Shown: positions 1-64,000 of the stretch, piece by piece | Layout of the letters: each line of letters starts with the position of its first letter | How positions within the stretch are numbered: the first letter of the stretch is position 1 | Assembly: GCA_018268465.1 (NCBI GenBank) | Contig: JAFDWN010000023.1 | Span: forward strand, 22,029 to 86,028 | DNA length: 64,000 nt | Source: Actinomycetota bacterium | Lineage (GTDB): Bacteria; Actinomycetota; Actinomycetes; Mycobacteriales; Mycobacteriaceae | Direction: 5' to 3' | Made by a program: the position numbers and the translations under genes | Notes under the pieces: generated by a model | Told to the model about the DNA's origin: nothing | The model's input: the letters and a program-made list of their open reading frames with translations, nothing else | Database searches by the model: none

Positions 1-1293
1 CCCGTCGTCGGCATAGAGGTCGGCCCCGTAGGGCGGGGCCCCGGGATAGGTAATCGGGCCGGGCGCGGGCCCACCGAACAGATTGCGGATGCTCGGGGGC
101 TTCGGTGTCCCGCGAGTCACCGGAAAGTAGTTGGCCCAGCCGGGGAATCCGATCCCCGGGTTGGGCCGAAGATCCACCCCGGTGCCCCAGCCGGTGTCGG
201 TGACCAGGGCGCGCACGGGGAAGTTCTTCGTCGCGTCCGGCAGCGAACCGCAGCCCGGTTTGCCACCGGGGCCTCCCTTGGCTCCGACGATGGGCAGGTT
301 GTCGGGATACTTGTACGGGTCGTTGCCGAGGAGCAGCGCGATGTCGAAGATGGCCGAGCGTCCGTTGCCGCCGAAGTTGTCGTAGGCCCCGTTGTCCAGC
401 AGCCACTTCGCGCCGTTGAGCAGGCAGGTGTAGGACGGGTTGTACTTGAGCAGCAGGTCGGTGGTCGGCTCGAAGTCGTTGATGGCGTCGATCAGGTTCT
501 GCCGGTTCGGCCCCAGCAGGCCCACGCCCGACTGGGCGAACCCGGTGACGTTGACCAGCAGTGCCTGGAGGGCCTCGGCGCGGTCGGTGACCGTCGTGCT
601 GGTCGTACTCGCCGCATCGAGGATACGCACGATGTCCTCGGCCGCGCCGCCGTAGGTGTCGCTGAGTTCACCGAGCGCCCGCCAGTCGCGCCGTATCGTC
701 TCGTTACGCGGATTGACCTCCAGCAGAACCTGATTGAGATCCGTGATGGCCGTGCCGATGCGCTCACCCTTGCCGCGGAAGCCCTCCGCGAGGGCGCTGA
801 GCACGGCATTGAGCTTGGCGGGGTCGACGAGGTCGAGGACGTCGACGAGGTTCTGGAAGACGGTGTTCACCTCGGTGCTGACGTTCTGGGATTTCAGCAC
901 CGCGCCGGCCGAGAGCCGTTCCACGCTGGGGTTGGGCGGGTACATCAGATCGACGTACTTGGCACCGAACGCCGTGGTGGCCGTGATCCTGGCTTCGACG
1001 TTGGCGGGAATGTACGGAATCTGGTCGGGTTCGATCTCCAATCCCAGGCTGACGCCCTGGGTTCCACCGGCGATGCTGCTGACCCGGCCAACCTGTACGC
1101 CGTTGAGTTTGACCTTGGCGCCGGATTCCATCACCAGGCCCGCGCGTTCCGATGTCAGGGTGACGGGCACGAAAGACCGGAATGTCCCGGCGAACGAGGC
1201 GGACGTCACGAAGAAGAACGTGCCGACTACCACGATCAGGATCAGCGCCCACCACCCGGGTGCGATGCGCCGTTCACCTCGTCGGGGTTCCAC
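1..1293 (-). CDS. MCE-family protein, first mce gene of the operon (C-terminus cut by window edge)
   Basis: Mce proteins are envelope substrate-binding subunits of Mce lipid importers. The reading frame is open from a GTG at 1293 to the window edge (431 codons). Residues 12-31 form one N-terminal membrane segment, followed by an MCE domain (about 38-115, with a KVKLNGVQVGRV motif) and the start of the long helical Mce C-terminal region. The GTG lies 2 nt beyond the stop of the upstream yrbE gene, so the gene is cotranscribed and probably translationally coupled. Being first after the two yrbE genes places it as the A-type Mce. The mce family number and substrate cannot be read from the sequence. 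Five further mce genes would be expected beyond position 1. Confidence 0.93.
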   Translation of the reverse strand, partial: MEPRRGERRIAPGWWALILIVVVGTFFFVTSASFAGTFRSFVPVTLTSERAGLVMESGAKVKLNGVQVGRVSSIAGGTQGVSLGLEIEPDQIPYIPANVEARITATTAFGAKYVDLMYPPNPSVERLSAGAVLKSQNVSTEVNTVFQNLVDVLDLVDPAKLNAVLSALAEGFRGKGERIGTAITDLNQVLLEVNPRNETIRRDWRALGELSDTYGGAAEDIVRILDAASTTSTTVTDRAEALQALLVNVTGFAQSGVGLLGPNRQNLIDAINDFEPTTDLLLKYNPSYTCLLNGAKWLLDNGAYDNFGGNGRSAIFDIALLLGNDPYKYPDNLPIVGAKGGPGGKPGCGSLPDATKNFPVRALVTDTGWGTGVDLRPNPGIGFPGWANYFPVTRGTPKPPSIRNLFGGPAPGPITYPGAPPYGADLYADDG

Positions 1294-1295
1294 CG

Positions 1296-2147
1296 TCAAC
1301 CCGCCAGCCGGAAATTACCCGACTGCCCGTAGACAGCCAGCGAGATCATCACCACCACGACGGCCGCGACCACCAGTGAGGTGCGCACCGCCCGGCCCAC
1401 CGCCTCACCGACCCCGGCGGGCCCGCCGGTCGCCGTGTAGCCGTAGTAGGTGTGCACCAGCATGATGACCACGGTGATGGCCACCGATTGGCCGAACGAC
1501 CAGATCAGATCGGTGGTGTTGAGGAACGAGTTGAAATAGTGGTCGTACACGCCCGAACCCTGACCGTAGATGACGGTCGTCCCGATCCGCGACGCCAAGA
1601 ACGACATGATCACCGCGACGCAGTACAGCGGGATCACCACCATCACACCGGCCACGACGCGGGTGGACGCCAGATAGGCCACGCTGCGGATGCCCATGAC
1701 CTCCAGGGCGTCGATCTCCTCGTTGATGCGCATGGCCCCGAGTTGCGCGGTCGCGCCGGCGCCGATGGTCGCCGAAAGGGCCACGGCGGTGGTACCCGGG
1801 GCGATCAGCCGCACGTTGAAGAAGGCCGAGGCAAAGCCGGTCAGCGCCTCCACGCCCACCGAGGCGAACTGGTTGTACCCCTGCACCGCCACGAGTGCGC
1901 CGGTGGTCACCGTCAGGAAGCCGACGATCGCCACCGTTCCGCCCACCACGGCGAGTGCGCCCGCGCCTAAGCCCATCGTCGCGATCAGCCGGACGAGCTC
2001 TGCCCGGTAGTTGACGAATGCGTCGCCGACCGAGCCGAGAGTTCGGGCGTAGAACTGGGTCTGGACGCCGACCCGGTTCCATTCCCGGACTCTCCGATCC
2101 ACGAATCGTGTGACTCGCGGATACCGCTGCTTGAGAACGGTATTCAC
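1296..2147 (-). CDS. YrbE/MlaE-type permease of Mce transporter (second, YrbEB)
   Basis: This is an integral membrane permease of 283 aa, the family's usual length. It has five or six hydrophobic stretches and the MlaE core (ATIGAGATAQLGAMRINEEID near residues 125-145, part of the coupling region contacting the ATPase). With the adjacent YrbEA it should form the heterodimeric channel of a Mce importer. The start is GTG at 2147, 10 nt after the YrbEA stop, with a GAGGG Shine-Dalgarno overlapping that stop. No MceG-type ATPase gene is visible here. In mycobacteria a shared MceG encoded elsewhere normally powers these permeases. Confidence 0.95.
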   Translation of the reverse strand: MNTVLKQRYPRVTRFVDRRVREWNRVGVQTQFYARTLGSVGDAFVNYRAELVRLIATMGLGAGALAVVGGTVAIVGFLTVTTGALVAVQGYNQFASVGVEALTGFASAFFNVRLIAPGTTAVALSATIGAGATAQLGAMRINEEIDALEVMGIRSVAYLASTRVVAGVMVVIPLYCVAVIMSFLASRIGTTVIYGQGSGVYDHYFNSFLNTTDLIWSFGQSVAITVVIMLVHTYYGYTATGGPAGVGEAVGRAVRTSLVVAAVVVVMISLAVYGQSGNFRLAG

Positions 2148-2157
2148 GACTGCGCCC

Positions 2158-2925
2158 TCATGTCACGGTCACCTTGATCCCGACCGCGGTGGCAATGATG
2201 TTGATCGCGAACAACGCCATGAACGTGAACACGACCGTCTCGTTGACCGCGTTGCCGACGCCGGCCGGGCCGCCGCCCACGGAGGTGCCCTTGTAACAGG
2301 CGATGAGTCCGGCGGCCAGCCCGAACGGCGCTGCCTTGGCCAGGGCGACGATGACGTCGACGCCGCCGGTCAGCACGGTCAAGCCGGCCACGAACGCGCC
2401 CGGGGGGACGTGCTGGACGAAGACCGCGAAGACGAAGCCACCGACCAGCCCGACCATGATCACCGTCGCCGACAGTGCGAGCGCCACCGTGGTGGCGGCG
2501 AGTACCCGTGGCACCACAAGGGCCTGGATCGGGTTGATGCCCATGACGCGCATCGCGTCGAGCTCTTCACGGATCGTGCGCGCGCCGAGGTCGGCGCACA
2601 TCGCGGTGGCCCCCGCACCCGACACCACCAGCACCGTGACGATGGGTCCGATCTGGCTGACGGTGCCGATCGCCGCGCCGGTCCCGGAGAAGTCGGCCGC
2701 CCCGAATTCGATCAGCAGGATGTTGAACGTGAAGACCAGCAGAACCGTGTAGGGAACGGTCAGCATCAGGGCGGGCAGGACCGACACCCTGGCGACGAAC
2801 CACGTCTGGTTCACGTACTCCCGCCAGGCGAAGGGCGGGCGGAACATCTGCACGAAGGTGTCCAGCGACATCGCGAAGAACTCGCCGAGACCGCGGATCG
2901 GTTTGCCGGCCGTGCGCAGGTTCAT
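2158..2925 (-). CDS. YrbE/MlaE-type permease of Mce transporter (first, YrbEA)
   Basis: This is a MlaE-family permease of 255 aa from the chosen ATG at 2925. The frame stays open to an ATG near 3033, but the extra N-terminal residues are Cys/Arg/Gly-rich and unlike YrbE proteins, so the shorter start is preferred. The family's SGAGATAMCADLGARTIREE core lies in the middle, followed by the RVMGINPIQALVVPR loop. It is the first gene of the leftward yrbE-yrbE-mce operon, facing the TetR gene at 3148 across a 222-bp intergenic region that contains two palindromic elements. Confidence 0.94.
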   Translation of the reverse strand: MNLRTAGKPIRGLGEFFAMSLDTFVQMFRPPFAWREYVNQTWFVARVSVLPALMLTVPYTVLLVFTFNILLIEFGAADFSGTGAAIGTVSQIGPIVTVLVVSGAGATAMCADLGARTIREELDAMRVMGINPIQALVVPRVLAATTVALALSATVIMVGLVGGFVFAVFVQHVPPGAFVAGLTVLTGGVDVIVALAKAAPFGLAAGLIACYKGTSVGGGPAGVGNAVNETVVFTFMALFAINIIATAVGIKVTVT

Positions 2926-3066
2926 CACCGCACACATCCGGCCGTCGCCGCTTCGACCCGCTCCACAGTGCGGAGTGAAGTCACAGGAGCACCATCGACC
3001 CGAAGCACGACGAGAATCTATGGCAGCCATCACACCGGGAGCGGCTCCACCAAGTAGTAACTGTGT

Positions 3067-3079
3067 CCCCCTTAGGGGG
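3067..3079. promoter_or_regulatory. Palindrome CCCCCTTAGGGGG in mce/TetR divergent promoter
   Basis: This is a perfect inverted repeat of five C and five G around TTA. The core CCCCT-N-AGGGG recurs at 4550-4561 and 6944-6956, each time between divergent genes. It is probably a regulator site. The two LuxR-type proteins encoded at 12.1-14.4 kb are candidate binders, by inference only. Confidence 0.5.
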
Positions 3080-3093
3080 TGTATGCCGGGCGC

Positions 3094-3115
3094 CTAGTGT
3101 GTCATCATTCACTAG
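3094..3115. promoter_or_regulatory. 22-bp inverted repeat CTAGTG-N10-CACTAG, probable TetR operator
   Basis: Six-base arms are separated by exactly 10 bp, between yrbEA and the TetR gene. The same architecture occurs at 14447-14468 and 15508-15529, always with TT just before the right arm CACTA. Its place directly in front of a TetR gene suggests autoregulation and control of the mce operon. Confidence 0.65.
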
Positions 3116-3147
3116 CGGCATGCAGGAGGTGAAATATCGCGACGGAG

Positions 3148-3738
3148 ATGCTCGGGGGCTCACGGGCACCCCGAACCCGCGACCCCGAGCGCAAGAGCAG
3201 GATTCTCGCGGCGGCAGCGGACCTGGTCGCACGCAAGGGTTTTCACGCCGTCTCGATCGCCGAGATCGGCGCCGCGGCAGGTATCACGGGCTCAGGGGTC
3301 TATCGGCATTTCGACAGCAAGTCGGCCGTGTTGGTCGCGTTGTTCGACAAGGTCATCGACGACTTGCTGCGTGACGAACTGCAGATCATCGGCGACAACG
3401 CCGACCTGGCCAGGGCGCTGGACCAACTGATCGCCGGCCAGGTCGAATTCGTCGTCGCCGAGCGCGAATTGGCTCAGGTGTACTACCACGAGATCAACAA
3501 TCTGCCCGAAGAGGACAGCCGCCGCTTACGGCGTAAGCAGCGGCTGTACCTCGAGGAGTGGGTCCATCTGATCAGCGAGTTGCGGGACGATCTGACCGAC
3601 ACCGAGGCACGGGCAGTGGTGCATGCGGTGATCGGCGCGATCCAGTCTCCGCTATTTCACAACACCGGCTTGGCCGAGGACAGACTGCGCGTTCTGCTCA
3701 CCGACGCCGCCCGAGCGATACTCGACCTGTCCGGATGA
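3148..3738 (+). CDS. TetR/AcrR-family transcriptional regulator
   Basis: This 196-aa protein has an N-terminal TetR DNA-binding domain (about residues 15-62, ending in the typical GSGVYRHFDSKSAVL recognition-helix region) and an all-helical ligand domain. It is divergent from the yrbE/mce operon, and a 22-bp inverted repeat lies 33 bp upstream. Two matching repeats precede genes of the catabolic cluster at 14-16 kb, so it is the best candidate for the local repressor, probably responding to an acyl-CoA or acid intermediate. An AGGAGG lies at 3124-3129, 18 nt before the ATG, which is unusually far. There is no in-frame ATG/GTG closer, so the start is not fully certain. Its 3' end overlaps the convergent membrane gene. 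Confidence 0.92.
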   Translation: MLGGSRAPRTRDPERKSRILAAAADLVARKGFHAVSIAEIGAAAGITGSGVYRHFDSKSAVLVALFDKVIDDLLRDELQIIGDNADLARALDQLIAGQVEFVVAERELAQVYYHEINNLPEEDSRRLRRKQRLYLEEWVHLISELRDDLTDTEARAVVHAVIGAIQSPLFHNTGLAEDRLRVLLTDAARAILDLSG

Positions 3739-4491
3739 GGGGTACACCACGGCGGGCAGCAACGCACCCGCCATCCTGACCAGCGCCACCGCCAGACCGA
3801 TGCTGACCAACGACGCCATCGCGGTGAGCGGCGCGAAGGGTTGTTCGAGATTGATCGCGATGATGGTGGGCCATCCGGCCCCGAAGTTCGCCCCGAAGAA
3901 CGTGCACGGGAAGATCACGAACAGTGCGAGCAGCTGCCACTGGCGGGTGACGTGTGCCCGCAGCAGCGCGGCGGCCAGTGCGAAGCAGATCACCTGTGCC
4001 GCTTCGAGAACCCCGATGACCAAGGGGTATTCGAAGATGCGGAACGTGTGCGGACCCCAATAGCTGTACGCCCCGGCGTTGATGGCGTAGATCTCGAACA
4101 CCGCCGACATGGTCAGTTCGGCACCGGCGAGGATGAACAACTTGCGGACGGTGAGCGTGCCGCGCCCCATCTCGCGGGCGACGTAGAGGGCCGCACTTGC
4201 ATAGAGCACGACGTATCCGCTGTGCGTCCAGATCGGTTGGGGAATACCGAAAGCCGTGAAGTGCGTCCACATTCCGGCGGTGGAGTAGAAGTAGAGGTTC
4301 ATTGCGACGTCGTAGAGCGGTTCGGCGAAAGCGCCGATCATGGCGGCCAGGACGATCAGTGGGTAGAAGACGGTACGCTCTCGTCTCCCCCATTGGACCG
4401 CCACGATCAGGATGACGGCGGTGAGTCCCCAACTTGCGTAGGTGAGAACCGCCTGCGTGGTGAGGTTGAGTTCATGGTCGATTGGTGGCAT
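3652..4491 (-). CDS. Seven-segment integral membrane protein, unknown function
   Basis: This 279-aa protein has seven clear hydrophobic segments, short loops and a polar C-terminal tail of about 35 residues. I do not recognise a catalytic motif. Trp, Tyr and Phe are frequent in the second, third and fifth segments. It starts at an ATG at 4491, divergent from the F420-type monooxygenase at 4606, with a CCCCTGCAGGGG palindrome between them. Its last 87 bp overlap the 3' end of the convergent TetR gene. The context suggests a membrane component of the lipid/isoprenoid catabolic island, but this is inference. Confidence 0.8.
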   Translation of the reverse strand: MPPIDHELNLTTQAVLTYASWGLTAVILIVAVQWGRRERTVFYPLIVLAAMIGAFAEPLYDVAMNLYFYSTAGMWTHFTAFGIPQPIWTHSGYVVLYASAALYVAREMGRGTLTVRKLFILAGAELTMSAVFEIYAINAGAYSYWGPHTFRIFEYPLVIGVLEAAQVICFALAAALLRAHVTRQWQLLALFVIFPCTFFGANFGAGWPTIIAINLEQPFAPLTAMASLVSIGLAVALVRMAGALLPAVVYPSSGQVEYRSGGVGEQNAQSVLGQAGVVK

Positions 4492-4549
4492 AGGCGGACG
4501 TTATGACGGGCGTCACTGCGAAATCGGCCCCACCCCGGGGGATATTGCT

Positions 4550-4561
4550 CCCCTGCAGGGG
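4550..4561. promoter_or_regulatory. Perfect 12-bp palindrome CCCCTGCAGGGG
   Basis: It is the second member of the CCCCT-N-AGGGG family, between the membrane protein gene and the monooxygenase gene at 4606. A possible -10 (TAATAC, 4563-4568) follows immediately, so the palindrome would sit in the -35/spacer region of the rightward promoter. Confidence 0.5.
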
Positions 4562-4605
4562 GTAATACGCCGGGGCCCGCACCGGGGCCGTGTCAGGCTG
4601 GCCGC

Positions 4606-5643
4606 GTGAAAGTGGATGTGAACATCGGCGGCGCGGTCGACGGGACCACCGGGGCGGATTTGACGGTGCTGGCGGCGCAGATCGTATCGGCGGAGACGTC
4701 GGGTTTCGACGGGGTGTGGTCGACCGAGGTGAATCGTGATCCCTTCCTGCCGCTGCTGCTGGCAGCCGACCGCTCCGATGCCCTGCAACTCGGAACCGCG
4801 GTGGCGATCGCGTTCGCGCGTAGCCCCATGATCACGGCGGCGGTGGCCAACGATCTGAACACGTTCAGCCGGGGCCGATTCGTGCTGGGACTCGGGTCGC
4901 AGATCCAAGCCCACATCGAACGCCGCTTCGGTATGCCGTGGTCGGCACCGGCAAGCCGTATGCGCGAGTATATATCTGCACTGCAATCAATTTGGAGATG
5001 CTGGCAAACCGGCGAGAAACTCGACTTCGCCGGTGCGCACTACCGGCACACGTTGATGACTCCGATGTTCAGTCCGGGTCCTTCGCCGTTCGGGCGGCCG
5101 CGCGTCATGATCGCCGCGGTGGGCCCGAAAATGACCCGGGTGGCGGCCGAAGCGGCAGACGGGCTGCTCGTCCACGGGTTCACCACCGCACGCTACCTAC
5201 GCGAAGTCACCGATCGGACGATCGAGTCGGGGCTGGCGGCCAGCGGCCGGACCCGCGACCAATTCACCACCTGTTACCCGGGTTTGATCGCCACCGGCCC
5301 CGACGAGCACGCCGTGGCCCGGGCAACGGACCGGGTGCGCCATCAGATCGCCTTCTACGGGGCCACCCCGGCGTACCGGGCGGTGCTGGATCTGCACGGC
5401 TGGAGCGACCTGCACACCGAACTGTACCGGCTGTCCAGGGCCGGGGACTGGGCGGCGATGCCGGGATTGATCGACGACGAGATCCTGCACGCCTTCGCGG
5501 TCGTCGGTGCGCCCCGCGAGGTCGGCGCCGAAATCGTGCGCCGGTTCGGCGGGCTCGTCGATCGATTCACGCTCTACACGCCCTATCCCCTCGACGAGGA
5601 CGCCAGGGCTGCCGTCGTCGAGGGGATCCGGGGCGCGGTCTAA
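4606..5643 (+). CDS. F420-dependent luciferase-like (LLM) oxidoreductase, TIGR03617-like
   Basis: This 345-aa protein has the LLM TIM-barrel pattern: TSGFDGVWSTEVNRDPFLPL near residue 33, LGTAVAIAFARSP, the family hallmark SRGRFVLGLGSQIQAHIERRFGM, and a C-terminal GAPREVGAEIVRRFGG. These are typical of actinobacterial F420H2-dependent oxidoreductases acting on alcohol, aldehyde or acyl substrates. The start is GTG at 4606, and no convincing Shine-Dalgarno is seen. It converges on the acyl-CoA dehydrogenase gene with a 4-nt overlap of stop codons (5640-5643). In this island it could oxidise a terpenoid alcohol or aldehyde, but the exact substrate is not visible. Confidence 0.88.
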   Translation: MKVDVNIGGAVDGTTGADLTVLAAQIVSAETSGFDGVWSTEVNRDPFLPLLLAADRSDALQLGTAVAIAFARSPMITAAVANDLNTFSRGRFVLGLGSQIQAHIERRFGMPWSAPASRMREYISALQSIWRCWQTGEKLDFAGAHYRHTLMTPMFSPGPSPFGRPRVMIAAVGPKMTRVAAEAADGLLVHGFTTARYLREVTDRTIESGLAASGRTRDQFTTCYPGLIATGPDEHAVARATDRVRHQIAFYGATPAYRAVLDLHGWSDLHTELYRLSRAGDWAAMPGLIDDEILHAFAVVGAPREVGAEIVRRFGGLVDRFTLYTPYPLDEDARAAVVEGIRGAV

Positions 5644-6878
5644 CTCTGCGCCGCAGCCGATTCCAGCAGGAATTGGCCGATGTAGGTCCGCGTCTGGTCG
5701 GCGTTGAGCGGCTGGAACATCGATGCCGCGGAGTCGCGGTAGAGCCGTTCGAAGATGGTGCCCCTCCGGAAGGACGAACCGCCCACCATACTCATCGCGT
5801 GTCGAGACATGTGCATCACGTTGTCGGAGATGAAGGTCTTCGCCAGCCCCAGGTACGGGAACCGCAATTCGACCGGCCAGGTCTTGTCCTTGCCGGCGAT
5901 CAGATCCTCACAGGTCTGGTACAGCACGCGGCGGCTCAGCTCGACGCGTGACGCCATCTCGCCGATGCCGTCGATGATGTGTCCGACGTTCTTCACCGCG
6001 GTGTCCGAGGCGACGATGGCCCCGAACGTGGCGCCGAGGTGCTTCTTGGACAGTGTCTTGACGGTCTCCTCCAGGATCCGGTGCTGCATCCCCAGGTAGA
6101 TGCTGGCGAACATCAGCGACGCCCATTCCAGGGTGCCGAACGCGCCCGCGCGCCACGGCGCGATGAATCCCTCCTCCGGCACGAAGTAACCGTCGAAAAC
6201 GATGGTCTGGGTGCCCGTGGCATGCATACCCAAAGCATCCCAGGTCTTTTCGATGCGGATGCCCTCGCCGACGCCGTTCTCGTCGACCGAGAAGTCACCG
6301 ATGAACAGCTTCTCCGCGGCCACCCTGCCGTCGAATGTGTCCGGCAGGTTGCCGTCGGCGTCCGTTTCGGTGGCATTGGTGGTGATGATATCGGCGGCCT
6401 CACACAACGTGCCCCACGTCTTCTTCCCGTAGAGCCGCCACCCGCCGCCGGGCTGCGGCACCGCGGTCATATCGGCCAGGCCCGAGAAGCCGGCCCGCTG
6501 CTCGGAGAAGGGGCCGAACATGAGGTCACCGTCGGCCACCCGGCCCAGCCAGTATTTGTTCTGCTCGTCGCTCATCAGGTTCCCGGCGATGCCGACCATG
6601 ATGTAGTGCATGTTGTAGGCCAGGGTGATCGCCGAGTCGCCGCGAGACAGTTCGGTGACGACCTTGGACACCTGCAAGATGTTGCCTCCGGGCCCGCCGA
6701 ACGCCGTGGGAACCGGTAATGCGCCCAGCCCAGTCTTCTTGAAGGCCTCGATGGAGGGTGTGGCGAAAGTGTTCTCGGCGTCGTACTTCGGACCGATTTC
6801 CCGGAAGTACCCCGAGAGCTCCTGCGCCTTGGCCAAATACGGCTCGAAGTCCTCGTCGGTCAAATCCTGTTCCAGCAT
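5640..6878 (-). CDS. Acyl-CoA dehydrogenase family protein
   Basis: This 412-aa FAD-dependent acyl-CoA dehydrogenase has an N-terminal helical domain, a middle FAD/substrate domain (FGPFSEQRAGFSGLADMTAV near 120-140, WRLYGKKTWGT) and a C-terminal helical domain with SMVGGSSFRRGTIFERLYRD near 380. The start is the ATG at 6878, preceded by AGGGAGAA at good spacing. The frame remains open to 6944, but that extension would overlap a palindromic regulatory element. It is transcribed leftward, opposite to the SnoaL/ligase operon, with which it shares a 200-bp intergenic region. It is expected to dehydrogenate an acyl-CoA of the cluster's pathway. Confidence 0.92.
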   Translation of the reverse strand: MLEQDLTDEDFEPYLAKAQELSGYFREIGPKYDAENTFATPSIEAFKKTGLGALPVPTAFGGPGGNILQVSKVVTELSRGDSAITLAYNMHYIMVGIAGNLMSDEQNKYWLGRVADGDLMFGPFSEQRAGFSGLADMTAVPQPGGGWRLYGKKTWGTLCEAADIITTNATETDADGNLPDTFDGRVAAEKLFIGDFSVDENGVGEGIRIEKTWDALGMHATGTQTIVFDGYFVPEEGFIAPWRAGAFGTLEWASLMFASIYLGMQHRILEETVKTLSKKHLGATFGAIVASDTAVKNVGHIIDGIGEMASRVELSRRVLYQTCEDLIAGKDKTWPVELRFPYLGLAKTFISDNVMHMSRHAMSMVGGSSFRRGTIFERLYRDSAASMFQPLNADQTRTYIGQFLLESAAAQS

Positions 6879-6943
6879 GCGTTTCTCCCTGTCGGTCGTG
6901 CTGCGATGGGTACCGATGCTCGTCTGTTGCAGCGTCGCCCACA

Positions 6944-6956
6944 CCCCTCACAGGGG
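6944..6956. promoter_or_regulatory. Palindrome CCCCT-CAC-AGGGG between acyl-CoA dehydrogenase and SnoaL operon
   Basis: It is the third member of the CCCCT-N1-3-AGGGG family, 66 bp upstream of the dehydrogenase start. A related perfect palindrome, CCCCATGGGG, follows at 6989-6998 in the same intergenic region, about 90 bp before the SnoaL-like gene. Confidence 0.5.
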
Positions 6957-7085
6957 GGAACTCGGTCCAACTACGGAGGAGCACCTACCCCCATGGGGCG
7001 GTCGGTTTCCTCCCCGCGATAGTGGTCGGTAAAGCATCCGCGCAATAGCGTCGGCGTCACCGCCACCGACCAGCGAGGAGAGACC

Positions 7086-7538
7086 ATGAGTCATGCTTTT
7101 GCCGTCAAATGGCTGAAAGCCTTTCGAGAAAGCCCCGAAGCGGTTGTGGCGCTCTACGCCGATGACTTCCTGTTCGAGGATCCCCTCCTGGGCCAGTCGA
7201 TCACCTCCAAAGCCGAACTGCTGCGGGTCTTCGCGCCCTATGCCAACGCCGACACCGAAAACGGCATCGGCATCAACAACTTCCGCATCGACGAGGTGGT
7301 CGGCGACGAACGCGCGGCCATCTACCGGTGGACCTGGCACGCGCCCACCGCCGCGGCATTCGTCGGCGTCCCCACCAAGGGGAAGGTGCCCGGGACCCGC
7401 GGCATCACGTTTCACATCTACGACGAAGACGGTCGGATCAAGCGCGAGGAGAGCTTCTGGGACTGCGCCACCGCCGTCCGCGACCTCGGGCTGCCGGTCG
7501 AGCCGTCCTCGGTCACCACCTCGCCGGCCCTGGTCTGA
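7086..7538 (+). CDS. SnoaL-like/NTF2-fold protein (first of a tandem pair)
   Basis: This 150-aa cone-fold protein has the typical SnoaL/ketosteroid-isomerase-like pattern: an N-terminal helix ending in VALYADDFLFEDPLLGQ, then alternating strands with IYRWTWHAPTAA, GTRGITFHIYDEDGRIKREE and FWD. Such proteins act as isomerases, hydratases or cyclases, or bind small hydrophobic ligands. GAGGAGAG precedes the ATG. It is the first gene of a rightward operon running to the flavin reductase. The next gene encodes a diverged paralogue (shared YADDL, GITxHxxDxxGKI and yW motifs), suggesting a heteromeric enzyme or subfunctionalisation. Confidence 0.85.
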   Translation: MSHAFAVKWLKAFRESPEAVVALYADDFLFEDPLLGQSITSKAELLRVFAPYANADTENGIGINNFRIDEVVGDERAAIYRWTWHAPTAAAFVGVPTKGKVPGTRGITFHIYDEDGRIKREESFWDCATAVRDLGLPVEPSSVTTSPALV

Positions 7539-7551
7539 AAGGAATCACGCG

Positions 7552-8052
7552 ATGAACTTCGCCATCGATCACGCCGCTCGCTGGACGCGTGCCCTCACGT
7601 CGGACACCGACGCCGCCGTCGACCTCTACGCCGACGATCTGGTCTACGACGACCACGCCGACTCCGACCACGTACTCGACACCGCGCTCACCAAGGACGA
7701 GCTCGCACCGAGGCTGGCGCCGTTCGCCAACACCGATGCGGGAAACGGGGTGGGAATCCACCGGTTCACGGCGACCGAGGCCTTCGAACTGGCCGGAGTC
7801 AACGGCCAGATGGCCATCGTCATCCTCTGGGACTGGGCCGGTGAGGGTTTGGCCACCTACCGGGGTGTACCCACCGACGGCAGGTCGCTGAGCACCCGCG
7901 GGATCACGTGGCATCAGCTCGATGCCAACGGCAAGATCGTGCGCGAGACCACCTACTGGAACGACACTCCGGTGCTGCAGGAGCTGGGCCTGCCGATCAT
8001 CACCCCCGAGTACTGGGTCGAGGGTTTCGACCCCAGCCTGCTGGCGCGATGA
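7552..8052 (+). CDS. SnoaL-like/NTF2-fold protein (second of a tandem pair)
   Basis: This 166-aa paralogue of the preceding protein has the same cone-fold landmarks: AAVDLYADDLVYDDHAD near residues 22-38, VILWDWAGEGLATYRGVPTD, and STRGITWHQLDANGKIVRE. It starts at 7552 after an AAAGGA Shine-Dalgarno, 13 nt after its neighbour. Its stop overlaps the start of the ligase gene (ATGA at 8049), so translation is probably coupled. It is likely an isomerase- or hydratase-like component of the catabolic pathway. The catalytic chemistry is not deducible. Confidence 0.83.
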   Translation: MNFAIDHAARWTRALTSDTDAAVDLYADDLVYDDHADSDHVLDTALTKDELAPRLAPFANTDAGNGVGIHRFTATEAFELAGVNGQMAIVILWDWAGEGLATYRGVPTDGRSLSTRGITWHQLDANGKIVRETTYWNDTPVLQELGLPIITPEYWVEGFDPSLLAR

Positions 8053-9641
8053 CGGGCACCAGGGCGGGCATGTGGGGCACGTTGCCCGACGTTCTCGACC
8101 GCGCATGCGGCTATTACCCCGACAACACCGCAATTGTCGACGCCGATCGGTCGATCACTTACCGTGAGCTGCTCGCCTGGCGCAACCGAATCGCCCATGC
8201 GCTGCTGGAATCCGGCGTGCAACCTGGCGACAGGGTCGGGCTGCTGATGCCCAATTGCCTGGAGTTCATCCCGATTCAGCATGGAATCTGGGCTGCGGGG
8301 GCGGTGCTGGTGCAGATGCCGACCCGCGCCGGCGCGGCGGGCTTCCGGTCCAACCTCACCCAAAGCGACGCGACAACGCTGATCTACCACGCCCAGTTCG
8401 AATCTGCCGTCGCCGGGATCTGCGCGGACCTGCCGAAACTGCGCAACGTCATCCGTCTCGGATCCGTCGAGACGGCCGACGTGGACGCGCTGGACTTCGC
8501 CAAACTCGTCGACGGCCAGCCCGATACCCGCCCAGCTGTCACGATCGAAGAACACGACGAAGCCTACGTGCTGTTCACCTCCGGTAGCACCGGTGAGCCC
8601 AAGGGTGTGGTCAACTCCCACTTCACGTGGAGCTACTATTCGATCTCGGCGGGGCTGGAGATCGGGGACATCGGTTTCGGCGAGGTGTTCGCCCACGGGG
8701 CGCCGCTGACACATTTCACCCAGATATTCGTGATGCCGACGTTCGTCCGTGGCGGCACCAACGTGATGCTGCCCGGTCTGGACGTGTCGACGCTGCTGTC
8801 GAGCATCCAACGGCACCGGGTCACCGCAACCGCGGTCGTGCCGACCATCATCTACCTGCTACTCGACCACCCGCAACGCGACACCGCCGACCTGAGTTCG
8901 TTGCGGACGATGGTCTATGCCGGGGCGCCGATCACCCCTGAACGCCTCCGCCAGGCACTGGACGCGTTCGGCCCGATTTTCATCCAGACCTATGCGGGAA
9001 CCGAACCCGGCTACATCTCGTGTCTGCGCAAGAACGAGCATCGTGTCGACGCGGACGACTGGACCGCGCGGCTGGCGTCGGCGGGCCGGCCGATGTTCCA
9101 GGTCGATGTCTCGATCCAAGACGACGAGGACCGCGAGCTGCCGGTCGGCGAGATCGGTGAGATCTGTTCGCGACAGCTCGGTCAGATGCTCGGATATCTG
9201 GACCCGCAACGTAACTCCGAGACCCTGCGCGGGGGCTGGGTGCACACCGGTGATATCGGGCGCCTCGACGAGCACGGCTTCCTCTACATCGTCGACCGCA
9301 AGAAGGACATGGTGGTCACCGGCGGCTTCAACGTCTTCCCCCGCCAGGTCGAGGATGCACTGAGCACCCATGCGGCGGTCGCACGGTCGGCTGTCATCGG
9401 TGTCCCGCACGAGAAGTGGGGTGAGGCCGTGCTGGCGGTGGTAGTGGCTCGCGAGGGCGAAATCACGGGTCCGGCACTGGAAGCCGAGCTCATCGCGCAC
9501 GTCAAGGAAGCCATGGGCAGCGTGTGCGCGCCCAAGTCGGTGCTTTTCTCCGACGACCTCCCGCTCAATCCGGCCGGCAAGGTCGACAAGAAATCCATCC
9601 GGCAGCCGTATTGGCGGGGCCGTGCACGCCAGATCGGCTGA
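8049..9641 (+). CDS. AMP-dependent acyl-CoA synthetase / ligase
   Basis: This 530-aa adenylate-forming enzyme activates a carboxylic acid to its CoA thioester through an acyl-AMP. The core motifs are in order: the phosphate-binding loop LFTSGSTGEPKG (about residue 175), YAGTEPGY (A5 region), GWVHTGDIGRLDEHGFLYIVDRKKDM (A7-A8, with the hinge after it), GGFNVFPRQVE, and the C-terminal NPAGKVDKK bearing the catalytic lysine. The start overlaps the previous stop as ATGA. It would feed acids made by the neighbouring aldehyde dehydrogenase into the CoA-dependent steps of the island. Confidence 0.95.
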   Translation: MTGTRAGMWGTLPDVLDRACGYYPDNTAIVDADRSITYRELLAWRNRIAHALLESGVQPGDRVGLLMPNCLEFIPIQHGIWAAGAVLVQMPTRAGAAGFRSNLTQSDATTLIYHAQFESAVAGICADLPKLRNVIRLGSVETADVDALDFAKLVDGQPDTRPAVTIEEHDEAYVLFTSGSTGEPKGVVNSHFTWSYYSISAGLEIGDIGFGEVFAHGAPLTHFTQIFVMPTFVRGGTNVMLPGLDVSTLLSSIQRHRVTATAVVPTIIYLLLDHPQRDTADLSSLRTMVYAGAPITPERLRQALDAFGPIFIQTYAGTEPGYISCLRKNEHRVDADDWTARLASAGRPMFQVDVSIQDDEDRELPVGEIGEICSRQLGQMLGYLDPQRNSETLRGGWVHTGDIGRLDEHGFLYIVDRKKDMVVTGGFNVFPRQVEDALSTHAAVARSAVIGVPHEKWGEAVLAVVVAREGEITGPALEAELIAHVKEAMGSVCAPKSVLFSDDLPLNPAGKVDKKSIRQPYWRGRARQIG

Positions 9642-9656
9642 GGTGAGGAGACACCT

Positions 9657-11156
9657 GTGATCAACCACTACACCATGTACATCGACGGCAAGTGGATCGA
9701 CAGCGGCGACGCCTACGAAATACGCAGTCCGGCAGACGAAGAACTCGTCGCCACCGTCGCCAAAGGTACCGTGGAGCACGTCGATGCGGCCGTGAACGCG
9801 GCCAAGGACGCCTTCGCGGAGGGTAGTTGGCGACGAACTCCGCCCGCCGAACGAGCGGCGCTCATCGAAACCGTCGCCGCGCGGCTCGCCGCCCGCTCCG
9901 ACGAACTCGCTGCGCTGCAGGCGCGCGAGAACGGCGCGACGATTCGTATCACCGGGGCACTGCACGTCGGCTTGTCGGTCGCACAATTGCAGTACCTGGC
10001 GGCCGTCGCCCGCGAGTACGAGTGGGAAACCGCCGGACCCGCCATCGAGCCCGTGCCCGCCGACGGCCTGGTGGTGCGGGAGCCGATCGGCGTCGTCGCG
10101 GCGATCGTGCCGTGGAACATCCCACTGCTCACCACCGTGTGGAAGATCGGACCCGCGCTGGCGGCCGGCAATTCCGTGGTACTCAAACCCGACGAGCACG
10201 CTCCGCTGCTGCCACTGGAGCTGGTCCGCGAATTCGACGCGGCCGGGCTGCCGCCGGGTGTGCTCAACCTGGTCACCGGGGACGGCGAACCGGTCGGTGC
10301 GCACCTTTCCGGTCACCCGGAGGTACGCAAGGTCGCCTTCACCGGGTCAACGGCCGTCGGCAAGAGCATCCTGCGACAGTCGGCGGATGCGGTCAGACGG
10401 GTGACCCTGGAGTTGGGGGGTAAGGGAGCCAACATCATCCTGGACTCGGCCGACCTGGACATGGCCGTGGACGGCGCACTGTTCGCATGCATGGCCAACA
10501 ACGGCGAGGCCTGCGAGGCCGGAACGCGGCTGCTGGTGCCGGCGAACCGGCGTGACGAGATCGTCGAGAAGCTGGTGGCCCGGGCGTCGACGCTACGACT
10601 CGGCAATCCACTCGACCCGACAACCCATGTCGGACCGATCATTTCGGCCACTCAACGCGACCGCATCCTGAGCTACTTCGAGATCGCCGCCGCCGAGGGC
10701 GCCAGGGTCGCGACCGGCGGGCGGCGCCCGTCGGGACCCGGATTCGAGAAGGGTTTCTGGATCGAACCCACCATCTTCGTCGACGTCACCAGGGATATGC
10801 GGATCGCGCGTGAAGAGGTGTTTGGACCGGTCCTCGTGGTGCTGACCTACGACTCCATCGACGAGGCGGTCTCGATCGCCAATGACACCGACTATGGGCT
10901 GTCCGCCGGCGTGTGGGGCGACGACGCCCGGGCCATCGACGTCGCCCGCCGGCTGGACGCGGGAATGGTGTGGGTCAACAACTGGCACGTCATCCACCCC
11001 GCCTATCCGTTCGGCGGTTACAAGCAGAGCGGACTCGGCCGCGAGGGCGGTCCGCACGCCATCGACGAGTATGTCGAGGAGAAGTTCATCGCGGTGGATC
11101 GGTCCGGAGGTATCGAGAACAAGGCCTTCGCCATCGTGATCGACCCGGCGACATGA
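9657..11156 (+). CDS. NAD(P)-dependent aldehyde dehydrogenase
   Basis: This 499-aa classical ALDH has the coenzyme-binding PWNIPLLTTVWKIGPALAAG segment, the FTGSTAVGK Rossmann motif, the catalytic Glu in LELGGKGAN, the catalytic Cys in NNGEACEAGTR, and EEVFGPVL. The conserved asparagine of the PWN motif is present. The start is GTG at 9657 after GAGGAG. Its stop overlaps the next start (ATGA at 11153). It probably oxidises an aldehyde intermediate to the acid used by the neighbouring ligase. The family cannot be assigned to one substrate. Confidence 0.96.
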   Translation: MINHYTMYIDGKWIDSGDAYEIRSPADEELVATVAKGTVEHVDAAVNAAKDAFAEGSWRRTPPAERAALIETVAARLAARSDELAALQARENGATIRITGALHVGLSVAQLQYLAAVAREYEWETAGPAIEPVPADGLVVREPIGVVAAIVPWNIPLLTTVWKIGPALAAGNSVVLKPDEHAPLLPLELVREFDAAGLPPGVLNLVTGDGEPVGAHLSGHPEVRKVAFTGSTAVGKSILRQSADAVRRVTLELGGKGANIILDSADLDMAVDGALFACMANNGEACEAGTRLLVPANRRDEIVEKLVARASTLRLGNPLDPTTHVGPIISATQRDRILSYFEIAAAEGARVATGGRRPSGPGFEKGFWIEPTIFVDVTRDMRIAREEVFGPVLVVLTYDSIDEAVSIANDTDYGLSAGVWGDDARAIDVARRLDAGMVWVNNWHVIHPAYPFGGYKQSGLGREGGPHAIDEYVEEKFIAVDRSGGIENKAFAIVIDPAT

Positions 11157-11602
11157 GCGCCCTGCCCGACGTCGATATCGCGACCAACGGACCTGTTCGC
11201 GTAGGGATCACGGGCGAAGACGGCTGGTGGCCCCATCAGCCCCGCGACGTGGTGCGGGTCCAGGCCCCCGATCTGCGCCGCGTCGCCGCCGCGACCGCCG
11301 CGGTCCGCGAGGCACAGCCGCGCGTGTCGGTGCTCGTCGACATCTACGTCGCCATCGCCGGCGATGCGCACATCGCCCGGACGGTGCTGGCGGCGACGGG
11401 TGGTGCGGGCGCGGCGCAGAGTCTGCTCTACGTCGGCACCCCAACCGGCCTCGCCGGACTGATCACCGACATCCACGCGCTCGGCCTGGCCGACGGTGCG
11501 GTGCTGATCCCGCTGCTGCCCGGCGTCGGTGAGCTCATCGCCGGCGAGGTCATGCCGGCGTTGCGTTCGTTGGGCGCAGTCTGGGAGCGCAGGCCGGCAT
11601 GA
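11153..11602 (+). CDS. Stand-alone C-terminal part of a luciferase-like monooxygenase
   Basis: This 149-aa protein has no N-terminal half of the barrel but matches the end of FMN-type LLM monooxygenases: a segment like [20 protein letters not shown], then a [13 protein letters not shown] strand, [21 protein letters not shown], and [20 protein letters not shown], the usual LLM C-terminal signature. It is coupled by ATGA overlaps to the ALDH upstream and to a flavin reductase downstream, the classical partner of a two-component monooxygenase. It may be a degenerate subunit, a regulatory or FMN-handling protein, or the remnant of a deletion. The clean frame and coupling at both ends argue that it is expressed. 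Confidence 0.7.
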
Positions 11603-12090
11603 CGATCACCAACGACGACTACCGCGCCGCCCTGCGGCGTCACCCCGCCGGAGTCACGATCATCACGCTCGCCTCACCCGCCGGACCGGTCGGGTTCACC
11701 GCGACGTCGCTGGCCTCGCTCTCGCTGAGTCCGCCACTGGTCTGCTTCAACATCACCCACACGTCCTCCAGCGTCGGCGCGCTCCGCCAAGCGAACTCGC
11801 TCGTCGTCCATCTGCTGGGAGAACACCAACTGGACCTGGCCCGCAGGTTCTCCCGTGACGCGTCGCAACGTTTCGCCGACCCGGCGTCGTGGTCGACGCT
11901 GGCCACCGGCGAGCCCGTACTGACCGGAACCCCGACGTGGTTGCGCGCCATCGATATCCAGTTGATCGAGGCCGGGGACTCCACCCTGGTGGTGGCCAGG
12001 GTCGCCGAGATCCACCGCAGTCCGGACAACCCGGCGCCGCTGCTCTACCACGACGGTCAGTTCACCGGCGCCAGTCGCCTCACCGGCTGA
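11599..12090 (+). CDS. Flavin reductase-like (FMN-binding) protein, two-component monooxygenase reductase
   Basis: This 163-aa protein has the flavin reductase-like split-barrel fold: [11 protein letters not shown] at the N-terminus, [21 protein letters not shown] (FMN contact region), and [17 protein letters not shown]. This group (HpaC/NtaB-like) supplies reduced FMN to a monooxygenase using NAD(P)H. It is the last gene of the operon and starts by ATGA overlap. Its natural partner should be a full LLM enzyme, yet directly upstream only half an LLM is present, so it may serve an LLM elsewhere, such as the product at 4606 (if FMN-dependent) or 40021. Confidence 0.9.
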
Positions 12091-12114
12091 CGGACGACGG
12101 CGCCCGCACGATGC

Positions 12115-13287
12115 TCAGCGATCGGTGAGCGCCCAGGCGATCGCCTGGGCGCGGTTGACGGCGCCGTACTTGCGCAGGATGTGTTTGACGTGCGACTTCA
12201 CCGTTCCCTCGGTGATCACGAGTCGGTCGGCGATCTCCTGATTGCTTGCCCCGGTCACCATGAGCGCGAAGACCTCTGCCTCGCGCTCGGTCAGGTCCAC
12301 CGCGCCGGGACCCGTACCGGTACCGCCGTCCCCGGTTTCGTCGAGGGATGCGGCCGGCCCGGCCGCTGATTCGCACAGGTCGTCGATGCGATCCACCGCC
12401 TCGAAGAACAGGTCACGCACGCTGTCACGCTGTTCGCGCAGGCGTTCCAGCAGCACCGTGCGTTCGTAGATGTGGCTGAACCCGTCGGCGAACGCCCAGA
12501 GCACATCGCGATCGGCGGTGTCGACACGCCGCGCCTCGGGATGGTGGTCGGTGTGCAGGAACCCGATCACCTCGTCACCGTGCACCAGCGGCGCGACCAC
12601 GTAGGAGCGCGACTGACCGGCCTGAACGATCAGCGGCCGATAGACCGGGGCGTTGGAGGTGTCCTGAATGAGCGACGGTCGTCGCCGGGACAGCGCCTCG
12701 GCTTCCGGCGTCACATCCACCAGCGGAACGACTCTGTTGAACCAGTCGCTGAACCACGATCGGGTCTCCGCGTCCGATCGATCGATCAGGACCAGCGGCT
12801 TCCATCCTCTCGACTCCACCTTGGAGAGCACCGCGCGATGAAACCCGCAGCGCGACACCAGCTCTTCGCACGCCGATTCGAGCAGCGCGGCCGACGTCGG
12901 CATGCCGCGCAGCCGGCTCAGCCCGGCCGCGCACCCGGCCAGCCGCTGGCCCCGCATCGCGGTCTCGTGTAGGTACCAGTCCATCGCCAGCTGCTGCAGG
13001 TTCAACGCCAGGTCGCACAACCGTTGCGCGCCGCGGACGTCACCGGACTGGATGGTGCGCAGCCGGTCGATACACGTGTGTGTCAACGCGGAGATCGCCT
13101 CGCCCGATTGCTGCGCGGAATCCCAGCCGATCTCGGGCAAGGCGGCCCCGCCGCCCATCACGGCTGCGGTCTGGGCGCGCAGCGCCCGCAGCCGCTCCAG
13201 CAGGTCGATCTCCCGAGTCCACCAATCGTCCCGGCACCGCGCGGCGGTCGTCGACCGGGACGCCTCACTGGCCATCGAGACACTCAT
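12115..13287 (-). CDS. GAF-domain LuxR-type transcriptional regulator (downstream of pair)
   Basis: This 390-aa protein has an N-terminal helical region, a GAF-like sensor domain (about 135-290, with SYVVAPLVHGDEVIGFLHTD) and a C-terminal LuxR HTH (LTEREAEVFALMVTGASNQEIAD near 325, then TEGTVKSHVKHILRKYGAVNR). The ATG at 13287 overlaps the stop of the upstream regulator as ATGA, which decides the start over a longer open frame. It has no receiver domain and so is probably ligand-sensing. It converges with the flavin reductase gene 25 bp away. It is a candidate reader of the CCCCT-N-AGGGG palindromes in the island. Confidence 0.92.
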   Translation of the reverse strand: MSVSMASEASRSTTAARCRDDWWTREIDLLERLRALRAQTAAVMGGGAALPEIGWDSAQQSGEAISALTHTCIDRLRTIQSGDVRGAQRLCDLALNLQQLAMDWYLHETAMRGQRLAGCAAGLSRLRGMPTSAALLESACEELVSRCGFHRAVLSKVESRGWKPLVLIDRSDAETRSWFSDWFNRVVPLVDVTPEAEALSRRRPSLIQDTSNAPVYRPLIVQAGQSRSYVVAPLVHGDEVIGFLHTDHHPEARRVDTADRDVLWAFADGFSHIYERTVLLERLREQRDSVRDLFFEAVDRIDDLCESAAGPAASLDETGDGGTGTGPGAVDLTEREAEVFALMVTGASNQEIADRLVITEGTVKSHVKHILRKYGAVNRAQAIAWALTDR

Positions 13288-14360
13288 CGCGACCGCCGAT
13301 TCTCCGCCTTGGACTCGCCGAGGTAACACGCGATGGCGGCGGCTCGATTGCCGGCGCCCAGCTTGTGCAGAATGTGCTTGACGTGTGATTTGACGGTGCT
13401 CTCGGCGACCGTCAACCGGTCGGCCAGCTGCGAATTAGTGGCGCCGCTTGCCAGCAACGCCAGCACTTCGCGTTCGCGGGACGTCAGGCGCGAGAGCCGG
13501 GAGTGTTCGCGCGGCGGTTCGGCGAGTTCGCGGGTGGCGGCCGGCACGGGCTGTACCGCCGTGGCTCCGAAGCGCAGCGCGGGGGTTGCCGGCACCGCAC
13601 CGAGCGACCGGACGGCGGCATCGCATGCTTGCGCGATCGTCTGCGCCTGCCGTGCCGCGCGTTCGGCGATGCCCGCCCGTTCGTAGATCAATCCGACGCC
13701 ATCGGCGAACATGCGCAACAGATCCCGGTCGATCGCGGATAGCGCCCGCCCGTCGGCGGGGCGGTCGGCGTGGATGAGGGCGATCACCGACGCGTCGGCC
13801 ACCACGGGAGCGACCACGTATTCCGTGGTTCCGGTGCGCTCCATCAATTGGCGGCACACCCGGCTTTCCCGACGCGCGTCGTGAACCAGAGCCGGCAGCC
13901 GCCGGCGCACCACCTCGGCCTCGACCAGTGGCGATACCAGCGCGATGTCGAGTTGCTCGACGAGGCCGTCGACGTGCAATGCGACCTGCCCGTCGGGCCT
14001 GGCGACATAGACGTCCGCGATGCGCCAGGCCGAACCGCGCACCCGCGAGAGGATCACCCGTTCGAAGAGCCCCGCCGCGCACAACTCCCGCGGGGCCAGA
14101 TCGATCACCTGATCGGGATCACCCGCCTGCCGGACCCGGCCCAGCGCATCAACCACGTCGTTGAGCGATCGCCCGAAGCAGTCGTTGAACCGCTGGGCGG
14201 ACGCGGACTGGGTGGTGACAGCAGCGGTGAGCGCGTCGGCCAGCTGAGCGGGGGTGAAGGTATCCGACGACAATGCGGTGCCGATGACCACTCCTCCGGG
14301 ACGCGAGAGCCGTGATGCGGATCCCGATTTACTAGATGTCACATCATCAGTGACGTGCAT
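13284..14360 (-). CDS. GAF-domain LuxR-type transcriptional regulator (upstream of pair)
   Basis: This 358-aa paralogue of the neighbouring regulator has a GAF-like middle region (TEYVVAPVVADASVIALIHAD near 190-210) and a C-terminal LuxR HTH (LTSREREVLALLASGATNSQLAD, then AESTVKSHVKHILHKLGAGNR). The ATG at 14360 was chosen. A TTG at 14372 would add four residues. Gene order and the ATGA junction at 13284-13287 show a two-regulator operon, suggesting heterodimerisation or paired sensing. It is divergent from the nitronate-monooxygenase-like gene, and the 22-bp TetR-type operator at 14447-14468 lies between them. Confidence 0.92.
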   Translation of the reverse strand: MHVTDDVTSSKSGSASRLSRPGGVVIGTALSSDTFTPAQLADALTAAVTTQSASAQRFNDCFGRSLNDVVDALGRVRQAGDPDQVIDLAPRELCAAGLFERVILSRVRGSAWRIADVYVARPDGQVALHVDGLVEQLDIALVSPLVEAEVVRRRLPALVHDARRESRVCRQLMERTGTTEYVVAPVVADASVIALIHADRPADGRALSAIDRDLLRMFADGVGLIYERAGIAERAARQAQTIAQACDAAVRSLGAVPATPALRFGATAVQPVPAATRELAEPPREHSRLSRLTSREREVLALLASGATNSQLADRLTVAESTVKSHVKHILHKLGAGNRAAAIACYLGESKAENRRSR

Positions 14361-14446
14361 CACCGCTGTCAACCCACACCCAGAGCAGAGACTGGCAAGT
14401 CAGAGACCGCTCCGCGGCATCGTCCGTTGACACCACAGTGAGGGAG

Positions 14447-14468
14447 TTAGTTATTCTTGATTCACTAA
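14447..14468. promoter_or_regulatory. 22-bp inverted repeat TTAGTT-N10-CACTAA (TetR-type operator)
   Basis: It is the second copy of the repeat found before the TetR gene (3094-3115), with one mismatch in the left arm (TTAGTT instead of TTAGTG). It ends 17 bp before the GTG start of the nitronate-monooxygenase-like gene and is upstream of the divergent LuxR pair, so it could control both. Confidence 0.62.
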
Positions 14469-14485
14469 TAGCCTCCGGAGGTCAC

Positions 14486-15409
14486 GTGTCCCGATCCGCT
14501 GTTTGGCCGCGTCGTCTGACGTTGCCCGCCATCGCCGCCCCGATGACCGCGGTGTCCGGTCCCGATCTGGTCATCGCGGCCTGCCGGCGCGGCCTGATCG
14601 GCGCCTTTCCCACCCACAACGCCGCCGATCCCGCCGAACTAGACCGGTGGCTGCGGCGGATGAGCAGCGAATCCACCCCCCAGAGCGCACCCCACGCCGC
14701 CAATCTGGTCGTCCATCGCAGCAACGCCCGGCTGTCCGCGGACCTGGAATGCGTGATCCGCGGCCGGGTCGAACTGGTGATCACCAGCGTCGGATCGCCC
14801 GCGCCGGTGGTCGATCCGCTCCACGATGCGGGCTGCCGGGTCTTTGCCGACGTGGCCAGCATCGCGCATGCCCGCCGCGCGCTGGAGGCCGGAGTGGACG
14901 GCCTGGTTCTGCTCACCGCGGGCGCCGGCGGCCAGACGGGGTGGGCCAATCCGTTCGCGTTCGTTCGGGCCGTGCGTCAGGAGTACGACGGTCCCGTGGT
15001 GTTGGCGGGCGGCATCACCGACGGACGCTCGATCGTCGCCGCCGAGGCGCTCGGCGCGGACCTGGTTTACCTCGGGACGCGCTTCATCGCCACCCGGGAG
15101 AGCCTGGCCACGCCTGCCTACCGGGCCGCGCTCGTGGCGTCGTCGCTCGATGACGTCCGGCTCTCCGACCGGGTCGGCGGCATCCCGGCCAGCTTGCTCG
15201 CCTGCTGGCTCGACGGCGACCACGGCACGCCAGAAACCGGCGGCGGCTTCGCGCAGGAGCGGCTGCTCGACAACCGCACCGCATGGAGCGCCGGCCACAG
15301 CGTCTCCGGGGTGACGACCGTGTCCTCGGTCGACGAACTGGTCGACGCCCTGCTCGACCAATACCGGCAGGCGCGCCGCGACATCTGCCAGCTAGTGAAC
15401 GTGGGATAG
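14486..15409 (+). CDS. Nitronate monooxygenase / 2-nitropropane dioxygenase-like FMN protein
   Basis: This 307-aa FMN-binding TIM-barrel protein has LPAIAAPMTAVSGPDLVIAAC at the N-terminus, VELVITSVGSPAP, the GLVLLTAGAGGQTG loop near 155-165, VVLAGGITDGRSIVAAEALGAD, and VYLGTRFIATRES. The mid-loop reads AGAGGQTG rather than the GxEAGGHxG of canonical nitronate monooxygenases, so the catalytic His is not present at that position and the true reaction may differ (for example an enoyl-reductase-like FMN enzyme). The start is GTG at 14486 with GGAGG 4 nt upstream. A 22-bp operator lies immediately upstream. Confidence 0.85.
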   Translation: MSRSAVWPRRLTLPAIAAPMTAVSGPDLVIAACRRGLIGAFPTHNAADPAELDRWLRRMSSESTPQSAPHAANLVVHRSNARLSADLECVIRGRVELVITSVGSPAPVVDPLHDAGCRVFADVASIAHARRALEAGVDGLVLLTAGAGGQTGWANPFAFVRAVRQEYDGPVVLAGGITDGRSIVAAEALGADLVYLGTRFIATRESLATPAYRAALVASSLDDVRLSDRVGGIPASLLACWLDGDHGTPETGGGFAQERLLDNRTAWSAGHSVSGVTTVSSVDELVDALLDQYRQARRDICQLVNVG

Positions 15410-15507
15410 CTGAGACGAGGATGGAATGCCCCTATCTCGTTCGGACAGTAGGCATCACCTCATGGAGGTGAATATCCGCGCATTCCGCCGGACGCCAAAA
15501 TTTCGCC

Positions 15508-15529
15508 TTAGTGTTGCATCGTTCACTAA
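15508..15529. promoter_or_regulatory. 22-bp inverted repeat TTAGTG-N10-CACTAA (TetR-type operator)
   Basis: It is a perfect six-base-arm repeat 39 bp upstream of the carboxylase operon start. It matches the sites at 3094 and 14447 in arm sequence, spacing (10 bp) and the TT before the right arm. Its place fits repression of the whole seven-gene operon. Confidence 0.68.
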
Positions 15530-15568
15530 TTTGCGGTCCCGCGAGGACCGCGAGTGCAGAGGATCCGC

Positions 15569-17167
15569 ATGTCCGTCCTGAATTCAGACGTCGACCGCGC
15601 CGCGCCGACGTACCTCGCCAACTACGAGGCTCAATCGGCGGCGGTTGCCGCCCTCGACGAACAGCTCGAACGGGTGGCCGCCGGCGGCGGCGCCCGCTAC
15701 GTACAACGTCACCACGACCGCGGTCGGTTGCTGGCGCGCGAACGTATCGAACTGCTCGTCGACCGCGACGCGCCGTTCATGGAACTATCGGCGCTGGCCG
15801 CCTGGGGCACCGAGTTCAACGTCGGGGCCGCCATCGTGACCGGGATCGGAGTGGTCTCGGGAATCGAATGCGTGATCATCGCCCACGACCCCACCGTGCG
15901 CGGCGGCACCATGAACCCCTACACCCTGCGCAAGAACCTGCGTGCACTCGAGATCGCCCGGGTCAACCGGCTACCGGTGATGTACCTCGTCGAGTCGGGG
16001 GGCGCCGACCTGCCCACACAATCCGAACTCTTCGTGCACGCCGGGCGCATCTTCCGCGACTTGACCGAACTGTCCGCGATGGGCATTCCCAGTGTGGCTC
16101 TGGTGTTCGGGAACTCGACGGCCGGCGGCGCCTACGTGCCCGGCATGTGCGACTACGCCGTGCTCGTCGACCATCAGGCCAAGGTGTTCCTCGGTGGGCC
16201 GCCGCTGGTCAAGATGGCCACCGGTGAAGATGCCGACGACGAGGAACTCGGTGGCGCCGACATGCACACCAGGGTGTCGGGGCTGGGCGACTACTTCGCC
16301 GTCGACGAGGTCGACGCCATCCGCATCGGCCGCGACATCGCCGCGCACCTGAACTGGCGCAAACTCGGTCCGGGCCCGACTCATCCGGTCGACGAGCCGC
16401 TCTACGATCAGGACGAGCTCCTGGGCATCGCCTCCGGAGACACCCGGATTCCGTTCGACCCGCGTGAGGTGATCGCGCGCGTCGTCGACGGCTCGCGATT
16501 CTCCGAGTACAAGCCGCGCTGGGGCACCAGCCTCGCGACCGGATGGGCGTCGATCCACGGCTTCCCGGTCGGCATCCTGGCCAATACCCGCGGTGTGCTG
16601 TTCAGCGAAGAGTCCAAGAAGGCAACCGAATTCATCCTGCTCGCCAACCAAACCGACACTCCGCTCATCTTCTTGCAGAACGTCACCGGGTTCATGGTCG
16701 GCACCGACTACGAGCAGGGCGGGATCATCAAGGACGGCGCCAAGATGATCAATGCCGTCACCAACAGCACGGTTCCGCACATCACCGTCAACATGGGGGG
16801 CTCGTTCGGTGCCGGCAACTACGGCATGTCCGGACGCGCGTACGACCCGCGGTTCATGTTCACCTGGGTCAACGCGAAGCTCGCCGTGATGGGCGCCCAG
16901 CAATTGGCCGGCGTGTTGTCGATCGTGGGCAAGGCGGCCGCCCAGGCGGCCGGCCGGGAGTTCGACCACGAGGCCGACGCCCAGCGCACCGCCGACATCG
17001 AGGAACAGATCGAGCGGGAGTCGCACGCATTCTTCGTCTCCGCGCGCATCTACGACGACGGCGTGATCGACCCCCGCGACACCCGCTCGGTGCTGGGCAT
17101 GTCCCTCTCTGCGGCCCATTCCAATGTCGTGGCGGGACGCCGCGGCTTCGGCGTCTTCAGGATGTGA
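15569..17167 (+). CDS. Acyl-CoA carboxylase beta (carboxyltransferase) subunit, MCC/GCC type
   Basis: This 532-aa carboxyltransferase moves the carboxyl group from carboxybiotin to an acyl-CoA. It matches the methylcrotonyl-/geranyl-CoA carboxylase branch rather than the propionyl branch: GNSTAGGAYVPGMCDYAV, VFLGGPPLVKMATGE, EELGGADMHTRVSGLGDY, VDGSRFSEYKPRWG, LQNVTGFMVGTDYEQGG and GGSFGAGNYGMSGRAYDPR appear in family order. The ATG at 15569 follows AGAGGA. An in-frame GTG at 15554 is less likely. It is the first gene of a seven-gene operon. The AtuA-family gene in the same operon favours a branched isoprenoid acyl-CoA such as geranyl-CoA, although a 3-methylcrotonyl-CoA role cannot be excluded. 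Confidence 0.94.
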   Translation: MSVLNSDVDRAAPTYLANYEAQSAAVAALDEQLERVAAGGGARYVQRHHDRGRLLARERIELLVDRDAPFMELSALAAWGTEFNVGAAIVTGIGVVSGIECVIIAHDPTVRGGTMNPYTLRKNLRALEIARVNRLPVMYLVESGGADLPTQSELFVHAGRIFRDLTELSAMGIPSVALVFGNSTAGGAYVPGMCDYAVLVDHQAKVFLGGPPLVKMATGEDADDEELGGADMHTRVSGLGDYFAVDEVDAIRIGRDIAAHLNWRKLGPGPTHPVDEPLYDQDELLGIASGDTRIPFDPREVIARVVDGSRFSEYKPRWGTSLATGWASIHGFPVGILANTRGVLFSEESKKATEFILLANQTDTPLIFLQNVTGFMVGTDYEQGGIIKDGAKMINAVTNSTVPHITVNMGGSFGAGNYGMSGRAYDPRFMFTWVNAKLAVMGAQQLAGVLSIVGKAAAQAAGREFDHEADAQRTADIEEQIERESHAFFVSARIYDDGVIDPRDTRSVLGMSLSAAHSNVVAGRRGFGVFRM

Positions 17168-17174
17168 GAACACC

Positions 17175-19163
17175 GTGATCACAAAGCTACTCATCGCCAA
17201 CCGCGGCGAAATCGCGGCGCGGATCATTCGCACCGCGCACCAGATGGATATCACCACCGTCGCGCTGTACTCCGACGCCGACCGTGACATGCCCTACGTC
17301 GACGCTGCCGACGAATCGGTGCACCTGCCGGGCAGTGCACCCGCCGATACCTACCTGCGGGCCGACGCAGTGCTGGCGGCAGCCGCGCGCACCGGCGCCG
17401 ACGCTCTGCACCCCGGATACGGATTCCTCTCGGAGAACGCCGATTTCGCACAAGCCTGCGGCGATGCCGGGGTCATATTCGTCGGCCCAAGTCCGGCGGC
17501 CATCAGGGCCATGGGTTCCAAGATCGCCGCCAAGGAACTGATGGCGTCCGCCGGAGTGCCCGTGCTGCCCGGCGTCACCGTGGAATCCGACGCCGACGCC
17601 GATCCCGCCCATCTCACCGCGGCCGCGGCGGGTATCGGATATCCGATCTTGGTCAAGGCGGCATTCGGCGGTGGTGGCCGCGGCATGCGCATCGTCACCG
17701 ACTCCGCCGGCCTCGTCGAAGCCGTGGCAAGCGCACGACGCGAGGCCGCCTCGGCGTTCGGTGACGGAACCGTGTTCCTGGAGAAGTTCGTCGAATCCCC
17801 GCGCCACATCGAAGTGCAGATCTTCGGCGACCGCCACGGCACCGTCGTCCACCTCGGCGAACGCGAATGCTCCATTCAACGGCGCTACCAGAAGATCATC
17901 GAAGAGGCGCCGTCGACCGCCGTGGACGAGGCCCTGCGGGACGAACTCGGCCGTGCCGCGGTCGCGGCGGGAAAGGCGCTGGCCTACGAGGGCGCCGGAA
18001 CCGTCGAGTTCGTCATGGCCCGCGACGGGTCGTTCTTCTTCCTCGAAGTCAACACCCGCCTGCAGGTCGAGCATCCGGTCACCGAGCTCGTCACCGGCAT
18101 CGACCTGGTCCGCGCGCAGCTCCTCGTCGCCGACGGGCAGGCGCTCCCCGAGGAGATGCTGAACACCACTGCGCGGGGCCACGCGATCGAAGTTCGCCTC
18201 TACGCCGAGGATGTCGCCGCGGGGTTCATCCCGTCCTCGGGCACCCTGACAACCCTGGAGTTCGCCGCACTCCCCGGTATCCGGATCGACACCGGATACC
18301 GTTCGGGTTCGCAGGTCAGCACCCACTACGACCCGATGCTCGCGAAGGTCATCGCCCACGGCGACACCCGAGCGGACGCCAGCAGCCTGCTCGCCCGGAC
18401 ATTGCGCGCATCGCGGATCCACGGCGTGGCGACCAACCGCGACCTGCTCGTCGGGATTCTGCGTGAGCCGGAATTCCGCTCCGGCGCCATCGATACCGGA
18501 TATCTCGACCGTCACGATCCGGCGGCGCTGGCCGGCACCGGCGATCCTTCGGCGCCGTCGGTACACGCCGTGGCGGCGGCCATATCGGCACAGGCGGAGC
18601 GTCGCGCCCAGGCGCCGGCGCTTCCCACGCTGCCGTCGGGGTGGCGCACGCTCTGCAGCGCACCACAGCGGGTCGCCTTCCGGCATGGCGAGAACGACCT
18701 GCACGTCAGCTACCGATTCGAGCGCTCCGCGCTGAGCGTCACCGTCAACGACTGGCGGCCCCGGGTGCGGCTGATCGGTGTCGCCCCCGGCACGGTCGAC
18801 ATGGTCGTCGACGGAGTGCGACGCCGGTACCGGGTGAATCGTTGCGGTCCCGAGTATTTCGTCGACAGCTCGCTGGGCTCCACGGTTTTCGGCGAAGTCC
18901 CGCGCTTTCCCGAACCCGGCTCGGTACAGGAGTCGGGTTCCCTCCTGGCGCCGATGCCCGGCTCCGTCGTGCGGATCGAGGTGATCGAGGGCGAGACCGT
19001 CAAGGCGGGCACACCGATCGTCGTCCTGGAGGCCATGAAGATGGAGCACACCGTGCGCGCGCCGGTGGCGGGCGTCGTCGCGACGGTGCTCGTGGGCACG
19101 GGCGACCAGGTCGACTCCGGCCAAGTGCTCGCGGTGCTCAGCGATGCGGACGACACCGCATGA
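17175..19163 (+). CDS. Acyl-CoA carboxylase alpha subunit (biotin carboxylase + biotin carboxyl carrier)
   Basis: This 662-aa subunit has a biotin carboxylase domain (about 1-445: KLLIANRGEIAARIIRTA, HPGYGFLSEN, KAAFGGGGRGMRIV, EVNTRLQVEHPVTE), a bridging domain (about 500-590) and a C-terminal biotinyl domain with EAMKMEH, whose lysine carries biotin. It carboxylates biotin with ATP and bicarbonate for the beta subunit just upstream. It starts at GTG 17175, 8 nt after the beta gene. The length and domain order match alpha subunits of MCC/GCC holoenzymes. A biotin ligase gene is not in the window. Confidence 0.96.
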   Translation: MITKLLIANRGEIAARIIRTAHQMDITTVALYSDADRDMPYVDAADESVHLPGSAPADTYLRADAVLAAAARTGADALHPGYGFLSENADFAQACGDAGVIFVGPSPAAIRAMGSKIAAKELMASAGVPVLPGVTVESDADADPAHLTAAAAGIGYPILVKAAFGGGGRGMRIVTDSAGLVEAVASARREAASAFGDGTVFLEKFVESPRHIEVQIFGDRHGTVVHLGERECSIQRRYQKIIEEAPSTAVDEALRDELGRAAVAAGKALAYEGAGTVEFVMARDGSFFFLEVNTRLQVEHPVTELVTGIDLVRAQLLVADGQALPEEMLNTTARGHAIEVRLYAEDVAAGFIPSSGTLTTLEFAALPGIRIDTGYRSGSQVSTHYDPMLAKVIAHGDTRADASSLLARTLRASRIHGVATNRDLLVGILREPEFRSGAIDTGYLDRHDPAALAGTGDPSAPSVHAVAAAISAQAERRAQAPALPTLPSGWRTLCSAPQRVAFRHGENDLHVSYRFERSALSVTVNDWRPRVRLIGVAPGTVDMVVDGVRRRYRVNRCGPEYFVDSSLGSTVFGEVPRFPEPGSVQESGSLLAPMPGSVVRIEVIEGETVKAGTPIVVLEAMKMEHTVRAPVAGVVATVLVGTGDQVDSGQVLAVLSDADDTA

Positions 19164-19194
19164 GCAAGCCGCGAGAAGCGCAGCGGGATCGCGC

Positions 19195-19953
19195 ATGAGC
19201 GTCCACTACGAGGTCCGCCGCGGGGTGGCCTGGCTGACCATCAACCGGCCCGACGCCCGGAACAGCCTCAACACGGCGGTACGTGACGGATTGTTCGACG
19301 GTGTACGGACATTCAACGACGACGATTCGGCGAAGGTATTGGTGCTCACCGGCGCCGGAGACAAGGCTTTCTGCGCCGGCGGTGACCTCAAGGAGATGGC
19401 CGAGGCGGGACTGACCATTCCCCCGGTCGATTTCGTGCCGCAGTTCGGCCGCAATATCGAGGTGGCGAAACCCACCATCGCCGCGGTCAACGGGGTCGCA
19501 TTCGCCGGGGGCTTCCTGCTGGCCCAGACGTGCGATCTCTGCGTGGCCTCGCGAACCGCGCGGTTCGCGATCACCGAGGTGAAGGTCGGTCGCGGCTCGC
19601 CGTGGGCGGCGCCCCTGTCGCGGATGATTCCCCGCCGGATCGCCATGGAACTCGTGCTCACGGGCGCCCCGCTGTCGGCCGAGCGGGCTTACCAGATCGG
19701 TTTCGTCAATCGCCTCGTCGCACCCGACGAACTCGTCGAGGTCACCCAGACCATCGCCGAAGGGATCGCCGCCAACGCGCCGCTGTCGGTCGTGGCGGGG
19801 AAACGCACCATGACGCTGACCGACGACCATCCCCTGCGTGAGGCCTACGAGTACGCCGAGAACATCTGGGCACCGGTCTATCTCAGCGCCGATGCGCAGG
19901 AGGGTATGCAGGCGTTCTCCGAGAAACGTCCCCCCGCATGGAGAGGAGTGTGA
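19195..19953 (+). CDS. Enoyl-CoA hydratase/isomerase family protein (AtuE-like position)
   Basis: This 252-aa crotonase-fold protein has LTINRPDARNSLNT, LTGAGDKAFCAGGDLKEM (oxyanion-hole loop), AAVNGVAFAGGFLLAQTCDL and a C-terminal helical region. The start at ATG 19195 is preceded by AGCGGGA. It lies between the carboxylase alpha subunit and the TIGR03084-type gene. In Atu/Liu pathways the carboxylated glutaconyl-type CoA is hydrated next by a crotonase (AtuE or LiuC), and this gene's position fits that step. The first catalytic Glu expected around residue 110-120 is not obvious (FAGGFLLAQ), so the activity needs checking. Confidence 0.92.
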   Translation: MSVHYEVRRGVAWLTINRPDARNSLNTAVRDGLFDGVRTFNDDDSAKVLVLTGAGDKAFCAGGDLKEMAEAGLTIPPVDFVPQFGRNIEVAKPTIAAVNGVAFAGGFLLAQTCDLCVASRTARFAITEVKVGRGSPWAAPLSRMIPRRIAMELVLTGAPLSAERAYQIGFVNRLVAPDELVEVTQTIAEGIAANAPLSVVAGKRTMTLTDDHPLREAYEYAENIWAPVYLSADAQEGMQAFSEKRPPAWRGV

Positions 19954-20747
19954 TGGCGCTCGACTATGGCGGCCTGCTCGCCGACCTGGGCCACGAATCC
20001 GACGCGCTCGCCAAAGCGCTGGCCGGGTTGCCCCGCGACCAGTGGGAGCTGCCCACGCCGGCGGCCGGGTGGAGCATTCGGGATCAGATCTCGCACCTCG
20101 CCTTCTTCGACGACGCGGCCCGGCTCGCCATGGCCGATCACGACGGATTCCGGTCCTTCGCCGACGAACTCGTCGCCGGCGGCATGGACTTTCCCGATCG
20201 GGTCGCCGAGCGGTATCGGCAGCTGGCTCCCGCCGATCTGATGAACTGGTTCGCCGAGGCGCGCGGAGGGCTCCTGACCGAGTTCGGCGCCGAGGATCCC
20301 AAACGACGTCTGCCGTGGTTCGGCCCCGACATGAGCGTGGCGTCCTCGGCCACCGCCCGGCTCATGGAGACATGGGCGCACAGCCAGGACGTCTACGACG
20401 CCATCGGCGTGGCGCATCCGCCCAGTCCGGGCCTGCGTAGCATCGCCCACCTCGGCGTGGCGACCTTCGCCTTCGCCCACATCCTCAATGGTCTGGAGGT
20501 TCCCCGGGATCCGGTGCGGGTCGAGTTGGAGTCGCCCGACGGCGAATCATGGCACTGGGGTCCGCCCGAAGCCGACAATCGGGTGTGCGGCCCGGCCCTG
20601 CACTTCGTGCTGACCGTCACCCAGCGCCGGCACTGGACGGAGACGGACCTGACCGCCCACGGTGCGGTCGCCCGCTCCTGGCTGGATATCGCCCAGGCGT
20701 TCGCGGGTGCACCGAGTCGGCGACCGGCACGGGCGGTCCGCCCATGA
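19953..20747 (+). CDS. TIGR03084-like, mycothiol-dependent maleylpyruvate-isomerase-fold protein
   Basis: This 264-aa protein has an N-terminal DinB/MDMPI-like four-helix bundle: DQWELPTPAAGWSIRDQISHLAFFDDAA (His of the HLxFxD signature, a presumed metal ligand), and METWAHSQDVYDAIGV supplying further His/Asp. It belongs to the actinobacterial family annotated TIGR03084, of unknown reaction. Members of the superfamily use a metal and often mycothiol. The start is the second ATG (19953), overlapping the hydratase stop as TGATG, with GAGAGG upstream. Its stop overlaps the AtuA-family start. Its fixed place inside an Atu-like operon suggests an obligatory step or thiol-detoxification role. Confidence 0.85.
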   Translation: MALDYGGLLADLGHESDALAKALAGLPRDQWELPTPAAGWSIRDQISHLAFFDDAARLAMADHDGFRSFADELVAGGMDFPDRVAERYRQLAPADLMNWFAEARGGLLTEFGAEDPKRRLPWFGPDMSVASSATARLMETWAHSQDVYDAIGVAHPPSPGLRSIAHLGVATFAFAHILNGLEVPRDPVRVELESPDGESWHWGPPEADNRVCGPALHFVLTVTQRRHWTETDLTAHGAVARSWLDIAQAFAGAPSRRPARAVRP

Positions 20748-22504
20748 GGCGGCCGGTTCGCATCGGCAACGCATCGGCGTTCTACGGAGATCGATTGGGT
20801 GCCATGCGCGCGCTGGTCGACGGTGCCGACGTCGACGTCATCACCGGCGACTACCTCGCCGAACTCACCATGCTCATCCTGTGGAAGGCCAAGCGCAAGG
20901 ATCCCGAAACCGGCTACGCCCACACGTTTCTCCGCCAGTTCGGCGACGTCGTCGCCGACTGCGCGCGACGCGGGATCAAGATCGTCGTCAACGCGGGTGG
21001 ACTCAACCCGGCCGCGCTGGCGTCGCGGGTGCGCGCCCTGGCGCAGGAGGCGGGCACACCGCTCGGTGTCGCCCACGTCGAGGGCGACGACTTGATCGGG
21101 CGCCTGGACGAAATACGTTCTCGGGGAATACAGTTCGATCATCTCGATACCGGCGCCACGCTGGCCGGCGCGGGAGCGCAACCGGTCACCGCCAACGCGT
21201 ATCTGGGCGGATGGGGTATCGCCGCGGCCCTGAGGCGGGGTGCCGACGTGGTGGTCACCGGGCGGGTCACCGACGCCGCGCTGGTGGTCGGCGCCGGCGC
21301 GTGGTGGCACAACTGGAACCGCACGGATTACGACGCGCTGGCGGGCGCGGTCGCGGCGGGCCACGTCATCGAGTGCGGTCCGCAGGCGACGGGAGGCAAC
21401 TACTCCCAGATGCAGGAGATCGCCGACCGGCGATATCCGGGCTCGCCCATCGCCGAACTGGCTCACGACGGCAGTTTCGTGATCACGAAACCTGCCGGTA
21501 CCGGCGGCGCCGTCACCCCGGGCACCGTCACCGCGCAGTTGCTCTACGAAGTCGCTGCACCGGCCTACGCCAATCCCGACGTGGTCGCCCATTTCGACAC
21601 CCTGTCCGTCATCCAGGACGGACCGGACCGAGTGCGGGTCAGCGGAACGCGGGGTTCGGCACCACCGCCCACGCTGAAGGTCGCGATGAACTACATCGGC
21701 GGCTTCCGGAATACGATGACCATGGTCCTCACCGGCCTCGACATCGAGGCCAAAGCATCCTGGGCGGTCGACGAACTCTTCGAGATCCTCGGCGGCCGGG
21801 ACCGTTTCGACAGTGTGGACATCCAGCTGCTGCGCTACGACAGACCGGAGCCGGCGTCCTACGACGAGGCGACCGCGCATCTGCGGGTGACCGTCAAGGA
21901 CCGCGACCGCGCCAAGGTGGACCGTGCATTCTCCAACGCGGTCGTGGAACTCTACGTGGCCGGCTATCCGGGTTTCCACACCACCTCACCTCCGTCGTCG
22001 GCGACCGAATTCGGGGTGTACTGGCCGACACTCGTACCGACTGCCGAAGTCCGCCATCTGGTGGTCCACAGCGACGGCTCCCGCGAGACGATCCCACACC
22101 CCGCCGATGTGGCCGATCTGCCGCCGACGCGGGTATCGGTACCCGCCGCCGCCGATGCCGACTTCGGCCCCACGTCCCGGCGCCCGCTGGGATGTGTGGC
22201 GGCCGCGCGCTCCGGGGATAAAGGCGGCAACGCCAACGTCGGGATATGGACCGACACCGACGAACGCTGGGACTGGCTGCGGACCCACCTGACGGTGGCC
22301 ACGCTGCGCGCCCTGGTACCGGAGACGGCGGGGCTGGACGTTCGCCGCTTCGAATACCCCAACCTGCGGGCGCTCAATTTCGTGATCGCCGGTTTTCTCG
22401 GCGAGGGCGTCGCATCGTGCCCGAAGACCGATCCGCAGGCCAAAGCCCTCGGGGAATACGTGCGCGCGCGCTACACCGACATCCCGGACAAGTTGGTCCC
22501 GTGA
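20744..22504 (+). CDS. AtuA-family acyclic terpene utilisation protein (DUF1446)
   Basis: This 586-aa protein has an N-terminal DUF1446/AtuA domain (about 1-440: RIGNASAFYGDR, VDVITGDYLAELTMLIL, IVVNAGGLNP, AYLGGWGIAAAL, VVTGRVTDAALVVG) and a C-terminal AtuA-like ferredoxin-fold domain (about 485-580: ARSGDKGGNANVGIW). AtuA is required for growth on acyclic terpenes in Pseudomonas, but its reaction is unresolved. It is the strongest single indicator that this operon degrades a branched isoprenoid acid. It starts by ATGA overlap at 20744 and ends by GTGA overlap with the next gene. Confidence 0.93.
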   Translation: MRRPVRIGNASAFYGDRLGAMRALVDGADVDVITGDYLAELTMLILWKAKRKDPETGYAHTFLRQFGDVVADCARRGIKIVVNAGGLNPAALASRVRALAQEAGTPLGVAHVEGDDLIGRLDEIRSRGIQFDHLDTGATLAGAGAQPVTANAYLGGWGIAAALRRGADVVVTGRVTDAALVVGAGAWWHNWNRTDYDALAGAVAAGHVIECGPQATGGNYSQMQEIADRRYPGSPIAELAHDGSFVITKPAGTGGAVTPGTVTAQLLYEVAAPAYANPDVVAHFDTLSVIQDGPDRVRVSGTRGSAPPPTLKVAMNYIGGFRNTMTMVLTGLDIEAKASWAVDELFEILGGRDRFDSVDIQLLRYDRPEPASYDEATAHLRVTVKDRDRAKVDRAFSNAVVELYVAGYPGFHTTSPPSSATEFGVYWPTLVPTAEVRHLVVHSDGSRETIPHPADVADLPPTRVSVPAAADADFGPTSRRPLGCVAAARSGDKGGNANVGIWTDTDERWDWLRTHLTVATLRALVPETAGLDVRRFEYPNLRALNFVIAGFLGEGVASCPKTDPQAKALGEYVRARYTDIPDKLVP

Positions 22505-23640
22505 CGGACTTCACCGAAGCGCCGGAGCACCGTGACCTGCGTGCCGCGGTCGCCGCCGTGACCCGCAGATACGGCGACGACTACTTCTCCTCGCGCGCAG
22601 CGTGTCACGAACCCACCACCGAAATCTGGCGCGACCTCGCCGATCACGGCTTCATCGGCATCAACCTGCCCCCGGAACACGGCGGCGGGGGCGCGGGCAT
22701 ATCCGAGTTGGCGATCGTGTGCGAGGAGACCGCGGCCAACGGCTGCCCGTTGCTGTTGCTGCTGGTGTCCTGCGCCATCTCCGGTGAACTCATCGCCCGG
22801 TACGGCAGCGCCGAGCAGAAGCGGGAATGGCTGCCCCGCATGGCATCCGGTGACACGAAGGTCGTCTTCGCGATCACCGAACCCGACGCCGGTTCGAACA
22901 CGCGCCAGCTCGCCACCACCGCCGTTCGCGTCGGCGCGGACTATCTCGTCAACGGGTCGAAGTACTACATCTCCGGTGTGGACGAAGCGGCGGCACTGAT
23001 CGTCGTCACTCGCACCTCACCCGAAAAGCTGTCGCTGTTGCTGGTCCCCACCGACGCGCCCGGTCTCACCACACACCGCTTGCCGGTGGGCATCAGCGTG
23101 CCCGAGAAGCAGTACACGTTGCACTTCGACAATGTGCGTGTTCCCGCCTCGAGCCTCATCGGTACCGAACACGAAGGCTTCCAGCAGGTATTCGACGGGC
23201 TCAACCCCGAGCGGATCACCGGTGCTGCGGTCTGTGTAGGCATCGGCCGCCACGCCGTGGGCAAGGGTGTCGAGTATGCCCGCAGCCGCAGCGTGTGGGG
23301 ACAGCCGATCGGTGCGCACCAGGCCATCGCCCACCCGCTGGCGCAGGCCAGAATTGCGGTGGACCTGGCCGCGCTGGCGACGACCAGGGCCGCGTGGCTG
23401 TACGACCAGGGCGCCCCGGCGGGCGAGGCGGCCAACGTCGCGAAGTACGCGGCCGCGGACGCCGCGCTGGCAGCCGTCGACCACGTCATCCAATTGCACG
23501 GCGGCAATGGACTTTCCGCGGAGTTCGGCCTCGTTCCGCAGTGGGGACTGGCCCGTCTGCTCCGCATCGCGCCGGTGAGCCGGGAGATGATCCTGAACTA
23601 CGTCGCCCAGCACAGCCTGGCGCTGCCCCGGTCCTACTGA
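22501..23640 (+). CDS. Acyl-CoA dehydrogenase (AtuD/citronellyl-CoA dehydrogenase-like position)
   Basis: This 379-aa acyl-CoA dehydrogenase has FAITEPDAGSNTRQLATTAV (FAD contact), YLVNGSKYYISGVDEA, RSVWGQPIGAHQAIAHPLAQ and a C-terminal QLHGGNGLSAEFGL. The usual catalytic carboxylate region near the C-terminus reads LPRSY at the end, and the base position should be checked by alignment. The GTG start overlaps the AtuA stop (GTGA). The location after the AtuA gene matches the dehydrogenase that makes the 2,3-unsaturated substrate for the carboxylase in Atu pathways. Confidence 0.94.
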   Translation: MTDFTEAPEHRDLRAAVAAVTRRYGDDYFSSRAACHEPTTEIWRDLADHGFIGINLPPEHGGGGAGISELAIVCEETAANGCPLLLLLVSCAISGELIARYGSAEQKREWLPRMASGDTKVVFAITEPDAGSNTRQLATTAVRVGADYLVNGSKYYISGVDEAAALIVVTRTSPEKLSLLLVPTDAPGLTTHRLPVGISVPEKQYTLHFDNVRVPASSLIGTEHEGFQQVFDGLNPERITGAAVCVGIGRHAVGKGVEYARSRSVWGQPIGAHQAIAHPLAQARIAVDLAALATTRAAWLYDQGAPAGEAANVAKYAAADAALAAVDHVIQLHGGNGLSAEFGLVPQWGLARLLRIAPVSREMILNYVAQHSLALPRSY

Positions 23641-23646
23641 CTCACC

Positions 23647-24420
23647 GTGAACGGAGTATCCGCTGTGCTGACGATCAGCGACGACAACCACGTGCGCACC
23701 CTGACCCTGGCGCGGCCCGAAGCGCTCAACGCGTTCAACGAAGCGCTCTACGACGCGACCACGATCGCGTTGCGCGAGGCCGCCGCCGACGACGATGTGG
23801 CCGTCGTCCTGCTCACCGGCACCGGTCGTGCATTCAGCGCGGGCACCGACCTGGTCGAGATGCACCACCGGGTCAGCGGAGGTGCGTTCACCGCCGGCGA
23901 GTACGGATTCGCCGGACTCATCGACGCGCTGATCGCATTCCCCAAGCCGCTGGTGTGCGCGGTCAACGGCGTCGGGGTCGGCATCGGCACGACGATCCTC
24001 GGCTTCGCCGATCTCGTGTTCATGTCCAGCGCCGCGCGGCTGCGCTGTCCGTTCACCAGTCTGGGCCTCGCACCCGAGGCCGCATCGTCGTATCTGCTGC
24101 CCGGACTGGTCGGCAGGCAGAACGCCGCGTGGCTGTTGATGTCCTCGGAGTGGATCGACGCCGAGGAGGCCCGGGCGATGGGACTGGTGTGGAAGGTGTG
24201 CGCCCCGGACGACCTGCAGGCGGAGGCCATGCGGCACGCCAGGTTGCTTGCATCGCGACCGCTGCCGAGTCTGATCGCGGTCAAACGTGCCCTGGCGGCC
24301 CCCCACGTGGCGGCGACCCGAGCCGCCTTCGAGCGGGAGAACGCCGCCATCGATGACCTGCTGGGGTCACCGGCGGCGGCAGCGGCACTGGCCGGCTTCA
24401 GCGCTCGCACGTCCGGCTGA
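23647..24420 (+). CDS. Enoyl-CoA hydratase/isomerase family protein (second in operon)
   Basis: This 257-aa crotonase-fold protein has LTLARPEALNAFNEALYD, LLTGTGRAFSAGTDLVEM and CAVNGVGVGIGTTILGFADLVF, then PFTSLGLAPEAASSYLLPGLVG. The C-terminal extension ends in an Ala-rich tail. It starts with GTG at 23647, 6 nt after the dehydrogenase, and is the last gene of the operon. It could hydrate the second double bond of a terpenoid chain or act in ring/side-chain beta-oxidation. Confidence 0.92.
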   Translation: MNGVSAVLTISDDNHVRTLTLARPEALNAFNEALYDATTIALREAAADDDVAVVLLTGTGRAFSAGTDLVEMHHRVSGGAFTAGEYGFAGLIDALIAFPKPLVCAVNGVGVGIGTTILGFADLVFMSSAARLRCPFTSLGLAPEAASSYLLPGLVGRQNAAWLLMSSEWIDAEEARAMGLVWKVCAPDDLQAEAMRHARLLASRPLPSLIAVKRALAAPHVAATRAAFERENAAIDDLLGSPAAAAALAGFSARTSG

Positions 24421-24447
24421 GCCGGCTGAGCCGGCAGCGCCGGCGCG
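24412..24447. repeat. Tandem 9-bp GCCGGCTGA-type repeats at operon end
   Basis: Four adjacent nonamers (TCCGGCTGA, GCCGGCTGA, GCCGGCAGC, GCCGGCGCG) begin inside the last codons and stop of the hydratase gene. Each GCCGGC can pair with its neighbours, giving alternative short hairpins in the gap before the convergent TetR gene. It may act as a terminator, but there is no T-tract. Confidence 0.45.
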
Positions 24448-24472
24448 CTCGGGGCGACGGCAGAAAGGCGGA

Positions 24473-25042
24473 TCAGGGAAGGGGCACCCGGTCACGATTG
24501 GTCAGCCCCGGCAGGATCAGCGTCAGCCAGCGCGCCCGCGCCGCGGCGGGCTGGCCGGTGGGCGCCGCCGACATCAGCAGGTAGACGTCCGCGACGGTGA
24601 CGTCGGGGTGGATTTCGCCGCCGGCCTGCCCAGCGGCGATCAGTCTGGCCAGCGCCTCGCCGGCGCGGGCCTCCGCGGCCTGGTTGCCGTAGTCGGCGCC
24701 GAGCGCCTGCGCGGCCGCCTTGATCGCATGATTGGTCGCCGACGCGTCCACCACCCGACTGAGGAAGCCCGCGACCTCGTTGAACGCCGGGGAGCCTGTC
24801 TGTGCCCGGCTCCAGGAAGACTCGGCGTCATCGGCGACCTGGCCGACGAATTCGGCGATCACCGCCTCCACGAGGTCGGTCTTCGTCGGGAAATGCCGAT
24901 ACAGCGTCCCGACCGCGACGCCCGCGGCTGCGGCGATCTCGTCCATCCCCGCGGCCGACCCGTGCAGCGTGATCTGGTCACGCGCGGCATCGAGGATCTT
25001 CGTGCGGTTGCGGACGGCGTCAGCACGTTGCGCGCGGGGCAT
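24473..25042 (-). CDS. TetR/AcrR-family transcriptional regulator
   Basis: This protein of about 189 aa has an N-terminal TetR HTH (RTKILDAARDQI, DEIAAAAGVAVGTLYRHFPTKTDLV) and a C-terminal domain of the type annotated SbtR-like. The ATG at 25042 follows GGAG at a spacing of 6. An ATG at 25054 overlaps that Shine-Dalgarno and would add four residues. It is divergent from the SDR gene, with a 16-bp palindrome between the starts, so it most likely represses itself and the SDR. It converges with the terpene-type operon. Confidence 0.92.
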   Translation of the reverse strand: MPRAQRADAVRNRTKILDAARDQITLHGSAAGMDEIAAAAGVAVGTLYRHFPTKTDLVEAVIAEFVGQVADDAESSWSRAQTGSPAFNEVAGFLSRVVDASATNHAIKAAAQALGADYGNQAAEARAGEALARLIAAGQAGGEIHPDVTVADVYLLMSAAPTGQPAAARARWLTLILPGLTNRDRVPLP

Positions 25043-25074
25043 GGTGGTCTCCATCGGGGCCTACTTGCAATAAC

Positions 25075-25090
25075 ATGAACACAAGTTCAT
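25075..25090. promoter_or_regulatory. Palindrome ATGAAC-ACAA-GTTCAT, probable operator of TetR/SDR pair
   Basis: Perfect 6-bp arms around ACAA lie in an AT-rich patch between the divergent TetR (start 25042) and SDR (start 25134) genes. The position is typical for a TetR operator. Confidence 0.6.
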
Positions 25091-25133
25091 AATAAAACCT
25101 GAACCAACGCTCACCATACCCTGAGAGGCAATC

Positions 25134-25967
25134 ATGACCACCAAGACAGCCCTCGTCACCGGGGCGTCCTCCGGCATCGGCGAGGCGACCGCCCTGAAGC
25201 TGCAAGAACTGGGCTACGTCGTCTACGGCGCGGCCCGCCGTACCGAACGGCTGCAGAAACTCGCCGGCGCAGGCGTGCGCCCACTGGCGATCGATGTCAC
25301 CGACGACACCTCCATGCAAGCCGCCATCGCCCGCATCGTCGACGAGACCGGCCGTATCGACGTGCTGGTCAACAACGCCGGATACGGGTCGTACGGGGCG
25401 CTCGAGGACGTGCCGCTGGACGAGGGCCGTGACCAGTTCGAGGTGAACGTCTTCGGCGCCATGCGGTTGATCCAGCTCGTGTTGCCGCAGATGCGCGCCC
25501 AACGCAGCGGTCGAATTGTGAACATCACCTCGATGGGCGGAAAGCTGTACACCCCGCTCGGCGGCTGGTACCACGGCAGCAAGTTCGCCCTCGAGGCGCT
25601 CAGCGATTGCCTTCGCCTGGAGGTCAAACCCTTCGGGATCGATGTCGTCGTCATCGAACCGGGCGGCATTCAGACCGAATGGGGAGGGATCGCCGCGGGC
25701 CACGTGGAGAAGACGTCCGGGGGTGGGGCTTACGCCGCCCAGGCCGCGGCGGTGGCGTCTTCGCTGCGCTCGGAAGCCAATTCCACCCGCAACTCACCGC
25801 CCTCGGTGATCGCCAACGCGATCGGGAAGGCAGTCACCGCGCGGAAACCCAAGACCCGCTATGTCGCCGGATTCGGTGCGCGCCCGCTGCTCTTCGTCCG
25901 CCGCCACGCCTCCGACCGCGTGTTCGATTGGATCATCTCGCGCGCGGTCGGCCTTCCGCGCACATAG
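25134..25967 (+). CDS. Short-chain dehydrogenase/reductase (classical SDR)
   Basis: This 277-aa NAD(P)-dependent oxidoreductase has the TGASSGIG nucleotide loop (residue 9), NNAGYG near 80, an active-site Ser in ITSMGG and a YHGSK Tyr-Lys pair near 145-150. The Arg in AARRTERL after beta-2 suggests NADP preference. The C-terminal 40 residues are basic and aromatic (RPLLFVRRHASDRVFDWII), as in membrane-associated SDRs. GAGAGG precedes the ATG. It is divergent from a TetR regulator. The substrate is unknown. Confidence 0.93.
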   Translation: MTTKTALVTGASSGIGEATALKLQELGYVVYGAARRTERLQKLAGAGVRPLAIDVTDDTSMQAAIARIVDETGRIDVLVNNAGYGSYGALEDVPLDEGRDQFEVNVFGAMRLIQLVLPQMRAQRSGRIVNITSMGGKLYTPLGGWYHGSKFALEALSDCLRLEVKPFGIDVVVIEPGGIQTEWGGIAAGHVEKTSGGGAYAAQAAAVASSLRSEANSTRNSPPSVIANAIGKAVTARKPKTRYVAGFGARPLLFVRRHASDRVFDWIISRAVGLPRT

Positions 25968-26052
25968 CGGTGGTGAACACCGCCGTGCACCACTCGCGGG
26001 CAGTACGGGGCCGCGCAGTCGCCGGCCCGAACCGCGCTCACCGAATGCGCGG

Positions 26053-26679
26053 TCAGTGCCGGGGCACGCCGGTGTACTCCGGGTTGGGCGGCACGGACAG
26101 TGCGATACCGATTCGGTTGGTGGCACCGATGAAGGCCGCGATCGAAACTCCCTCCAGGATCAGATGGTCGTCGAGACCCAGCCGCCTCAGCCGATCGAAG
26201 TCGCCGTCCACTAAGCCCTGCGGGTTGTTGTTCACCGCCAGCGCCAAGTCGGCGAGCGCACGCTCACGATCGGTGAGCTCGGCCACCTGATGATGGTCGA
26301 TGGCCACCCGCTGACCGAACGACCAATCCCCCGCAACCTTGCCCAGCTTGTTGGCGTGATTGGTGTGGCAGTAAGCGCAGCGGTTCTCACCGGAAACCAC
26401 CGTGGCGATCACCTCACGCTCGCGTGCGGTCAATCCGGTGCGGCCATCGGTGCCCAACAACGGAAGCAGATAGCCGTTGAGGCGGGCAAGGTCGTCCTCG
26501 TTCAGTGACAGCGCACGAAACCAGTTGGACGTCAGCCCCTCTTCCCGTTGCTGGTGGGTGAAGAAGCCGCGGACCTCGCGGTTGCGGAGCTCGTCGACAT
26601 CGGGGACATCGAGTCGTGAAATCCGGGTAGGCGTACTACGTTCCGTTGTTGGCGTGCCGGGTTCGGCTGTGGTGGTCAT
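26053..26679 (-). CDS. AhpD-like / carboxymuconolactone decarboxylase-family protein
   Basis: This 208-aa, all-helical protein of the peroxidase-related AhpD-like group has the redox pair CAYCHTNHANKLG near residue 118, preceded by LTAREREVIATVVSGENR. CxxC with a nearby His is the family's thiol-peroxidase relay. A second half (VNNNPQGLVDGDFDRLRRLG) is typical of the longer peroxidase-related members. The ATG at 26679 (MTTTAEPG) is preferred over the frame's extension to 26715, although no clear Shine-Dalgarno is seen. No ahpC partner is nearby. Confidence 0.88.
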   Translation of the reverse strand: MTTTAEPGTPTTERSTPTRISRLDVPDVDELRNREVRGFFTHQQREEGLTSNWFRALSLNEDDLARLNGYLLPLLGTDGRTGLTAREREVIATVVSGENRCAYCHTNHANKLGKVAGDWSFGQRVAIDHHQVAELTDRERALADLALAVNNNPQGLVDGDFDRLRRLGLDDHLILEGVSIAAFIGATNRIGIALSVPPNPEYTGVPRH

Positions 26680-26812
26680 GCTGGCGACCATGCCGTCGAT
26701 GCCGACTCGGCTCAACAGTTCCGGTGAGGCAGAGTCGAATCATTGCCCCGCATGGACAGAAGTGCACGCCTTCGTCATCCATCAATCACCCGCACACCTC
26801 GCCGCTGGGCGG

Positions 26813-27130
26813 TCATTCCCTCCCCGGCCACGAGTCTGTCCGGGCATCGCGCCTCCGGCGGCCGGCCCGATTCCATCGGCACAGGCCTATACCTGCGGCT
26901 GCTATGGCGGCCCCGAGCAACGCGATTCCCGCGACAACCGTTGCGCCAGATCTGTCCTGCATCGTCGCATCTCCCATCACGACCAGACCGGCGAGGAGTA
27001 GACCGACCGAAACGCACTGCCACGTGAGAAAGGACTGCTCGTCGGCGAATGCGGCGAGATAGTTTGGCTCACCGTCCCCTTCCTGACCGCGCGGTGGGTT
27101 GCGGCCCGATCCGTCGTTCTCGTCACCCAT
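26813..27130 (-). CDS. Small DUF202-like membrane protein
   Basis: This 105-aa protein has an acidic/Gly-rich N-terminus (about 25 residues), then YLAAFADEQSFLTWQCVSVG leading into a membrane segment and a second membrane segment (ATVVAGIALLGAAIAAAGIG) ending in a basic tail. The ADEQSFLTW stretch resembles the AxERTFLAWxRT signature of DUF202/YidH proteins, but the Arg residues are lost. The function is unknown. It stands alone between the AhpD-like gene and a degenerate ABC-gene fragment. Confidence 0.65.
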   Translation of the reverse strand: MGDENDGSGRNPPRGQEGDGEPNYLAAFADEQSFLTWQCVSVGLLLAGLVVMGDATMQDRSGATVVAGIALLGAAIAAAGIGLCRWNRAGRRRRDARTDSWPGRE

Positions 27131-27151
27131 GGGACTCTCTTTGCGAGCCAG

Positions 27152-27271
27152 TCATTCTCGCCGCGCCATCATCAGATCGCCCGTCGGCCGCTCGAGCAAA
27201 GCGACGGTGCGCACCAGCGTGCTCTCGCCGGACCCACCCGCGCCGACAACCCCGGAATGCCATGCATCACC
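27152..27271 (-). pseudogene. Remnant of an ABC-transporter ATPase gene (MetN-like), Walker A mutated
   Basis: The 316-bp interval 27131-27446 has no intact gene. On the minus strand, about 39 codons here read like the Walker A region of an amino-acid/methionine importer ATPase: GVVGAGGSGESTLVRTVALL followed by ERPTGD. The Walker A lysine is Glu (GSGES), and the frame stops 10 codons later without Q-loop, signature or Walker B. Sequence upstream of the fragment shows no similarity that I can see. The best reading is a decayed relic of a transporter locus. Confidence 0.55.
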
Positions 27272-27446
27272 TCGTCGCGTGGGAAACCGAACAGTCCCCT
27301 TGATACAGCCGACATACAGCTGTCGGACAGGGTTGCGCTCAACCCGCGCGGAAAGCAAGGAACGGTTCAAGCCCGGGCTCTCGGCGATTCACGATCCTTC
27401 GGCCATCGCTGTCCTGACTTACGACGCGGCTGAGAACTACTGCCGC

Positions 27447-28622
27447 TCAGTCACTCAGCAGGGTTCGCACCGCCCCGTCGGCAAGCAGCCTGCCCCGATC
27501 GGTGAGCACCAACCGCTCCCCGACGCGCACCGCCAGCCCGTCGGAGACCACCAGACGGGCCCGCGCCCGCTCATCGTCGGACAGGTCGGCCAGCGGCAGA
27601 CCCTGCCGCAGGCGCAGTCGCAGCATCACGTCCTCGGTGTGCCTGGCGGCTCCGTCCAGTTGCTCGAAATCCGCGACCGGCAACCGACCCTCGGCGAGGG
27701 TCTGGGCATACGCGTTGGGGTGCTTGATATTCCACCACCGGATGGAGTCGACGAAGCCATGCGCACCCGGTCCGGCGCCCCACCACTCCCCGCCGCCCCA
27801 GTAGCCCAGGTTGTGTCTGCACTCCCCACCGGGCCGACTCCAGTTGGACACCTCGTACCAGTCGAAGCCTGCCGCTAAGAACCGCTCGTCGAGCAGTTCG
27901 TAACGGCGCGCCAGCACGTCGTCGTCGGGAGCGGAGATCTCGCCGCGGCGCACCCGCCGCGCCAGCGCGGTGCCGTCCTCGACCACCAGGGCGTACGCCG
28001 AGACGTGATCCACTCCGGTATCGAGGACGGCATCGGCGGACCGCCGCAGGTCGTCGTCGGTCTCCCCCGGCGTGCCGTAGATGAGGTCGAGGTTGACGTG
28101 ATCGAATCCGGCGGCGAGCGCCTCACGCGCGGCGGTCACCGCCCGGCCCGGGGAATGCACCCGGTCCAGCACCGCCAGCACGTGCGGGGCCATCGACTGC
28201 ATACCGAGCGACACCCGCGTGTATCCGGCGTCCAGCAGGTCGGTGAACAGGGCGGGCGACGTCGACTCCGGATTCGCCTCGGTGGTGACCTCCGCCCCCG
28301 CAGTGAGTGTGAAGTGCGAGCGGATCGCGTCGAGGACCGCGGCCAGCCCGGATCCGCCCAGTAACGACGGGGTGCCGCCGCCGACGAACACCGTGTGCAC
28401 ATCGAGGCGGCCGAGGCGGGCGGCGGCCATGCCCAGTTCGGTGCGCAGCGCCGCCAGCCAGCCCTCCGGGGTGGCCCCGCCCAGCTCACCGGGTGTGTAG
28501 GTGTTGAAGTCGCAGTAGCCGCACCGCGCGGCGCAGAAGGGCACGTGTACGTAGACGCCGAACGGCCGCTGCAGGTGCGCCGCCAACTGGGGCAGGCGCG
28601 CGGAGGCGGTACGGAGCGTCAC
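27447..28622 (-). CDS. hemW: Radical SAM coproporphyrinogen III oxidase-like protein HemW
   Basis: This 391-aa protein corresponds to the mycobacterial gene formerly called hemN (Rv2388c). The radical-SAM cluster motif CxxxCxxC is in VPFCAARCGYCDFNTYTPG near residue 27, and the SAM-binding GGTPSLLG follows. HemW proteins bind heme and act as heme chaperones. True coproporphyrinogen oxidase activity is usually absent. The start is GTG 28622 with GGGAGGA 8 nt upstream. The frame is open to 28721, but the extension is Arg-rich and non-conserved. It is divergent from the sirA leader. Confidence 0.94.
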   Translation of the reverse strand: MTLRTASARLPQLAAHLQRPFGVYVHVPFCAARCGYCDFNTYTPGELGGATPEGWLAALRTELGMAAARLGRLDVHTVFVGGGTPSLLGGSGLAAVLDAIRSHFTLTAGAEVTTEANPESTSPALFTDLLDAGYTRVSLGMQSMAPHVLAVLDRVHSPGRAVTAAREALAAGFDHVNLDLIYGTPGETDDDLRRSADAVLDTGVDHVSAYALVVEDGTALARRVRRGEISAPDDDVLARRYELLDERFLAAGFDWYEVSNWSRPGGECRHNLGYWGGGEWWGAGPGAHGFVDSIRWWNIKHPNAYAQTLAEGRLPVADFEQLDGAARHTEDVMLRLRLRQGLPLADLSDDERARARLVVSDGLAVRVGERLVLTDRGRLLADGAVRTLLSD

Positions 28623-28803
28623 GCCTTCGATCCTCCCAGACCGGCGGACCGGCCCTCCCCACCCGCGAAACCGCATTTCAGCAGGTGTGCTCTCGCACCT
28701 CGCCCGCACGGATGCAATCACGCGCGGCGAAAACGGCTGAGAGGACTTTTGCTCAGCGTGAGTCCAAATCTGGTCCGGTTAGGGCCTATGCGGGGGTCCG
28801 TGG

Positions 28804-28809
28804 CAGAAT
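28804..28809 (+). promoter_or_regulatory. -10 element CAGAAT of the sirA operon (leaderless leader ORF)
   Basis: A near-consensus mycobacterial -10 (TANNNT with C for the first T) sits exactly 7 nt before the GTG at 28817, so transcription should begin at or next to that GTG. The same 7-nt spacing is seen for the leader ORFs at 37201 and 47525. Confidence 0.6.
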
Positions 28810-28816
28810 TGTCGAC

Positions 28817-28915
28817 GTGACCGCCGCCCAGACCACCGCCCCCGGTGCCCGCCTGGTGGTTCGGCGTCATGTCGACTTCAAGCGTGTATGCACCTGTTGT
28901 TGTCGTTGTCCGTGA
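28817..28915 (+). CDS. Leaderless polycysteine small ORF, cysteine attenuator of sirA-cysH operon
   Basis: This 32-aa peptide starts at GTG and ends VCTCCCRCP, with five Cys in the last eight residues. The start coincides with the predicted transcription start, so the mRNA is leaderless. In mycobacteria such polycysteine leader ORFs are reported as cysteine-responsive attenuators: scarcity of Cys-tRNA stalls the ribosome at the Cys run and exposes the downstream ribosome-binding site. Downstream, at 29005-29020, the sirA Shine-Dalgarno is locked in a GCTCCT-ATCA-AGGAGC hairpin, which fits this mechanism. Confidence 0.85.
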   Translation: MTAAQTTAPGARLVVRRHVDFKRVCTCCCRCP

Positions 28916-28944
28916 TGCCGTAGACCTGCCCACCTGTACTTTCA

Positions 28945-28975
28945 GCTGGCCGCCGGATCTGCGCTGCCGGCCAGC
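28945..28975 (+). promoter_or_regulatory. Stem-loop in sirA leader (GCTGGCCG ... CGGCCAGC)
   Basis: Perfect 8-bp arms (28945-28952 and 28968-28975) with a 15-nt loop lie between the polycysteine ORF stop and the sirA ribosome-binding site. It is probably part of the attenuator's alternative structure. Confidence 0.5.
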
Positions 28976-29004
28976 CCCGGTGACGACGCACGGTTCGAAC
29001 GCCT

Positions 29005-29020
29005 GCTCCTATCAAGGAGC
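29005..29020 (+). promoter_or_regulatory. Shine-Dalgarno-sequestering hairpin of sirA
   Basis: GCTCCT-ATCA-AGGAGC is a perfect 6-bp stem with a 4-nt loop whose 3' arm is the sirA Shine-Dalgarno (AAGGAG, 9 nt before the ATG). Opening it would be required for sirA translation. Confidence 0.65.
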
Positions 29021-29028
29021 CACACCCC

Positions 29029-30714
29029 ATGACCGAAGCACCCGTTCAGCCCAAGCCGCGCACCCCCAAACGTCCGCGGGGTGAGGGCCAGTGGGCCCTC
29101 GGATACCGCGAGCCGCTCAACGCCAACGAGCAATCCAAGAAGGACGACAACCCGCTCAACGTGCGCGCGCGCATTGAGAACATCTACGCCCACGGCGGCT
29201 TCGACAGCATCGACAAAGGTGACCTGCGCGGCCGTTTCCGCTGGTGGGGGCTCTACACCCAGCGCGAAGAGGGTTACGACGGCAGCTGGACCGGCGACGA
29301 CAACATCGACGTCCTGGAAGCCAAGTACTTCATGCTGCGGGTGCGCTGCGACGGCGGTGCGCTGACCACCGCGGCGCTACGGACGCTGGGGTCGATCTCG
29401 TCGGACTTCGCCCGTGACACCGCCGACATCTCCGACCGGCAAAACATCCAGTACCACTGGATCGAGGTCGAGAACATGCCCGAGATCTGGAAGCGGCTGG
29501 ACGCGGTCGGTTTGCAGACCACCGAGGCCTGCGGCGACTGCCCGCGCATCGTGCTCGGCTCCCCGCTGGCCGGCGAGTCGCTCGACGAGGTGATCGACGG
29601 GACGCCCGCGATCCACGAGATCGTCAAGCGCTACATCGGCAAGAAGGAGTACTCGAACCTCCCGCGCAAGTTCAAGACGGCCATCTCCGGCCTGCAGGAC
29701 GTCGTGCACGAGGTCAACGACGTCGCATTCATCGGTGTCGAGCACCCCGAACACGGTCCCGGGTTCGACCTGTGGGTCGGCGGCGGGCTGTCCACCAACC
29801 CCATGCTGGGCCAGCGGGTGGGCGCGTGGGTGCCGCTGGACGAGGTCCCCGACGTCTGGGAGGCCGTCGTCAGCGTGTTCCGCGACTACGGTTACCGCCG
29901 CCTGCGGGCGAAGGCCCGGCTGAAGTTCCTCGTCAAGGACTGGGGCATTCCGAAGTTCCGTGAGGTGCTCGAAACGCAGTACCTGAAGCGTCCGCTGATC
30001 GACGGTCCCGCCCCCGAGCCGGTGGTCCGCCCGATCGACCATGTCGGGGTGCAGCGGCTCAAGAACGGGCTCAACGCCGTCGGTGTCGCGCCCATCGCGG
30101 GCCGTGTGTCGGGCACCATCCTGACCAAGGTGGCCGACCTCGCCGAAGCCGCGGGCTCCGACCGGATCCGGTTCACGCCGTACCAGAAACTGATCATCCT
30201 CGACGTCCCCGACGAAAAGCTCGATGAGCTGCGCGCCGGCCTGGATGCGCTCGGGCTGCCGGCGCAGCCGTCGCACTGGCGTCGAAACCTGATGGCCTGC
30301 ACAGGAATCGAGTTCTGCAAGCTGTCGTTCGCCGAAACCCGCAAGCGCTCCCAGACCCTGGTGCCCGAGCTGGAGAAGCGGCTGGAGGACATCAACGCCC
30401 AACTCGACGTCCCCGTGACCGTCAACATCAACGGCTGCCCCAACTCGTGCGCACGCATCCAGATCGCCGACATCGGGTTCAAGGGCCAGATGGTCGACGA
30501 AGGCGACGGGCCGGTCGAGGGCTTCCAGGTGCACCTGGGTGGCAGCCTGGGTCTGGACAGCGGGTTCGGGCGGAAACTGCGCCAGCACAAGGTGCTGTCC
30601 AGTGAGCTCGGCGACTACATCGAGCGGGTCGTGCGCAACTTCGTGAAACAACGTGAGGACGGCGAGCGTTTCGCCCAGTGGGCCGTCCGCGCGGACGAGG
30701 CCGACCTGCGGTGA
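29029..30714 (+). CDS. sirA: Ferredoxin-dependent sulfite reductase (SirA/NirA)
   Basis: This 561-aa siroheme and [4Fe-4S] enzyme reduces sulfite to sulfide with six electrons from ferredoxin. Cluster cysteines lie in ACTGIEFCK (about residue 425) and NGCPNSCARIQ (about 470). Tyr76 (WGLYTQR) and Cys168 (TEACGDCPR) correspond to the covalently linked Tyr-Cys pair seen in the M. tuberculosis enzyme (Tyr69-Cys161). It is the first structural gene after the polycysteine leader, followed by cysH and the sirohydrochlorin chelatase that builds its siroheme. Confidence 0.97.
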   Translation: MTEAPVQPKPRTPKRPRGEGQWALGYREPLNANEQSKKDDNPLNVRARIENIYAHGGFDSIDKGDLRGRFRWWGLYTQREEGYDGSWTGDDNIDVLEAKYFMLRVRCDGGALTTAALRTLGSISSDFARDTADISDRQNIQYHWIEVENMPEIWKRLDAVGLQTTEACGDCPRIVLGSPLAGESLDEVIDGTPAIHEIVKRYIGKKEYSNLPRKFKTAISGLQDVVHEVNDVAFIGVEHPEHGPGFDLWVGGGLSTNPMLGQRVGAWVPLDEVPDVWEAVVSVFRDYGYRRLRAKARLKFLVKDWGIPKFREVLETQYLKRPLIDGPAPEPVVRPIDHVGVQRLKNGLNAVGVAPIAGRVSGTILTKVADLAEAAGSDRIRFTPYQKLIILDVPDEKLDELRAGLDALGLPAQPSHWRRNLMACTGIEFCKLSFAETRKRSQTLVPELEKRLEDINAQLDVPVTVNINGCPNSCARIQIADIGFKGQMVDEGDGPVEGFQVHLGGSLGLDSGFGRKLRQHKVLSSELGDYIERVVRNFVKQREDGERFAQWAVRADEADLR

Positions 30715-30728
30715 ATGGGAGTACGCCG

Positions 30729-31421
30729 ATGACGGAGTCAGACCTACAGGAACTCGCCGAGCGCGGCGCCGCCGAACTGGACGGCGCCGGCGCGCTGGAC
30801 CTGCTGCGCTGGACCGACGAGAACTTCGCCGGTGATTACGTGGTGGCCTCCAACATGCAGGACGCCGTCCTGGTCGACCTGGCGGCGAAAGTGCGCCCGG
30901 GCGTCGACGTCCTCTTCCTCGACACCGGGTACCACTTCGTCGAGACCATCGGCACCCGCGACGCCGTCGAGGCCGTGTACGACGTGAACATCGTCAACGT
31001 CACACCCGAACACACCGTCGCCGAACAGGACGCGTCGCTCGGCAAGAACCTGTTCTCCAGCAACCCCAACGAATGCTGCCGTCTGCGGAAGGTGTCGCCG
31101 CTGAGCAGTGCGCTGAAGGGTTACTCCGCGTGGGTGACCGGGCTGCGCAGGGTCGAGGCGCCGACCCGCGCCAACGCGCCACTCATCAGCTGGGACAGCG
31201 CATTCGGTCTGGTGAAGATCAATCCGCTGGCGGCGTGGACCGACGAGGATATGCAGGAGTACATCGACGCCAACGGTGTTCTGGTGAATCCCCTGGTGTT
31301 CGAGGGATATCCGTCGATCGGGTGCGCGCCGTGCACGGCCAAACCGGTCGAGGGCGCGGATCCGCGCAGTGGACGCTGGCAGGGTCTGGCCAAGACGGAA
31401 TGCGGGCTGCACGCCTCGTGA
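30729..31421 (+). CDS. cysH: Adenosine 5'-phosphosulfate (APS) reductase CysH
   Basis: This 230-aa reductase converts APS to sulfite, supplying SirA. The iron-sulfur cluster cysteines typical of APS (not PAPS) reductases are present: ECCRLRK near residue 117 and CAPCT near 200. The C-terminal KTECGLH contains the catalytic Cys. ATG 30729 is 14 nt after sirA with GGGAG upstream. Its stop overlaps the GTG of the next gene (GTGA). Confidence 0.97.
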   Translation: MTESDLQELAERGAAELDGAGALDLLRWTDENFAGDYVVASNMQDAVLVDLAAKVRPGVDVLFLDTGYHFVETIGTRDAVEAVYDVNIVNVTPEHTVAEQDASLGKNLFSSNPNECCRLRKVSPLSSALKGYSAWVTGLRRVEAPTRANAPLISWDSAFGLVKINPLAAWTDEDMQEYIDANGVLVNPLVFEGYPSIGCAPCTAKPVEGADPRSGRWQGLAKTECGLHAS

Positions 31422-32119
31422 GTCTGATCCTCACCGCGCACGGCAGCGCCGACCCGCGCTCATCGGCAACCGTGCACGGGGTGGCCGCCGTGATGCGCCG
31501 GATGCGTCCCGGGCTCGACGTGCGGGTGGCGTTCTGTGAGCAGAACTCCCCCAGCCTCCATGACGTCCTGGCGGAGCTGCACAGCGAGGCGGTGGTGACA
31601 CCGCTGCTGCTCGCCGACGCCTACCACGCACGGGTGGACATCCCCGCCGCGATCGGGCGGTCCGGCGCACGCGTACGGCAGGCGGACGTGCTCGGCGAAG
31701 ACGAGCGGCTGATCCAGCTGCTACGCCGGCGTGTCACCGAATCCGGTGCCTCCGAACGGGATACCGACCTCGGAATCGTCGTGGTGGCCGTCGGATCGTC
31801 ACGTGCCGAGGCCAACGTCCGCACCGCGCGTGTCGCCCAGCGGCTCGCGGCGGGCACCCGCTGGACGACGGCGGCGGCATTCGCGACCGGGCCGCATCCG
31901 ACCGTCGCGCAGGCTACGGCGTCGCTGCGGGGTCGTGGCGTCGAACGGGTCCTCATCGCGCCGTGGTTCCTCGCCCACGGCCTGCTCACCGACCGTGTCG
32001 CCGAATACGCACACGAACAAGACATTTCGATGACGGAACCCCTCGGTGCCCACCCGCTGGTGGCGGCCACGGTGCTGGATCGCTACGACCGCGCGCTGAC
32101 CCGGGTCGCCGCGGCCTGA
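31418..32119 (+). CDS. Sirohydrochlorin ferrochelatase-like protein (CbiX/SirB family)
   Basis: This 233-aa chelatase of two tandem CbiX-like halves has the metal-binding AHGSADPRSS at the N-terminus and a second half with VVVAVGSSRAEAN and PWFLAHGLLTDRV. It should insert Fe2+ into sirohydrochlorin to give siroheme for SirA. It matches the M. tuberculosis gene in the same position (Rv2393, che1). The start is GTG 31418, overlapping the cysH stop. It is the last gene of the sirA-cysH operon and converges on corA. Confidence 0.92.
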   Translation: MSLILTAHGSADPRSSATVHGVAAVMRRMRPGLDVRVAFCEQNSPSLHDVLAELHSEAVVTPLLLADAYHARVDIPAAIGRSGARVRQADVLGEDERLIQLLRRRVTESGASERDTDLGIVVVAVGSSRAEANVRTARVAQRLAAGTRWTTAAAFATGPHPTVAQATASLRGRGVERVLIAPWFLAHGLLTDRVAEYAHEQDISMTEPLGAHPLVAATVLDRYDRALTRVAAA

Positions 32120-32135
32120 GTCAGCGCGCGCCGCG

Positions 32136-33119
32136 CTAGAACCAGCCTTTGCGTTTGGCCCAGACCAGCAGTGTCGCCGACATCGCCAGCATGACGCCCA
32201 ACGTAGCGGCCAGCAGCAGCCAATGGGTCTCGTCGTTGACGATGAGGTTCATCCCGAGCACCGAGGACAGGGCGGTGATGGGCAGGGTGATGGCGGCGAT
32301 CACCGCCAGCCGCTCGGCGGCGACGGTCATCTTGGTGTTCGTTCTGGCCTGGTAGAACTCGATCGTGCCCTGCAGATAGGCCTTCTGGCTGTCGGCCATC
32401 ACCGAAAGGTGGTGGAACTGGTCGACGGCGTCCTCCAGCAGCGTCTGGCCGGATCCGGCACCGAATGCCCCGATGGTGACCATCCGGCCGTAGACCTCGC
32501 GGCTCAATGCGGACATCGTGCTCACGGTGAGCAGTCCGTGCCGCGCCCGGAACATCTCGTCGAGGAACGTCTCCGGGTCGCCCAGATGCCCACCGGTGAC
32601 CCGCTGTTCGAGCCGCCACACATCTTTGGTCAGCTCGGCGGCATACCCGCGCAGACGCGCGGTCAACGCCGTCAGCAGCGCGTAGGACAGTTCGAATCCG
32701 CTGGCGGGCTTGAGTTTCCCGGACGCAAGGCGCGCCAGCACGGTATCGACTTCGACCATCGCGGCGGCCTGGTCGACGGCGGGGTTGAGCGGTCCGTGCA
32801 CCGTGACCAGGTAGCGCTCGGCGATGAACTGGTCGAGTTCGACGTAATGCACATGTCCGCCGGCGCCGGGCTGCGGCGCGTGCAGCACCAGGAACAGGTG
32901 ATCGCGATAGCGGTGGATCTTCGGCACCTGGTTGCGATTGGCCGAGTCCCGGATCGCCAGGGGATGGAATCCGAAGGTCGACGTCAGCATCTGCTCGGCG
33001 CGCTCATCCCAGACCGGGATGTCGACCCACACCAGGCCGTCGGTGCGGGCCAGCAGCGCGGGCAGCTCGTCGTCACGGTGCACTTCGGCGCCCGCCGAAG
33101 CGATGAATCGGACCTCCAT
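32136..33119 (-). CDS. CorA-family magnesium/divalent cation transporter
   Basis: This 327-aa protein has a cytoplasmic N-terminal alpha/beta domain, a long helix, and two C-terminal membrane helices. The signature GMN is in VLGMNLIVNDETHW between them. The C-terminus is basic (KRKGW). It starts at ATG 33119 after GGGAGG. The frame is open 23 codons further upstream, without support. It lies between the convergent chelatase gene and cysA on the same strand, and no operon with cysA is evident. Confidence 0.94.
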   Translation of the reverse strand: MEVRFIASAGAEVHRDDELPALLARTDGLVWVDIPVWDERAEQMLTSTFGFHPLAIRDSANRNQVPKIHRYRDHLFLVLHAPQPGAGGHVHYVELDQFIAERYLVTVHGPLNPAVDQAAAMVEVDTVLARLASGKLKPASGFELSYALLTALTARLRGYAAELTKDVWRLEQRVTGGHLGDPETFLDEMFRARHGLLTVSTMSALSREVYGRMVTIGAFGAGSGQTLLEDAVDQFHHLSVMADSQKAYLQGTIEFYQARTNTKMTVAAERLAVIAAITLPITALSSVLGMNLIVNDETHWLLLAATLGVMLAMSATLLVWAKRKGWF

Positions 33120-33200
33120 GGGCCGCCTCCCGCCGCGCGATGACCTCCTGCCTGTCATAGCACTTGGCAGGAGGCCCGCAGGAGACAACGGTGACGGCTG

Positions 33201-34253
33201 TCAGGCTTTTGTCAGCTCGGGGTCCTGGACCGGCCGCGTGGTCAGGACAGCCTCACCGGGAATCGACGGCACCCGGGTGGCACGCACGTACACCGTGTCG
33301 CCGTCGCGCAGGCCCAGCGCCTCCAGGTCACCCCGGGTGATCTGGGCGGTGAACGGATGCCCCGCCGCCGCGTCGGTCAACTCCACCCGCACCTCGAAGC
33401 CGAGCACCACGATGCGGTCGATGGTGGCACGCACCACCCCCGTGGACTGAATGCCGGCATCCGCGGAGGCCACCGCCATTTCCGGGTTGCGCCCGACGCG
33501 GATGTCGTGAGGCCGCACCAGCGACCCGTTCAGCGACGACACCGTACCGAGGAACGACATCACGAAGGAGTTGGCCGGCTCGTCGTAGACCTGGGTCGGC
33601 GAACCGACCTGCTCGATGCGCCCCTTGTTGAGCACCGCGATCCGGTCGGCGACATCCAGCGCCTCGGCCTGGTCGTGGGTGACCAGCACCGTGGTCACAT
33701 GTACCTCGTCGTGCAGCCGGCGCAGCCACGCCCGCAGGTCCTCACGCACCTTGGCGTCCAGCGCACCGAACGGCTCGTCGAGCAGTAGCACCTCCGGATC
33801 GACGGCCAGTGCCCGCGCCAGCGCCATACGCTGGCGCTGGCCGCCGGAGAGCTGGTTGGGATAACGGTTCTGGAAGCCCGCCAGCCCCACCACCTCGAGC
33901 AGGTTGTCCACCTTGTCCTTGATCTCGCCCTTCGGGCGCTTGCGGATCTTCAGGCCGAAAGCCACGTTGTCGCGGACGGTCAGATGTTTGAACGCGGCGT
34001 AATGCTGGAAGACGAAACCGATTCCCCGGCGCTGCGGGGGTACGTGGGTGACGTCGCGGCCGTTGATCGTGATCGTGCCGGTGTCAGGTTGGTCGAGGCC
34101 GGCGATGGCGCGCAGCAATGTGGATTTGCCTGACCCGCTGGGGCCGAGCAACGCGGTCAGCGAGCCGGCGGGCACGACGAAATCGACATTGTCCAGCGCA
34201 GCGAAATCACCGTAACGCTTGTTGGCGCCGGTGACCGTGATCGCATTGCTCAT
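33201..34253 (-). CDS. cysA: Sulfate/thiosulfate ABC transporter ATPase CysA
   Basis: This 350-aa ATPase has the Walker [10 protein letters not shown] (about 37), Q-loop [12 protein letters not shown], signature [10 protein letters not shown] (about 137) and Walker [12 protein letters not shown], plus a C-terminal TOBE-like regulatory domain (about 240-345). The start is ATG 34253. The reading frame continues open upstream through cysW but is antisense-frame noise there. It is the last gene of subI-cysT-cysW-cysA and energises sulfate uptake. Confidence 0.97.
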
Positions 34254-34261
34254 ATCAGCTC

Positions 34262-35074
34262 CTATTTTGCTGCCCGGGCACGCCGGGCGTCCAGAATGAC
34301 CTGTGCGACCAGCACCAGGACCGCCACGCCCATCAGCAGTGTCGAGATGGCGTAGGCGCCGTACTCGGCACCCCGGTTGTACCGGTCGGAGACCAACAGA
34401 GTCAGGGTTTGTGACTGTCCCGGCAGATTGGAGGACACCATGATGACGGCTCCGTATTCCCCGAGGGTGCGGGCGATCGTCAGCACGATGCCGTAGGTGA
34501 GGCCCCACCGGATGGACGGCAGGGTGATCCGCCAGAACGTCTGCCACCACTGGGCACCGAGGGTGGCCGAGGCCTCCTCCTGGTCGGTGCCCAATTCGTG
34601 CAGCACTGGTTCGACTTCCCGGATGACGAACGGCACCGTCACGAAGATGCTGGCCAGCACGATGCCCGGGAAACTGAAGATGATCTTGAAACCGAGGTCG
34701 TTCTCCACGAATCCGAACAGGCCCGCCGATCCCCACAGCATGATCAGGGCGACGCCGACGACCACCGGCGATACCGCGAACGGCAGGTCGATGACGGCCT
34801 GCAGGACGCTCTTGCCGCGGAATCTGTTGCGCGCCAGCACCAGTGCGGTCGGCACGCCGAACAGCACGTTGAGCGGCACCACGATGGCCACGACCAACAG
34901 CGACAGCTGCAATGCCGACAGTGCCGCCGGGGTGGTGATCGAGCCGATGAACTCGCCCACACCGGGCGCGAGGGTACGCCACAGGATGAGCGCCACCGGG
35001 ACGATGACGAGGATCGCGATATAGCCCAGCGCGACGTACCGGACGAGGTGGCGGGTCAGCGGTGAGAGGGTCAT
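34262..35074 (-). CDS. cysW: Sulfate ABC transporter permease CysW
   Basis: This 270-aa permease has six hydrophobic segments and the ATPase-docking loop [16 protein letters not shown] (about 165). It starts at ATG 35074, overlapping the cysT stop (ATGA). The gap to cysA is 8 nt. It pairs with CysT to form the membrane channel of the sulfate importer. Confidence 0.97.
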
Positions 35075-35955
35075 TTCGCCAGTTCCTCCCGCTTGGCTGC
35101 CCGAGACCCGATGGCGCGCAGGATGAACAGCACGACGAACGAGATGCCCAGCAGCACGATCGAGATGGCGGCGGCACCGACCCGGTCGTCGTTCTCGATC
35201 AGGGTGCGGATCCATTGTGAGGACACTTCGGTCTCACCGGGCACAGCGCCGCCGATGAGCACCACCGACCCGAACTCCCCGATCGCCCGGGAGAACGCCA
35301 GGCCCGCGCCGGAGAGCAGCGACGGCAGCAGCGCGGGCAGGATGACCCTGGTGAGGATCGTGTAGTTGTTGGCGCCCAGCGACGCCGCCGCCTCCTCGAC
35401 CTCCTTGTCGAGTTCCAGCAGCACCGGCTGCACCGAACGCACCACGAACGGCAGGGTGACGAACAGCAGCGCGATGCCGACGCCCCATTTCGTGTGCTGC
35501 AGATGGATGCCCACGGGGCTGCTCGGCCCGTACAGCGCCAGCATCACCAGGCTGGCCACGATCGTCGGCAGCGCGAACGGCAGGTCGATGACCGCGTCCA
35601 CCAGCCGCTTGCCAGGAAACTCGTCGCGGGTGAGCACCCAGGCGACCAGCAGCCCGAAGAACGCGTTCACGATCGTGACGCCGACCGAGATGGTCAGCGT
35701 CACCCGGAACGACGCGACGGCCGCCGGCGACGTGACGGCGGACCAGAAGGCGTCCCAGCCGCCGTCGGCGGACTGCCAGAGGATGGCGGCCAGCGGCAGC
35801 AGCACGATCAGCGAGAGCCACAGGGTGGCGGCGCCGACCCGCAGCGAGGTGGAGCCGTAGCGACGGTTGAGCAGACCCGGCGGGCGGCCCGAGTCACCGT
35901 CACCGGTGAGCTCGGGCCGGACCGCCTCGGGATTCGGCTCGACGGTTGCCGTCAT
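35071..35955 (-). CDS. cysT: Sulfate ABC transporter permease CysT
   Basis: This 294-aa permease has a polar N-terminal tail of about 40 residues and six membrane segments. The docking loop [18 protein letters not shown] lies at about 190, and the family sequence [15 protein letters not shown] is near 225 (here [11 protein letters not shown]). The start ATG 35955 overlaps the subI stop (ATGA). Confidence 0.97.
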
Positions 35956-36989
35956 CCGGTGGCCTGCTTGTAGATCTGCGTGATGGTGCCGGTGTCCTTG
36001 TTGAACAGTTCGGAGTCGACCTTGTCCCAGCCGCCGAGATCGGCGATGGTCCACAGTTTCTCCGGTGCGGGGAACTGATCGGTGAACTCCGCGGCAACGG
36101 CGGGATCGACAGGACGGAAGCCGGCCTCGGCCCACAGCTTCTGCGCCTCGGGGGTGTACTGGAAGTTGACGAATGCCGTCGCCTGCTCCACGTGCTGGCT
36201 GGTGTTCACCACCGCGACGGGGTTTTCGATCTTGAAGGTCTGCGGCGGGTTGAGGTAGTCGAACTTGTGGCCGAGGCGACGGGAGTTGATGGCCTCGTTC
36301 TCGTAGGCCAGCAGCACGTCACCGCTGCCCTGCAGGAACACGTCGGTGGCCTCCCGGCCGGAACCGGGGCGCAGCTTGATGTGATCGCTGACGAGTTTGT
36401 TGACGAAGTCGAGGCCGGCTTGCGGGTTCTGACCGCCGTTGCTCGCATAGGCGTAGGGCGCCAACAGGTTCCACTTGGCCGAGCCCGAACTCAACGGGCT
36501 GGGGGTGATGACCTCGACACCCGGCTTGAGGAGGTCGTCCCAGTTGCGGATGCCCTTCGGGTTGCCCTCGCGCACCATGAAGCTGACCACCGAGCCGAAC
36601 GGGATGCCCTTGTTGGCGCCCGCGTCCCAGTCCTCGTCGACCTTGCCGGCCTTGACCAGCCGGACGATGTCCGGCTCGACGGAGAAGTTCACGATGTCGG
36701 CGGGTTTGCCGGATTCGACGGCGCGGGACTGGTCACCGGAGGCGCCGTAGGAACTCGTCACCTGAACGCCCTTGCCTTCGTCGGTGGCGGCGAAGGCGGG
36801 TCCGACCTTCGACCAGCCCGGCTCGGGCACCGCATAGGCGACCAGCGTCAGCGTGGTCTCGGCACCGGAGTCGCCGCCTTCACCCACCACGTCGCTGGCG
36901 CCTCCGCCACAGCCGGCAAGCACGGTCGCGGCTGCGGAGAACGCGGCGGCGTACTGCCACCACTTGGCTCGCTGGACCTTGGGGAACAT
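35952..36989 (-). CDS. subI: Sulfate-binding lipoprotein SubI
   Basis: This 345-aa periplasmic sulfate-binding protein has a signal peptide ending in the lipobox VLAGC (Cys about 27), so it is a lipoprotein. Sulfate-binding segments SYGASGDQSRAVESGKPADI (about 80), PSPLSSGSAKWN and PGSGREATDVFLQGSGDVL are present in the family order. It is the first gene of the sulfate-uptake operon, 117 nt downstream of a polycysteine leader ORF, so it is likely induced by cysteine limitation. AAAGG lies 6-10 nt before the ATG. Confidence 0.97.
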   Translation of the reverse strand: MFPKVQRAKWWQYAAAFSAAATVLAGCGGGASDVVGEGGDSGAETTLTLVAYAVPEPGWSKVGPAFAATDEGKGVQVTSSYGASGDQSRAVESGKPADIVNFSVEPDIVRLVKAGKVDEDWDAGANKGIPFGSVVSFMVREGNPKGIRNWDDLLKPGVEVITPSPLSSGSAKWNLLAPYAYASNGGQNPQAGLDFVNKLVSDHIKLRPGSGREATDVFLQGSGDVLLAYENEAINSRRLGHKFDYLNPPQTFKIENPVAVVNTSQHVEQATAFVNFQYTPEAQKLWAEAGFRPVDPAVAAEFTDQFPAPEKLWTIADLGGWDKVDSELFNKDTGTITQIYKQATG

Positions 36990-36999
36990 GATGACCTTT

Positions 37000-37041
37000 C
37001 GTTCGGGTGAGGGAGGCGGAGAAACCCCGTCCGACCGAACG
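37000..37041 (-). promoter_or_regulatory. Stem-loop adjacent to subI ribosome-binding site
   Basis: On the minus strand, CGTTCGG (37041-37035) can pair perfectly with CCGAACG (37006-37000), which ends directly before the AAAGG Shine-Dalgarno (36999-36995). It is a candidate part of the attenuator that limits subI translation when cysteine is plentiful. Confidence 0.45.
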
Positions 37042-37105
37042 GCACAGTCAGTTCACGACCAAACGACAGCCATTGCACCGACACCAAACCGCGGACGGGG
37101 ATGGG

Positions 37106-37201
37106 TCAGCGACAACAACAAGCGACATCGGCAACGGCGGATGTACCCACGGCGATGAGGGCCAAGATGTGGCCCTCCACAGCGCCGGACGCCAATTGCA
37201 T
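37106..37201 (-). CDS. Leaderless polycysteine small ORF, cysteine attenuator of subI-cysTWA
   Basis: This 31-aa peptide starts at ATG 37201 and ends VADVACCCR, with three consecutive TGT codons just before the last codon and stop. A TAAGCT -10 lies exactly 7 nt upstream, making the ORF leaderless. The arrangement is the same as before sirA and before the thioester-domain gene at 47365. It is expected to sense Cys-tRNA supply by translation and to open the subI ribosome-binding site on stalling. Confidence 0.85.
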   Translation of the reverse strand: MQLASGAVEGHILALIAVGTSAVADVACCCR

Positions 37202-37208
37202 GGCGCGA

Positions 37209-37214
37209 AGCTTA
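37209..37214 (-). promoter_or_regulatory. -10 element TAAGCT of the subI operon
   Basis: A TANNNT hexamer on the minus strand, 7 nt before the ATG at 37201, predicts transcription starting at the A of that ATG. Confidence 0.65.
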
Positions 37215-37246
37215 ACAGAGTCGTCGCACTTTGCCCGACTCGGAGG

Positions 37247-37333
37247 TCAGCGGGCGTACAGCCACATCACGATCACCAGCACCACCAGGACGATGAGCAC
37301 CAATGTGACCCGGGATCTGGGCATACCCGTCAT
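37247..37333 (-). CDS. 28-aa single-span membrane peptide
   Basis: This very small ORF encodes MTGMPRSRV followed by a stretch of Leu/Val/Ile (TLVLIVLVVLVIVMWLY) long enough for one membrane helix. Its ATG overlaps the stop of the 65-aa gene upstream (ATGA), so it is translationally coupled. It is too short for routine gene callers. The function is unknown. It could be a regulatory peptide or small subunit of the neighbouring 65-aa membrane protein. Confidence 0.6.
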   Translation of the reverse strand: MTGMPRSRVTLVLIVLVVLVIVMWLYAR

Positions 37334-37527
37334 CGCCCCTCGTCCGGATCGGCGCCCCGGGCCCGCCGCAGGATGCGCACACCCTGACCGAGGACCGCGT
37401 CGAGCACCACGGCAATCCCGAAGGCCAGCGCCAACACCACCGGCATCACGATGGCGGTTTGCGCGATGAAGCCCAGGCCCGACAGCCACAGCTCGACGCC
37501 GTCCCACCAATTCAGGATCGCGCCCAT
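37330..37527 (-). CDS. 65-aa membrane protein, unknown function
   Basis: This small protein has one or two hydrophobic stretches (LSGLGFIAQTAIVMPVVLAL and GIAVVLDAVLG) and a charged C-terminus (RRARGADPDEGR). It is followed by a coupled 28-aa membrane peptide. It lies between the subI leader and the FAD monooxygenase, in the position where M. tuberculosis carries small genes near Rv2401. No motif is recognised. Confidence 0.7.
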   Translation of the reverse strand: MGAILNWWDGVELWLSGLGFIAQTAIVMPVVLALAFGIAVVLDAVLGQGVRILRRARGADPDEGR

Positions 37528-37538
37528 CGGGTCAGACT

Positions 37539-38795
37539 ATGCGATGTGACAATGCAGGGGTGCCGACCAACCCTGGACGCACCGATTGCCTGATCGCCGG
37601 CGGTGGACCCGCGGGGATGATGCTGGGTCTGCTGCTCGCCCGCGCGGGTCTGGATGTGACCGTGATGGAGAAGCACCCCGACTTCCTGCGCGACTTCCGC
37701 GGTGACACGGTGCATGCCAGCACCCTTCGCCTGCTCGACGAGCTGGGTCTGGGCGAGCGGTTCGGGCAGGTCCCCCACCGCCTGATCGACAGCCTCAACA
37801 TGCAGGTGCGCGGCACCCCGATCCGGCTGGACCTGCACCACATTCCCGGACCGCACAAGCACATTGCGTTGGTGCCACAGTGGGATTTTCTCGAGCTGCT
37901 GGCCTCCGCGGCGGCGCAGGAGCCCACCTTCACGCTGTTGCGCAGCACCGAGGTGCTGGGCCCGTTGCGGTCGGGCGGCCGCGTCGCGGGTGTGACGTAT
38001 CGCGACGACGCCGGCGACATCCGGGAGATGGCCGCCGAGCTGACGGTGGCCTGCGACGGCCGGGCGTCGACATTGCGCTCGGCGGCCGGACTGGTACCGA
38101 GGAGTTTCGGCGTGCCGATGGACGTGTGGTGGTTCCGGCTGCCGCGCGCGGACACCGACCCGCCCGGGCTGGCCGGGGTGCTGGAGGCCGGTCACGCGTG
38201 TGTCGCCATCGACCGGGGCGACTACTTTCAGATCGCCTATCTCATACCCAAGGGTTCCGATGCGCAGATGCGCGCCGCGGGAATCGACAGCCTGCGCGCC
38301 GGGGTGGCTGCGCTGCTCCCGTGGCTTGCCGATCGTACGGCGACGCTGACGTCGTTCGACCAGGTCAAACTGCTCGACGTCCAGCTCAACCGACTGCGAC
38401 GGTGGTATTCCGACGGGCTGCTGTTCCTCGGTGACGCCGCGCATGCGATGTCACCGGTGGGCGGTGTCGGCATCAACCTGGCGGTGGCCGACGCCGTCGC
38501 CGCGGCGGGCATACTCGCCGCGCCGTTGCGGGCCGGTCGGGTGACGACACGCGATCTGGCGATGGTGCAGGCCCGCCGCTGGGTACCGACGGCGCTGGTG
38601 CAGGCCGCTCAGCGCACGGTGCACGACCGGGTGCTGGCCGCCACACTGTCCGGTGACGGGCAGGCCGGGGCCCCCGCGCTGCTGCGGTTCGTCAACCGTT
38701 CGGCCATGCTACGCACCGTGTTCAGCACGGTTTTCGGCTACGGCGTGGCGGTCGGCCCGTTGCCCGAACGCATCCCAGGATTCGCACGGCGCTGA
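37539..38795 (+). CDS. FAD-dependent monooxygenase (PHBH/UbiH-like)
   Basis: This 418-aa group A flavoprotein has the GGGPAGMMLGLLLARAG dinucleotide-binding motif at about 20, RDFRGDTVHASTLRLLDELG, ACDGRASTLR (the DG motif) near 170, and FLGDAAHAMSPVGGVGINLA (second FAD motif) near 300. It hydroxylates or epoxidises an organic substrate with NAD(P)H and O2. The ATG at 37539 is used. A GTG at 37560 would give the N-terminal spacing more usual in homologues. It is divergent from the small membrane-peptide operon. The substrate is unknown. Confidence 0.92.
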   Translation: MRCDNAGVPTNPGRTDCLIAGGGPAGMMLGLLLARAGLDVTVMEKHPDFLRDFRGDTVHASTLRLLDELGLGERFGQVPHRLIDSLNMQVRGTPIRLDLHHIPGPHKHIALVPQWDFLELLASAAAQEPTFTLLRSTEVLGPLRSGGRVAGVTYRDDAGDIREMAAELTVACDGRASTLRSAAGLVPRSFGVPMDVWWFRLPRADTDPPGLAGVLEAGHACVAIDRGDYFQIAYLIPKGSDAQMRAAGIDSLRAGVAALLPWLADRTATLTSFDQVKLLDVQLNRLRRWYSDGLLFLGDAAHAMSPVGGVGINLAVADAVAAAGILAAPLRAGRVTTRDLAMVQARRWVPTALVQAAQRTVHDRVLAATLSGDGQAGAPALLRFVNRSAMLRTVFSTVFGYGVAVGPLPERIPGFARR

Positions 38796-38805
38796 GGGCG
38801 CCGCC

Positions 38806-40005
38806 TCAGAAATACCCGTTGGCCGGTGCAGTGGTGCCGTTGACCAGGTGGTTGCCCACCGCGTGCGCCTTGTAGTCGAGCGGGTTGTGGCTGGCGACGG
38901 TTCGCGCATTGCGCCAGTGCCGGTCGAGGTTGAGAATTCGCGCGGTCGCCGAGGCGCCCCCGGTATCGAAGAGTCGCTGCGCCGCCTGCAGCGTCAGGCG
39001 CTCGGCGACCAGCTGTGCCCCGGCCACCACCGCGGCCGCCTCGCCCAGTGCGTCGTCGTCCGACTGGGCGCCGGAGTCCACCAGCGCGTCCAGCACGTCG
39101 GCGGCCGAGAGCACCAGCGTCTCGGCGGCCGCGGCGGAAGCACCGATCTCGCCGACGGCGTGCAGCACGAAAGGGTCGTCGGCGGCCCTGCTCGCGACCG
39201 AATGAGCGGCGGGCCGGGCACGGTTGCGCACGTAGTCGACCGCATCCGCGCGCACCGCAGCGGCGATACCCGCAGCAACCGCGGCCAGGTAGAGCTGCAG
39301 AAACGTCGTGCTGTGTCCGAGGTGAGCGCCGTCGGACACCGTGGTCACCTCGACCGGCGTGACCTCGACATCGGTGAACCGCGTCGCCCCGCTGGCGGTG
39401 GTGCGCTGCCCGAATCCGTCCCAGTCGTCGAACCGTTCGACACCGGTGCGGCCCGTGGGCACGATCACCTGCACGTCGTTGCCGTCGATATCGACGGCAG
39501 ACACCGCGATCGCGTCGGCGTACAGGGTGCCCGTCGAGTAGAACTTGTGGCCGTTGAGCCGCAGTACGCCGTCTCGGTCGGGCAACACGGTGGTGTCCGA
39601 ACTGCCCGGAGCCCGTCCCCTGGCGTCGGTGATGGCGTTGCCGACCAGCAGACCGGCGTTGATCCGCGGAAACCACTCGGCCCGCTCGACCTCAGTGGCC
39701 CGGTTGCTCAACAGCCGCTCGGAGAAGCCGAAGTGCGCCCGAAGTGCCTGTGCCACATTGGAGCTGCCCGACGCTATCCGGATCACCGCCGTGAGCACGT
39801 CGCGAATGCTGCCGCCAGGACCGCCGTAACGTTGCGGAACCCGAAGGGTGAGGATGCCCGCGTCGCGCAGTTCATCGACAGCCGCGTACTGCAGAACCCG
39901 CTCCCGCTCGGCTGAGGGGTCCTGCACGCGCAACGACTCGACGATCGGCGTGAGGCGGTTCAGGCGTTGGGCGACATCACCGTCGAGCGTGGTGGCCAAT
40001 GTCAT
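38806..40005 (-). CDS. DszC/SfnB-like acyl-CoA dehydrogenase-fold flavin monooxygenase
   Basis: This 399-aa acyl-CoA dehydrogenase-fold protein has LRVPQRYGGPGGS, GHKFYSTGTLYADAIAVSAV, FDDWDGFGQRTTASGAT and a C-terminal LDRHWRNARTVASHNPLDYK. That last motif is typical of DszC/SfnB-type FMN monooxygenases rather than true dehydrogenases. Such enzymes often attack organosulfur compounds. It is last in a four-gene coupled operon with an LLM monooxygenase (15-nt gap), a GS-like ligase and an APC permease. The placement next to the sulfur genes suggests sulfur scavenging. Confidence 0.9.
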   Translation of the reverse strand: MTLATTLDGDVAQRLNRLTPIVESLRVQDPSAERERVLQYAAVDELRDAGILTLRVPQRYGGPGGSIRDVLTAVIRIASGSSNVAQALRAHFGFSERLLSNRATEVERAEWFPRINAGLLVGNAITDARGRAPGSSDTTVLPDRDGVLRLNGHKFYSTGTLYADAIAVSAVDIDGNDVQVIVPTGRTGVERFDDWDGFGQRTTASGATRFTDVEVTPVEVTTVSDGAHLGHSTTFLQLYLAAVAAGIAAAVRADAVDYVRNRARPAAHSVASRAADDPFVLHAVGEIGASAAAAETLVLSAADVLDALVDSGAQSDDDALGEAAAVVAGAQLVAERLTLQAAQRLFDTGGASATARILNLDRHWRNARTVASHNPLDYKAHAVGNHLVNGTTAPANGYF

Positions 40006-40020
40006 CGCTTCTCCTCGGGG

Positions 40021-41040
40021 TCAACGGAACTTCGGGATGATCGTGTCGGCGAACCGCTCCAGTTCGGCCTCCAGCGGCTGGAACTGCAGCATGAACAGCT
40101 CGATACCGGCGTCGTGGAAAGCCGAGACCCTCTCGGCGACCGTGTCATAACTGCCGACCAGCCCAGCCAGTGTGCCGCCGTTGGAGCCGACTCGGCTGGT
40201 GCCTGCCAGCACCTGGTACATCTGGGTCTTCGGGTCGGTGCCGCCGGAGATCTCCGGCCTGCGCTCGGCGTCCACCAGCGCCTGCAGATGCGCCGCCTCG
40301 GCCTCGGCTTCCTCGTCGGTGTCACGGGCGATCACGAACGCCGACAAGCCGAATCGCAGCGGGCCGCCGGATTGCGCCGAGCCGCGACGCGCCGTCAGGT
40401 CGGCGATCACGGCCCGGGTGTCGGCCAGCGGCCGGCCGTTGATGAAGAACACGTCGGCCGTCTCAGCGGCCAGTTGCCGGCCGGGTTCGGACTCGCCTCC
40501 GACGTAGACCGACGGAACATATTGCGGTACAGGGCGTACCAGCGCGGGCTGACCGGCCCCGACGGCGACCTGTTTACCCGCCCACAGAGCGGTCACGGTG
40601 TCCACCCACGAGCGGGTGTACGCGTAGCGGTCGTCGTGGTCGAGGACGTCGACACCGAGGGCCTCCAATTCCGGTAGGAACCAGCCGGTGACGACGTTGA
40701 TGGACAGTCTTCCCCTGGAGATGTCGGCGATATTGCCCGCAAGTTTGGCGAATACGAGCGGGTTGACGAGCAGCGGTTTGATCGCTCCTATCAGCTCGAT
40801 CCGCTCGGTGGCCTCGGCCAGCGCCGCGAGCGTGGACCAGGTTTCCAGGACACCGTCCTCGACGTCGCTGGGATGGATGACGTGCTGGGCCACCAGCGTC
40901 GCATCGAAGCCGACGTTCTCGGCACGCACGATCAGATCCCGGTTGCGCCGATAACTTGCGTCGGGCGCGTCGTCGGGATGGTGTCGGGCGCCGTGGTTGC
41001 CGTACACGGGCGCCCAGACCCCGAACCGCGGCACGCTCAT
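40021..41040 (-). CDS. FMN-dependent luciferase-like monooxygenase (SfnG/alkanesulfonate monooxygenase-like)
   Basis: This 339-aa LLM barrel has FGVWAPVYGNHGARHHPDD at the N-terminus, LIVRAENVGFDATLVAQHV, SRGRLSINVVTGWFLPEL (the family's NVVTGW signature for FMN sulfonate/sulfone enzymes), VYVGGESEPGRQLAAE and AELERFADTIIP. The start ATG 41040 overlaps the stop of the GS-like gene (ATGA). It probably needs reduced FMN from a separate reductase. The NVVTGW motif points to SsuD/SfnG-like desulfonation or sulfone oxidation. Confidence 0.92.
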   Translation of the reverse strand: MSVPRFGVWAPVYGNHGARHHPDDAPDASYRRNRDLIVRAENVGFDATLVAQHVIHPSDVEDGVLETWSTLAALAEATERIELIGAIKPLLVNPLVFAKLAGNIADISRGRLSINVVTGWFLPELEALGVDVLDHDDRYAYTRSWVDTVTALWAGKQVAVGAGQPALVRPVPQYVPSVYVGGESEPGRQLAAETADVFFINGRPLADTRAVIADLTARRGSAQSGGPLRFGLSAFVIARDTDEEAEAEAAHLQALVDAERRPEISGGTDPKTQMYQVLAGTSRVGSNGGTLAGLVGSYDTVAERVSAFHDAGIELFMLQFQPLEAELERFADTIIPKFR

Positions 41041-42368
41041 GACGTGCTCAGGTAGCGGCGCCGCTCCCAGTCGCTGACGTGACTCACGTACTGCTGCCAT
41101 TCACTGCGTGCGATCGCGGCGAAGTCGTGCACCGAGTCCGCACCGAGGATGTCCAGGATGGTGTCGTCCTGGGTGGCCAGCGCGATGGCGGTGCCCAGCG
41201 AGTCGGGCAGTGGGGTGCCCTTGCCGTACAGGTTTCCAGTGGCCGCGTCGGGCGGTTCACGGCGCGCCTCCAACCCCGCGATGACCGCGGCCAGCGCCGA
41301 GGCGATGAGCCAGTAGGGGTTGGAATCCGAAGCGCCGGAACGTAGCTCGATGCGGGAAGCGCGCGGCTCCGCCTCGACCAGGGAGCGGATCGCTGCGCTG
41401 CGGTTGTCGCGGCTCCAGTTGACGGTGTCGGGTGCGAAGGTGTCCGGCGCGAACCGGCGGTAGGCGTTGACCGAGTGGGCACCGAACAGCGTGATCGACG
41501 GCAGATGTTCGAACAGCCCGGCGATGGCGTACCGCGCGGTGCGGCTCTCCGCGCCGTCGACGGCGGCGAAGGCGGGTTCGTCGCCGCGCCACAACGAAAT
41601 ATGCAGGTGTGCCGAACTTCCCGAATGCTCGGAGAACGGCTTGGGCATGAAGCTGGCCAGCCGCCCATGCCTGCGCGCCACCTCCTTGGCGGCGTACTTC
41701 AGGCGGGCACTGTCGTCGGCAGCAGCCAGCGCGTCGGTGTAGACCAGGTTGGTCTCGACCTGTCCCGGACCGTACTCGGTCTGGATTCCTTCCAGCCGGG
41801 TGAAGGCGCCCAGAGTGTCGTACAGGTCGGCGATCAGCGGGTCGAGCGCATTGGCGTTCTCCAGCGAATAGGCCTGGATCGCGTCGATGATCGGCGATCC
41901 GTCGCTCTGCAGCAGATAGAACTCGAATTCGACCCCGATCTTGGCGGTGTAGCCCAGTCCGTCCAGCCGGGTCAGTGCCCGGCGCAGCACCGCACGCGGA
42001 TCCAGCAATGACGGGGTGCGGTGATGGGTGACGATGTCGGAGATCACGTGGCCCACGCCCGGCCGCCAGGGCAGCCGGGTGAACGTCGAGAAGTCCGGAA
42101 CCGCATACACATCCGGGTAGCCGCCATCCCAGTTCGTCAGGCGCAGCTCATCGATCACCGTGCCGTCGGTGTTCCAGCCGAGTGCGGCCTCGCAGAACGC
42201 AAATCCGGTGCCGGTGGCCCGGTCGAGGAACTGAGCGGCCGGGATGCGTTTACCCGCAGCGTGCCCGAACGGGTCGCTCCAGGCCACCTCGATCTCGGTG
42301 AGCGTGCCGTCGGCGATGCCGCCGCGCAGCTCGTCGGGAGCAGACGACACGGCGGAGACCTGCGTCAT
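41037..42368 (-). CDS. Glutamine synthetase-family ligase (gamma-glutamyl-amine synthetase-like)
   Basis: This 443-aa GS-fold protein has EIEVAWSDPFGHAAGKRIPA, IGVEFEFYLLQ (metal Glu), QTEYGPGQVETNL, GSSAHLHISLW (GS signature His), VNAYRRFAPDTFAPDTVNWS and the C-terminal RIELRSGASDSNPYWLIASAL. It resembles the PuuA/IpuC type, which ligates glutamate to an amine, rather than housekeeping GlnA. The start ATG 42368 overlaps the permease stop (ATGA). It may cage an imported amine as a gamma-glutamyl amide before oxidation by the two downstream flavoproteins. Confidence 0.9.
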   Translation of the reverse strand: MTQVSAVSSAPDELRGGIADGTLTEIEVAWSDPFGHAAGKRIPAAQFLDRATGTGFAFCEAALGWNTDGTVIDELRLTNWDGGYPDVYAVPDFSTFTRLPWRPGVGHVISDIVTHHRTPSLLDPRAVLRRALTRLDGLGYTAKIGVEFEFYLLQSDGSPIIDAIQAYSLENANALDPLIADLYDTLGAFTRLEGIQTEYGPGQVETNLVYTDALAAADDSARLKYAAKEVARRHGRLASFMPKPFSEHSGSSAHLHISLWRGDEPAFAAVDGAESRTARYAIAGLFEHLPSITLFGAHSVNAYRRFAPDTFAPDTVNWSRDNRSAAIRSLVEAEPRASRIELRSGASDSNPYWLIASALAAVIAGLEARREPPDAATGNLYGKGTPLPDSLGTAIALATQDDTILDILGADSVHDFAAIARSEWQQYVSHVSDWERRRYLSTS

Positions 42369-43798
42369 GACCGGCCCACTCGCGTACCGACCACGGTTCC
42401 TCCGGCGAATGCGGCCGCCAGCAGTCCGACGATCACCCACGCCAGCACACTGGAACCACCGACCAGGTCGCTGAGGTTGGCCAGGATCAGCACCAACGAA
42501 CCGAGCAGCCCGGCCAGCCCGAGCGCCGGCGCGACCCGCACCCGCCACAGGGAGTGGCCGCGCCGGTCCCCGGCGAAGTACACGAGGACGGCGATACTGG
42601 TGGCGATTAGCAGCAGCACGATGCCGACTGTCGTCGCGCCGGCGAACCAGGTGTAGAACTGGCCCGCCGGGTCGAGCCCGAACAGCACCGCGAGTACGAC
42701 ACTCACCGCGACCACACCCGAGATCCACAGCGAAGCCTGATGCGGCGAACCGTGTTTGGTGTGTGGCCGACTCAATGACGCGGGTAGCACGTCTTTCTGA
42801 GCCAACGCGAAGATGTAGCGCGAGACGACGTTGTGGAACGCCAGGATGCACGCGAACAGGCTGGTGAAGTAGAGCACGGTGATGACATCGGCACCGACGG
42901 TGCCGATGTAGCGCGCGGCGGTGTCGCCGAGGAAGGTGCCGCCGGCGTCGGTGGCGCGCGCGACGGCCTCGTCGTCACCCCAGCCGGAGATCAGTGCCCA
43001 GCTGGTCACCGCGTAGAACACGCCGATCAGGAGCAATGACGCGTAGGTGGCGCGGGGAATGGTGCGTTCGGGATTGCGCGCCTCGTCGCGGAAGATCGCG
43101 GTGGCCTCGAAGCCCACGTAGCTGATGATCGCGAACAGCAGTCCGATGCCCAGCGATCCGGACAGAATGGCCTGCGGGTTGACGATGCCCGTCGACAGTC
43201 CGTGGTCGCCGCCCTGCACGACGATCACCAGATCCAGGATCGCCACGATGGCGATCTCGGCGGTGAGCAGCACAGCCAGCACCCGGCTGGACAGTTCGAT
43301 GTTGCGATAGCCGAGATAGGTGGTCACCGCGAAGGCGACCGCGGCGAACACCCACCACGGGACGGCGGGGCCGCCGAACAACTCGACGATGGCGGCACCG
43401 GCGGGACCCAGCAGCCCGTAGACGCCGGCTTCGATGGCCAGATAGCTGACGATGGCGACGAACGCGATGCCGATACCCACCGGGAAACCCAGTGACTGAC
43501 GGACATAGGAGAAGAACGCCCCCGCCTCTTCGACATACGGCGTCATCGCGGTGAAGCCGACCGAGAAGAGCAGCAGGATCAGCGTCGCGATGACAAACGT
43601 GGCCGGGAAGCCCGCCCCGTTGCCGTTGGCGATGCCCAGCGGAACCACTCCCCCGATGACGCCCAGCGGCGCCGCTGCGGCGACGACCATGAAGACGATG
43701 GAGGCGACTCCGAGGTTGCCCCGCAGTCGCCGGGGCGATACCGGCGAATCAGCGGGCCGGGCTGCCAAACCCTCACTGGGCAAGGTTGCTTCAGACAT
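42365..43798 (-). CDS. APC-superfamily amino acid/amine permease
   Basis: This 477-aa transporter has about twelve hydrophobic segments. The APC substrate-binding unwound helix is near the N-terminus (AAAAPLGVIGGVVPLGIANG), with GFEATAIFRDEARNPERTIP in the middle. It is the first gene of the four-gene operon, starting at ATG 43798. The frame remains open upstream but over the divergent trehalase gene. It probably imports the amine or amino-acid-like substrate glutamylated by the next gene product. Confidence 0.93.
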   Translation of the reverse strand: MSEATLPSEGLAARPADSPVSPRRLRGNLGVASIVFMVVAAAAPLGVIGGVVPLGIANGNGAGFPATFVIATLILLLFSVGFTAMTPYVEEAGAFFSYVRQSLGFPVGIGIAFVAIVSYLAIEAGVYGLLGPAGAAIVELFGGPAVPWWVFAAVAFAVTTYLGYRNIELSSRVLAVLLTAEIAIVAILDLVIVVQGGDHGLSTGIVNPQAILSGSLGIGLLFAIISYVGFEATAIFRDEARNPERTIPRATYASLLLIGVFYAVTSWALISGWGDDEAVARATDAGGTFLGDTAARYIGTVGADVITVLYFTSLFACILAFHNVVSRYIFALAQKDVLPASLSRPHTKHGSPHQASLWISGVVAVSVVLAVLFGLDPAGQFYTWFAGATTVGIVLLLIATSIAVLVYFAGDRRGHSLWRVRVAPALGLAGLLGSLVLILANLSDLVGGSSVLAWVIVGLLAAAFAGGTVVGTRVGRS

Positions 43799-43963
43799 GT
43801 CGGGCGTCTTTCTGGGGGGCGGGAGAACGATGCTGAAGCGACGGTAGGTAGGCCGCGGGCGGCGCTCAATCGTTGCGGTCAGCGTGAATTCTTCTCGGCG
43901 GGCCTGTTTGCGGTGTTCGCACTTGAGTAGACGGGGAGCGCGTCGGCAGTCGATGATGTCCGC

Positions 43964-45976
43964 ATGGTGCTGCAACACACGGAACCCGCCGACGGGGCCG
44001 CACAACACAACGGTGAGCCCGAGGCCGCGTTCACGGTGACGGCCCCGGTGCCGTACGCGTCGGGCGGCTCGTTGCGCAACCCTTTTCCGCCGATTGCCGA
44101 CTACGCCTTTCTGTCGGACTGCGAGAACACCTGCCTGATCTCCTCGGCCGGTTCGGTGGAGTGGCTGTGCGTGCCGCGGCCGGACTCCCCCAGCGTCTTC
44201 GGCGCCATCCTGGACCGGGGTGCGGGGCATTTCCGGCTCGGCCCGTACGGAGTGTCGGTACCGGCGGCCCGGCGGTACCTGCCGGGCAGCCTGATCCTGG
44301 AGACCACCTGGCAGACCCACACGGGCTGGCTGATCGTGCGCGATGCGCTGGTCATGGGCCCGTGGCACGACCTCGACACCCGGTCGCGCACGCATCGCCG
44401 CACCCCGATGGACTGGGACGCCGAGCACATCCTGCTGCGCACCGTGCGCTGTGTCAGCGGCACCGTCGAGCTGGTGATGAACTGCGAACCGTCCTTCGAC
44501 TACCACCGGGTCAGCGCCGGCTGGGAGTATTCGGCGCAGGCCTACGGCGAAGCGATCGCGCGCGCACACAAGGATCCCGACTCACACCCGACCCTGCGGT
44601 TGACCACCAATCTTCGGATCGGGCTGGAGGGCCGCGAGGCCCGCGCCCGCACCCGGCTCAAGGAAGGCGACAACGTCTTCGTCGCGCTGAGCTGGTCCAA
44701 GCACCCGGCGCCGCAGACCTATGAGGAAGCCGCCGACAAGATGTGGAAGACCAGCGAATGCTGGCGCCAGTGGATCAACGTCGGCGATTTTCCCGACCAC
44801 CCGTGGCGGTCGTATCTGCAGCGCAGTGCGCTGACGTTGAAGGGCCTGACCTATTCCCCGACCGGCGCGCTGCTGGCGGCCAGCACCACGTCGCTGCCGG
44901 AAACTCCTCAGGGCGAGAGGAATTGGGACTACCGCTACGCGTGGGTGCGTGACTCCACGTTTGCCCTGTGGGGGCTGTACACGTTGGGACTGGACCGCGA
45001 GGCCGATGATTTCTTCTCGTTCATCGCCGACGTGTCCGGCGTGAACAACGGCGAACGCCATCCGCTGCAGGTGATGTACGCCGTCGGCGGCGAGCGCAGC
45101 CTCGTCGAGGAAGAGCTCAACCACCTCTCCGGCTACGACGGGGCACGCCCGGTGCGGATCGGCAACGGCGCCTACGACCAGCGCCAGCACGACATCTGGG
45201 GCACCATGCTCGATTCGGTGTACCTGCACGCCAAGTCGCGCGAGCAGATGTCCGACCAGCTGTGGCCGGTGCTGAAGAACCAGGTCGAAGAGGCGATCAA
45301 ACACTGGCGTGACCCCGACCGCGGAATCTGGGAGGTGCGCGGCGAACCGCAGCACTTCACGTCCAGCAAGATCATGTGCTGGGTGGCGCTGGACCGCGGC
45401 GCCAAGCTGGCCGAACTACAGGGTGAGAAGAGTTACGCCCAGCAGTGGCGGGTGATCGCCGAGGAGATCAAGGCCGACATCCTGGCCAACGGGGTCGACT
45501 CACGGGGTGTGCTCACCCAGCGCTACGGCGACGACGCGCTGGACGCGTCGTTGCTGCTGGCGCCGCTGACCCGCTTCCTGCCCTCCGACGACCCGCGGAT
45601 CCGCGCCACGGTGATGGCGATCGCCGAGGAGCTCACCGAGGACGGCCTGGTGCTGCGCTACCGCGTCGAGGAGACCGACGACGGGCTGTCCGGTGAGGAG
45701 GGCACCTTCACCATCTGTTCGTTCTGGCTGGTGTCGGCGCTGGTGGAGATCGGCGAGGTCAGCCGGGCGAAACGGCTGTGCGAGCGGCTGCTGTCCTTCG
45801 CCAGCCCGTTGCACCTCTACGCCGAGGAGATCGAACCCCGCACCGGCCGACACCTGGGCAACTTCCCGCAGGCTTTCACGCACCTGGCGCTGATCAACGC
45901 CGTCGTGCATGTGATCCGCGCCGAGGACGAGGCCGACAGTTCCGGGGTGTTCCAGCCGGCCAACGCCCCCATGTAA
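43964..45976 (+). CDS. Trehalase, mycobacterial GH15-type
   Basis: This 670-aa glycoside hydrolase of the glucoamylase-like (GH15) fold is in the position of Rv2402 and of the characterised M. smegmatis trehalase. It has an N-terminal beta-sandwich (PPIADYAFLSDCENTCLISS, SVEWLCVPRPDSPSVFGAIL) and an (alpha/alpha)6 barrel with NWDYRYAWVRDSTFALWGLY (catalytic Asp/Glu region near 325), IWEVRGEPQHFTSSKIMCWV and EEGTFTICSFWLV. It hydrolyses trehalose to glucose. The mycobacterial enzyme is described as phosphate- and Mg-dependent. The gene is divergent from the permease operon. Confidence 0.93.
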   Translation: MVLQHTEPADGAAQHNGEPEAAFTVTAPVPYASGGSLRNPFPPIADYAFLSDCENTCLISSAGSVEWLCVPRPDSPSVFGAILDRGAGHFRLGPYGVSVPAARRYLPGSLILETTWQTHTGWLIVRDALVMGPWHDLDTRSRTHRRTPMDWDAEHILLRTVRCVSGTVELVMNCEPSFDYHRVSAGWEYSAQAYGEAIARAHKDPDSHPTLRLTTNLRIGLEGREARARTRLKEGDNVFVALSWSKHPAPQTYEEAADKMWKTSECWRQWINVGDFPDHPWRSYLQRSALTLKGLTYSPTGALLAASTTSLPETPQGERNWDYRYAWVRDSTFALWGLYTLGLDREADDFFSFIADVSGVNNGERHPLQVMYAVGGERSLVEEELNHLSGYDGARPVRIGNGAYDQRQHDIWGTMLDSVYLHAKSREQMSDQLWPVLKNQVEEAIKHWRDPDRGIWEVRGEPQHFTSSKIMCWVALDRGAKLAELQGEKSYAQQWRVIAEEIKADILANGVDSRGVLTQRYGDDALDASLLLAPLTRFLPSDDPRIRATVMAIAEELTEDGLVLRYRVEETDDGLSGEEGTFTICSFWLVSALVEIGEVSRAKRLCERLLSFASPLHLYAEEIEPRTGRHLGNFPQAFTHLALINAVVHVIRAEDEADSSGVFQPANAPM

Positions 45977-45996
45977 TCCCCCGGCGAGGTAATCCC

Positions 45997-46064
45997 CCGG
46001 CGAGCGTGCGTGTCTGCGGCCGACACGCCGACATCAGGGCCGAGGATGCGCACGCTCGCGCCGG
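45997..46064. terminator. Nested hairpin between convergent trehalase and thioester-domain genes
   Basis: CCGGCGAGCGTGCG (45997-46010) pairs with the region ending 46064 (a 2-nt bulge), and inside the loop CGTGTC/GACACG (46009-46014 and 46022-46027) forms a second stem. It is preceded by a 15-bp direct repeat, TAATCCCCCGGCGAG, at 45974 and 45989. It is a probable bidirectional terminator, and its right arm also encodes the C-terminal residues of the leftward gene. Confidence 0.55.
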
Positions 46065-47365
46065 ATTGAACCGGCGGTCCGTCGCAGCGATCCCACGCTG
46101 ACGTCGAAATCGACCACCAGCTTGGCCGGGACCGCCAGCGCCAGCGGTGTGTACCGCTGCGAACTCTCGTCGCGGGCGACACCGGTGAGCACCCGGCCGC
46201 CGTGGCCGTCGGGGGTGCCCGGCACCGTCACCGTGAGGGTCGCCCGACCTTCGCCGCTGCCGATCCGCAGGTAGAACGGCTGCCCCGGAGCGATCGGACC
46301 TGCCAGCTCGGCACCGTCGGCGTCGACGATCGACGCCCGCGAACCTGCGGCCACCGTGAGCGCCGCGGATTCGGTGGCGTGCAGCCGCAGCGGTCCGACC
46401 AGCTCACCGCGGACGTCGGCGTCCGAGCTGTCCAGTGCGGGGGCCACGACCCGGGCGCGGGCCCGCCGGGCCCCGTCGAGCAGGTAGTTGTACAGGTGCA
46501 CCACCCGTTCGGAGTTGCGGTAGGCGCCCGAACCCTGCAGCCAGAACCGCACGTCGGCCACGGTCGCGGTGCCGCCGTGCGGGGTGGCGACCGTCAGACG
46601 GTAGAACGGGTAGCCGCCAGCCCCGCGGGCGTGCCGACTTGTCGACACCGTGGTGCCGACCCCGAACGACTTGCGGTGACTGCCTTCACCGACGGCCAGC
46701 CGCGACCCGGCGATCTCCCGCCAGGTGTGTCCGTCGATGGATTTCTGCCACGTCAGGATCACCTCGGCGTCGGTCACGAGGTCAACGGTGCAGCCGCCCA
46801 ATTCGCGGGGGCCGTCGAATTCGAAGACCATGCCGTCGGCGGTGTCGGAGACGCGGGTGGGAGCGGCCAGCGACCGGTTGTCCAACTCCAGTCCGTTGGT
46901 CAGGTGCCAGATGGCGGCCTGGGTGCCGGCGATGGCTTCGTGCTCGGCGATGTTCGCGGTGCCTAGCGGGTAACCGGCCGCTCGCAACCGGCGGCTCAGC
47001 TCGGCCGGGCGCAGCGTCGGGTAGGAGTTGCGCAGGATCCAGTCCACCTCGGCCTCATGCGCGTGGGCGCGCAGGTTGGGCAGCGCGCGCCAGGTCTCGA
47101 CCCGGTACCGCGACGGTTGCGCCGGCGCCACCCCGGTGAAGTCCAGCGAGTACGCCTCGATACCCGGATTGAGCCTGATCAGATCGGTGCGCGCACGGGA
47201 GCCGTCCACGAAGGTGACGGTGTCGACGGTGTGCGAGTAGGTGCCGCCGCGGTAGCGGGTCATACGGGTGATGTCGGCGGCGGGCCTGGGTTGTACCCTG
47301 CGCCGGACGGAGACGGCGGCGCGGCGAGGCAGCGGCTGGACGACGGGGAAGGCGACAACAGACAT
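46034..47365 (-). CDS. Thioester-domain (TQxA-type) surface protein lacking the thioester cysteine
   Basis: This 443-aa protein has a thioester-domain-like N-terminal half: RYRGGTYSHTVDTVTF, EVDWILRNSYP and EHEAIAGTQAAIWHLTNG, the last holding the diagnostic TQxAxW (Gln149). At the partner position, where thioester domains have Cys, the sequence is AYSLDF (Ser73). The rest is beta-rich (about 230-440). No clear signal peptide is visible from ATG 47365, only a moderately hydrophobic N-terminus. The Shine-Dalgarno AGAAAG is 9 nt before the ATG, which decides against ATG 47371. It is preceded by a polycysteine leader ORF, so it is probably cysteine-regulated. Confidence 0.82.
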   Translation of the reverse strand: MSVVAFPVVQPLPRRAAVSVRRRVQPRPAADITRMTRYRGGTYSHTVDTVTFVDGSRARTDLIRLNPGIEAYSLDFTGVAPAQPSRYRVETWRALPNLRAHAHEAEVDWILRNSYPTLRPAELSRRLRAAGYPLGTANIAEHEAIAGTQAAIWHLTNGLELDNRSLAAPTRVSDTADGMVFEFDGPRELGGCTVDLVTDAEVILTWQKSIDGHTWREIAGSRLAVGEGSHRKSFGVGTTVSTSRHARGAGGYPFYRLTVATPHGGTATVADVRFWLQGSGAYRNSERVVHLYNYLLDGARRARARVVAPALDSSDADVRGELVGPLRLHATESAALTVAAGSRASIVDADGAELAGPIAPGQPFYLRIGSGEGRATLTVTVPGTPDGHGGRVLTGVARDESSQRYTPLALAVPAKLVVDFDVSVGSLRRTAGSIRRERAHPRP

Positions 47366-47374
47366 GAACATTGA

Positions 47375-47455
47375 CTTTCTGGGGCTTGCGAGCAGCGCGA
47401 ACAGCACACCGCCGAACAAGGGCGGGCTGGAACGCAGGAACTACGGCGTCAGAAA
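47375..47455 (-). promoter_or_regulatory. Possible Shine-Dalgarno sequestration for the thioester-domain gene
   Basis: On the minus strand TTTCTG (47455-47450), starting 1 nt after the polycysteine ORF stop, is complementary to CAGAAA (47381-47376), which contains most of the AGAAAG Shine-Dalgarno. A ribosome stalled on the Cys codons would cover the first arm and free the second. The pairing is only 6 bp, so it is suggestive. Confidence 0.4.
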
Positions 47456-47456
47456 A

Positions 47457-47525
47457 TCAACAACAACAGGAATGCACGACAATGCTGCGCGTGGTGACAC
47501 TGCGCGGCGCGGCGGTCTGCTGCAT
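47457..47525 (-). CDS. Leaderless polycysteine small ORF before the thioester-domain gene
   Basis: This 22-aa peptide starts at ATG 47525 and ends VVHSCCC, three TGT codons directly followed by TGA. A TATGGT -10 sits exactly 7 nt before the ATG, so the mRNA is leaderless. The design matches the attenuators of sirA and subI. The downstream gene is a thioester-domain-like protein, not a known sulfur-assimilation gene. The peptide sequence otherwise differs from the two other leaders, which argues for convergent or function-driven conservation of the Cys run. Confidence 0.78.
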   Translation of the reverse strand: MQQTAAPRSVTTRSIVVHSCCC

Positions 47526-47531
47526 GCGCAC

Positions 47532-47538
47532 TACCATA
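47532..47538. promoter_or_regulatory. Overlapping divergent -10 elements (TACCATA / TATGGTA)
   Basis: The 7-mer TACCATA contains a TANNNT -10 on each strand: TACCAT (47532-47537, rightward, toward the encapsulin gene) and TATGGT (47538-47533, leftward, leader ORF at 47525). The leftward one is well supported by the 7-nt spacing to a start codon. The rightward one is weaker because the leader to the encapsulin ATG would be about 110 nt. Confidence 0.5.
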
Positions 47539-47654
47539 CGGCATGGCAGCGCAGGAACACACCCGCGGCTTTCCATCAGACCCGCATCTAAATCTCTGCG
47601 ACGGGCGTGGTCGTCATCCATGATGGGTCCACCACACCTGCTCGGGAGGAATCA

Positions 47655-48578
47655 ATGACGTCGGCACAGAACGAATCCCAGGCGCTCGGCGACCTCGCCG
47701 CACGGCAGCTCGCCAATGCGACGAAGACCGTTCCGCAGCTGTCCACCATCACTCCCCGCTACCTGCTGCACCTGCTGGGCTGGGTACCGGTCGAGGCCGG
47801 TATCTACCGGGTCAACCGTGTCGTCAACCCCGACCAGGTGGCGATCCACGCCGAGGAGGGTGCGGCGTCGGAGGAACCGCTGCCGGAGACCTATGTCGAC
47901 TACGAGACCAGCCCGCGCGAGTACACCCTGCGTTCGATCTCCACCCTGCTCGATGTCCACACCCGGGTCTCGGACCTCTACTCGAGTCCGCACGATCAGA
48001 TCGCCCAGCAGCTGCGCCTGACCATCGAGACCATCAAGGAGCGCCAGGAGTCCGAGCTCGTCAACAATCCCGAGTATGGGCTGCTGTCCCAGGTCACCCC
48101 CGAACAGACCATCCAGACACTGGGCGGCGCACCGACACCCGACGACCTCGACGCGCTGATCACCAAGGTGTGGAAGACACCCGGGTTCTTCCTCACCCAT
48201 CCGCTCGGCGTCGCCGCGTTCGGCCGTGAGTGCACCTACCGTGGTGTGCCGCCGGCCGTGGTGAATCTCTTCGGCGCCCAGTTCATCACCTGGCGCGGGA
48301 TCCCGATCATCCCCAGCGACAAGGTCCCGGTGGAGGACGGCGCGACGAAGTTCATCCTGGTGCGCACCGGTGAGGAACGCCAGGGTGTCGTCGGCCTGTT
48401 CCAGCCGGGACTGGTCGGCGAGCAGGCCCCGGGCCTGTCGGTGCGCTTCACCGGCATCAACCGGTCGGCCATCGCGTCCTACCTGGTCACGCTGTACACC
48501 TCGCTGGCCGTGCTCACCGACGACGCCCTGGCAGTGCTCGAGGACGCGGCGGTGGACCAGATCCATGAGTACAAGTGA
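47655..48578 (+). CDS. Family 2A encapsulin shell protein (SrpI-like)
   Basis: This 307-aa shell protein with the HK97-like encapsulin fold is related to the sulfur-regulated SrpI of cyanobacteria and the major membrane protein I antigen of pathogenic mycobacteria. Supporting sequences are a short N-terminal arm, YVDYETSPREYTLRSISTLL (E-loop region), TIETIKERQESELVNNPEYG, GVPPAVVNLFGAQFITWRG and the C-terminal VRFTGINRSAIASYLVTLY. GGGAGGA precedes the ATG. The next gene, overlapping by 14 nt, encodes the cysteine desulfurase cargo of this encapsulin class, so the pair should make a sulfur-handling protein nanocompartment. Confidence 0.94.
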   Translation: MTSAQNESQALGDLAARQLANATKTVPQLSTITPRYLLHLLGWVPVEAGIYRVNRVVNPDQVAIHAEEGAASEEPLPETYVDYETSPREYTLRSISTLLDVHTRVSDLYSSPHDQIAQQLRLTIETIKERQESELVNNPEYGLLSQVTPEQTIQTLGGAPTPDDLDALITKVWKTPGFFLTHPLGVAAFGRECTYRGVPPAVVNLFGAQFITWRGIPIIPSDKVPVEDGATKFILVRTGEERQGVVGLFQPGLVGEQAPGLSVRFTGINRSAIASYLVTLYTSLAVLTDDALAVLEDAAVDQIHEYK

Positions 48579-50511
48579 CATCCGGGGCGAGCGAAGCGAC
48601 GGGAAAGAGTATCGGTCGCTAGACGCCGAGAGCGACCTGCCCATCGGTGCGGCCGAGCTGGCCGCTCTGGCAACTCAGTTGTTCGCCGCCAGCATCCGCC
48701 CCGGCCCTGACACGCCGCCGCAGACCGCGCCGGTCGCACCGCGGGGGTCAGTGCCCGACGTGACGGCGGTCACCTCCGGCGCCACAACGGCAGCGGGCAC
48801 CTCCGACCCGTACACCCCGGCCGTGCAATCGTTCGTCGTGCCGCAGGGTCGGTCGGCCGGATTCCCCGCTCCGACGTCCCCCGGTCCGGAACCTGTCCCG
48901 CCACAAGCCGTTCCCGTCGCCCCTCGGGGCACAGTTCCCGACGCCTCTGCCGTGACGTCGGCGGGCACGGCGGCGGGCGGGGCCGCCGACCCGTATCTAC
49001 CGCCGGGAGTCGCGGACCTGTCCGCTTACGCCGTGCCGTCGGGAATTGTCCCGACGGTGCCCGGTGTGCTCGCCGGTGCGCCACCTGCGGCCCCGGTGGC
49101 GCCGCGGGGGTCGGGTCCCGCCGCGCCGACATCGCCGTGGGGTGCCACGCCGACCTGGCCGCCGGCGGCACCGTCGGTGGTCGATCTCGGACTCGGTGCG
49201 GCGCCGAACGCGCCCGCCACGCCTGCCGGGGACGAGGCGGACTACTACTTCCTGCGCGAACCCGTCCCCCAGATTCCCGACGATCACGAGATCTTCGACG
49301 TCAACGCGGTCCGCGCGGACTTCCCGATCCTGCGCGAGACGGTCAACGGGAAGCCGCTGATCTGGTTCGACAACGCGGCCACCACGCAGAAACCCCAGGC
49401 CGTCATCGACCGGTTGGCCTACTTCTACGCCCACGAGAACTCCAACATCCACCGCGCCGCACACGAGCTGGCCGCCCGGGCCACCGACGCCTACGAGGAG
49501 GCGCGCGAAACCGTGCGCCGGTTCATCGGCGCCGCCAAGGCCGAAGAGGTCATCTTCGTGCGGGGCACTACCGAAGCCATCAATCTGGCGGCCTACGCAT
49601 GGGGCGGCAAACACCTGGGCCCCGGCGACGAGATCGTCATCACCCATCTCGAACACCACGCCAATATCGTTCCATGGCAACTGCTTTCGCAGCAGACGGG
49701 CGCGGTGCTCAAGGTGGCCCCGGTCGACGACGCAGGCAACCTGCTGCTCGGCGAGTTCGAAGACCTCCTGGGTCCGCGCACCAAACTCGTTGCGGCGACG
49801 CACGTCTCCAACGCGCTGGGCACGGTCACCCCGGTGCAGAAGATCGTCGAACTCGGCCACCGCTACGGCGCGCGGGTGCTCATCGACGGAGCGCAGTCGA
49901 TCCCGCACATTCCCATCGACGTCAGCACGCTGGGGGCGGACTTCTTCGTGTTCTCCGGTCACAAGATCTTCGGCCCGACCGGGATCGGCGTACTCTACGG
50001 CACCGAGGAGATCCTGGCCGAGACGCCACCGTGGCAGGGTGGGGGCAATATGATCGCCGACGTCACCCTGGAACGCTCGCTCTACCAGGGCCCGCCGAAC
50101 AAGTTCGAAGCCGGCACCGGCAACATAGCCGACGCGGTGGGCCTAGGCGAGGCGTTGCGCTATGTGGAGAAGGTCGGCATCGAGCGTATTTCGGCCTACG
50201 AGCACACGCTGCTCGAGTACGCCACCCCCCGGCTGGCCGACATTCCCGGTGTTCGGCTGGTGGGTACGGCCGACGAGAAAGCCAGCGTGCTGTCGTTCGT
50301 GCTCGCGGGCCACGAACCGCTGGACGTCGGCAAGGCGCTCAACGCCGAGGGTATCGCGGTGCGGGCCGGACACCATTGCGCGCAGCCGATCCTGCGCAGG
50401 CTCGGGTTGGAGGCCACGGTGCGTCCGTCGTTTGCGTTCTACAACACGTTCGACGAGATCGACGTCTTCATCCGCGCGGTCCGCCGGATCGCCGAAGGTT
50501 CCCCGTCGTAG
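48565..50511 (+). CDS. Cysteine desulfurase with N-terminal encapsulation domain (encapsulin cargo)
   Basis: This 648-aa PLP enzyme releases sulfur from cysteine. Residues about 1-220 are disordered, Pro/Ala/Val/Gly-rich, and contain three repeats of a PVAPRGSVPD-like motif, as expected for the cargo-targeting domain of family 2A encapsulin cargo. The catalytic part (about 235-645) is SufS-type (group II): the PLP lysine is in FSGHKIFGP (about Lys467) and the sulfur-carrying Cys is in RAGHHCAQP (about Cys605). The ATG at 48565 overlaps the encapsulin stop by 14 nt. A bidirectional hairpin follows the stop. Confidence 0.94.
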   Translation: MSTSDIRGERSDGKEYRSLDAESDLPIGAAELAALATQLFAASIRPGPDTPPQTAPVAPRGSVPDVTAVTSGATTAAGTSDPYTPAVQSFVVPQGRSAGFPAPTSPGPEPVPPQAVPVAPRGTVPDASAVTSAGTAAGGAADPYLPPGVADLSAYAVPSGIVPTVPGVLAGAPPAAPVAPRGSGPAAPTSPWGATPTWPPAAPSVVDLGLGAAPNAPATPAGDEADYYFLREPVPQIPDDHEIFDVNAVRADFPILRETVNGKPLIWFDNAATTQKPQAVIDRLAYFYAHENSNIHRAAHELAARATDAYEEARETVRRFIGAAKAEEVIFVRGTTEAINLAAYAWGGKHLGPGDEIVITHLEHHANIVPWQLLSQQTGAVLKVAPVDDAGNLLLGEFEDLLGPRTKLVAATHVSNALGTVTPVQKIVELGHRYGARVLIDGAQSIPHIPIDVSTLGADFFVFSGHKIFGPTGIGVLYGTEEILAETPPWQGGGNMIADVTLERSLYQGPPNKFEAGTGNIADAVGLGEALRYVEKVGIERISAYEHTLLEYATPRLADIPGVRLVGTADEKASVLSFVLAGHEPLDVGKALNAEGIAVRAGHHCAQPILRRLGLEATVRPSFAFYNTFDEIDVFIRAVRRIAEGSPS

Positions 50512-50532
50512 CTCGAGGTCCTCGCTCGACCG

Positions 50533-50580
50533 GACGCACGAATGCCCCGACACGCAGTGCGTGCGGGGCATTCGTGCGTC
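50533..50580. terminator. Long perfect hairpin between convergent genes (bidirectional terminator)
   Basis: There is a 17-bp perfect stem (arms 50533-50549 and 50564-50580) whose 14-nt loop itself pairs CACGC/GCGTG. It lies 21 bp after the desulfurase stop and 11 bp before the convergent permease stop. No T-tract follows, as is usual in mycobacteria. Confidence 0.75.
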
Positions 50581-50591
50581 GGCTCGTTCGG

Positions 50592-51254
50592 TCAGGTGAT
50601 GAGCGGGCGTCCCAGTGGCAGCGATTTCCCACCGGTCTCCGGCCACAGGGATGCGACGTAGAAGTAGATGACGAACCCGACGAACCCGAAAACGAACCAG
50701 CCGCCGGCCTGCGTGGCCACTGCACTGCCGCTCTGGTTGCCGATCAGGAGCAGTAGCAGAGCGATGTCGACGATCAGCAGCAGTACCGGGTAGGTCCATG
50801 GCAGCCGCAATACCAACACCGTCAGGATGCCGATGGTCAGCAGCCAGCTGCCCAGCCACAGAGCGGTCGTCTGCTGTACGGCCGAATCGGGAATCCCGAA
50901 CCAGTCGTGAGTCAGCCCGAGGGACAACGCGGCGAAGCTGCCGTAGAACCCGAAGAACGTCCCGTAGATCGTCGCGTTGACGTTCTGCGCCAGGGCAGCC
51001 GACCAGATGGTCGTGATGAGCAGTCCGATCGCGGTGGCCGACAACAGAATCGGCACGGCGGCGGCGCCAGCGGTGACGATGCCGGTGTTGGTGAAACCCA
51101 GACCGGCCGCCCCGGCGATGATGAGGGGAAGCCCGATCAATCCCGGGTTGCCCTCGGGCTGCGCGGTCGTCGGCGGCTCCGGCACGGACGGCAGCGCCGA
51201 CTCGCCCACCGCCGGGACGGCGGGGCGGGTGTTGGTGACGACGATGTCTGTCAT
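50592..51254 (-). CDS. GPR1/FUN34/YaaH-family acetate/succinate-type transporter
   Basis: This 220-aa protein has six membrane segments after a Pro-rich 40-residue N-terminus. The family entry motif appears as GNPGLIGLP (canonical NPAPLGL-like), followed by NTGIVTAG and later LWLGSWLLTIG. These transporters carry acetate, succinate or ammonium-linked solutes. GGAGAG precedes the ATG. It is last of a five-gene leftward run with MetE-like, SfnB-like, LysR and dioxygenase genes, so it may export or import the small acid left after sulfur removal. Confidence 0.88.
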   Translation of the reverse strand: MTDIVVTNTRPAVPAVGESALPSVPEPPTTAQPEGNPGLIGLPLIIAGAAGLGFTNTGIVTAGAAAVPILLSATAIGLLITTIWSAALAQNVNATIYGTFFGFYGSFAALSLGLTHDWFGIPDSAVQQTTALWLGSWLLTIGILTVLVLRLPWTYPVLLLIVDIALLLLLIGNQSGSAVATQAGGWFVFGFVGFVIYFYVASLWPETGGKSLPLGRPLIT

Positions 51255-51271
51255 GGTCTCTCCTTGGCGAT

Positions 51272-52333
51272 CTATCCGGTGGAAAGCGCCGGTTCGCGCG
51301 TGGCGGCGAGTTCACCCCAGGCCACGAGGACGGCTTCGAGCTGGTCGGCCGAATGGCGGCCCAGCCCGCACTCGGTCGAGATGCCGAACGTGGGAAGGAA
51401 ATCGGAGGCCAGTTCCGCACGCGCGCGCGCTCCGTCGGCGCCGTCCTGGGCGTGTAGCAACCCGAGGTAGAACTCGGTGTCGGGCTCGAGCGCCAAGCCG
51501 GCAAGTGGCTGCCAGTGTGCGCGCTTGGTCCACGCGGCGACGGTCGCCGCCTGGATGGCGTCGATCCGCCGCGTGACGTGCCGGGACAGTCCGTTGGCCA
51601 GCGTGACGATGGCCGTCGCGTCCCGAGGCAGGATATGGCGTCCACCACGCGCGGCGGCCTCCTCGTCCGGCGGGTCTCCCATGAACGGGGACGCCCCGAA
51701 CTTGGAATCGCCGTAGCACAGGTGGAAGGTCAGTTCGGCGTCGTCGTGGACCCATTGCGCCAGCCGGGCAGTGGCCGCGAAGATCGGCTCGAGCCCGCCG
51801 TACGGGTTGGGGAACCAGCCCTCGATGGTGGCCAACTCGGTCGGCAGGTCCCATTGGACGGCAAGATCCCCGGGCGGGATCGCGTCCTGAATCGCTGCGA
51901 CGCTGTGTTTGAGTTGCTGTTCGTAGGCGTAGGCGACCTCGACCTGAGAATCGAAGTCGGCGAACGAGTTCACCGCGTTGAACGGTGTGGGGATCGATAC
52001 CAGGAACCGCGAATCCGGTTCCAGGACACCGTCTCGACGAGCCGTGGCGAACTCCGCGTATGACGCGGCCGCTACCGTGTGGTAGTCGATCGGCTCGAAA
52101 GCCACCGCGGTGCCCGGCCGGACGCTGGCCCGGCCGTCGACGATGTCGAGTGTGGGGTTCTTCAGGAAATGGTCTGCCTGGGTGAGAACCCAGTTCGCGC
52201 GGTCACCCGGCTCACCGTCGGGCACCCGCGCCACGCCCGGTTGTAGCCGGGTTCCCACCAGCTGGAACGCATCTCGAATCGTCGGGACGTTGATGCTTCC
52301 GGTCAGGTAAAACCCCGAGATGTTCGCGGTCAT
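51272..52333 (-). CDS. MetE/UROD-like superfamily protein, unknown substrate
   Basis: This 353-aa barrel protein resembles the C-terminal catalytic domain of cobalamin-independent methionine synthase. The pattern QWDLPTEL near 180, a single metal-like HLCYGDS segment near 210, and a late TECGLGRHS (Cys-Gly-Leu-Gly-Arg, like the MetE zinc region GxCxGxR) suggest a zinc-thiol methyl or alkyl transfer. It is too short for full MetE. AGGAG precedes ATG 52333. The gaps to neighbours are 17 and 26 nt, so it is cotranscribed. It may demethylate or transfer from an organosulfur compound. Confidence 0.75.
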   Translation of the reverse strand: MTANISGFYLTGSINVPTIRDAFQLVGTRLQPGVARVPDGEPGDRANWVLTQADHFLKNPTLDIVDGRASVRPGTAVAFEPIDYHTVAAASYAEFATARRDGVLEPDSRFLVSIPTPFNAVNSFADFDSQVEVAYAYEQQLKHSVAAIQDAIPPGDLAVQWDLPTELATIEGWFPNPYGGLEPIFAATARLAQWVHDDAELTFHLCYGDSKFGASPFMGDPPDEEAAARGGRHILPRDATAIVTLANGLSRHVTRRIDAIQAATVAAWTKRAHWQPLAGLALEPDTEFYLGLLHAQDGADGARARAELASDFLPTFGISTECGLGRHSADQLEAVLVAWGELAATREPALSTG

Positions 52334-52359
52334 GTCAACTCCTTTGGTAGGGAAGATTT

Positions 52360-53595
52360 CTAGAGCAGTAGGCCGATCCGCGGCGGCAGGGTGCCCTTGA
52401 GGGTGTAGTTGCCCAGGTGGACGTACTTCCATCGCGCCGGATCGTGCAGTGAGTGCACACGCACGTTGCGCCAGTGCCGGTCGAGTGCGTGGCTCCCGTC
52501 GGTCGCCGAGGAGCCCGCGAGTTCGAAGACACCGCTGGCGATCTCGACGGCGAACTCCTGAGCGAGCGCCTTGGCCGCCGCGACCTTCAGAGATGCCTCC
52601 GCCGCCGCCTCACGAGTCAGCTCGGGTTCGGCCAATGCCGCATCGACCAGTCGTGAACCCTGCTGGAGCAGCGCCTCCAGGGCGTAGAGCCGAGCCGTGA
52701 GCTCGCCGAACCGCCGGACCACGTGGGGTTCGTCGGCCGCGCTGTCCACGCCGGCCTCGAACCACGGCCGGCTCCTGGTCGCGACGAACCGGGCGCCGTC
52801 GGCAAGTGCGGCCCGGGCGATGCCGACGTCGATCGCGGCGTGCAATGCCTGGTCGAACGCGCCGAGCACCGACGGCGGCGATGTGACAGGGTCGGGGTCG
52901 GGACCTTCGTCGATCACCAGAGCGCCGTCGACGACGACATCGTCGAGAATGACCTCACCGCTGGCGGTGCCACGCTGGCCGAACGACGACCACTTCTCGA
53001 GGTCGAGTGTGACGCCGGGGTCAGAGGGGCGAATAAACGCCGTCGCGCCGTGCGACGGCTCGGTCTGAGGGATGCGAGCGGAGACGGCGATCCAGCTGGC
53101 TCCGAGGGAACCCGTGGCGTAGTACTTCGTGCCGTTGAGCACCCAACTGCCATCGTGGCGCCGAGCGACCGTCGTGCGCCGTTCGACGCTGAGGCGGGTA
53201 CCCCTCTCGACCGTGGCGTTGCCGAGCTGCGCGCCGGCGAGCACGTCGCGGTAGATCGTCGGTGCCGGTTCGGTGTGACCGAGCCCGCGGATCGCCGCGT
53301 TGATCACGTAGTGCGCCAGCAGCAGCTGCCCCACCGCCGAATCCGCCTGCGCGAGAATGCGTAGCACCTCCACCGCGGTGGATTGGGGCAGATCTGGGCC
53401 GCCGAACCCGGCTGGCACGATGATGCCGAGCAGTCCGGTCCGGGCGACCAGGCGCAACTGCTCCTCGGGGAGCGTTGCGGTGAGTTCGCGCTCGACCGCT
53501 CCGACCGCCACCCCGTCGGCAACCGCATGCGCGGCGGCCAGCGCTTGGTCGACGGACTCCAGCACCGGAGTGGTGGTGGTGTCGCTGATCGTCAT
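52360..53595 (-). CDS. SfnB-like acyl-CoA dehydrogenase-fold flavin monooxygenase
   Basis: This 411-aa protein of the SfnB/DszC group has GIIVPAGFGGPDLP, GTKYYATGSLGASWIAVSAR, EKWSSFGQRGTASGEVILD and a C-terminal LDRHWRNVRVHSLHDPARWK. The HWRN..H..HDP..K block is shared with the protein at 38806, so the two are paralogues. SfnB proteins serve organosulfur acquisition under sulfate limitation. The start at ATG 53595 follows AAAGGA, 10 nt away. It lies between the MetE-like and LysR genes. Confidence 0.92.
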   Translation of the reverse strand: MTISDTTTTPVLESVDQALAAAHAVADGVAVGAVERELTATLPEEQLRLVARTGLLGIIVPAGFGGPDLPQSTAVEVLRILAQADSAVGQLLLAHYVINAAIRGLGHTEPAPTIYRDVLAGAQLGNATVERGTRLSVERRTTVARRHDGSWVLNGTKYYATGSLGASWIAVSARIPQTEPSHGATAFIRPSDPGVTLDLEKWSSFGQRGTASGEVILDDVVVDGALVIDEGPDPDPVTSPPSVLGAFDQALHAAIDVGIARAALADGARFVATRSRPWFEAGVDSAADEPHVVRRFGELTARLYALEALLQQGSRLVDAALAEPELTREAAAEASLKVAAAKALAQEFAVEIASGVFELAGSSATDGSHALDRHWRNVRVHSLHDPARWKYVHLGNYTLKGTLPPRIGLLL

Positions 53596-53675
53596 GTGCA
53601 AGTGGTCCTTTCGTCAGACCGCAGCTGCTGTTGCCGCGGAAGGGTAATCGGGATCGGCGGCGCGGAGAAGGGGGC

Positions 53676-54629
53676 TCAAGCGACGCTGAAGGGGCGTGCA
53701 GGAACGCTGTAGACGGCGTCGGCGGCCAGCCGCTCACCGACTGCGCGGAGGAGTGAAACCATTGCGGCCAAGGGAGATCCGGATGCCGGCGGGTTTACGG
53801 TCGCCACCGCGATCCGTCGCACCGGTCGATGACCCGCCACCCGGCGCACCGCCACGTCACCGCGGCTATGCGACGCGGCCAGTGCGGGGACAAGCGAGAC
53901 ACCCATATTGGCGGCGACAAACCCCTGGACGGTCGAGTAGTCCTCGGCGCGGAACGTCACCGAAGGTGCGAAGCCGGCGCGCCGACAGGCCTGCTGGAAG
54001 ACCCGAGTGTCGGGGCAGGTCCCTGTCGCGGAGCTCACCACCCACTGCTCGGTGGCCAGCGCGACGAAGGGCACCTCGGCGGCCGCGGCCAGCCGGTGCC
54101 GGAGCGGCAACACGACGAAGAATTCGTCGTCGTACACAGGCACTCGATGGACACCGGGGAAATCCGTTGCCTCGCCCGGCACTTCGGTGATGAACGAAGC
54201 ATCCACGCCGTCGCTTCTCAGCATCGCGACGCCTTCGTCGGGGTCGGCTGTCACCAGCTCCAGTTCGGTCTGCGGATACACACCGCGGAACTGCGCGAAG
54301 GCTCGCGGCAGGATGGCCGCGGCCGCGCTGGCGAACGATGCGATCCGAATGCGTTCGGGCGCCGCTGTCGCCAGCCGGATCAGGTCGCGCTCAGCAGCGC
54401 TTATCGAGTCGAGAATTCCGCAGGCGTGCTCGAGCAAGGTCGTACCCGCGGGTGTGGGGCGTGCCCCGGATGGGCTGCGTATCAACAGCACTGAGCCGAC
54501 GTCGCGCTCCAGGGCGGTGATCTGCTGTGACACCGCCGACGTGGTGTAGCTCAGGGATGCGGCCGCGGCACTCAGTGAGCCGCAGCGCACCACCTCCTGC
54601 AGCACCACCAGCCGGCGCACGTCGAACAC
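53676..54629 (-). CDS. LysR-family transcriptional regulator
   Basis: This 317-aa protein has an N-terminal LysR HTH (FDVRRLVVLQEVVRCGSLSA, SYTTSAVSQQITALERDVG) and a periplasmic-binding-like effector domain (RIASFASAAAAILPRAF onward). The orientation is unusual for LysR: the gene is co-directional with its likely targets on both sides, not divergent. Its place among SfnB-like and dioxygenase genes suggests a CysB/SsuR-like sulfur-responsive role, by inference only. Confidence 0.94.
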   Translation of the reverse strand: MFDVRRLVVLQEVVRCGSLSAAAASLSYTTSAVSQQITALERDVGSVLLIRSPSGARPTPAGTTLLEHACGILDSISAAERDLIRLATAAPERIRIASFASAAAAILPRAFAQFRGVYPQTELELVTADPDEGVAMLRSDGVDASFITEVPGEATDFPGVHRVPVYDDEFFVVLPLRHRLAAAAEVPFVALATEQWVVSSATGTCPDTRVFQQACRRAGFAPSVTFRAEDYSTVQGFVAANMGVSLVPALAASHSRGDVAVRRVAGHRPVRRIAVATVNPPASGSPLAAMVSLLRAVGERLAADAVYSVPARPFSVA

Positions 54630-54707
54630 GTAGGAAATCTACGGCTGCGTCCGTATGCCGGCCCACGGTTGCGATCAGCACGATGCAATCACCGCCACCC
54701 ACCCCGA

Positions 54708-55709
54708 TCAGTATGCCGAGCCTTGTGTCGTGGGCGTGATTCCGTGGTGCAGCTGCGCAACATCCGGATGCGCGCGGGTCCGCGACTTCCACGCATTCTC
54801 GCCGTAGGTGTTGAAGATGGGGTTGTCCGGATCCGCCTCCACTCCTTTGGACAGAGCGGCCAGCTCGGGCGGCAGAGCGATGATCGGGACGAGGGCGTCC
54901 AAGCCGGGATTGAGGAAGTACGGGATGGAGATCCGGTCGCGGTCCGGCGGCGGCGCCAGCACCCGGTGACGTGTGGCGCGCAGATAACCTCCGGTGGCGA
55001 CTTCGAGGAGCTCGCCGATGTTGACGATGAACGCGCCGGCGACCGGGGGAACGTCGATCCAGCGGTCCGGACTCAACTCGACCTGCAAACCCTCGGAGTC
55101 CGGCTCGACCAGCAGCAACGTCAGCACGCCCGAGTCCTTGTGGGCACCGACCCCCTGGGACGTGTTCGCCGTTCCCGGGTAGCGCACCACTTTGATCAAG
55201 GTGGCCGGCAACGCCGCGAACGCAGAATCGAAGGTGTTCTCGGCAGCTCCGAGCGACACCGCCCAGTGGCGTAGCAGCCGCAATCCGACTGCCGACAGAG
55301 CCGCATCCCACTCCTCGAACACCGCTCGGAAACCCGGCGGCGCGGCGGGCCACAGGTTGGGACCTTGCAGGCGCCAATAACCCTCGGCGCTGTCGATGAC
55401 CTGCCGCTCCGGGCCGATGTCGATCTGCTCACGCCAGTCCACCGTGCCGTTGGTCAACTCCCCGCCCACCCGGGAGTAGCCGCGGAACTGCGGGCTCTGC
55501 AGCTGGCTGATCTCGTTCTTGACATCCAGCGGCAAGGCGAAGAACTCCCGCGCCAGCGTCAGCACACGGTCGATCTGCTCAGTGGCGACGCCGTGGCCGA
55601 CCAGGTAGAAGAAACCCGCGTCATGGGCGGCTTCACGAAGCCCGGATCTGAAGGCGACGGGATCGGAATCGGCGTCGGACAGGTCGAGTACGGGAAGCAT
55701 GTCAACCAT
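54708..55709 (-). CDS. 2-oxoglutarate/Fe(II)-dependent dioxygenase, isopenicillin N synthase-like
   Basis: This 333-aa enzyme has DAGFFYLVGHGV (DIOX_N), LIKVVRYPGTANTSQGVGAHKDSGVLTLLL (here the HxD iron ligands GAHKD near 190) and YLRATRHRVLAPPPDRDRIS (second His and the RxS 2OG-binding Arg). Three iron ligands and the cosubstrate Arg are present, so it should be active. ATG 55709 or 55700 is the likely start. The frame stays open to 55784. It is first in the five-gene leftward run. The substrate is unknown. Confidence 0.88.
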   Translation of the reverse strand: MVDMLPVLDLSDADSDPVAFRSGLREAAHDAGFFYLVGHGVATEQIDRVLTLAREFFALPLDVKNEISQLQSPQFRGYSRVGGELTNGTVDWREQIDIGPERQVIDSAEGYWRLQGPNLWPAAPPGFRAVFEEWDAALSAVGLRLLRHWAVSLGAAENTFDSAFAALPATLIKVVRYPGTANTSQGVGAHKDSGVLTLLLVEPDSEGLQVELSPDRWIDVPPVAGAFIVNIGELLEVATGGYLRATRHRVLAPPPDRDRISIPYFLNPGLDALVPIIALPPELAALSKGVEADPDNPIFNTYGENAWKSRTRAHPDVAQLHHGITPTTQGSAY

Positions 55710-55822
55710 TGTCGGCACGACGCGCGGGCCGACGCCACCGGAATGAACGGAGCCGCAACACGTGTGAAGAAATCGTTGAATCATCGTGCGCAGATCTCTG
55801 TTCAGGTCAATGTCATCCGGCG

Positions 55823-56110
55823 ATGATCGGTGCCATGATTGCCCACCCGAGACCCAACGGCGCTACCTCGCGCACGGTGATCGACGTCGCGATCGGCATC
55901 CTGGTCGGGCTTCGCGGCTGCACGCCGGATGCGGCGTTCGCCGAGTTGGTCCGCGTCATGCATCTCACGGGGATGGGAATCGGCAGCGTCGCAGGCGGTC
56001 TGGTCGCGCTGGCCAGCGGATCGTCGTCGGCCGATCACGCCGACGCCTTCAACATCTGGGGCGACCTGGTCCTACGGCGGCGGACGATTCCCCTGTCCGC
56101 CGCAAGCTGA
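55823..56110 (+). CDS. ANTAR-domain-only RNA-binding-type protein
   Basis: This 95-aa protein consists almost entirely of an ANTAR-like three-helix unit: VIDVAIGILVGLRGCTPDAA near residue 20, then AELVRVMHLTGMGIGSVAGG. ANTAR proteins usually bind paired RNA hairpins to prevent termination, and are normally attached to GAF/PAS or receiver domains, which are absent here. The N-terminus is short (start 55823 or 55835). It is divergent from the dioxygenase operon. Confidence 0.68.
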   Translation: MIGAMIAHPRPNGATSRTVIDVAIGILVGLRGCTPDAAFAELVRVMHLTGMGIGSVAGGLVALASGSSSADHADAFNIWGDLVLRRRTIPLSAAS

Positions 56111-56118
56111 CCGCAGCG

Positions 56119-56340
56119 ATGGCAGTCGCGACAACCACCGCAGGCCGCGAGGGGTGCGAGAGTATGGAAGAGCCAGGGGGTTTCGCGCCGACTCTGCTCG
56201 CTCGGCGAATCACCGCCGCGATAGCGCGCATTCCGACCCCACGCACGTTGCGGCCGAGGATCGACGATGCGCGCGACAGAACCGAACCGACGTCGGTGCA
56301 ACTCGAAATCCGGCTCCGCGCTCAGCTCGGTGCGCTGTGA
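56119..56340 (+). CDS. Possible 73-aa hypothetical protein
   Basis: This open frame begins 8 nt after the ANTAR gene stop. The product is Arg/Ala/Thr-rich, with a possible amphipathic helix (LLARRITAAIARIP) and no recognised domain. It is kept only as a candidate because it directly follows the ANTAR gene on the same strand. There is no clear Shine-Dalgarno. Confidence 0.3.
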   Translation: MAVATTTAGREGCESMEEPGGFAPTLLARRITAAIARIPTPRTLRPRIDDARDRTEPTSVQLEIRLRAQLGAL

Positions 56341-56437
56341 GCCGTCGGCACAAGATTCTCAGTGACGTTCATGCCCAGGCGGACTGTCGACGTTCGCCCG
56401 TCAGCCGAGCGCCCGGCGGGAACAGTCTCCATTTCCG

Positions 56438-57154
56438 TCAGCGCTTGGCGGCCTTGGCCAGCATCTCCGAGGCGATGGTGGCCGCCTCGTCACCGGGCGA
56501 GTACGAGCAGGCCCACGCCTCGACCGTCAGATTCGACGCGAACGCCAATGCGTGCTGGCATCCCCACCCGTCCACATCCTGCTGGATCGATGTCTGGGTG
56601 ATCATGTTGTCCTCGACGGTGACCTCGTCGATGGCCCACAGGGCTTCGATGTCGCCGCCGACCCCGACGGTGTAGCCGGCACAGTTCTCCCACGAGGACT
56701 TCGATTCGTCGAAGAATTTCTGGGCATTGTCCTGCGACGGGTAGATCACCGCGGTCTGCTCGACCCAGTGGTCGTTGTCGTCAGACGGTTCCCGAGCCAC
56801 CTGGTCGCGCATCGCCGTCCATCCCGAGCCTTCGTAGACGGCTTCCTCGGCCCCATACACCGCGCCGAGGCAGTCCGGATCGGAGACCTCGTCGGAATGG
56901 TCGGACATCTCGTCGATCTCGCTGACGATCTTCATCTGCGTTGCGCCGACGATGCCGTTGAGCTCTCCGATCGACAGCATCACATCGTCGAGCTGCGACT
57001 CTTCCAGCGGCGGCAGGTCCAGCGGCGCCGCGCCCAGCGGACGCACCGCGGTACCCGCGACGGTGGTGACACACCCCGAGAGCATCGCCGACAGCGTCAC
57101 GATGACGCCCGCGGTGATGACCCGGCTACGGCATTCGGTGAACCTCACCCGCAC
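56438..57154 (-). CDS. Lipoprotein with PknH-like sensor domain
   Basis: This 238-aa lipoprotein has basic residues, a hydrophobic segment and the lipobox AMLSGC. After a linker comes a PknH_C-like extracellular domain with paired cysteines (PDCLGAVYG, SSWENCAGY, WGCQHALA and WACSYSP) that should make two disulfides. The GTG at 57154 gives a standard signal peptide. It lies 73 nt downstream of the lppR-like gene on the same strand. The ligand is unknown. Confidence 0.86.
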   Translation of the reverse strand: MRVRFTECRSRVITAGVIVTLSAMLSGCVTTVAGTAVRPLGAAPLDLPPLEESQLDDVMLSIGELNGIVGATQMKIVSEIDEMSDHSDEVSDPDCLGAVYGAEEAVYEGSGWTAMRDQVAREPSDDNDHWVEQTAVIYPSQDNAQKFFDESKSSWENCAGYTVGVGGDIEALWAIDEVTVEDNMITQTSIQQDVDGWGCQHALAFASNLTVEAWACSYSPGDEAATIASEMLAKAAKR

Positions 57155-57227
57155 ATTGTGGCCGACGCGGGTACCTCGTGGTGTGTCTTGACGCGCGAAC
57201 GTGACCGCCGGCACCCGTTCCCGGTGC

Positions 57228-57956
57228 TCAGGAGCCGGTGGCCTTCCTCAACATCAGCGCGGCGATGTCGACGGCGTCGACCGCGCCATCCCCGTCGGCG
57301 CCGCTGACCTCCACATCGACGATGCAGTCCGAACCCACCCCGAGCGCACGCTGCACGATTACACCGTCGGCATCCCGGACGAGGACGGCAGACACGATCC
57401 GATCGCCTGCGGTCACCTCGGTGATGCGCGTCGACGAGCGCAACTCACGATCAGCCTGATCCAGCACCACCGTCGTGCCGTCGCACCCGCGCCACTTGTC
57501 GGCGGTCGCCGCGAAGAACGCCCGCGCGTCCCCGGCGCTCGCCAGCTTCACCACGCCGAAGAACGCCGACGACGTCGGGCCCGCGGATCCGCCACCCGCC
57601 CAGGATCTGCTGGCCACCGCCCGGACCGGGCTGGCACCGTAGACCACGCGCTGCAGCCGGTAGGACGCACCGACGCAGTCGACGGGCGTCGCCTCGGACT
57701 GGCCAACGCCGGCGAGCAGCACGTCGGGTCCGCCTTCGACGAGCTGGCCCATGAATCCCTGCCCACCGATCGCCCACCCGCCCAGCGTCGTGGCGAGTTC
57801 GGCGGCGGTGGGCAACACCTGATCCAGCGGTAGGGGCGCCGTCGCCGGATCGGCGTGTACGGCGACAACGGCAGTGCCAGGCACGGTCGCGGAGCAGGCG
57901 GCGAGCAGCGCTGACGCTCCCGCCGCAGCCACGGCGGCCACCACCGAGCGCCGCAC
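57228..57956 (-). CDS. LppR-like lipoprotein (PknH sensor-domain family)
   Basis: This 242-aa lipoprotein has the lipobox LLAAC at about residue 21 and a sensor domain with Cys pairs (TPVDCVGASY, KWRGCDGTTV and GSDCIVDVEV). The position directly after lepA matches M. tuberculosis lppR (Rv2403c). It is 3 nt beyond the lepA stop, so it is cotranscribed with lepA. It is related to the shorter lipoprotein that follows. Confidence 0.88.
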   Translation of the reverse strand: MRRSVVAAVAAAGASALLAACSATVPGTAVVAVHADPATAPLPLDQVLPTAAELATTLGGWAIGGQGFMGQLVEGGPDVLLAGVGQSEATPVDCVGASYRLQRVVYGASPVRAVASRSWAGGGSAGPTSSAFFGVVKLASAGDARAFFAATADKWRGCDGTTVVLDQADRELRSSTRITEVTAGDRIVSAVLVRDADGVIVQRALGVGSDCIVDVEVSGADGDGAVDAVDIAALMLRKATGS

Positions 57957-57959
57957 TCG

Positions 57960-59882
57960 CTACTTCTTCGGTTTGTCGCCGGCAGCGTCGGTGGACAGCG
58001 CGGCGACGAAAGCCTCCTGGGGCACGTCGACCCGCCCGATCGTCTTCATCCGCTTCTTGCCTTCCTTCTGCTTCTCCAGCAGTTTGCGCTTGCGGGTGAT
58101 GTCACCGCCGTAGCACTTCGATAGCACGTCTTTGCGGATGGCGCGGATGTTTTCGCGGGCGATGATCTTGGAGCCGATGGCCGCTTGCACGGGCACCTCG
58201 AATTGCTGGCGCGGGATGAGCTCTTTGAGTCGGGTGGTCATCTTGTTGCCGTAGGCCGCGGCCCCGTCCTTGTGGACGATCGCACTGAACGCGTCGACGG
58301 TCTCGCCCTGCAGCAGGATGTCGACCTTGACCAGGGCGGCCTCCTGTTCACCCGCTTCCTCGTAGTCGAGGCTGGCATAGCCGCGGGTGCGCGACTTCAG
58401 CGAGTCGAAGAAGTCGAAGATGATCTCGCCGAGGGGCATCGTGTAGCGCAGTTCAACCCGTTCGGGTGAGAGGTAGTCCATACCGCCCAATTCCCCACGG
58501 CGGGACTGGCACAACTCCATGATCGTGCCGATGAACTCGCTGGGCGCGATCACGGTGGTCTTGACCACCGGTTCGTAGACGGTGCGGACCTTACCCTCGG
58601 GCCAGTCCGACGGGTTGGTGACCACCGTCTCCGTACCGTCGTCCTGGACCACCCGGTAGACCACGTTGGGCGAGGTGGAGATCAGGTCCAGGTTGAATTC
58701 GCGTTCGAGGCGCTCCCGGGTGATCTCCATGTGCAGCAGACCCAGGAATCCGCACCGGAACCCGAAACCCAGCGCCACCGACGTCTCCGGCTCGTAGGTC
58801 AGCGCGGCATCGTTGAGCTGCAGTTTGTCGAGCGCGTCCCGCAGATCCGGGTAGTCGGATCCGTCCACGGGATACAGGCCCGAATACACCATCGGCTTGG
58901 GCTCGCGGTAGCCGGTGAGCGCCTCCTTGGCGCCGTTGCGCGCGGTGGTGACCGTGTCACCCACCTTCGACTGACGGACGTCCTTGACGCCGGTGATCAG
59001 GTAACCGACCTCGCCCACCCCCAGCCCGGCCGATGCCTTGGGCTCCGGTGAGACGATCCCGACTTCGAGCAGTTCGTGGGTGGCGCCGGTGGACATCATC
59101 GCGATGCGTTCTCGCGGCATGATCTTGCCGTCGACGACACGCACATAGGTGACCACGCCCCGGTAGATGTCGTACACAGAGTCGAAGATCATCGCGCGCG
59201 TCGGGGCGTCGGGGTCGCCGGTGGGCGCCGGCACCTGCCGGACCACGGCGTCGAGCAGTTCGGGGACGCCCTCCCCGGTCTTGCCCGAGACCCGCAGCAC
59301 GTCCGACGGCTCGCAGCCGATGATGTGGGCGAGTTCGCCCGCGTAGCGTTCCGGATCGGCCGCCGGCAGGTCGATTTTGTTGAGCACCGGGATGACCGCC
59401 AGGTCGCGGTCGAGTGCCAGATACAAGTTCGCCAACGTCTGAGCCTCGATGCCCTGGGCGGCGTCGACCAACAGCACCGCGCCCTCGCACGCTTCCAGCG
59501 CGCGGGACACCTCGTAGGTGAAGTCGACGTGCCCGGGCGTATCGATGAGGTGCAGGACGTACTTGTCGTCTCCCATGGCCCAGGGCAGCCGCACGTTCTG
59601 GGCCTTGATCGTGATGCCGCGTTCCCGCTCGATGTCCATGCGGTCCAGGTACTGGGCACGCATCGACCGCTCGTCGACGACGCCGGTGAGCTGCAACATA
59701 CGGTCGGCCAGGGTCGACTTGCCGTGGTCGATGTGGGCGATGATGCAGAAATTCCGAATCTGCGCCGGCGCGGTGAAGGTCTGGTCGGCGAAGCTGCTGA
59801 TGGGAAACTCCTGGTCGGGATCGGTCTCGCGGTGAATTCGCGCCGCGCTGTGGGCGCCTTCAGCGTATCGAGCCGGAAGCAT
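57960..59882 (-). CDS. lepA: Elongation factor 4 (LepA), ribosome back-translocase GTPase
   Basis: This 640-aa EF4 has G1 AHIDHGKST (about 49), G3 DTPGH, G4 NKID, then EF-G-like domains II, III and V and the LepA C-terminal domain with [25 protein letters not shown]. It acts on ribosomes under ionic or cold stress. The ATG at 59882 gives a 30-residue extension before the conserved [10 protein letters not shown] stretch. Similar extensions occur in mycobacterial LepA, but an internal start is possible. Confidence 0.97.
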
Positions 59883-59950
59883 CCCGACACAATCGTGGGC
59901 GGGATTCCACCGGGCCCCCTGCGCATCCGTCGCACCGGATCGACCTCACC

Positions 59951-59956
59951 TATGCT
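59951..59956 (+). promoter_or_regulatory. -10 element TATGCT of the PemK-like gene
   Basis: A TANNNT hexamer exactly 7 nt before the ATG at 59964 predicts a leaderless mRNA. The promoter faces away from lepA. Confidence 0.6.
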
Positions 59957-59963
59957 CGTCAGC

Positions 59964-60575
59964 ATGGCGTCGCAGTGGAAGACGTTCCAGAAGTTCCTGA
60001 ACGTCACCGAACACCTGGTGTTCAACGAAGCGCCGAAACTCCTGCGCCAGCTGCAGAAACCGGACAGCGTCCCGCGCAGTATCCAGCAGGGCATCAAGAT
60101 CGGCATCGACGCGGGGCTGAGCGCGCTGGCGACCGCATCCGCGCAGTCAGCGCCCGCGATCACGACCGGACGTCCGGTCACCGGCAATAGCGTCCCGACC
60201 GCGCAGCGCGCCCGCAGGGTCGTCTACGCACCCGACCTCGACGGGCGCGCCGACCCGGGTGAGGTCGTGTGGACATGGGTGGTCTACGAGGACGACCCGA
60301 CGCGGGGGAAGGACCGGCCGGTGCTGGTGGTGGGCCGCGACCGGCACACCCTGCTCGGACTGATGATGTCCAGCCAGGATCACCACCGCGACGACCCGGA
60401 GTGGGTCGGCGTCGGCAGCGGCAGCTGGGACTACGAGGGCAGGCAGAGCTGGGTGCGGTTGGACCGGGTGCTCGACGTCCCGGAGGAGGGCATCAGGCGC
60501 GAGGGCGCGATCCTCGCGCGTGACCGGTTCGACGTCGTCGCCGCGCGGCTGCGCGCCGAGTACTCCTGGAGCTGA
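59964..60575 (+). CDS. PemK/MazF-like toxin-family protein (Rv2405-like), orphan
   Basis: This 203-aa protein has an N-terminal helical region (about 1-70), then a PemK/MazF-like domain with DPGEVVWTWVVYEDDPTRGK, DRPVLVVGRD and RQSWVRLDRVLDVPEEGIR. There is no antitoxin gene alongside. A TATGCT -10 at 7 nt indicates translation from the first nucleotide, supporting ATG 59964 over 59952. The mycobacterial homologue sits at the same place (Rv2405). Ribonuclease activity is not certain. Confidence 0.83.
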   Translation: MASQWKTFQKFLNVTEHLVFNEAPKLLRQLQKPDSVPRSIQQGIKIGIDAGLSALATASAQSAPAITTGRPVTGNSVPTAQRARRVVYAPDLDGRADPGEVVWTWVVYEDDPTRGKDRPVLVVGRDRHTLLGLMMSSQDHHRDDPEWVGVGSGSWDYEGRQSWVRLDRVLDVPEEGIRREGAILARDRFDVVAARLRAEYSWS

Positions 60576-60599
60576 CGACGCCGGGCGTGGCGTCACCGC

Positions 60600-61208
60600 T
60601 CAGCGCGGTGCACGCCACATCGGCCAGAGGCGCGGTCCGCCGTCGGGCACCACCAGTTCGCCGGTGACCTCGAACCCGAACCGCTGGTAGTAGGGGATGT
60701 TGTCGGGATTGCTGGACTCCAGATAGGCCGGGGCGTGTTCGGCGTCGCACCGATCCAGCCGAGAACTCATCAGGGCCTGCCCGTAGCCCCTTCCACGGAC
60801 GGCCGGGTCACTGCCGATCACCGCCAGGTACCAATGCGGTTCCTCCGGGTGCGCGTCCTTCATCATGTCCGCCACCACGGCACCCCGGCTCAGCGCGCGC
60901 CGGAAAGTCAGCAGCAGACCGGGCAGCGCGCGGAGTTCCTCGCCGCGGGTGTGCCGCCACGCGCCGGGCGGATCCCACAGCGCTGCCGCGCCGATGCCGC
61001 CCCCGTGCGGCGCGACCTCCACGCCACCGCGGGCCAGATGGTGGTAGCGGGTCAGCGCGGCGAACAGCCGGTGCAGATTGCGCCGCCGCTGCTCGGCGTC
61101 GGGCAGCATCCACGTCATGACGGGATCGTCGGCGAACGCGCGGCCGAGCGCCGCGGAGAGCGGGCCGATATCGTCGCGGCGGCCCGGGCGCACCGCGATG
61201 CTGGTCAC
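60600..61208 (-). CDS. GNAT-family N-acetyltransferase
   Basis: This 202-aa GNAT protein has the acetyl-CoA-binding motif A at VIGSDPAVRGRGYGQALM (about 130-147; R/QxxGxG/A) and a C-terminal PYYQRFGFEVTGEL (motif B). The N-terminal half is longer than minimal GNATs and typical of the actinobacterial group with WMLPDAEQRRRNLHRLF. The acceptor substrate is unknown. It converges with the PemK-like gene. Confidence 0.9.
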   Translation of the reverse strand: MTSIAVRPGRRDDIGPLSAALGRAFADDPVMTWMLPDAEQRRRNLHRLFAALTRYHHLARGGVEVAPHGGGIGAAALWDPPGAWRHTRGEELRALPGLLLTFRRALSRGAVVADMMKDAHPEEPHWYLAVIGSDPAVRGRGYGQALMSSRLDRCDAEHAPAYLESSNPDNIPYYQRFGFEVTGELVVPDGGPRLWPMWRAPR

Positions 61209-61221
61209 GCCTGCAGCGTAC

Positions 61222-61650
61222 TCATCCCTGGGTGATGTAGGCCTGGAGCTGTTCCTGTTCGGCTTCCAGTTCTTCCATTCGGTTCTTGACCACGTCGCCG
61301 ATGCTGACGATGCCGGCCAACCGCCCGTCGATGATGACCGGCACGTGTCGCACCCGGTTGGTCGTCATCAGCGCGCTCAAACTGTCGACGGTGTCGCCCG
61401 GGCCGCAGGTGGCGACCACGCGCGTCATGATGTCGGCCACCCGGCGGTCAAGCAGCTCCGCCCCGTGTTCGTGCAGCCGGCGCACCACGTCGCGTTCCGA
61501 CACGATGCCGGCCACACCGTCCGGACCGACCACCACCATGGCCCCGACGTTGTACCTGGCCAGGTCGGCGAGGAGTTCGGTGACGGTGGTGTCAGGCGCC
61601 GCGGTCGCGACTTCGGAGCCCTTGTTGCGCAATATGTCGGCAATTCGCAT
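61222..61650 (-). CDS. Two-CBS-domain protein (Rv2406c-like)
   Basis: This 142-aa protein is the length of the M. tuberculosis neighbour Rv2406c. CBS1 is about 12-62 (VGAMVVVGPDGVAGIVSERD) and CBS2 about 75-130 (VRHVPVIIDGRLAGIVSIGDV). The C-terminal helix is acidic and coiled-coil-like (KNRMEELEAEQEQLQ). CBS pairs bind adenine nucleotides. The ATG at 61650 was chosen because the first CBS domain follows it directly. Confidence 0.93.
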   Translation of the reverse strand: MRIADILRNKGSEVATAAPDTTVTELLADLARYNVGAMVVVGPDGVAGIVSERDVVRRLHEHGAELLDRRVADIMTRVVATCGPGDTVDSLSALMTTNRVRHVPVIIDGRLAGIVSIGDVVKNRMEELEAEQEQLQAYITQG

Positions 61651-61801
61651 TGTGTCTCCCACCCGGGTGTGACCCGCTTCACACCAGGCTAGGCGGTCAG
61701 GGTTCCCCGCGAAAGGCACGAATTGGTAGCTGTTGGGCGTGCAGGAATAGATCCCCGTCGCCGTTCGTCGGACACGAGGTAGGTGCAGGCGGCGAACGGA
61801 G

Positions 61802-62842
61802 ATGATCGTGGTGGCAGGCTCGGTGGTACCCACAGTTCAACTTGGCGACGGATTGACGGTCAGCGCAATGGGTTTCGGCGGGATGGCGTTGACGTCTATG
61901 TATGGAGACACCGACACGGCGCAGTCGCGCAGCACGCTGGGGCACTGCCTCGACATCGGGGTCACCTTCATCGACACCGCCGACGTGTACGGCGGCGGCG
62001 ACAACGAACGGCTCATCGCCGAGGTGCTGACGACCCGCCGCGACGAGGTGATCGTGGCCACGAAGTTCGGTATCACCGCAAACCCCGCCGACCGGGCTGC
62101 GGGTCGGCCGGGGGCGCGCGGCGACGCCGCCTATGTGCGGCAGTGCATCGACGCGAGCCTGAGCAGGCTGGGTACCGACGTGGTCGATCTCTACTACATG
62201 CACCGGCGGGATCTGACGGTGCCGATCGAGGAGACGGTCGGTGCGATGGCGGAACTGGTCGGGGCGGGCAAGGTGCGCCACCTCGGGCTCTCGGAGGTCA
62301 CCGCCGAGGAGTTGCGGGCGGCCGTCGCCGTCCACCCGATCGCGGCGGTGCAGAGCGAATGGTCGCTGTGGAGCCGAGATGTCGAAAACCACGTGGTACC
62401 GGCGGCCGCCGAGTTGGGCGTCGGATTCGTGCCGTACTCCCCACTGGGGCGCGGGTTCTTGACCGGCACCGTCACCGGCGCCGACCTCACCGCGGCGAGC
62501 GACTTTCGCCGCATGCTGCCGCGTTTCGCCGACGGTGCGCTTGAGGCCAACCGCGCCGTCGTCGACGTGATTCGCGCCGTCGCCGCCGAAGTGGACGCCA
62601 CGCCCGCGCAGATCGCCCTGGCGTGGCTGCGCTACCGGGCCGACGCGCTGGGCGTCCGCGCCGTTCCGATTCCGGGGACTCGGCGTGCCGAGCGCGTGGA
62701 CGAGAACGTCGCCGCGCTATCGGTGACACTGACCGAAGGTCAGCTTGCGGTGCTCGACGGCGTCGTCGATCTCGTGGAGGGAGATCGGTTCGGCGATCTC
62801 ACGTGGGTGTCAGCCGGGCGCGAAGCGAGCCAGCCGGGCTGA
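61802..62842 (+). CDS. Aldo/keto reductase
   Basis: This 346-aa NADPH-dependent (beta/alpha)8 enzyme has the catalytic tetrad Asp-Tyr-Lys-His: FIDTADVYGGGDNE (Asp and Tyr), VATKFGI (Lys), and LYYMHRRD (His). RAVPIPGTRRAERVDENVAA is the cofactor-binding C-terminal signature. CGGAG precedes the ATG. A strong hairpin follows. It probably reduces aldehydes, with no pathway context here. Confidence 0.94.
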   Translation: MIVVAGSVVPTVQLGDGLTVSAMGFGGMALTSMYGDTDTAQSRSTLGHCLDIGVTFIDTADVYGGGDNERLIAEVLTTRRDEVIVATKFGITANPADRAAGRPGARGDAAYVRQCIDASLSRLGTDVVDLYYMHRRDLTVPIEETVGAMAELVGAGKVRHLGLSEVTAEELRAAVAVHPIAAVQSEWSLWSRDVENHVVPAAAELGVGFVPYSPLGRGFLTGTVTGADLTAASDFRRMLPRFADGALEANRAVVDVIRAVAAEVDATPAQIALAWLRYRADALGVRAVPIPGTRRAERVDENVAALSVTLTEGQLAVLDGVVDLVEGDRFGDLTWVSAGREASQPG

Positions 62843-62863
62843 ACCCCCGCCGGTGGGGTGCGA

Positions 62864-62891
62864 GCCGGCTGGGGCTGAACCCCAGCCCGGC
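62864..62891 (+). terminator. Hairpin after aldo/keto reductase gene
   Basis: GCTGGGG (62868-62874) and CCCCAGC (62880-62886) form a perfect 7-bp stem with loop CTGAA, extended by flanking GCCG/CGGC. It has no T-tract. It is a likely intrinsic or pausing terminator, 25 bp after the stop. Confidence 0.6.
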
Positions 62892-62980
62892 GTCAAGGGG
62901 GCCGGCCCATGACAAACCCAACCCATGAACAACCGGCGCTTCGGTCTCGCGGATCGGCGCAAGCGGGTAGGTATGACGTC

Positions 62981-63868
62981 ATGATCGAAGTCACCTTGCT
63001 CGGCACGGGCAGTCCCATCCCAGATCCCGACCGGGCGGGGCCGTCCACACTGATCCGCGCCGGGGCGCAGACCTTTCTCGTCGACTGTGGCCGGGGTGTG
63101 CTGCAGCGGGCCGCGGCTGTCGGTGTGGGTGCGAATACGCTGACGGCGCTCCTGCTGACCCACCTGCACAGCGATCACATCGCCGACCTCGGCGATCTCA
63201 TCATCACGCGGTGGGTAACCACGTTCACGCCCGACGCCACGCCCCTGCCGATCATCGGACCGCCGGGCACCCGCGCCGTCGTCGAGGCCATGCTGACGGC
63301 TTTCGGCTTCGACATCGGCTATCGCATCGCCCATCACGACGACCTGACCGCGCCACCGCCGGTCGACGTGCAGGAGGTCACCGATGGGGTGGTGTGGGAT
63401 CGGGACGGTGTGTGCATCCGGGTGGCGCCGACCGATCACCGACCGGTGGCGCCGACCGTCGCTTTCCGGATCGAGCATGCGGGTGCATCTGTGGTCGCAG
63501 CGGGTGACACCGTCCCGTGCGACACGCTCGACGCACTCGCGGCGGGCGCTGGCGCCTTGGTGCACACCGTGATTCGCGACGATCTGGTGATGCGTGTTCC
63601 GATGCAGCGGTTCCGCGACATCTGCGATTACCACTCGACGGTGCAGCAGGCTGCGGCGACCGCGGCGCGAGCCGGCGTCGGCATCCTGATCCTCACCCAC
63701 TACGTGCCGGCCATTGCACCGGGTCAGGAGGAGGATTGGCGCAGGCTGGCGGCGTCGGAATTCGACCGGCAGATCGAAATCGGCAACGACTTGCACCGGG
63801 TGGAGGTTCACCCTGGGGTATGCAGTGGTGGCTTGACTGAGCACAACGTCGATGCCGACCGGTCATGA
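62981..63868 (+). CDS. Metallo-beta-lactamase-fold RNase Z-like hydrolase (Rv2407-like)
   Basis: This 295-aa protein has [20 protein letters not shown], the zinc motif [14 protein letters not shown] (HxHxDH, about 60), [13 protein letters not shown] (third-shell Asp near 165) and a final LTHYVPA. It matches the RNase Z group, which matures tRNA 3' ends, and the M. tuberculosis neighbour Rv2407. The ATG at 62981 starts directly at the conserved IEVTLLGTG. The frame is open to 62909, but that extension is unlike the family. Confidence 0.9.
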
Positions 63869-64000
63869 ATCGGTGATCGCCCGCCGCTGAGGCACGTGTA
63901 CTGCCGCCGCGCTGGTATGACCTGCACGATCCGCAACGCGGTGTGATCGCTGATCGCTCGCCCCACCCGGGACCTCGTGTCCCCCGATCGGTGGATGCCG

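Follow-up and report, generated by a model that had tools for sequence, protein, structure and literature searches.

A conserved polycysteine leader, very probably a cysteine-responsive translation attenuator, precedes a thioester-domain-like gene divergent from a mycobacterial family 2A encapsulin

In the stretch of mycobacterial DNA analysed here (64 kb in full, hereafter the window), a gene for a protein related to thioester-domain (TED) proteins is preceded by a short upstream open reading frame (uORF) that ends in a run of cysteine codons. The most plausible account of this arrangement, and one in which we have high confidence, is that the leader belongs to the known leaderless polycysteine attenuators, which act on translation in response to cysteine, and that the TED protein is probably a partner, cytoplasmic and cysteine-poor, of the neighbouring encapsulin and its desulfurase that is made at cysteine shortage. 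The parts of the locus, with their coordinates in the window, are these:

47533..47538, minus strand: -10 element TATGGT, read from the letters, 7 nt (47532-47526) ahead of the uORF ATG
47457..47525, minus strand: predicted leaderless 22-codon uORF MQQTAAPRSVTTRSIVVHSCCC plus stop (ATG 47525-47523, TGA 47459-47457)
47460..47468, minus strand: putative sensor, three TGT Cys codons abutting the stop (from the sequence, an excess of synonymous changes and a preference for TGT)
47450..47459, minus strand: anti-Shine-Dalgarno (anti-SD) arm UGAUUUUCUG, which takes in the stop codon of the uORF (from pairing, folding and shuffle tests)
47372..47381, minus strand: Shine-Dalgarno (SD) arm CAGAAAGUCA, within which lies the TED gene's Shine-Dalgarno, AGAAAG (from pairing, folding and modelled accessibility)
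46034..47365, minus strand: controlled gene, encoding a 443-aa TED/TQXA-domain protein with Ser replacing the thioester Cys (PF08341, TIGR03934)
47655..48578, plus strand: divergent gene for the family 2A encapsulin shell protein SrpI (PF19307, E 1.3e-97; NF041162, 496.7 bits against a cut-off of 380)
48565..50511, plus strand: encapsulin cargo cysteine desulfurase (NF041166, 849 bits against a cut-off of 800)

The original prediction for this locus named a TATGGT element, a gap of 7 nt, an ATG at 47525, a 22-aa ORF and a CCC-stop ending, and every one of these letters and distances is present; judged by sequence only, the spacing of 7 nt between the -10 element and the ATG is that of a leaderless start. 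TTTTCTGA abuts the uORF stop codon (TGA, 47459-47457) and CAGAAAG lies at 47381-47375. The pairing that had been proposed between the post-stop segment and the downstream SD is likewise there and is longer than was claimed, with complementarity between UGAUUUUCUG (47459-47450) and CAGAAAGUCA (47381-47372) running to 10 bp when the stop codon is included, and this helix forms part of the minimum-energy fold. The start of the TED gene is most likely ATG 47365, because orthologues begin there and the SD then stands 9 nt off. A search of Rfam returned no known RNA family at gathering score within 46000-50600.

Under the mechanism that we propose, the A of ATG 47525 would be the first base transcribed, and a ribosome would therefore begin the uORF leaderless. 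While charged tRNA-Cys is ample, the ribosome would pass the Cys codons and leave, after which UGAUUUUCUG would pair with CAGAAAGUCA and hide the TED Shine-Dalgarno (off). Under cysteine shortage it would instead stall in the Cys codons ahead of the stop, its footprint would cover the anti-SD arm, and the SD would be left free for the TED protein to be made (on). Given the size of a ribosome footprint, a stall in the Cys codons would sit on or reach the anti-SD arm.

Conservation was assessed in two sets of relatives that overlap, in that some loci of the second come from the same genomes as the first. A genus search of 118 Mycobacterium genomes gave SrpI matches in 40 (39 of them above the family cut-off, the other, in G105, being a short piece only) and TED matches in 43. 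Among named genomes, scanning yielded 174 confirmed relatives, the best 80 of which were analysed. All 40 SrpI-bearing genomes carry both a TED match and the leader, and the leader is present in 80/80 of these best 80 of 174 named loci, so that the Cys run and the -10 element, whose loss from close relatives would have told against the original prediction, are kept. Divergent SrpI accompanies the leader in 79 of the same 80 loci (best 80 of 174); for the remaining locus, L082, no SrpI was found on its 4.1-kb contig. Among the 78 genus genomes without SrpI, three have pieces of TED (three pieces in G089, and fragments on small contigs in G044 and G070), and the stretches read at these pieces showed no leader. 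The first 30 genus loci fetched have the leader (30/30) and divergent SrpI (30/30), although in L027 the latter is in two pieces. Because the layout is kept in every SrpI-bearing mycobacterial relative checked, cysteine shortage is probably the main condition under which the TED protein is produced.

Loci L009-L148 (n=140) reduce to 95 distinct leaders. In all 95, the spacing between TAnnnT and the start codon is 6 nt (49 leaders) or 7 nt (46), the start codon is ATG in 93 and GTG in 2, and the last 12 codons hold between 3 and 9 Cys, with a longest unbroken run of at least 3 in 91 leaders and of 2 in the other 4. In L123 and L125 (genomes G075 and G115, 3.27 Mb each), the TED and SrpI frames are open and the leader ORF is kept, with one of the two showing a partly worn Cys run, CYCRCC. 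In G105 (locus L236), the leader persists though TED (in two pieces) and the short SrpI both look broken.

The pairing potential of the two arms was evaluated across the distinct leaders. Native anti-SD/SD duplexes have a mean energy of -10.4 kcal/mol, compared with -8.9 kcal/mol when partners are swapped between species, and none of 2000 permutations was as good. Leaving aside 11 of the 95 leaders that could not be anchored for pair counts, 82 of 84 retain the variable pair (T-A 40, C-G 38, T-G 4, C-A 2), and the next three helix pairs are present in 75, 73 and 67 of the 84. Masking 14 nt from the stop codon raised modelled SD accessibility from 0.23 to 0.38 in a set of 91 leaders that are not independent of one another (p 1.8e-11; the 4 others of the 95, having no matched SD, were dropped), whereas the control, masking in the middle of the gap, had no effect (0.24, p 0.57). 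Accessibility changed by >0.2 on masking upwards in 35/91 leaders and downwards in 2/91. In the window leader itself, modelled SD accessibility is 0.002 when the leader is free and 0.43 with the post-stop segment masked, and only 3 of 300 shuffles matched its 10-bp post-stop arm.

Pairing of the segment at the uORF end with the SD, clear in the window leader, is mixed across relatives when leaders are taken singly. Only 38/95 post-stop arms beat 95% of shuffles, the post-stop arm is the best SD partner within the gap in only 44/95 leaders, and the fold of the window leader has only a modest advantage over shuffles (z -1.34 and -1.74). RNAalifold predicted no pair on the whole MAFFT alignment of the 95 leaders, and a whole-leader consensus structure was dropped on that account. 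The tree places about three T/C changes in one arm and about five A/G changes in the other; an independent-pairs test was not significant (3 pairs, p 0.5), and tree-corrected covariation was dropped as support, there being too few events.

Polycysteine ORFs ahead of two other genes in the window, one sirA-like and the other subI, were confirmed at 28817-28915 and 37106-37201, the former starting with GTG. The TED leader had been described as sharing their design, a likeness that in the case of sirA is only partial. It extends to the polycysteine ORF of the sirA leader and to the subI leader, where the post-stop segment pairs with the SD over 5 bp (35/300 shuffles as good), but stops short of the post-stop pairing of the sirA leader, which is poor (249/300 shuffles as good).

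We favour translation attenuation by masking of the SD, with Rho-linked termination as the main rival. According to the latter, the uORF would govern transcription, its translation altering premature termination, whether Rho-dependent or intrinsic, upstream of the TED gene. Such a role would fit with the failure of RNAalifold to find conserved pairing and with the weakness of anti-SD pairing in many single leaders, and we also counted in its favour a paper title ending in 'tuberculosis' in the available part of the reference list of PMC13236596. We nevertheless judge it unlikely: no intrinsic terminator was found in the leader region, the paired arms touch the SD itself, and masking of the post-stop segment frees the SD in models.

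Codon use in the uORF bears on what the ribosome would be reading there. Among close pairs of leaders, which are not independent, synonymous changes make up 35% of the single-base codon differences in the last 7 codons, where 22% would be expected, while in the rest of the uORF the corresponding figures are 26% and 29%. As the synonymous excess is confined to the C-terminal codons, the Cys end appears to be under selection and the remaining peptide to be free, so that the uORF ends in a run of Cys codons kept by selection. The uORFs prefer TGT to TGC (399:115), which is the opposite of the preference in 12 genes of the window (10:52).

These observations also weigh on the notion that the peptide itself matters, through sequence-specific arrest or through binding of metal or thiol by the Cys run, and that the signal is something other than cysteine supply. 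Cys runs can bind metal, and the N-terminal wording of the peptide (MQQAVQ.RFVPSRC..) is alike in many species. The lack of any synonymous excess outside the Cys end argues the other way, as do the leaders of two other genera described below, which share little beyond the terminal Cys, and the placing of the window's two other polycysteine leaders ahead of sulfur genes; taken together, these points make a peptide-based signal quite improbable and leave attenuation by cysteine supply as the preferred reading.

The product of the controlled gene matches the Pfam TED family (PF08341, E 1.4e-9) and the NCBIfam TQXA family (TIGR03934, E 3.8e-15), both above cut-off, and aligns with canonical TEDs in a profile-profile comparison (probability 99.7). 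The position of the thioester Cys is, however, occupied by Ser73, and Ser stands there in 52/52 aligned proteins and in 140/140 loci read, whereas Cys is present in 18/18 thioester-domain proteins that were fetched from the order's other families (the weak match L185, from a third genus of the same family, lies outside this set). The thioester Gln, invariant in 15 canonical proteins, fares no better, for the aligned position is R in 36/52 and Q in 2/52 of the TED proteins here, with Q in the preceding column in 11/52. Judged on these alignments, the protein is a degenerate thioester-domain relative that has lost both thioester residues. It also carries an insert of about 115 residues (window 46517-46879) that is absent from canonical TEDs; this insert has no Pfam or PDB match of weight, and a guess that it is a discoidin-like domain was discarded for the same reason.

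Nor does the protein look secreted. No signal peptide is apparent in the TED copies when hydropathy is the only guide: the best 14-residue N-terminal hydropathy averages 0.82 and reaches 1.87 at its highest, compared with 1.81-2.77 in canonical TEDs, so that the ranges just overlap. LPxTG occurs in 1/95 TED copies, close to the N-terminal end of the frame, and the same pattern finds it in only 4/18 canonical TED proteins. TED proteins average 1.0 Cys and 42/88 have none (counted in 88 copies, after 7 of the 95 had been set aside for falling short of 390 residues), compared with 3.1 Cys per 425 residues in 25 proteins of the window.

The TED protein is thus probably cytoplasmic, and not on the surface, to go by these sequence features. 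The original prediction had called it a cell-surface-type protein, and a genuine surface thioester adhesin that merely adjoins the encapsulin would account for the family matches and the high profile-profile score, and for the most hydrophobic N-termini, which just reach the lowest canonical value. We rejected that description on the thioester residues, replaced or not conserved throughout, and on the apparent absence of a secretion signal, with the low mean hydropathy and the near-absence of LPxTG on the same side; a mere neighbour would also hardly be expected to accompany SrpI in 40/40 genomes, and we regard a surface role as very improbable.

Because CCC-stop strings occur at chance level across the genome, the case for the leader rests on its conservation. 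The string has 27 matches genome-wide, against 26 for a reversed control pattern, and an in-frame leaderless promoter was present at only 1/27 of the strings checked (25 from the genome and 2 from the window), for which reason the exact string is no marker of a regulon and a genome-wide CCC-stop set was rejected as one. A detector for the complete arrangement (TAnnnT, 5-8 nt, ATG or GTG, 12-40 codons and a Cys-rich end) fired in 22/5000 dinucleotide shuffles of the leader's own 289-nt intergenic region, and with CCC in 2/5000. In the 64-kb window it matched in two places, the TED leader and the subI leader, and it undercounts, since the sirA leader was missed. Elsewhere in 845 kb of relatives' loci, on both strands, it gave 28 matches, 7 of them with CCC, and 4 of these 7 are subI-like leaders. 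Three further CCC leaderless ORFs were noted near 8.9 kb in L079, L098 and L106, about 4 kb from the start of the TED gene. That the uORF is a meaningless product of chance or a relic, as the chance-level frequency of CCC-stop strings might suggest, is refuted for practical purposes by its presence in every SrpI-bearing genome of the genus and every named locus analysed (best 80 of 174), and by the scarcity of comparable matches elsewhere in the relatives' loci.

The genes divergent from the TED gene comprise an SrpI-like shell and a cysteine desulfurase cargo, and so constitute a family 2A system, the desulfurase having been assessed in the window alone. The original prediction had placed the leader before a gene not known in sulfur assimilation, which understates the setting: the gene is divergent from a type 2A encapsulin gene, occurs in all SrpI-bearing genomes of the genus set and, in the window, has a desulfurase following the encapsulin. 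Its sulfur context consists of this adjoining encapsulated cysteine desulfurase and, in one case, of cysK and cysE as neighbours. An SfnB-like gene (38806-41100) and an SfnG/SsuD-like gene (52360-53601), so named from their nearest NCBIfam models with scores below cut-off, lie nearby, and the TED and encapsulin genes therefore seem to sit within a sulfur-acquisition region. The further proposal that cysteine attenuation extends to a promoter shared with the encapsulin operon did not hold, since the genes are divergent and the attenuator is present only in the TED message, and therefore cannot act on the divergent operon in the window genome by this mechanism.

Beyond the genus, we surveyed a family sample of 301 genomes from 31 genera. 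PF19307, which also matches family 2B shells, was found in 36/301 genomes and 11/31 genera. Strong TED matches were restricted in this sample to Mycobacterium (10 genomes, the same 10 that have SrpI there) and to two more genera; a further genus gave a single weak match. The copies in the two other genera have Ser in the motif, lie next to SrpI and come with a leaderless ORF that closes with Cys-Cys (MRSAAPDHIGVLRCRFHCC and MQRKQAEDLQPMSCVRMRRCC). Their SD arms differ, and 17/300 and 28/300 shuffled arms pair as well, so each pairing is weak when taken alone. In one of these genera (G159, loci L184 and L186), the order is the end of cysK, cysE, leader, TED and srpI, all on one strand, and the polycysteine leader may therefore affect the shell gene there too. 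At 7 SrpI loci without TED (7 of 24 such genomes in the family sample), no polycysteine leader was found within about 1.5 kb. From the co-occurrence with SrpI, the leaders of the other genera and the TED-less loci without a leader, we conclude that the leader goes with TED and TED with the encapsulin.

On this genetic linkage, the TED protein seems to be a partner of the sulfur encapsulin in the cytoplasm. A more specific reading, which we put forward tentatively and consider possible but on balance doubtful, is that it is a dedicated thioester-less encapsulin accessory, nearly free of cysteine, which stalled ribosomes would induce at cysteine shortage and which would either mobilise sulfur from the shell and desulfurase or stop the desulfurase from destroying scarce cysteine. 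If that were so, the ribosome would act as the cysteine gauge of a nanocompartment. For the regulation of family 2A encapsulins and the timing of their sulfur use, a conserved, predicted cysteine gauge on a protein that accompanies SrpI in every genus genome with the shell points to cysteine limitation as the condition and to TED as the gene, and makes a testable prediction.

The kind of leader seen here is already known; what is new is its TED target and the tie to an encapsulin. Leaderless polycysteine short-ORF attenuators of M. smegmatis were reportedly described by Canestrari and co-workers in 2020. Such attenuators are covered in the available parts of PMC9031893, PMC9094748 and PMC13236596, and the TED leader resembles them, as far as those parts go, in its leaderless start and C-terminal run of Cys codons and, by prediction, in a ribosome speed set by cysteine and in regulated translation of the next gene; it differs in that its target is an encapsulin neighbour with a TED fold and not an enzyme of cysteine biosynthesis. 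Shell and co-workers (2015; PMC4633059) also reported Cys-rich leaderless uORFs, which precede cysA2, the Rv0485 orthologue and nirA. Like the TED leader, these are, in the section available, conserved and leaderless with clustered Cys codons ahead of annotated genes, but the TED locus is not one of the three uORFs shown in that main-text section.

The original prediction took the TED leader to be undescribed, which holds in part. For M. abscessus, a uORF with ribosome protection that precedes MAB_0219, a TQXA-domain gene, was already reported in 2016 (PMC4974804, from the available text), in a paper whose main text contains neither the word cysteine nor the word encapsulin. In three single-contig genomes of 4.6-5.1 Mb, TED orthologues with a Cys-run uORF lie at 0.21-0.25 Mb, and this gene position makes it most likely that the MAB_0219 uORF is the orthologous leader. 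Our literature search, to which the locus list of the 2020 M. smegmatis study is external, found no publication linking the TED leader to cysteine or to an encapsulin.

Published work connects family 2A encapsulins with sulfur metabolism, reports that they go up when S. elongatus is starved of sulfur, and names serine O-acetyltransferases and rhodaneses as their accessory genes (available parts of PMC8049743 and PMC8346489). The genes divergent from TED in the window are, on that description, the same system, a family 2A encapsulin with a desulfurase cargo; the word thioester is absent from the main texts of both papers. Canonical TEDs form a Cys-Gln thioester with the Cys in a [YFL]C motif (PMC4450167, available text). 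By the standard of that text, the window protein resembles TED proteins in its match to the PF08341 profile and in a TQxxIW motif, and differs from them in having neither thioester residue and no apparent secretion signal and in carrying its insert of about 115 residues: a thioester-domain relative that has here lost its chemistry and, seemingly, moved into the cytoplasm.
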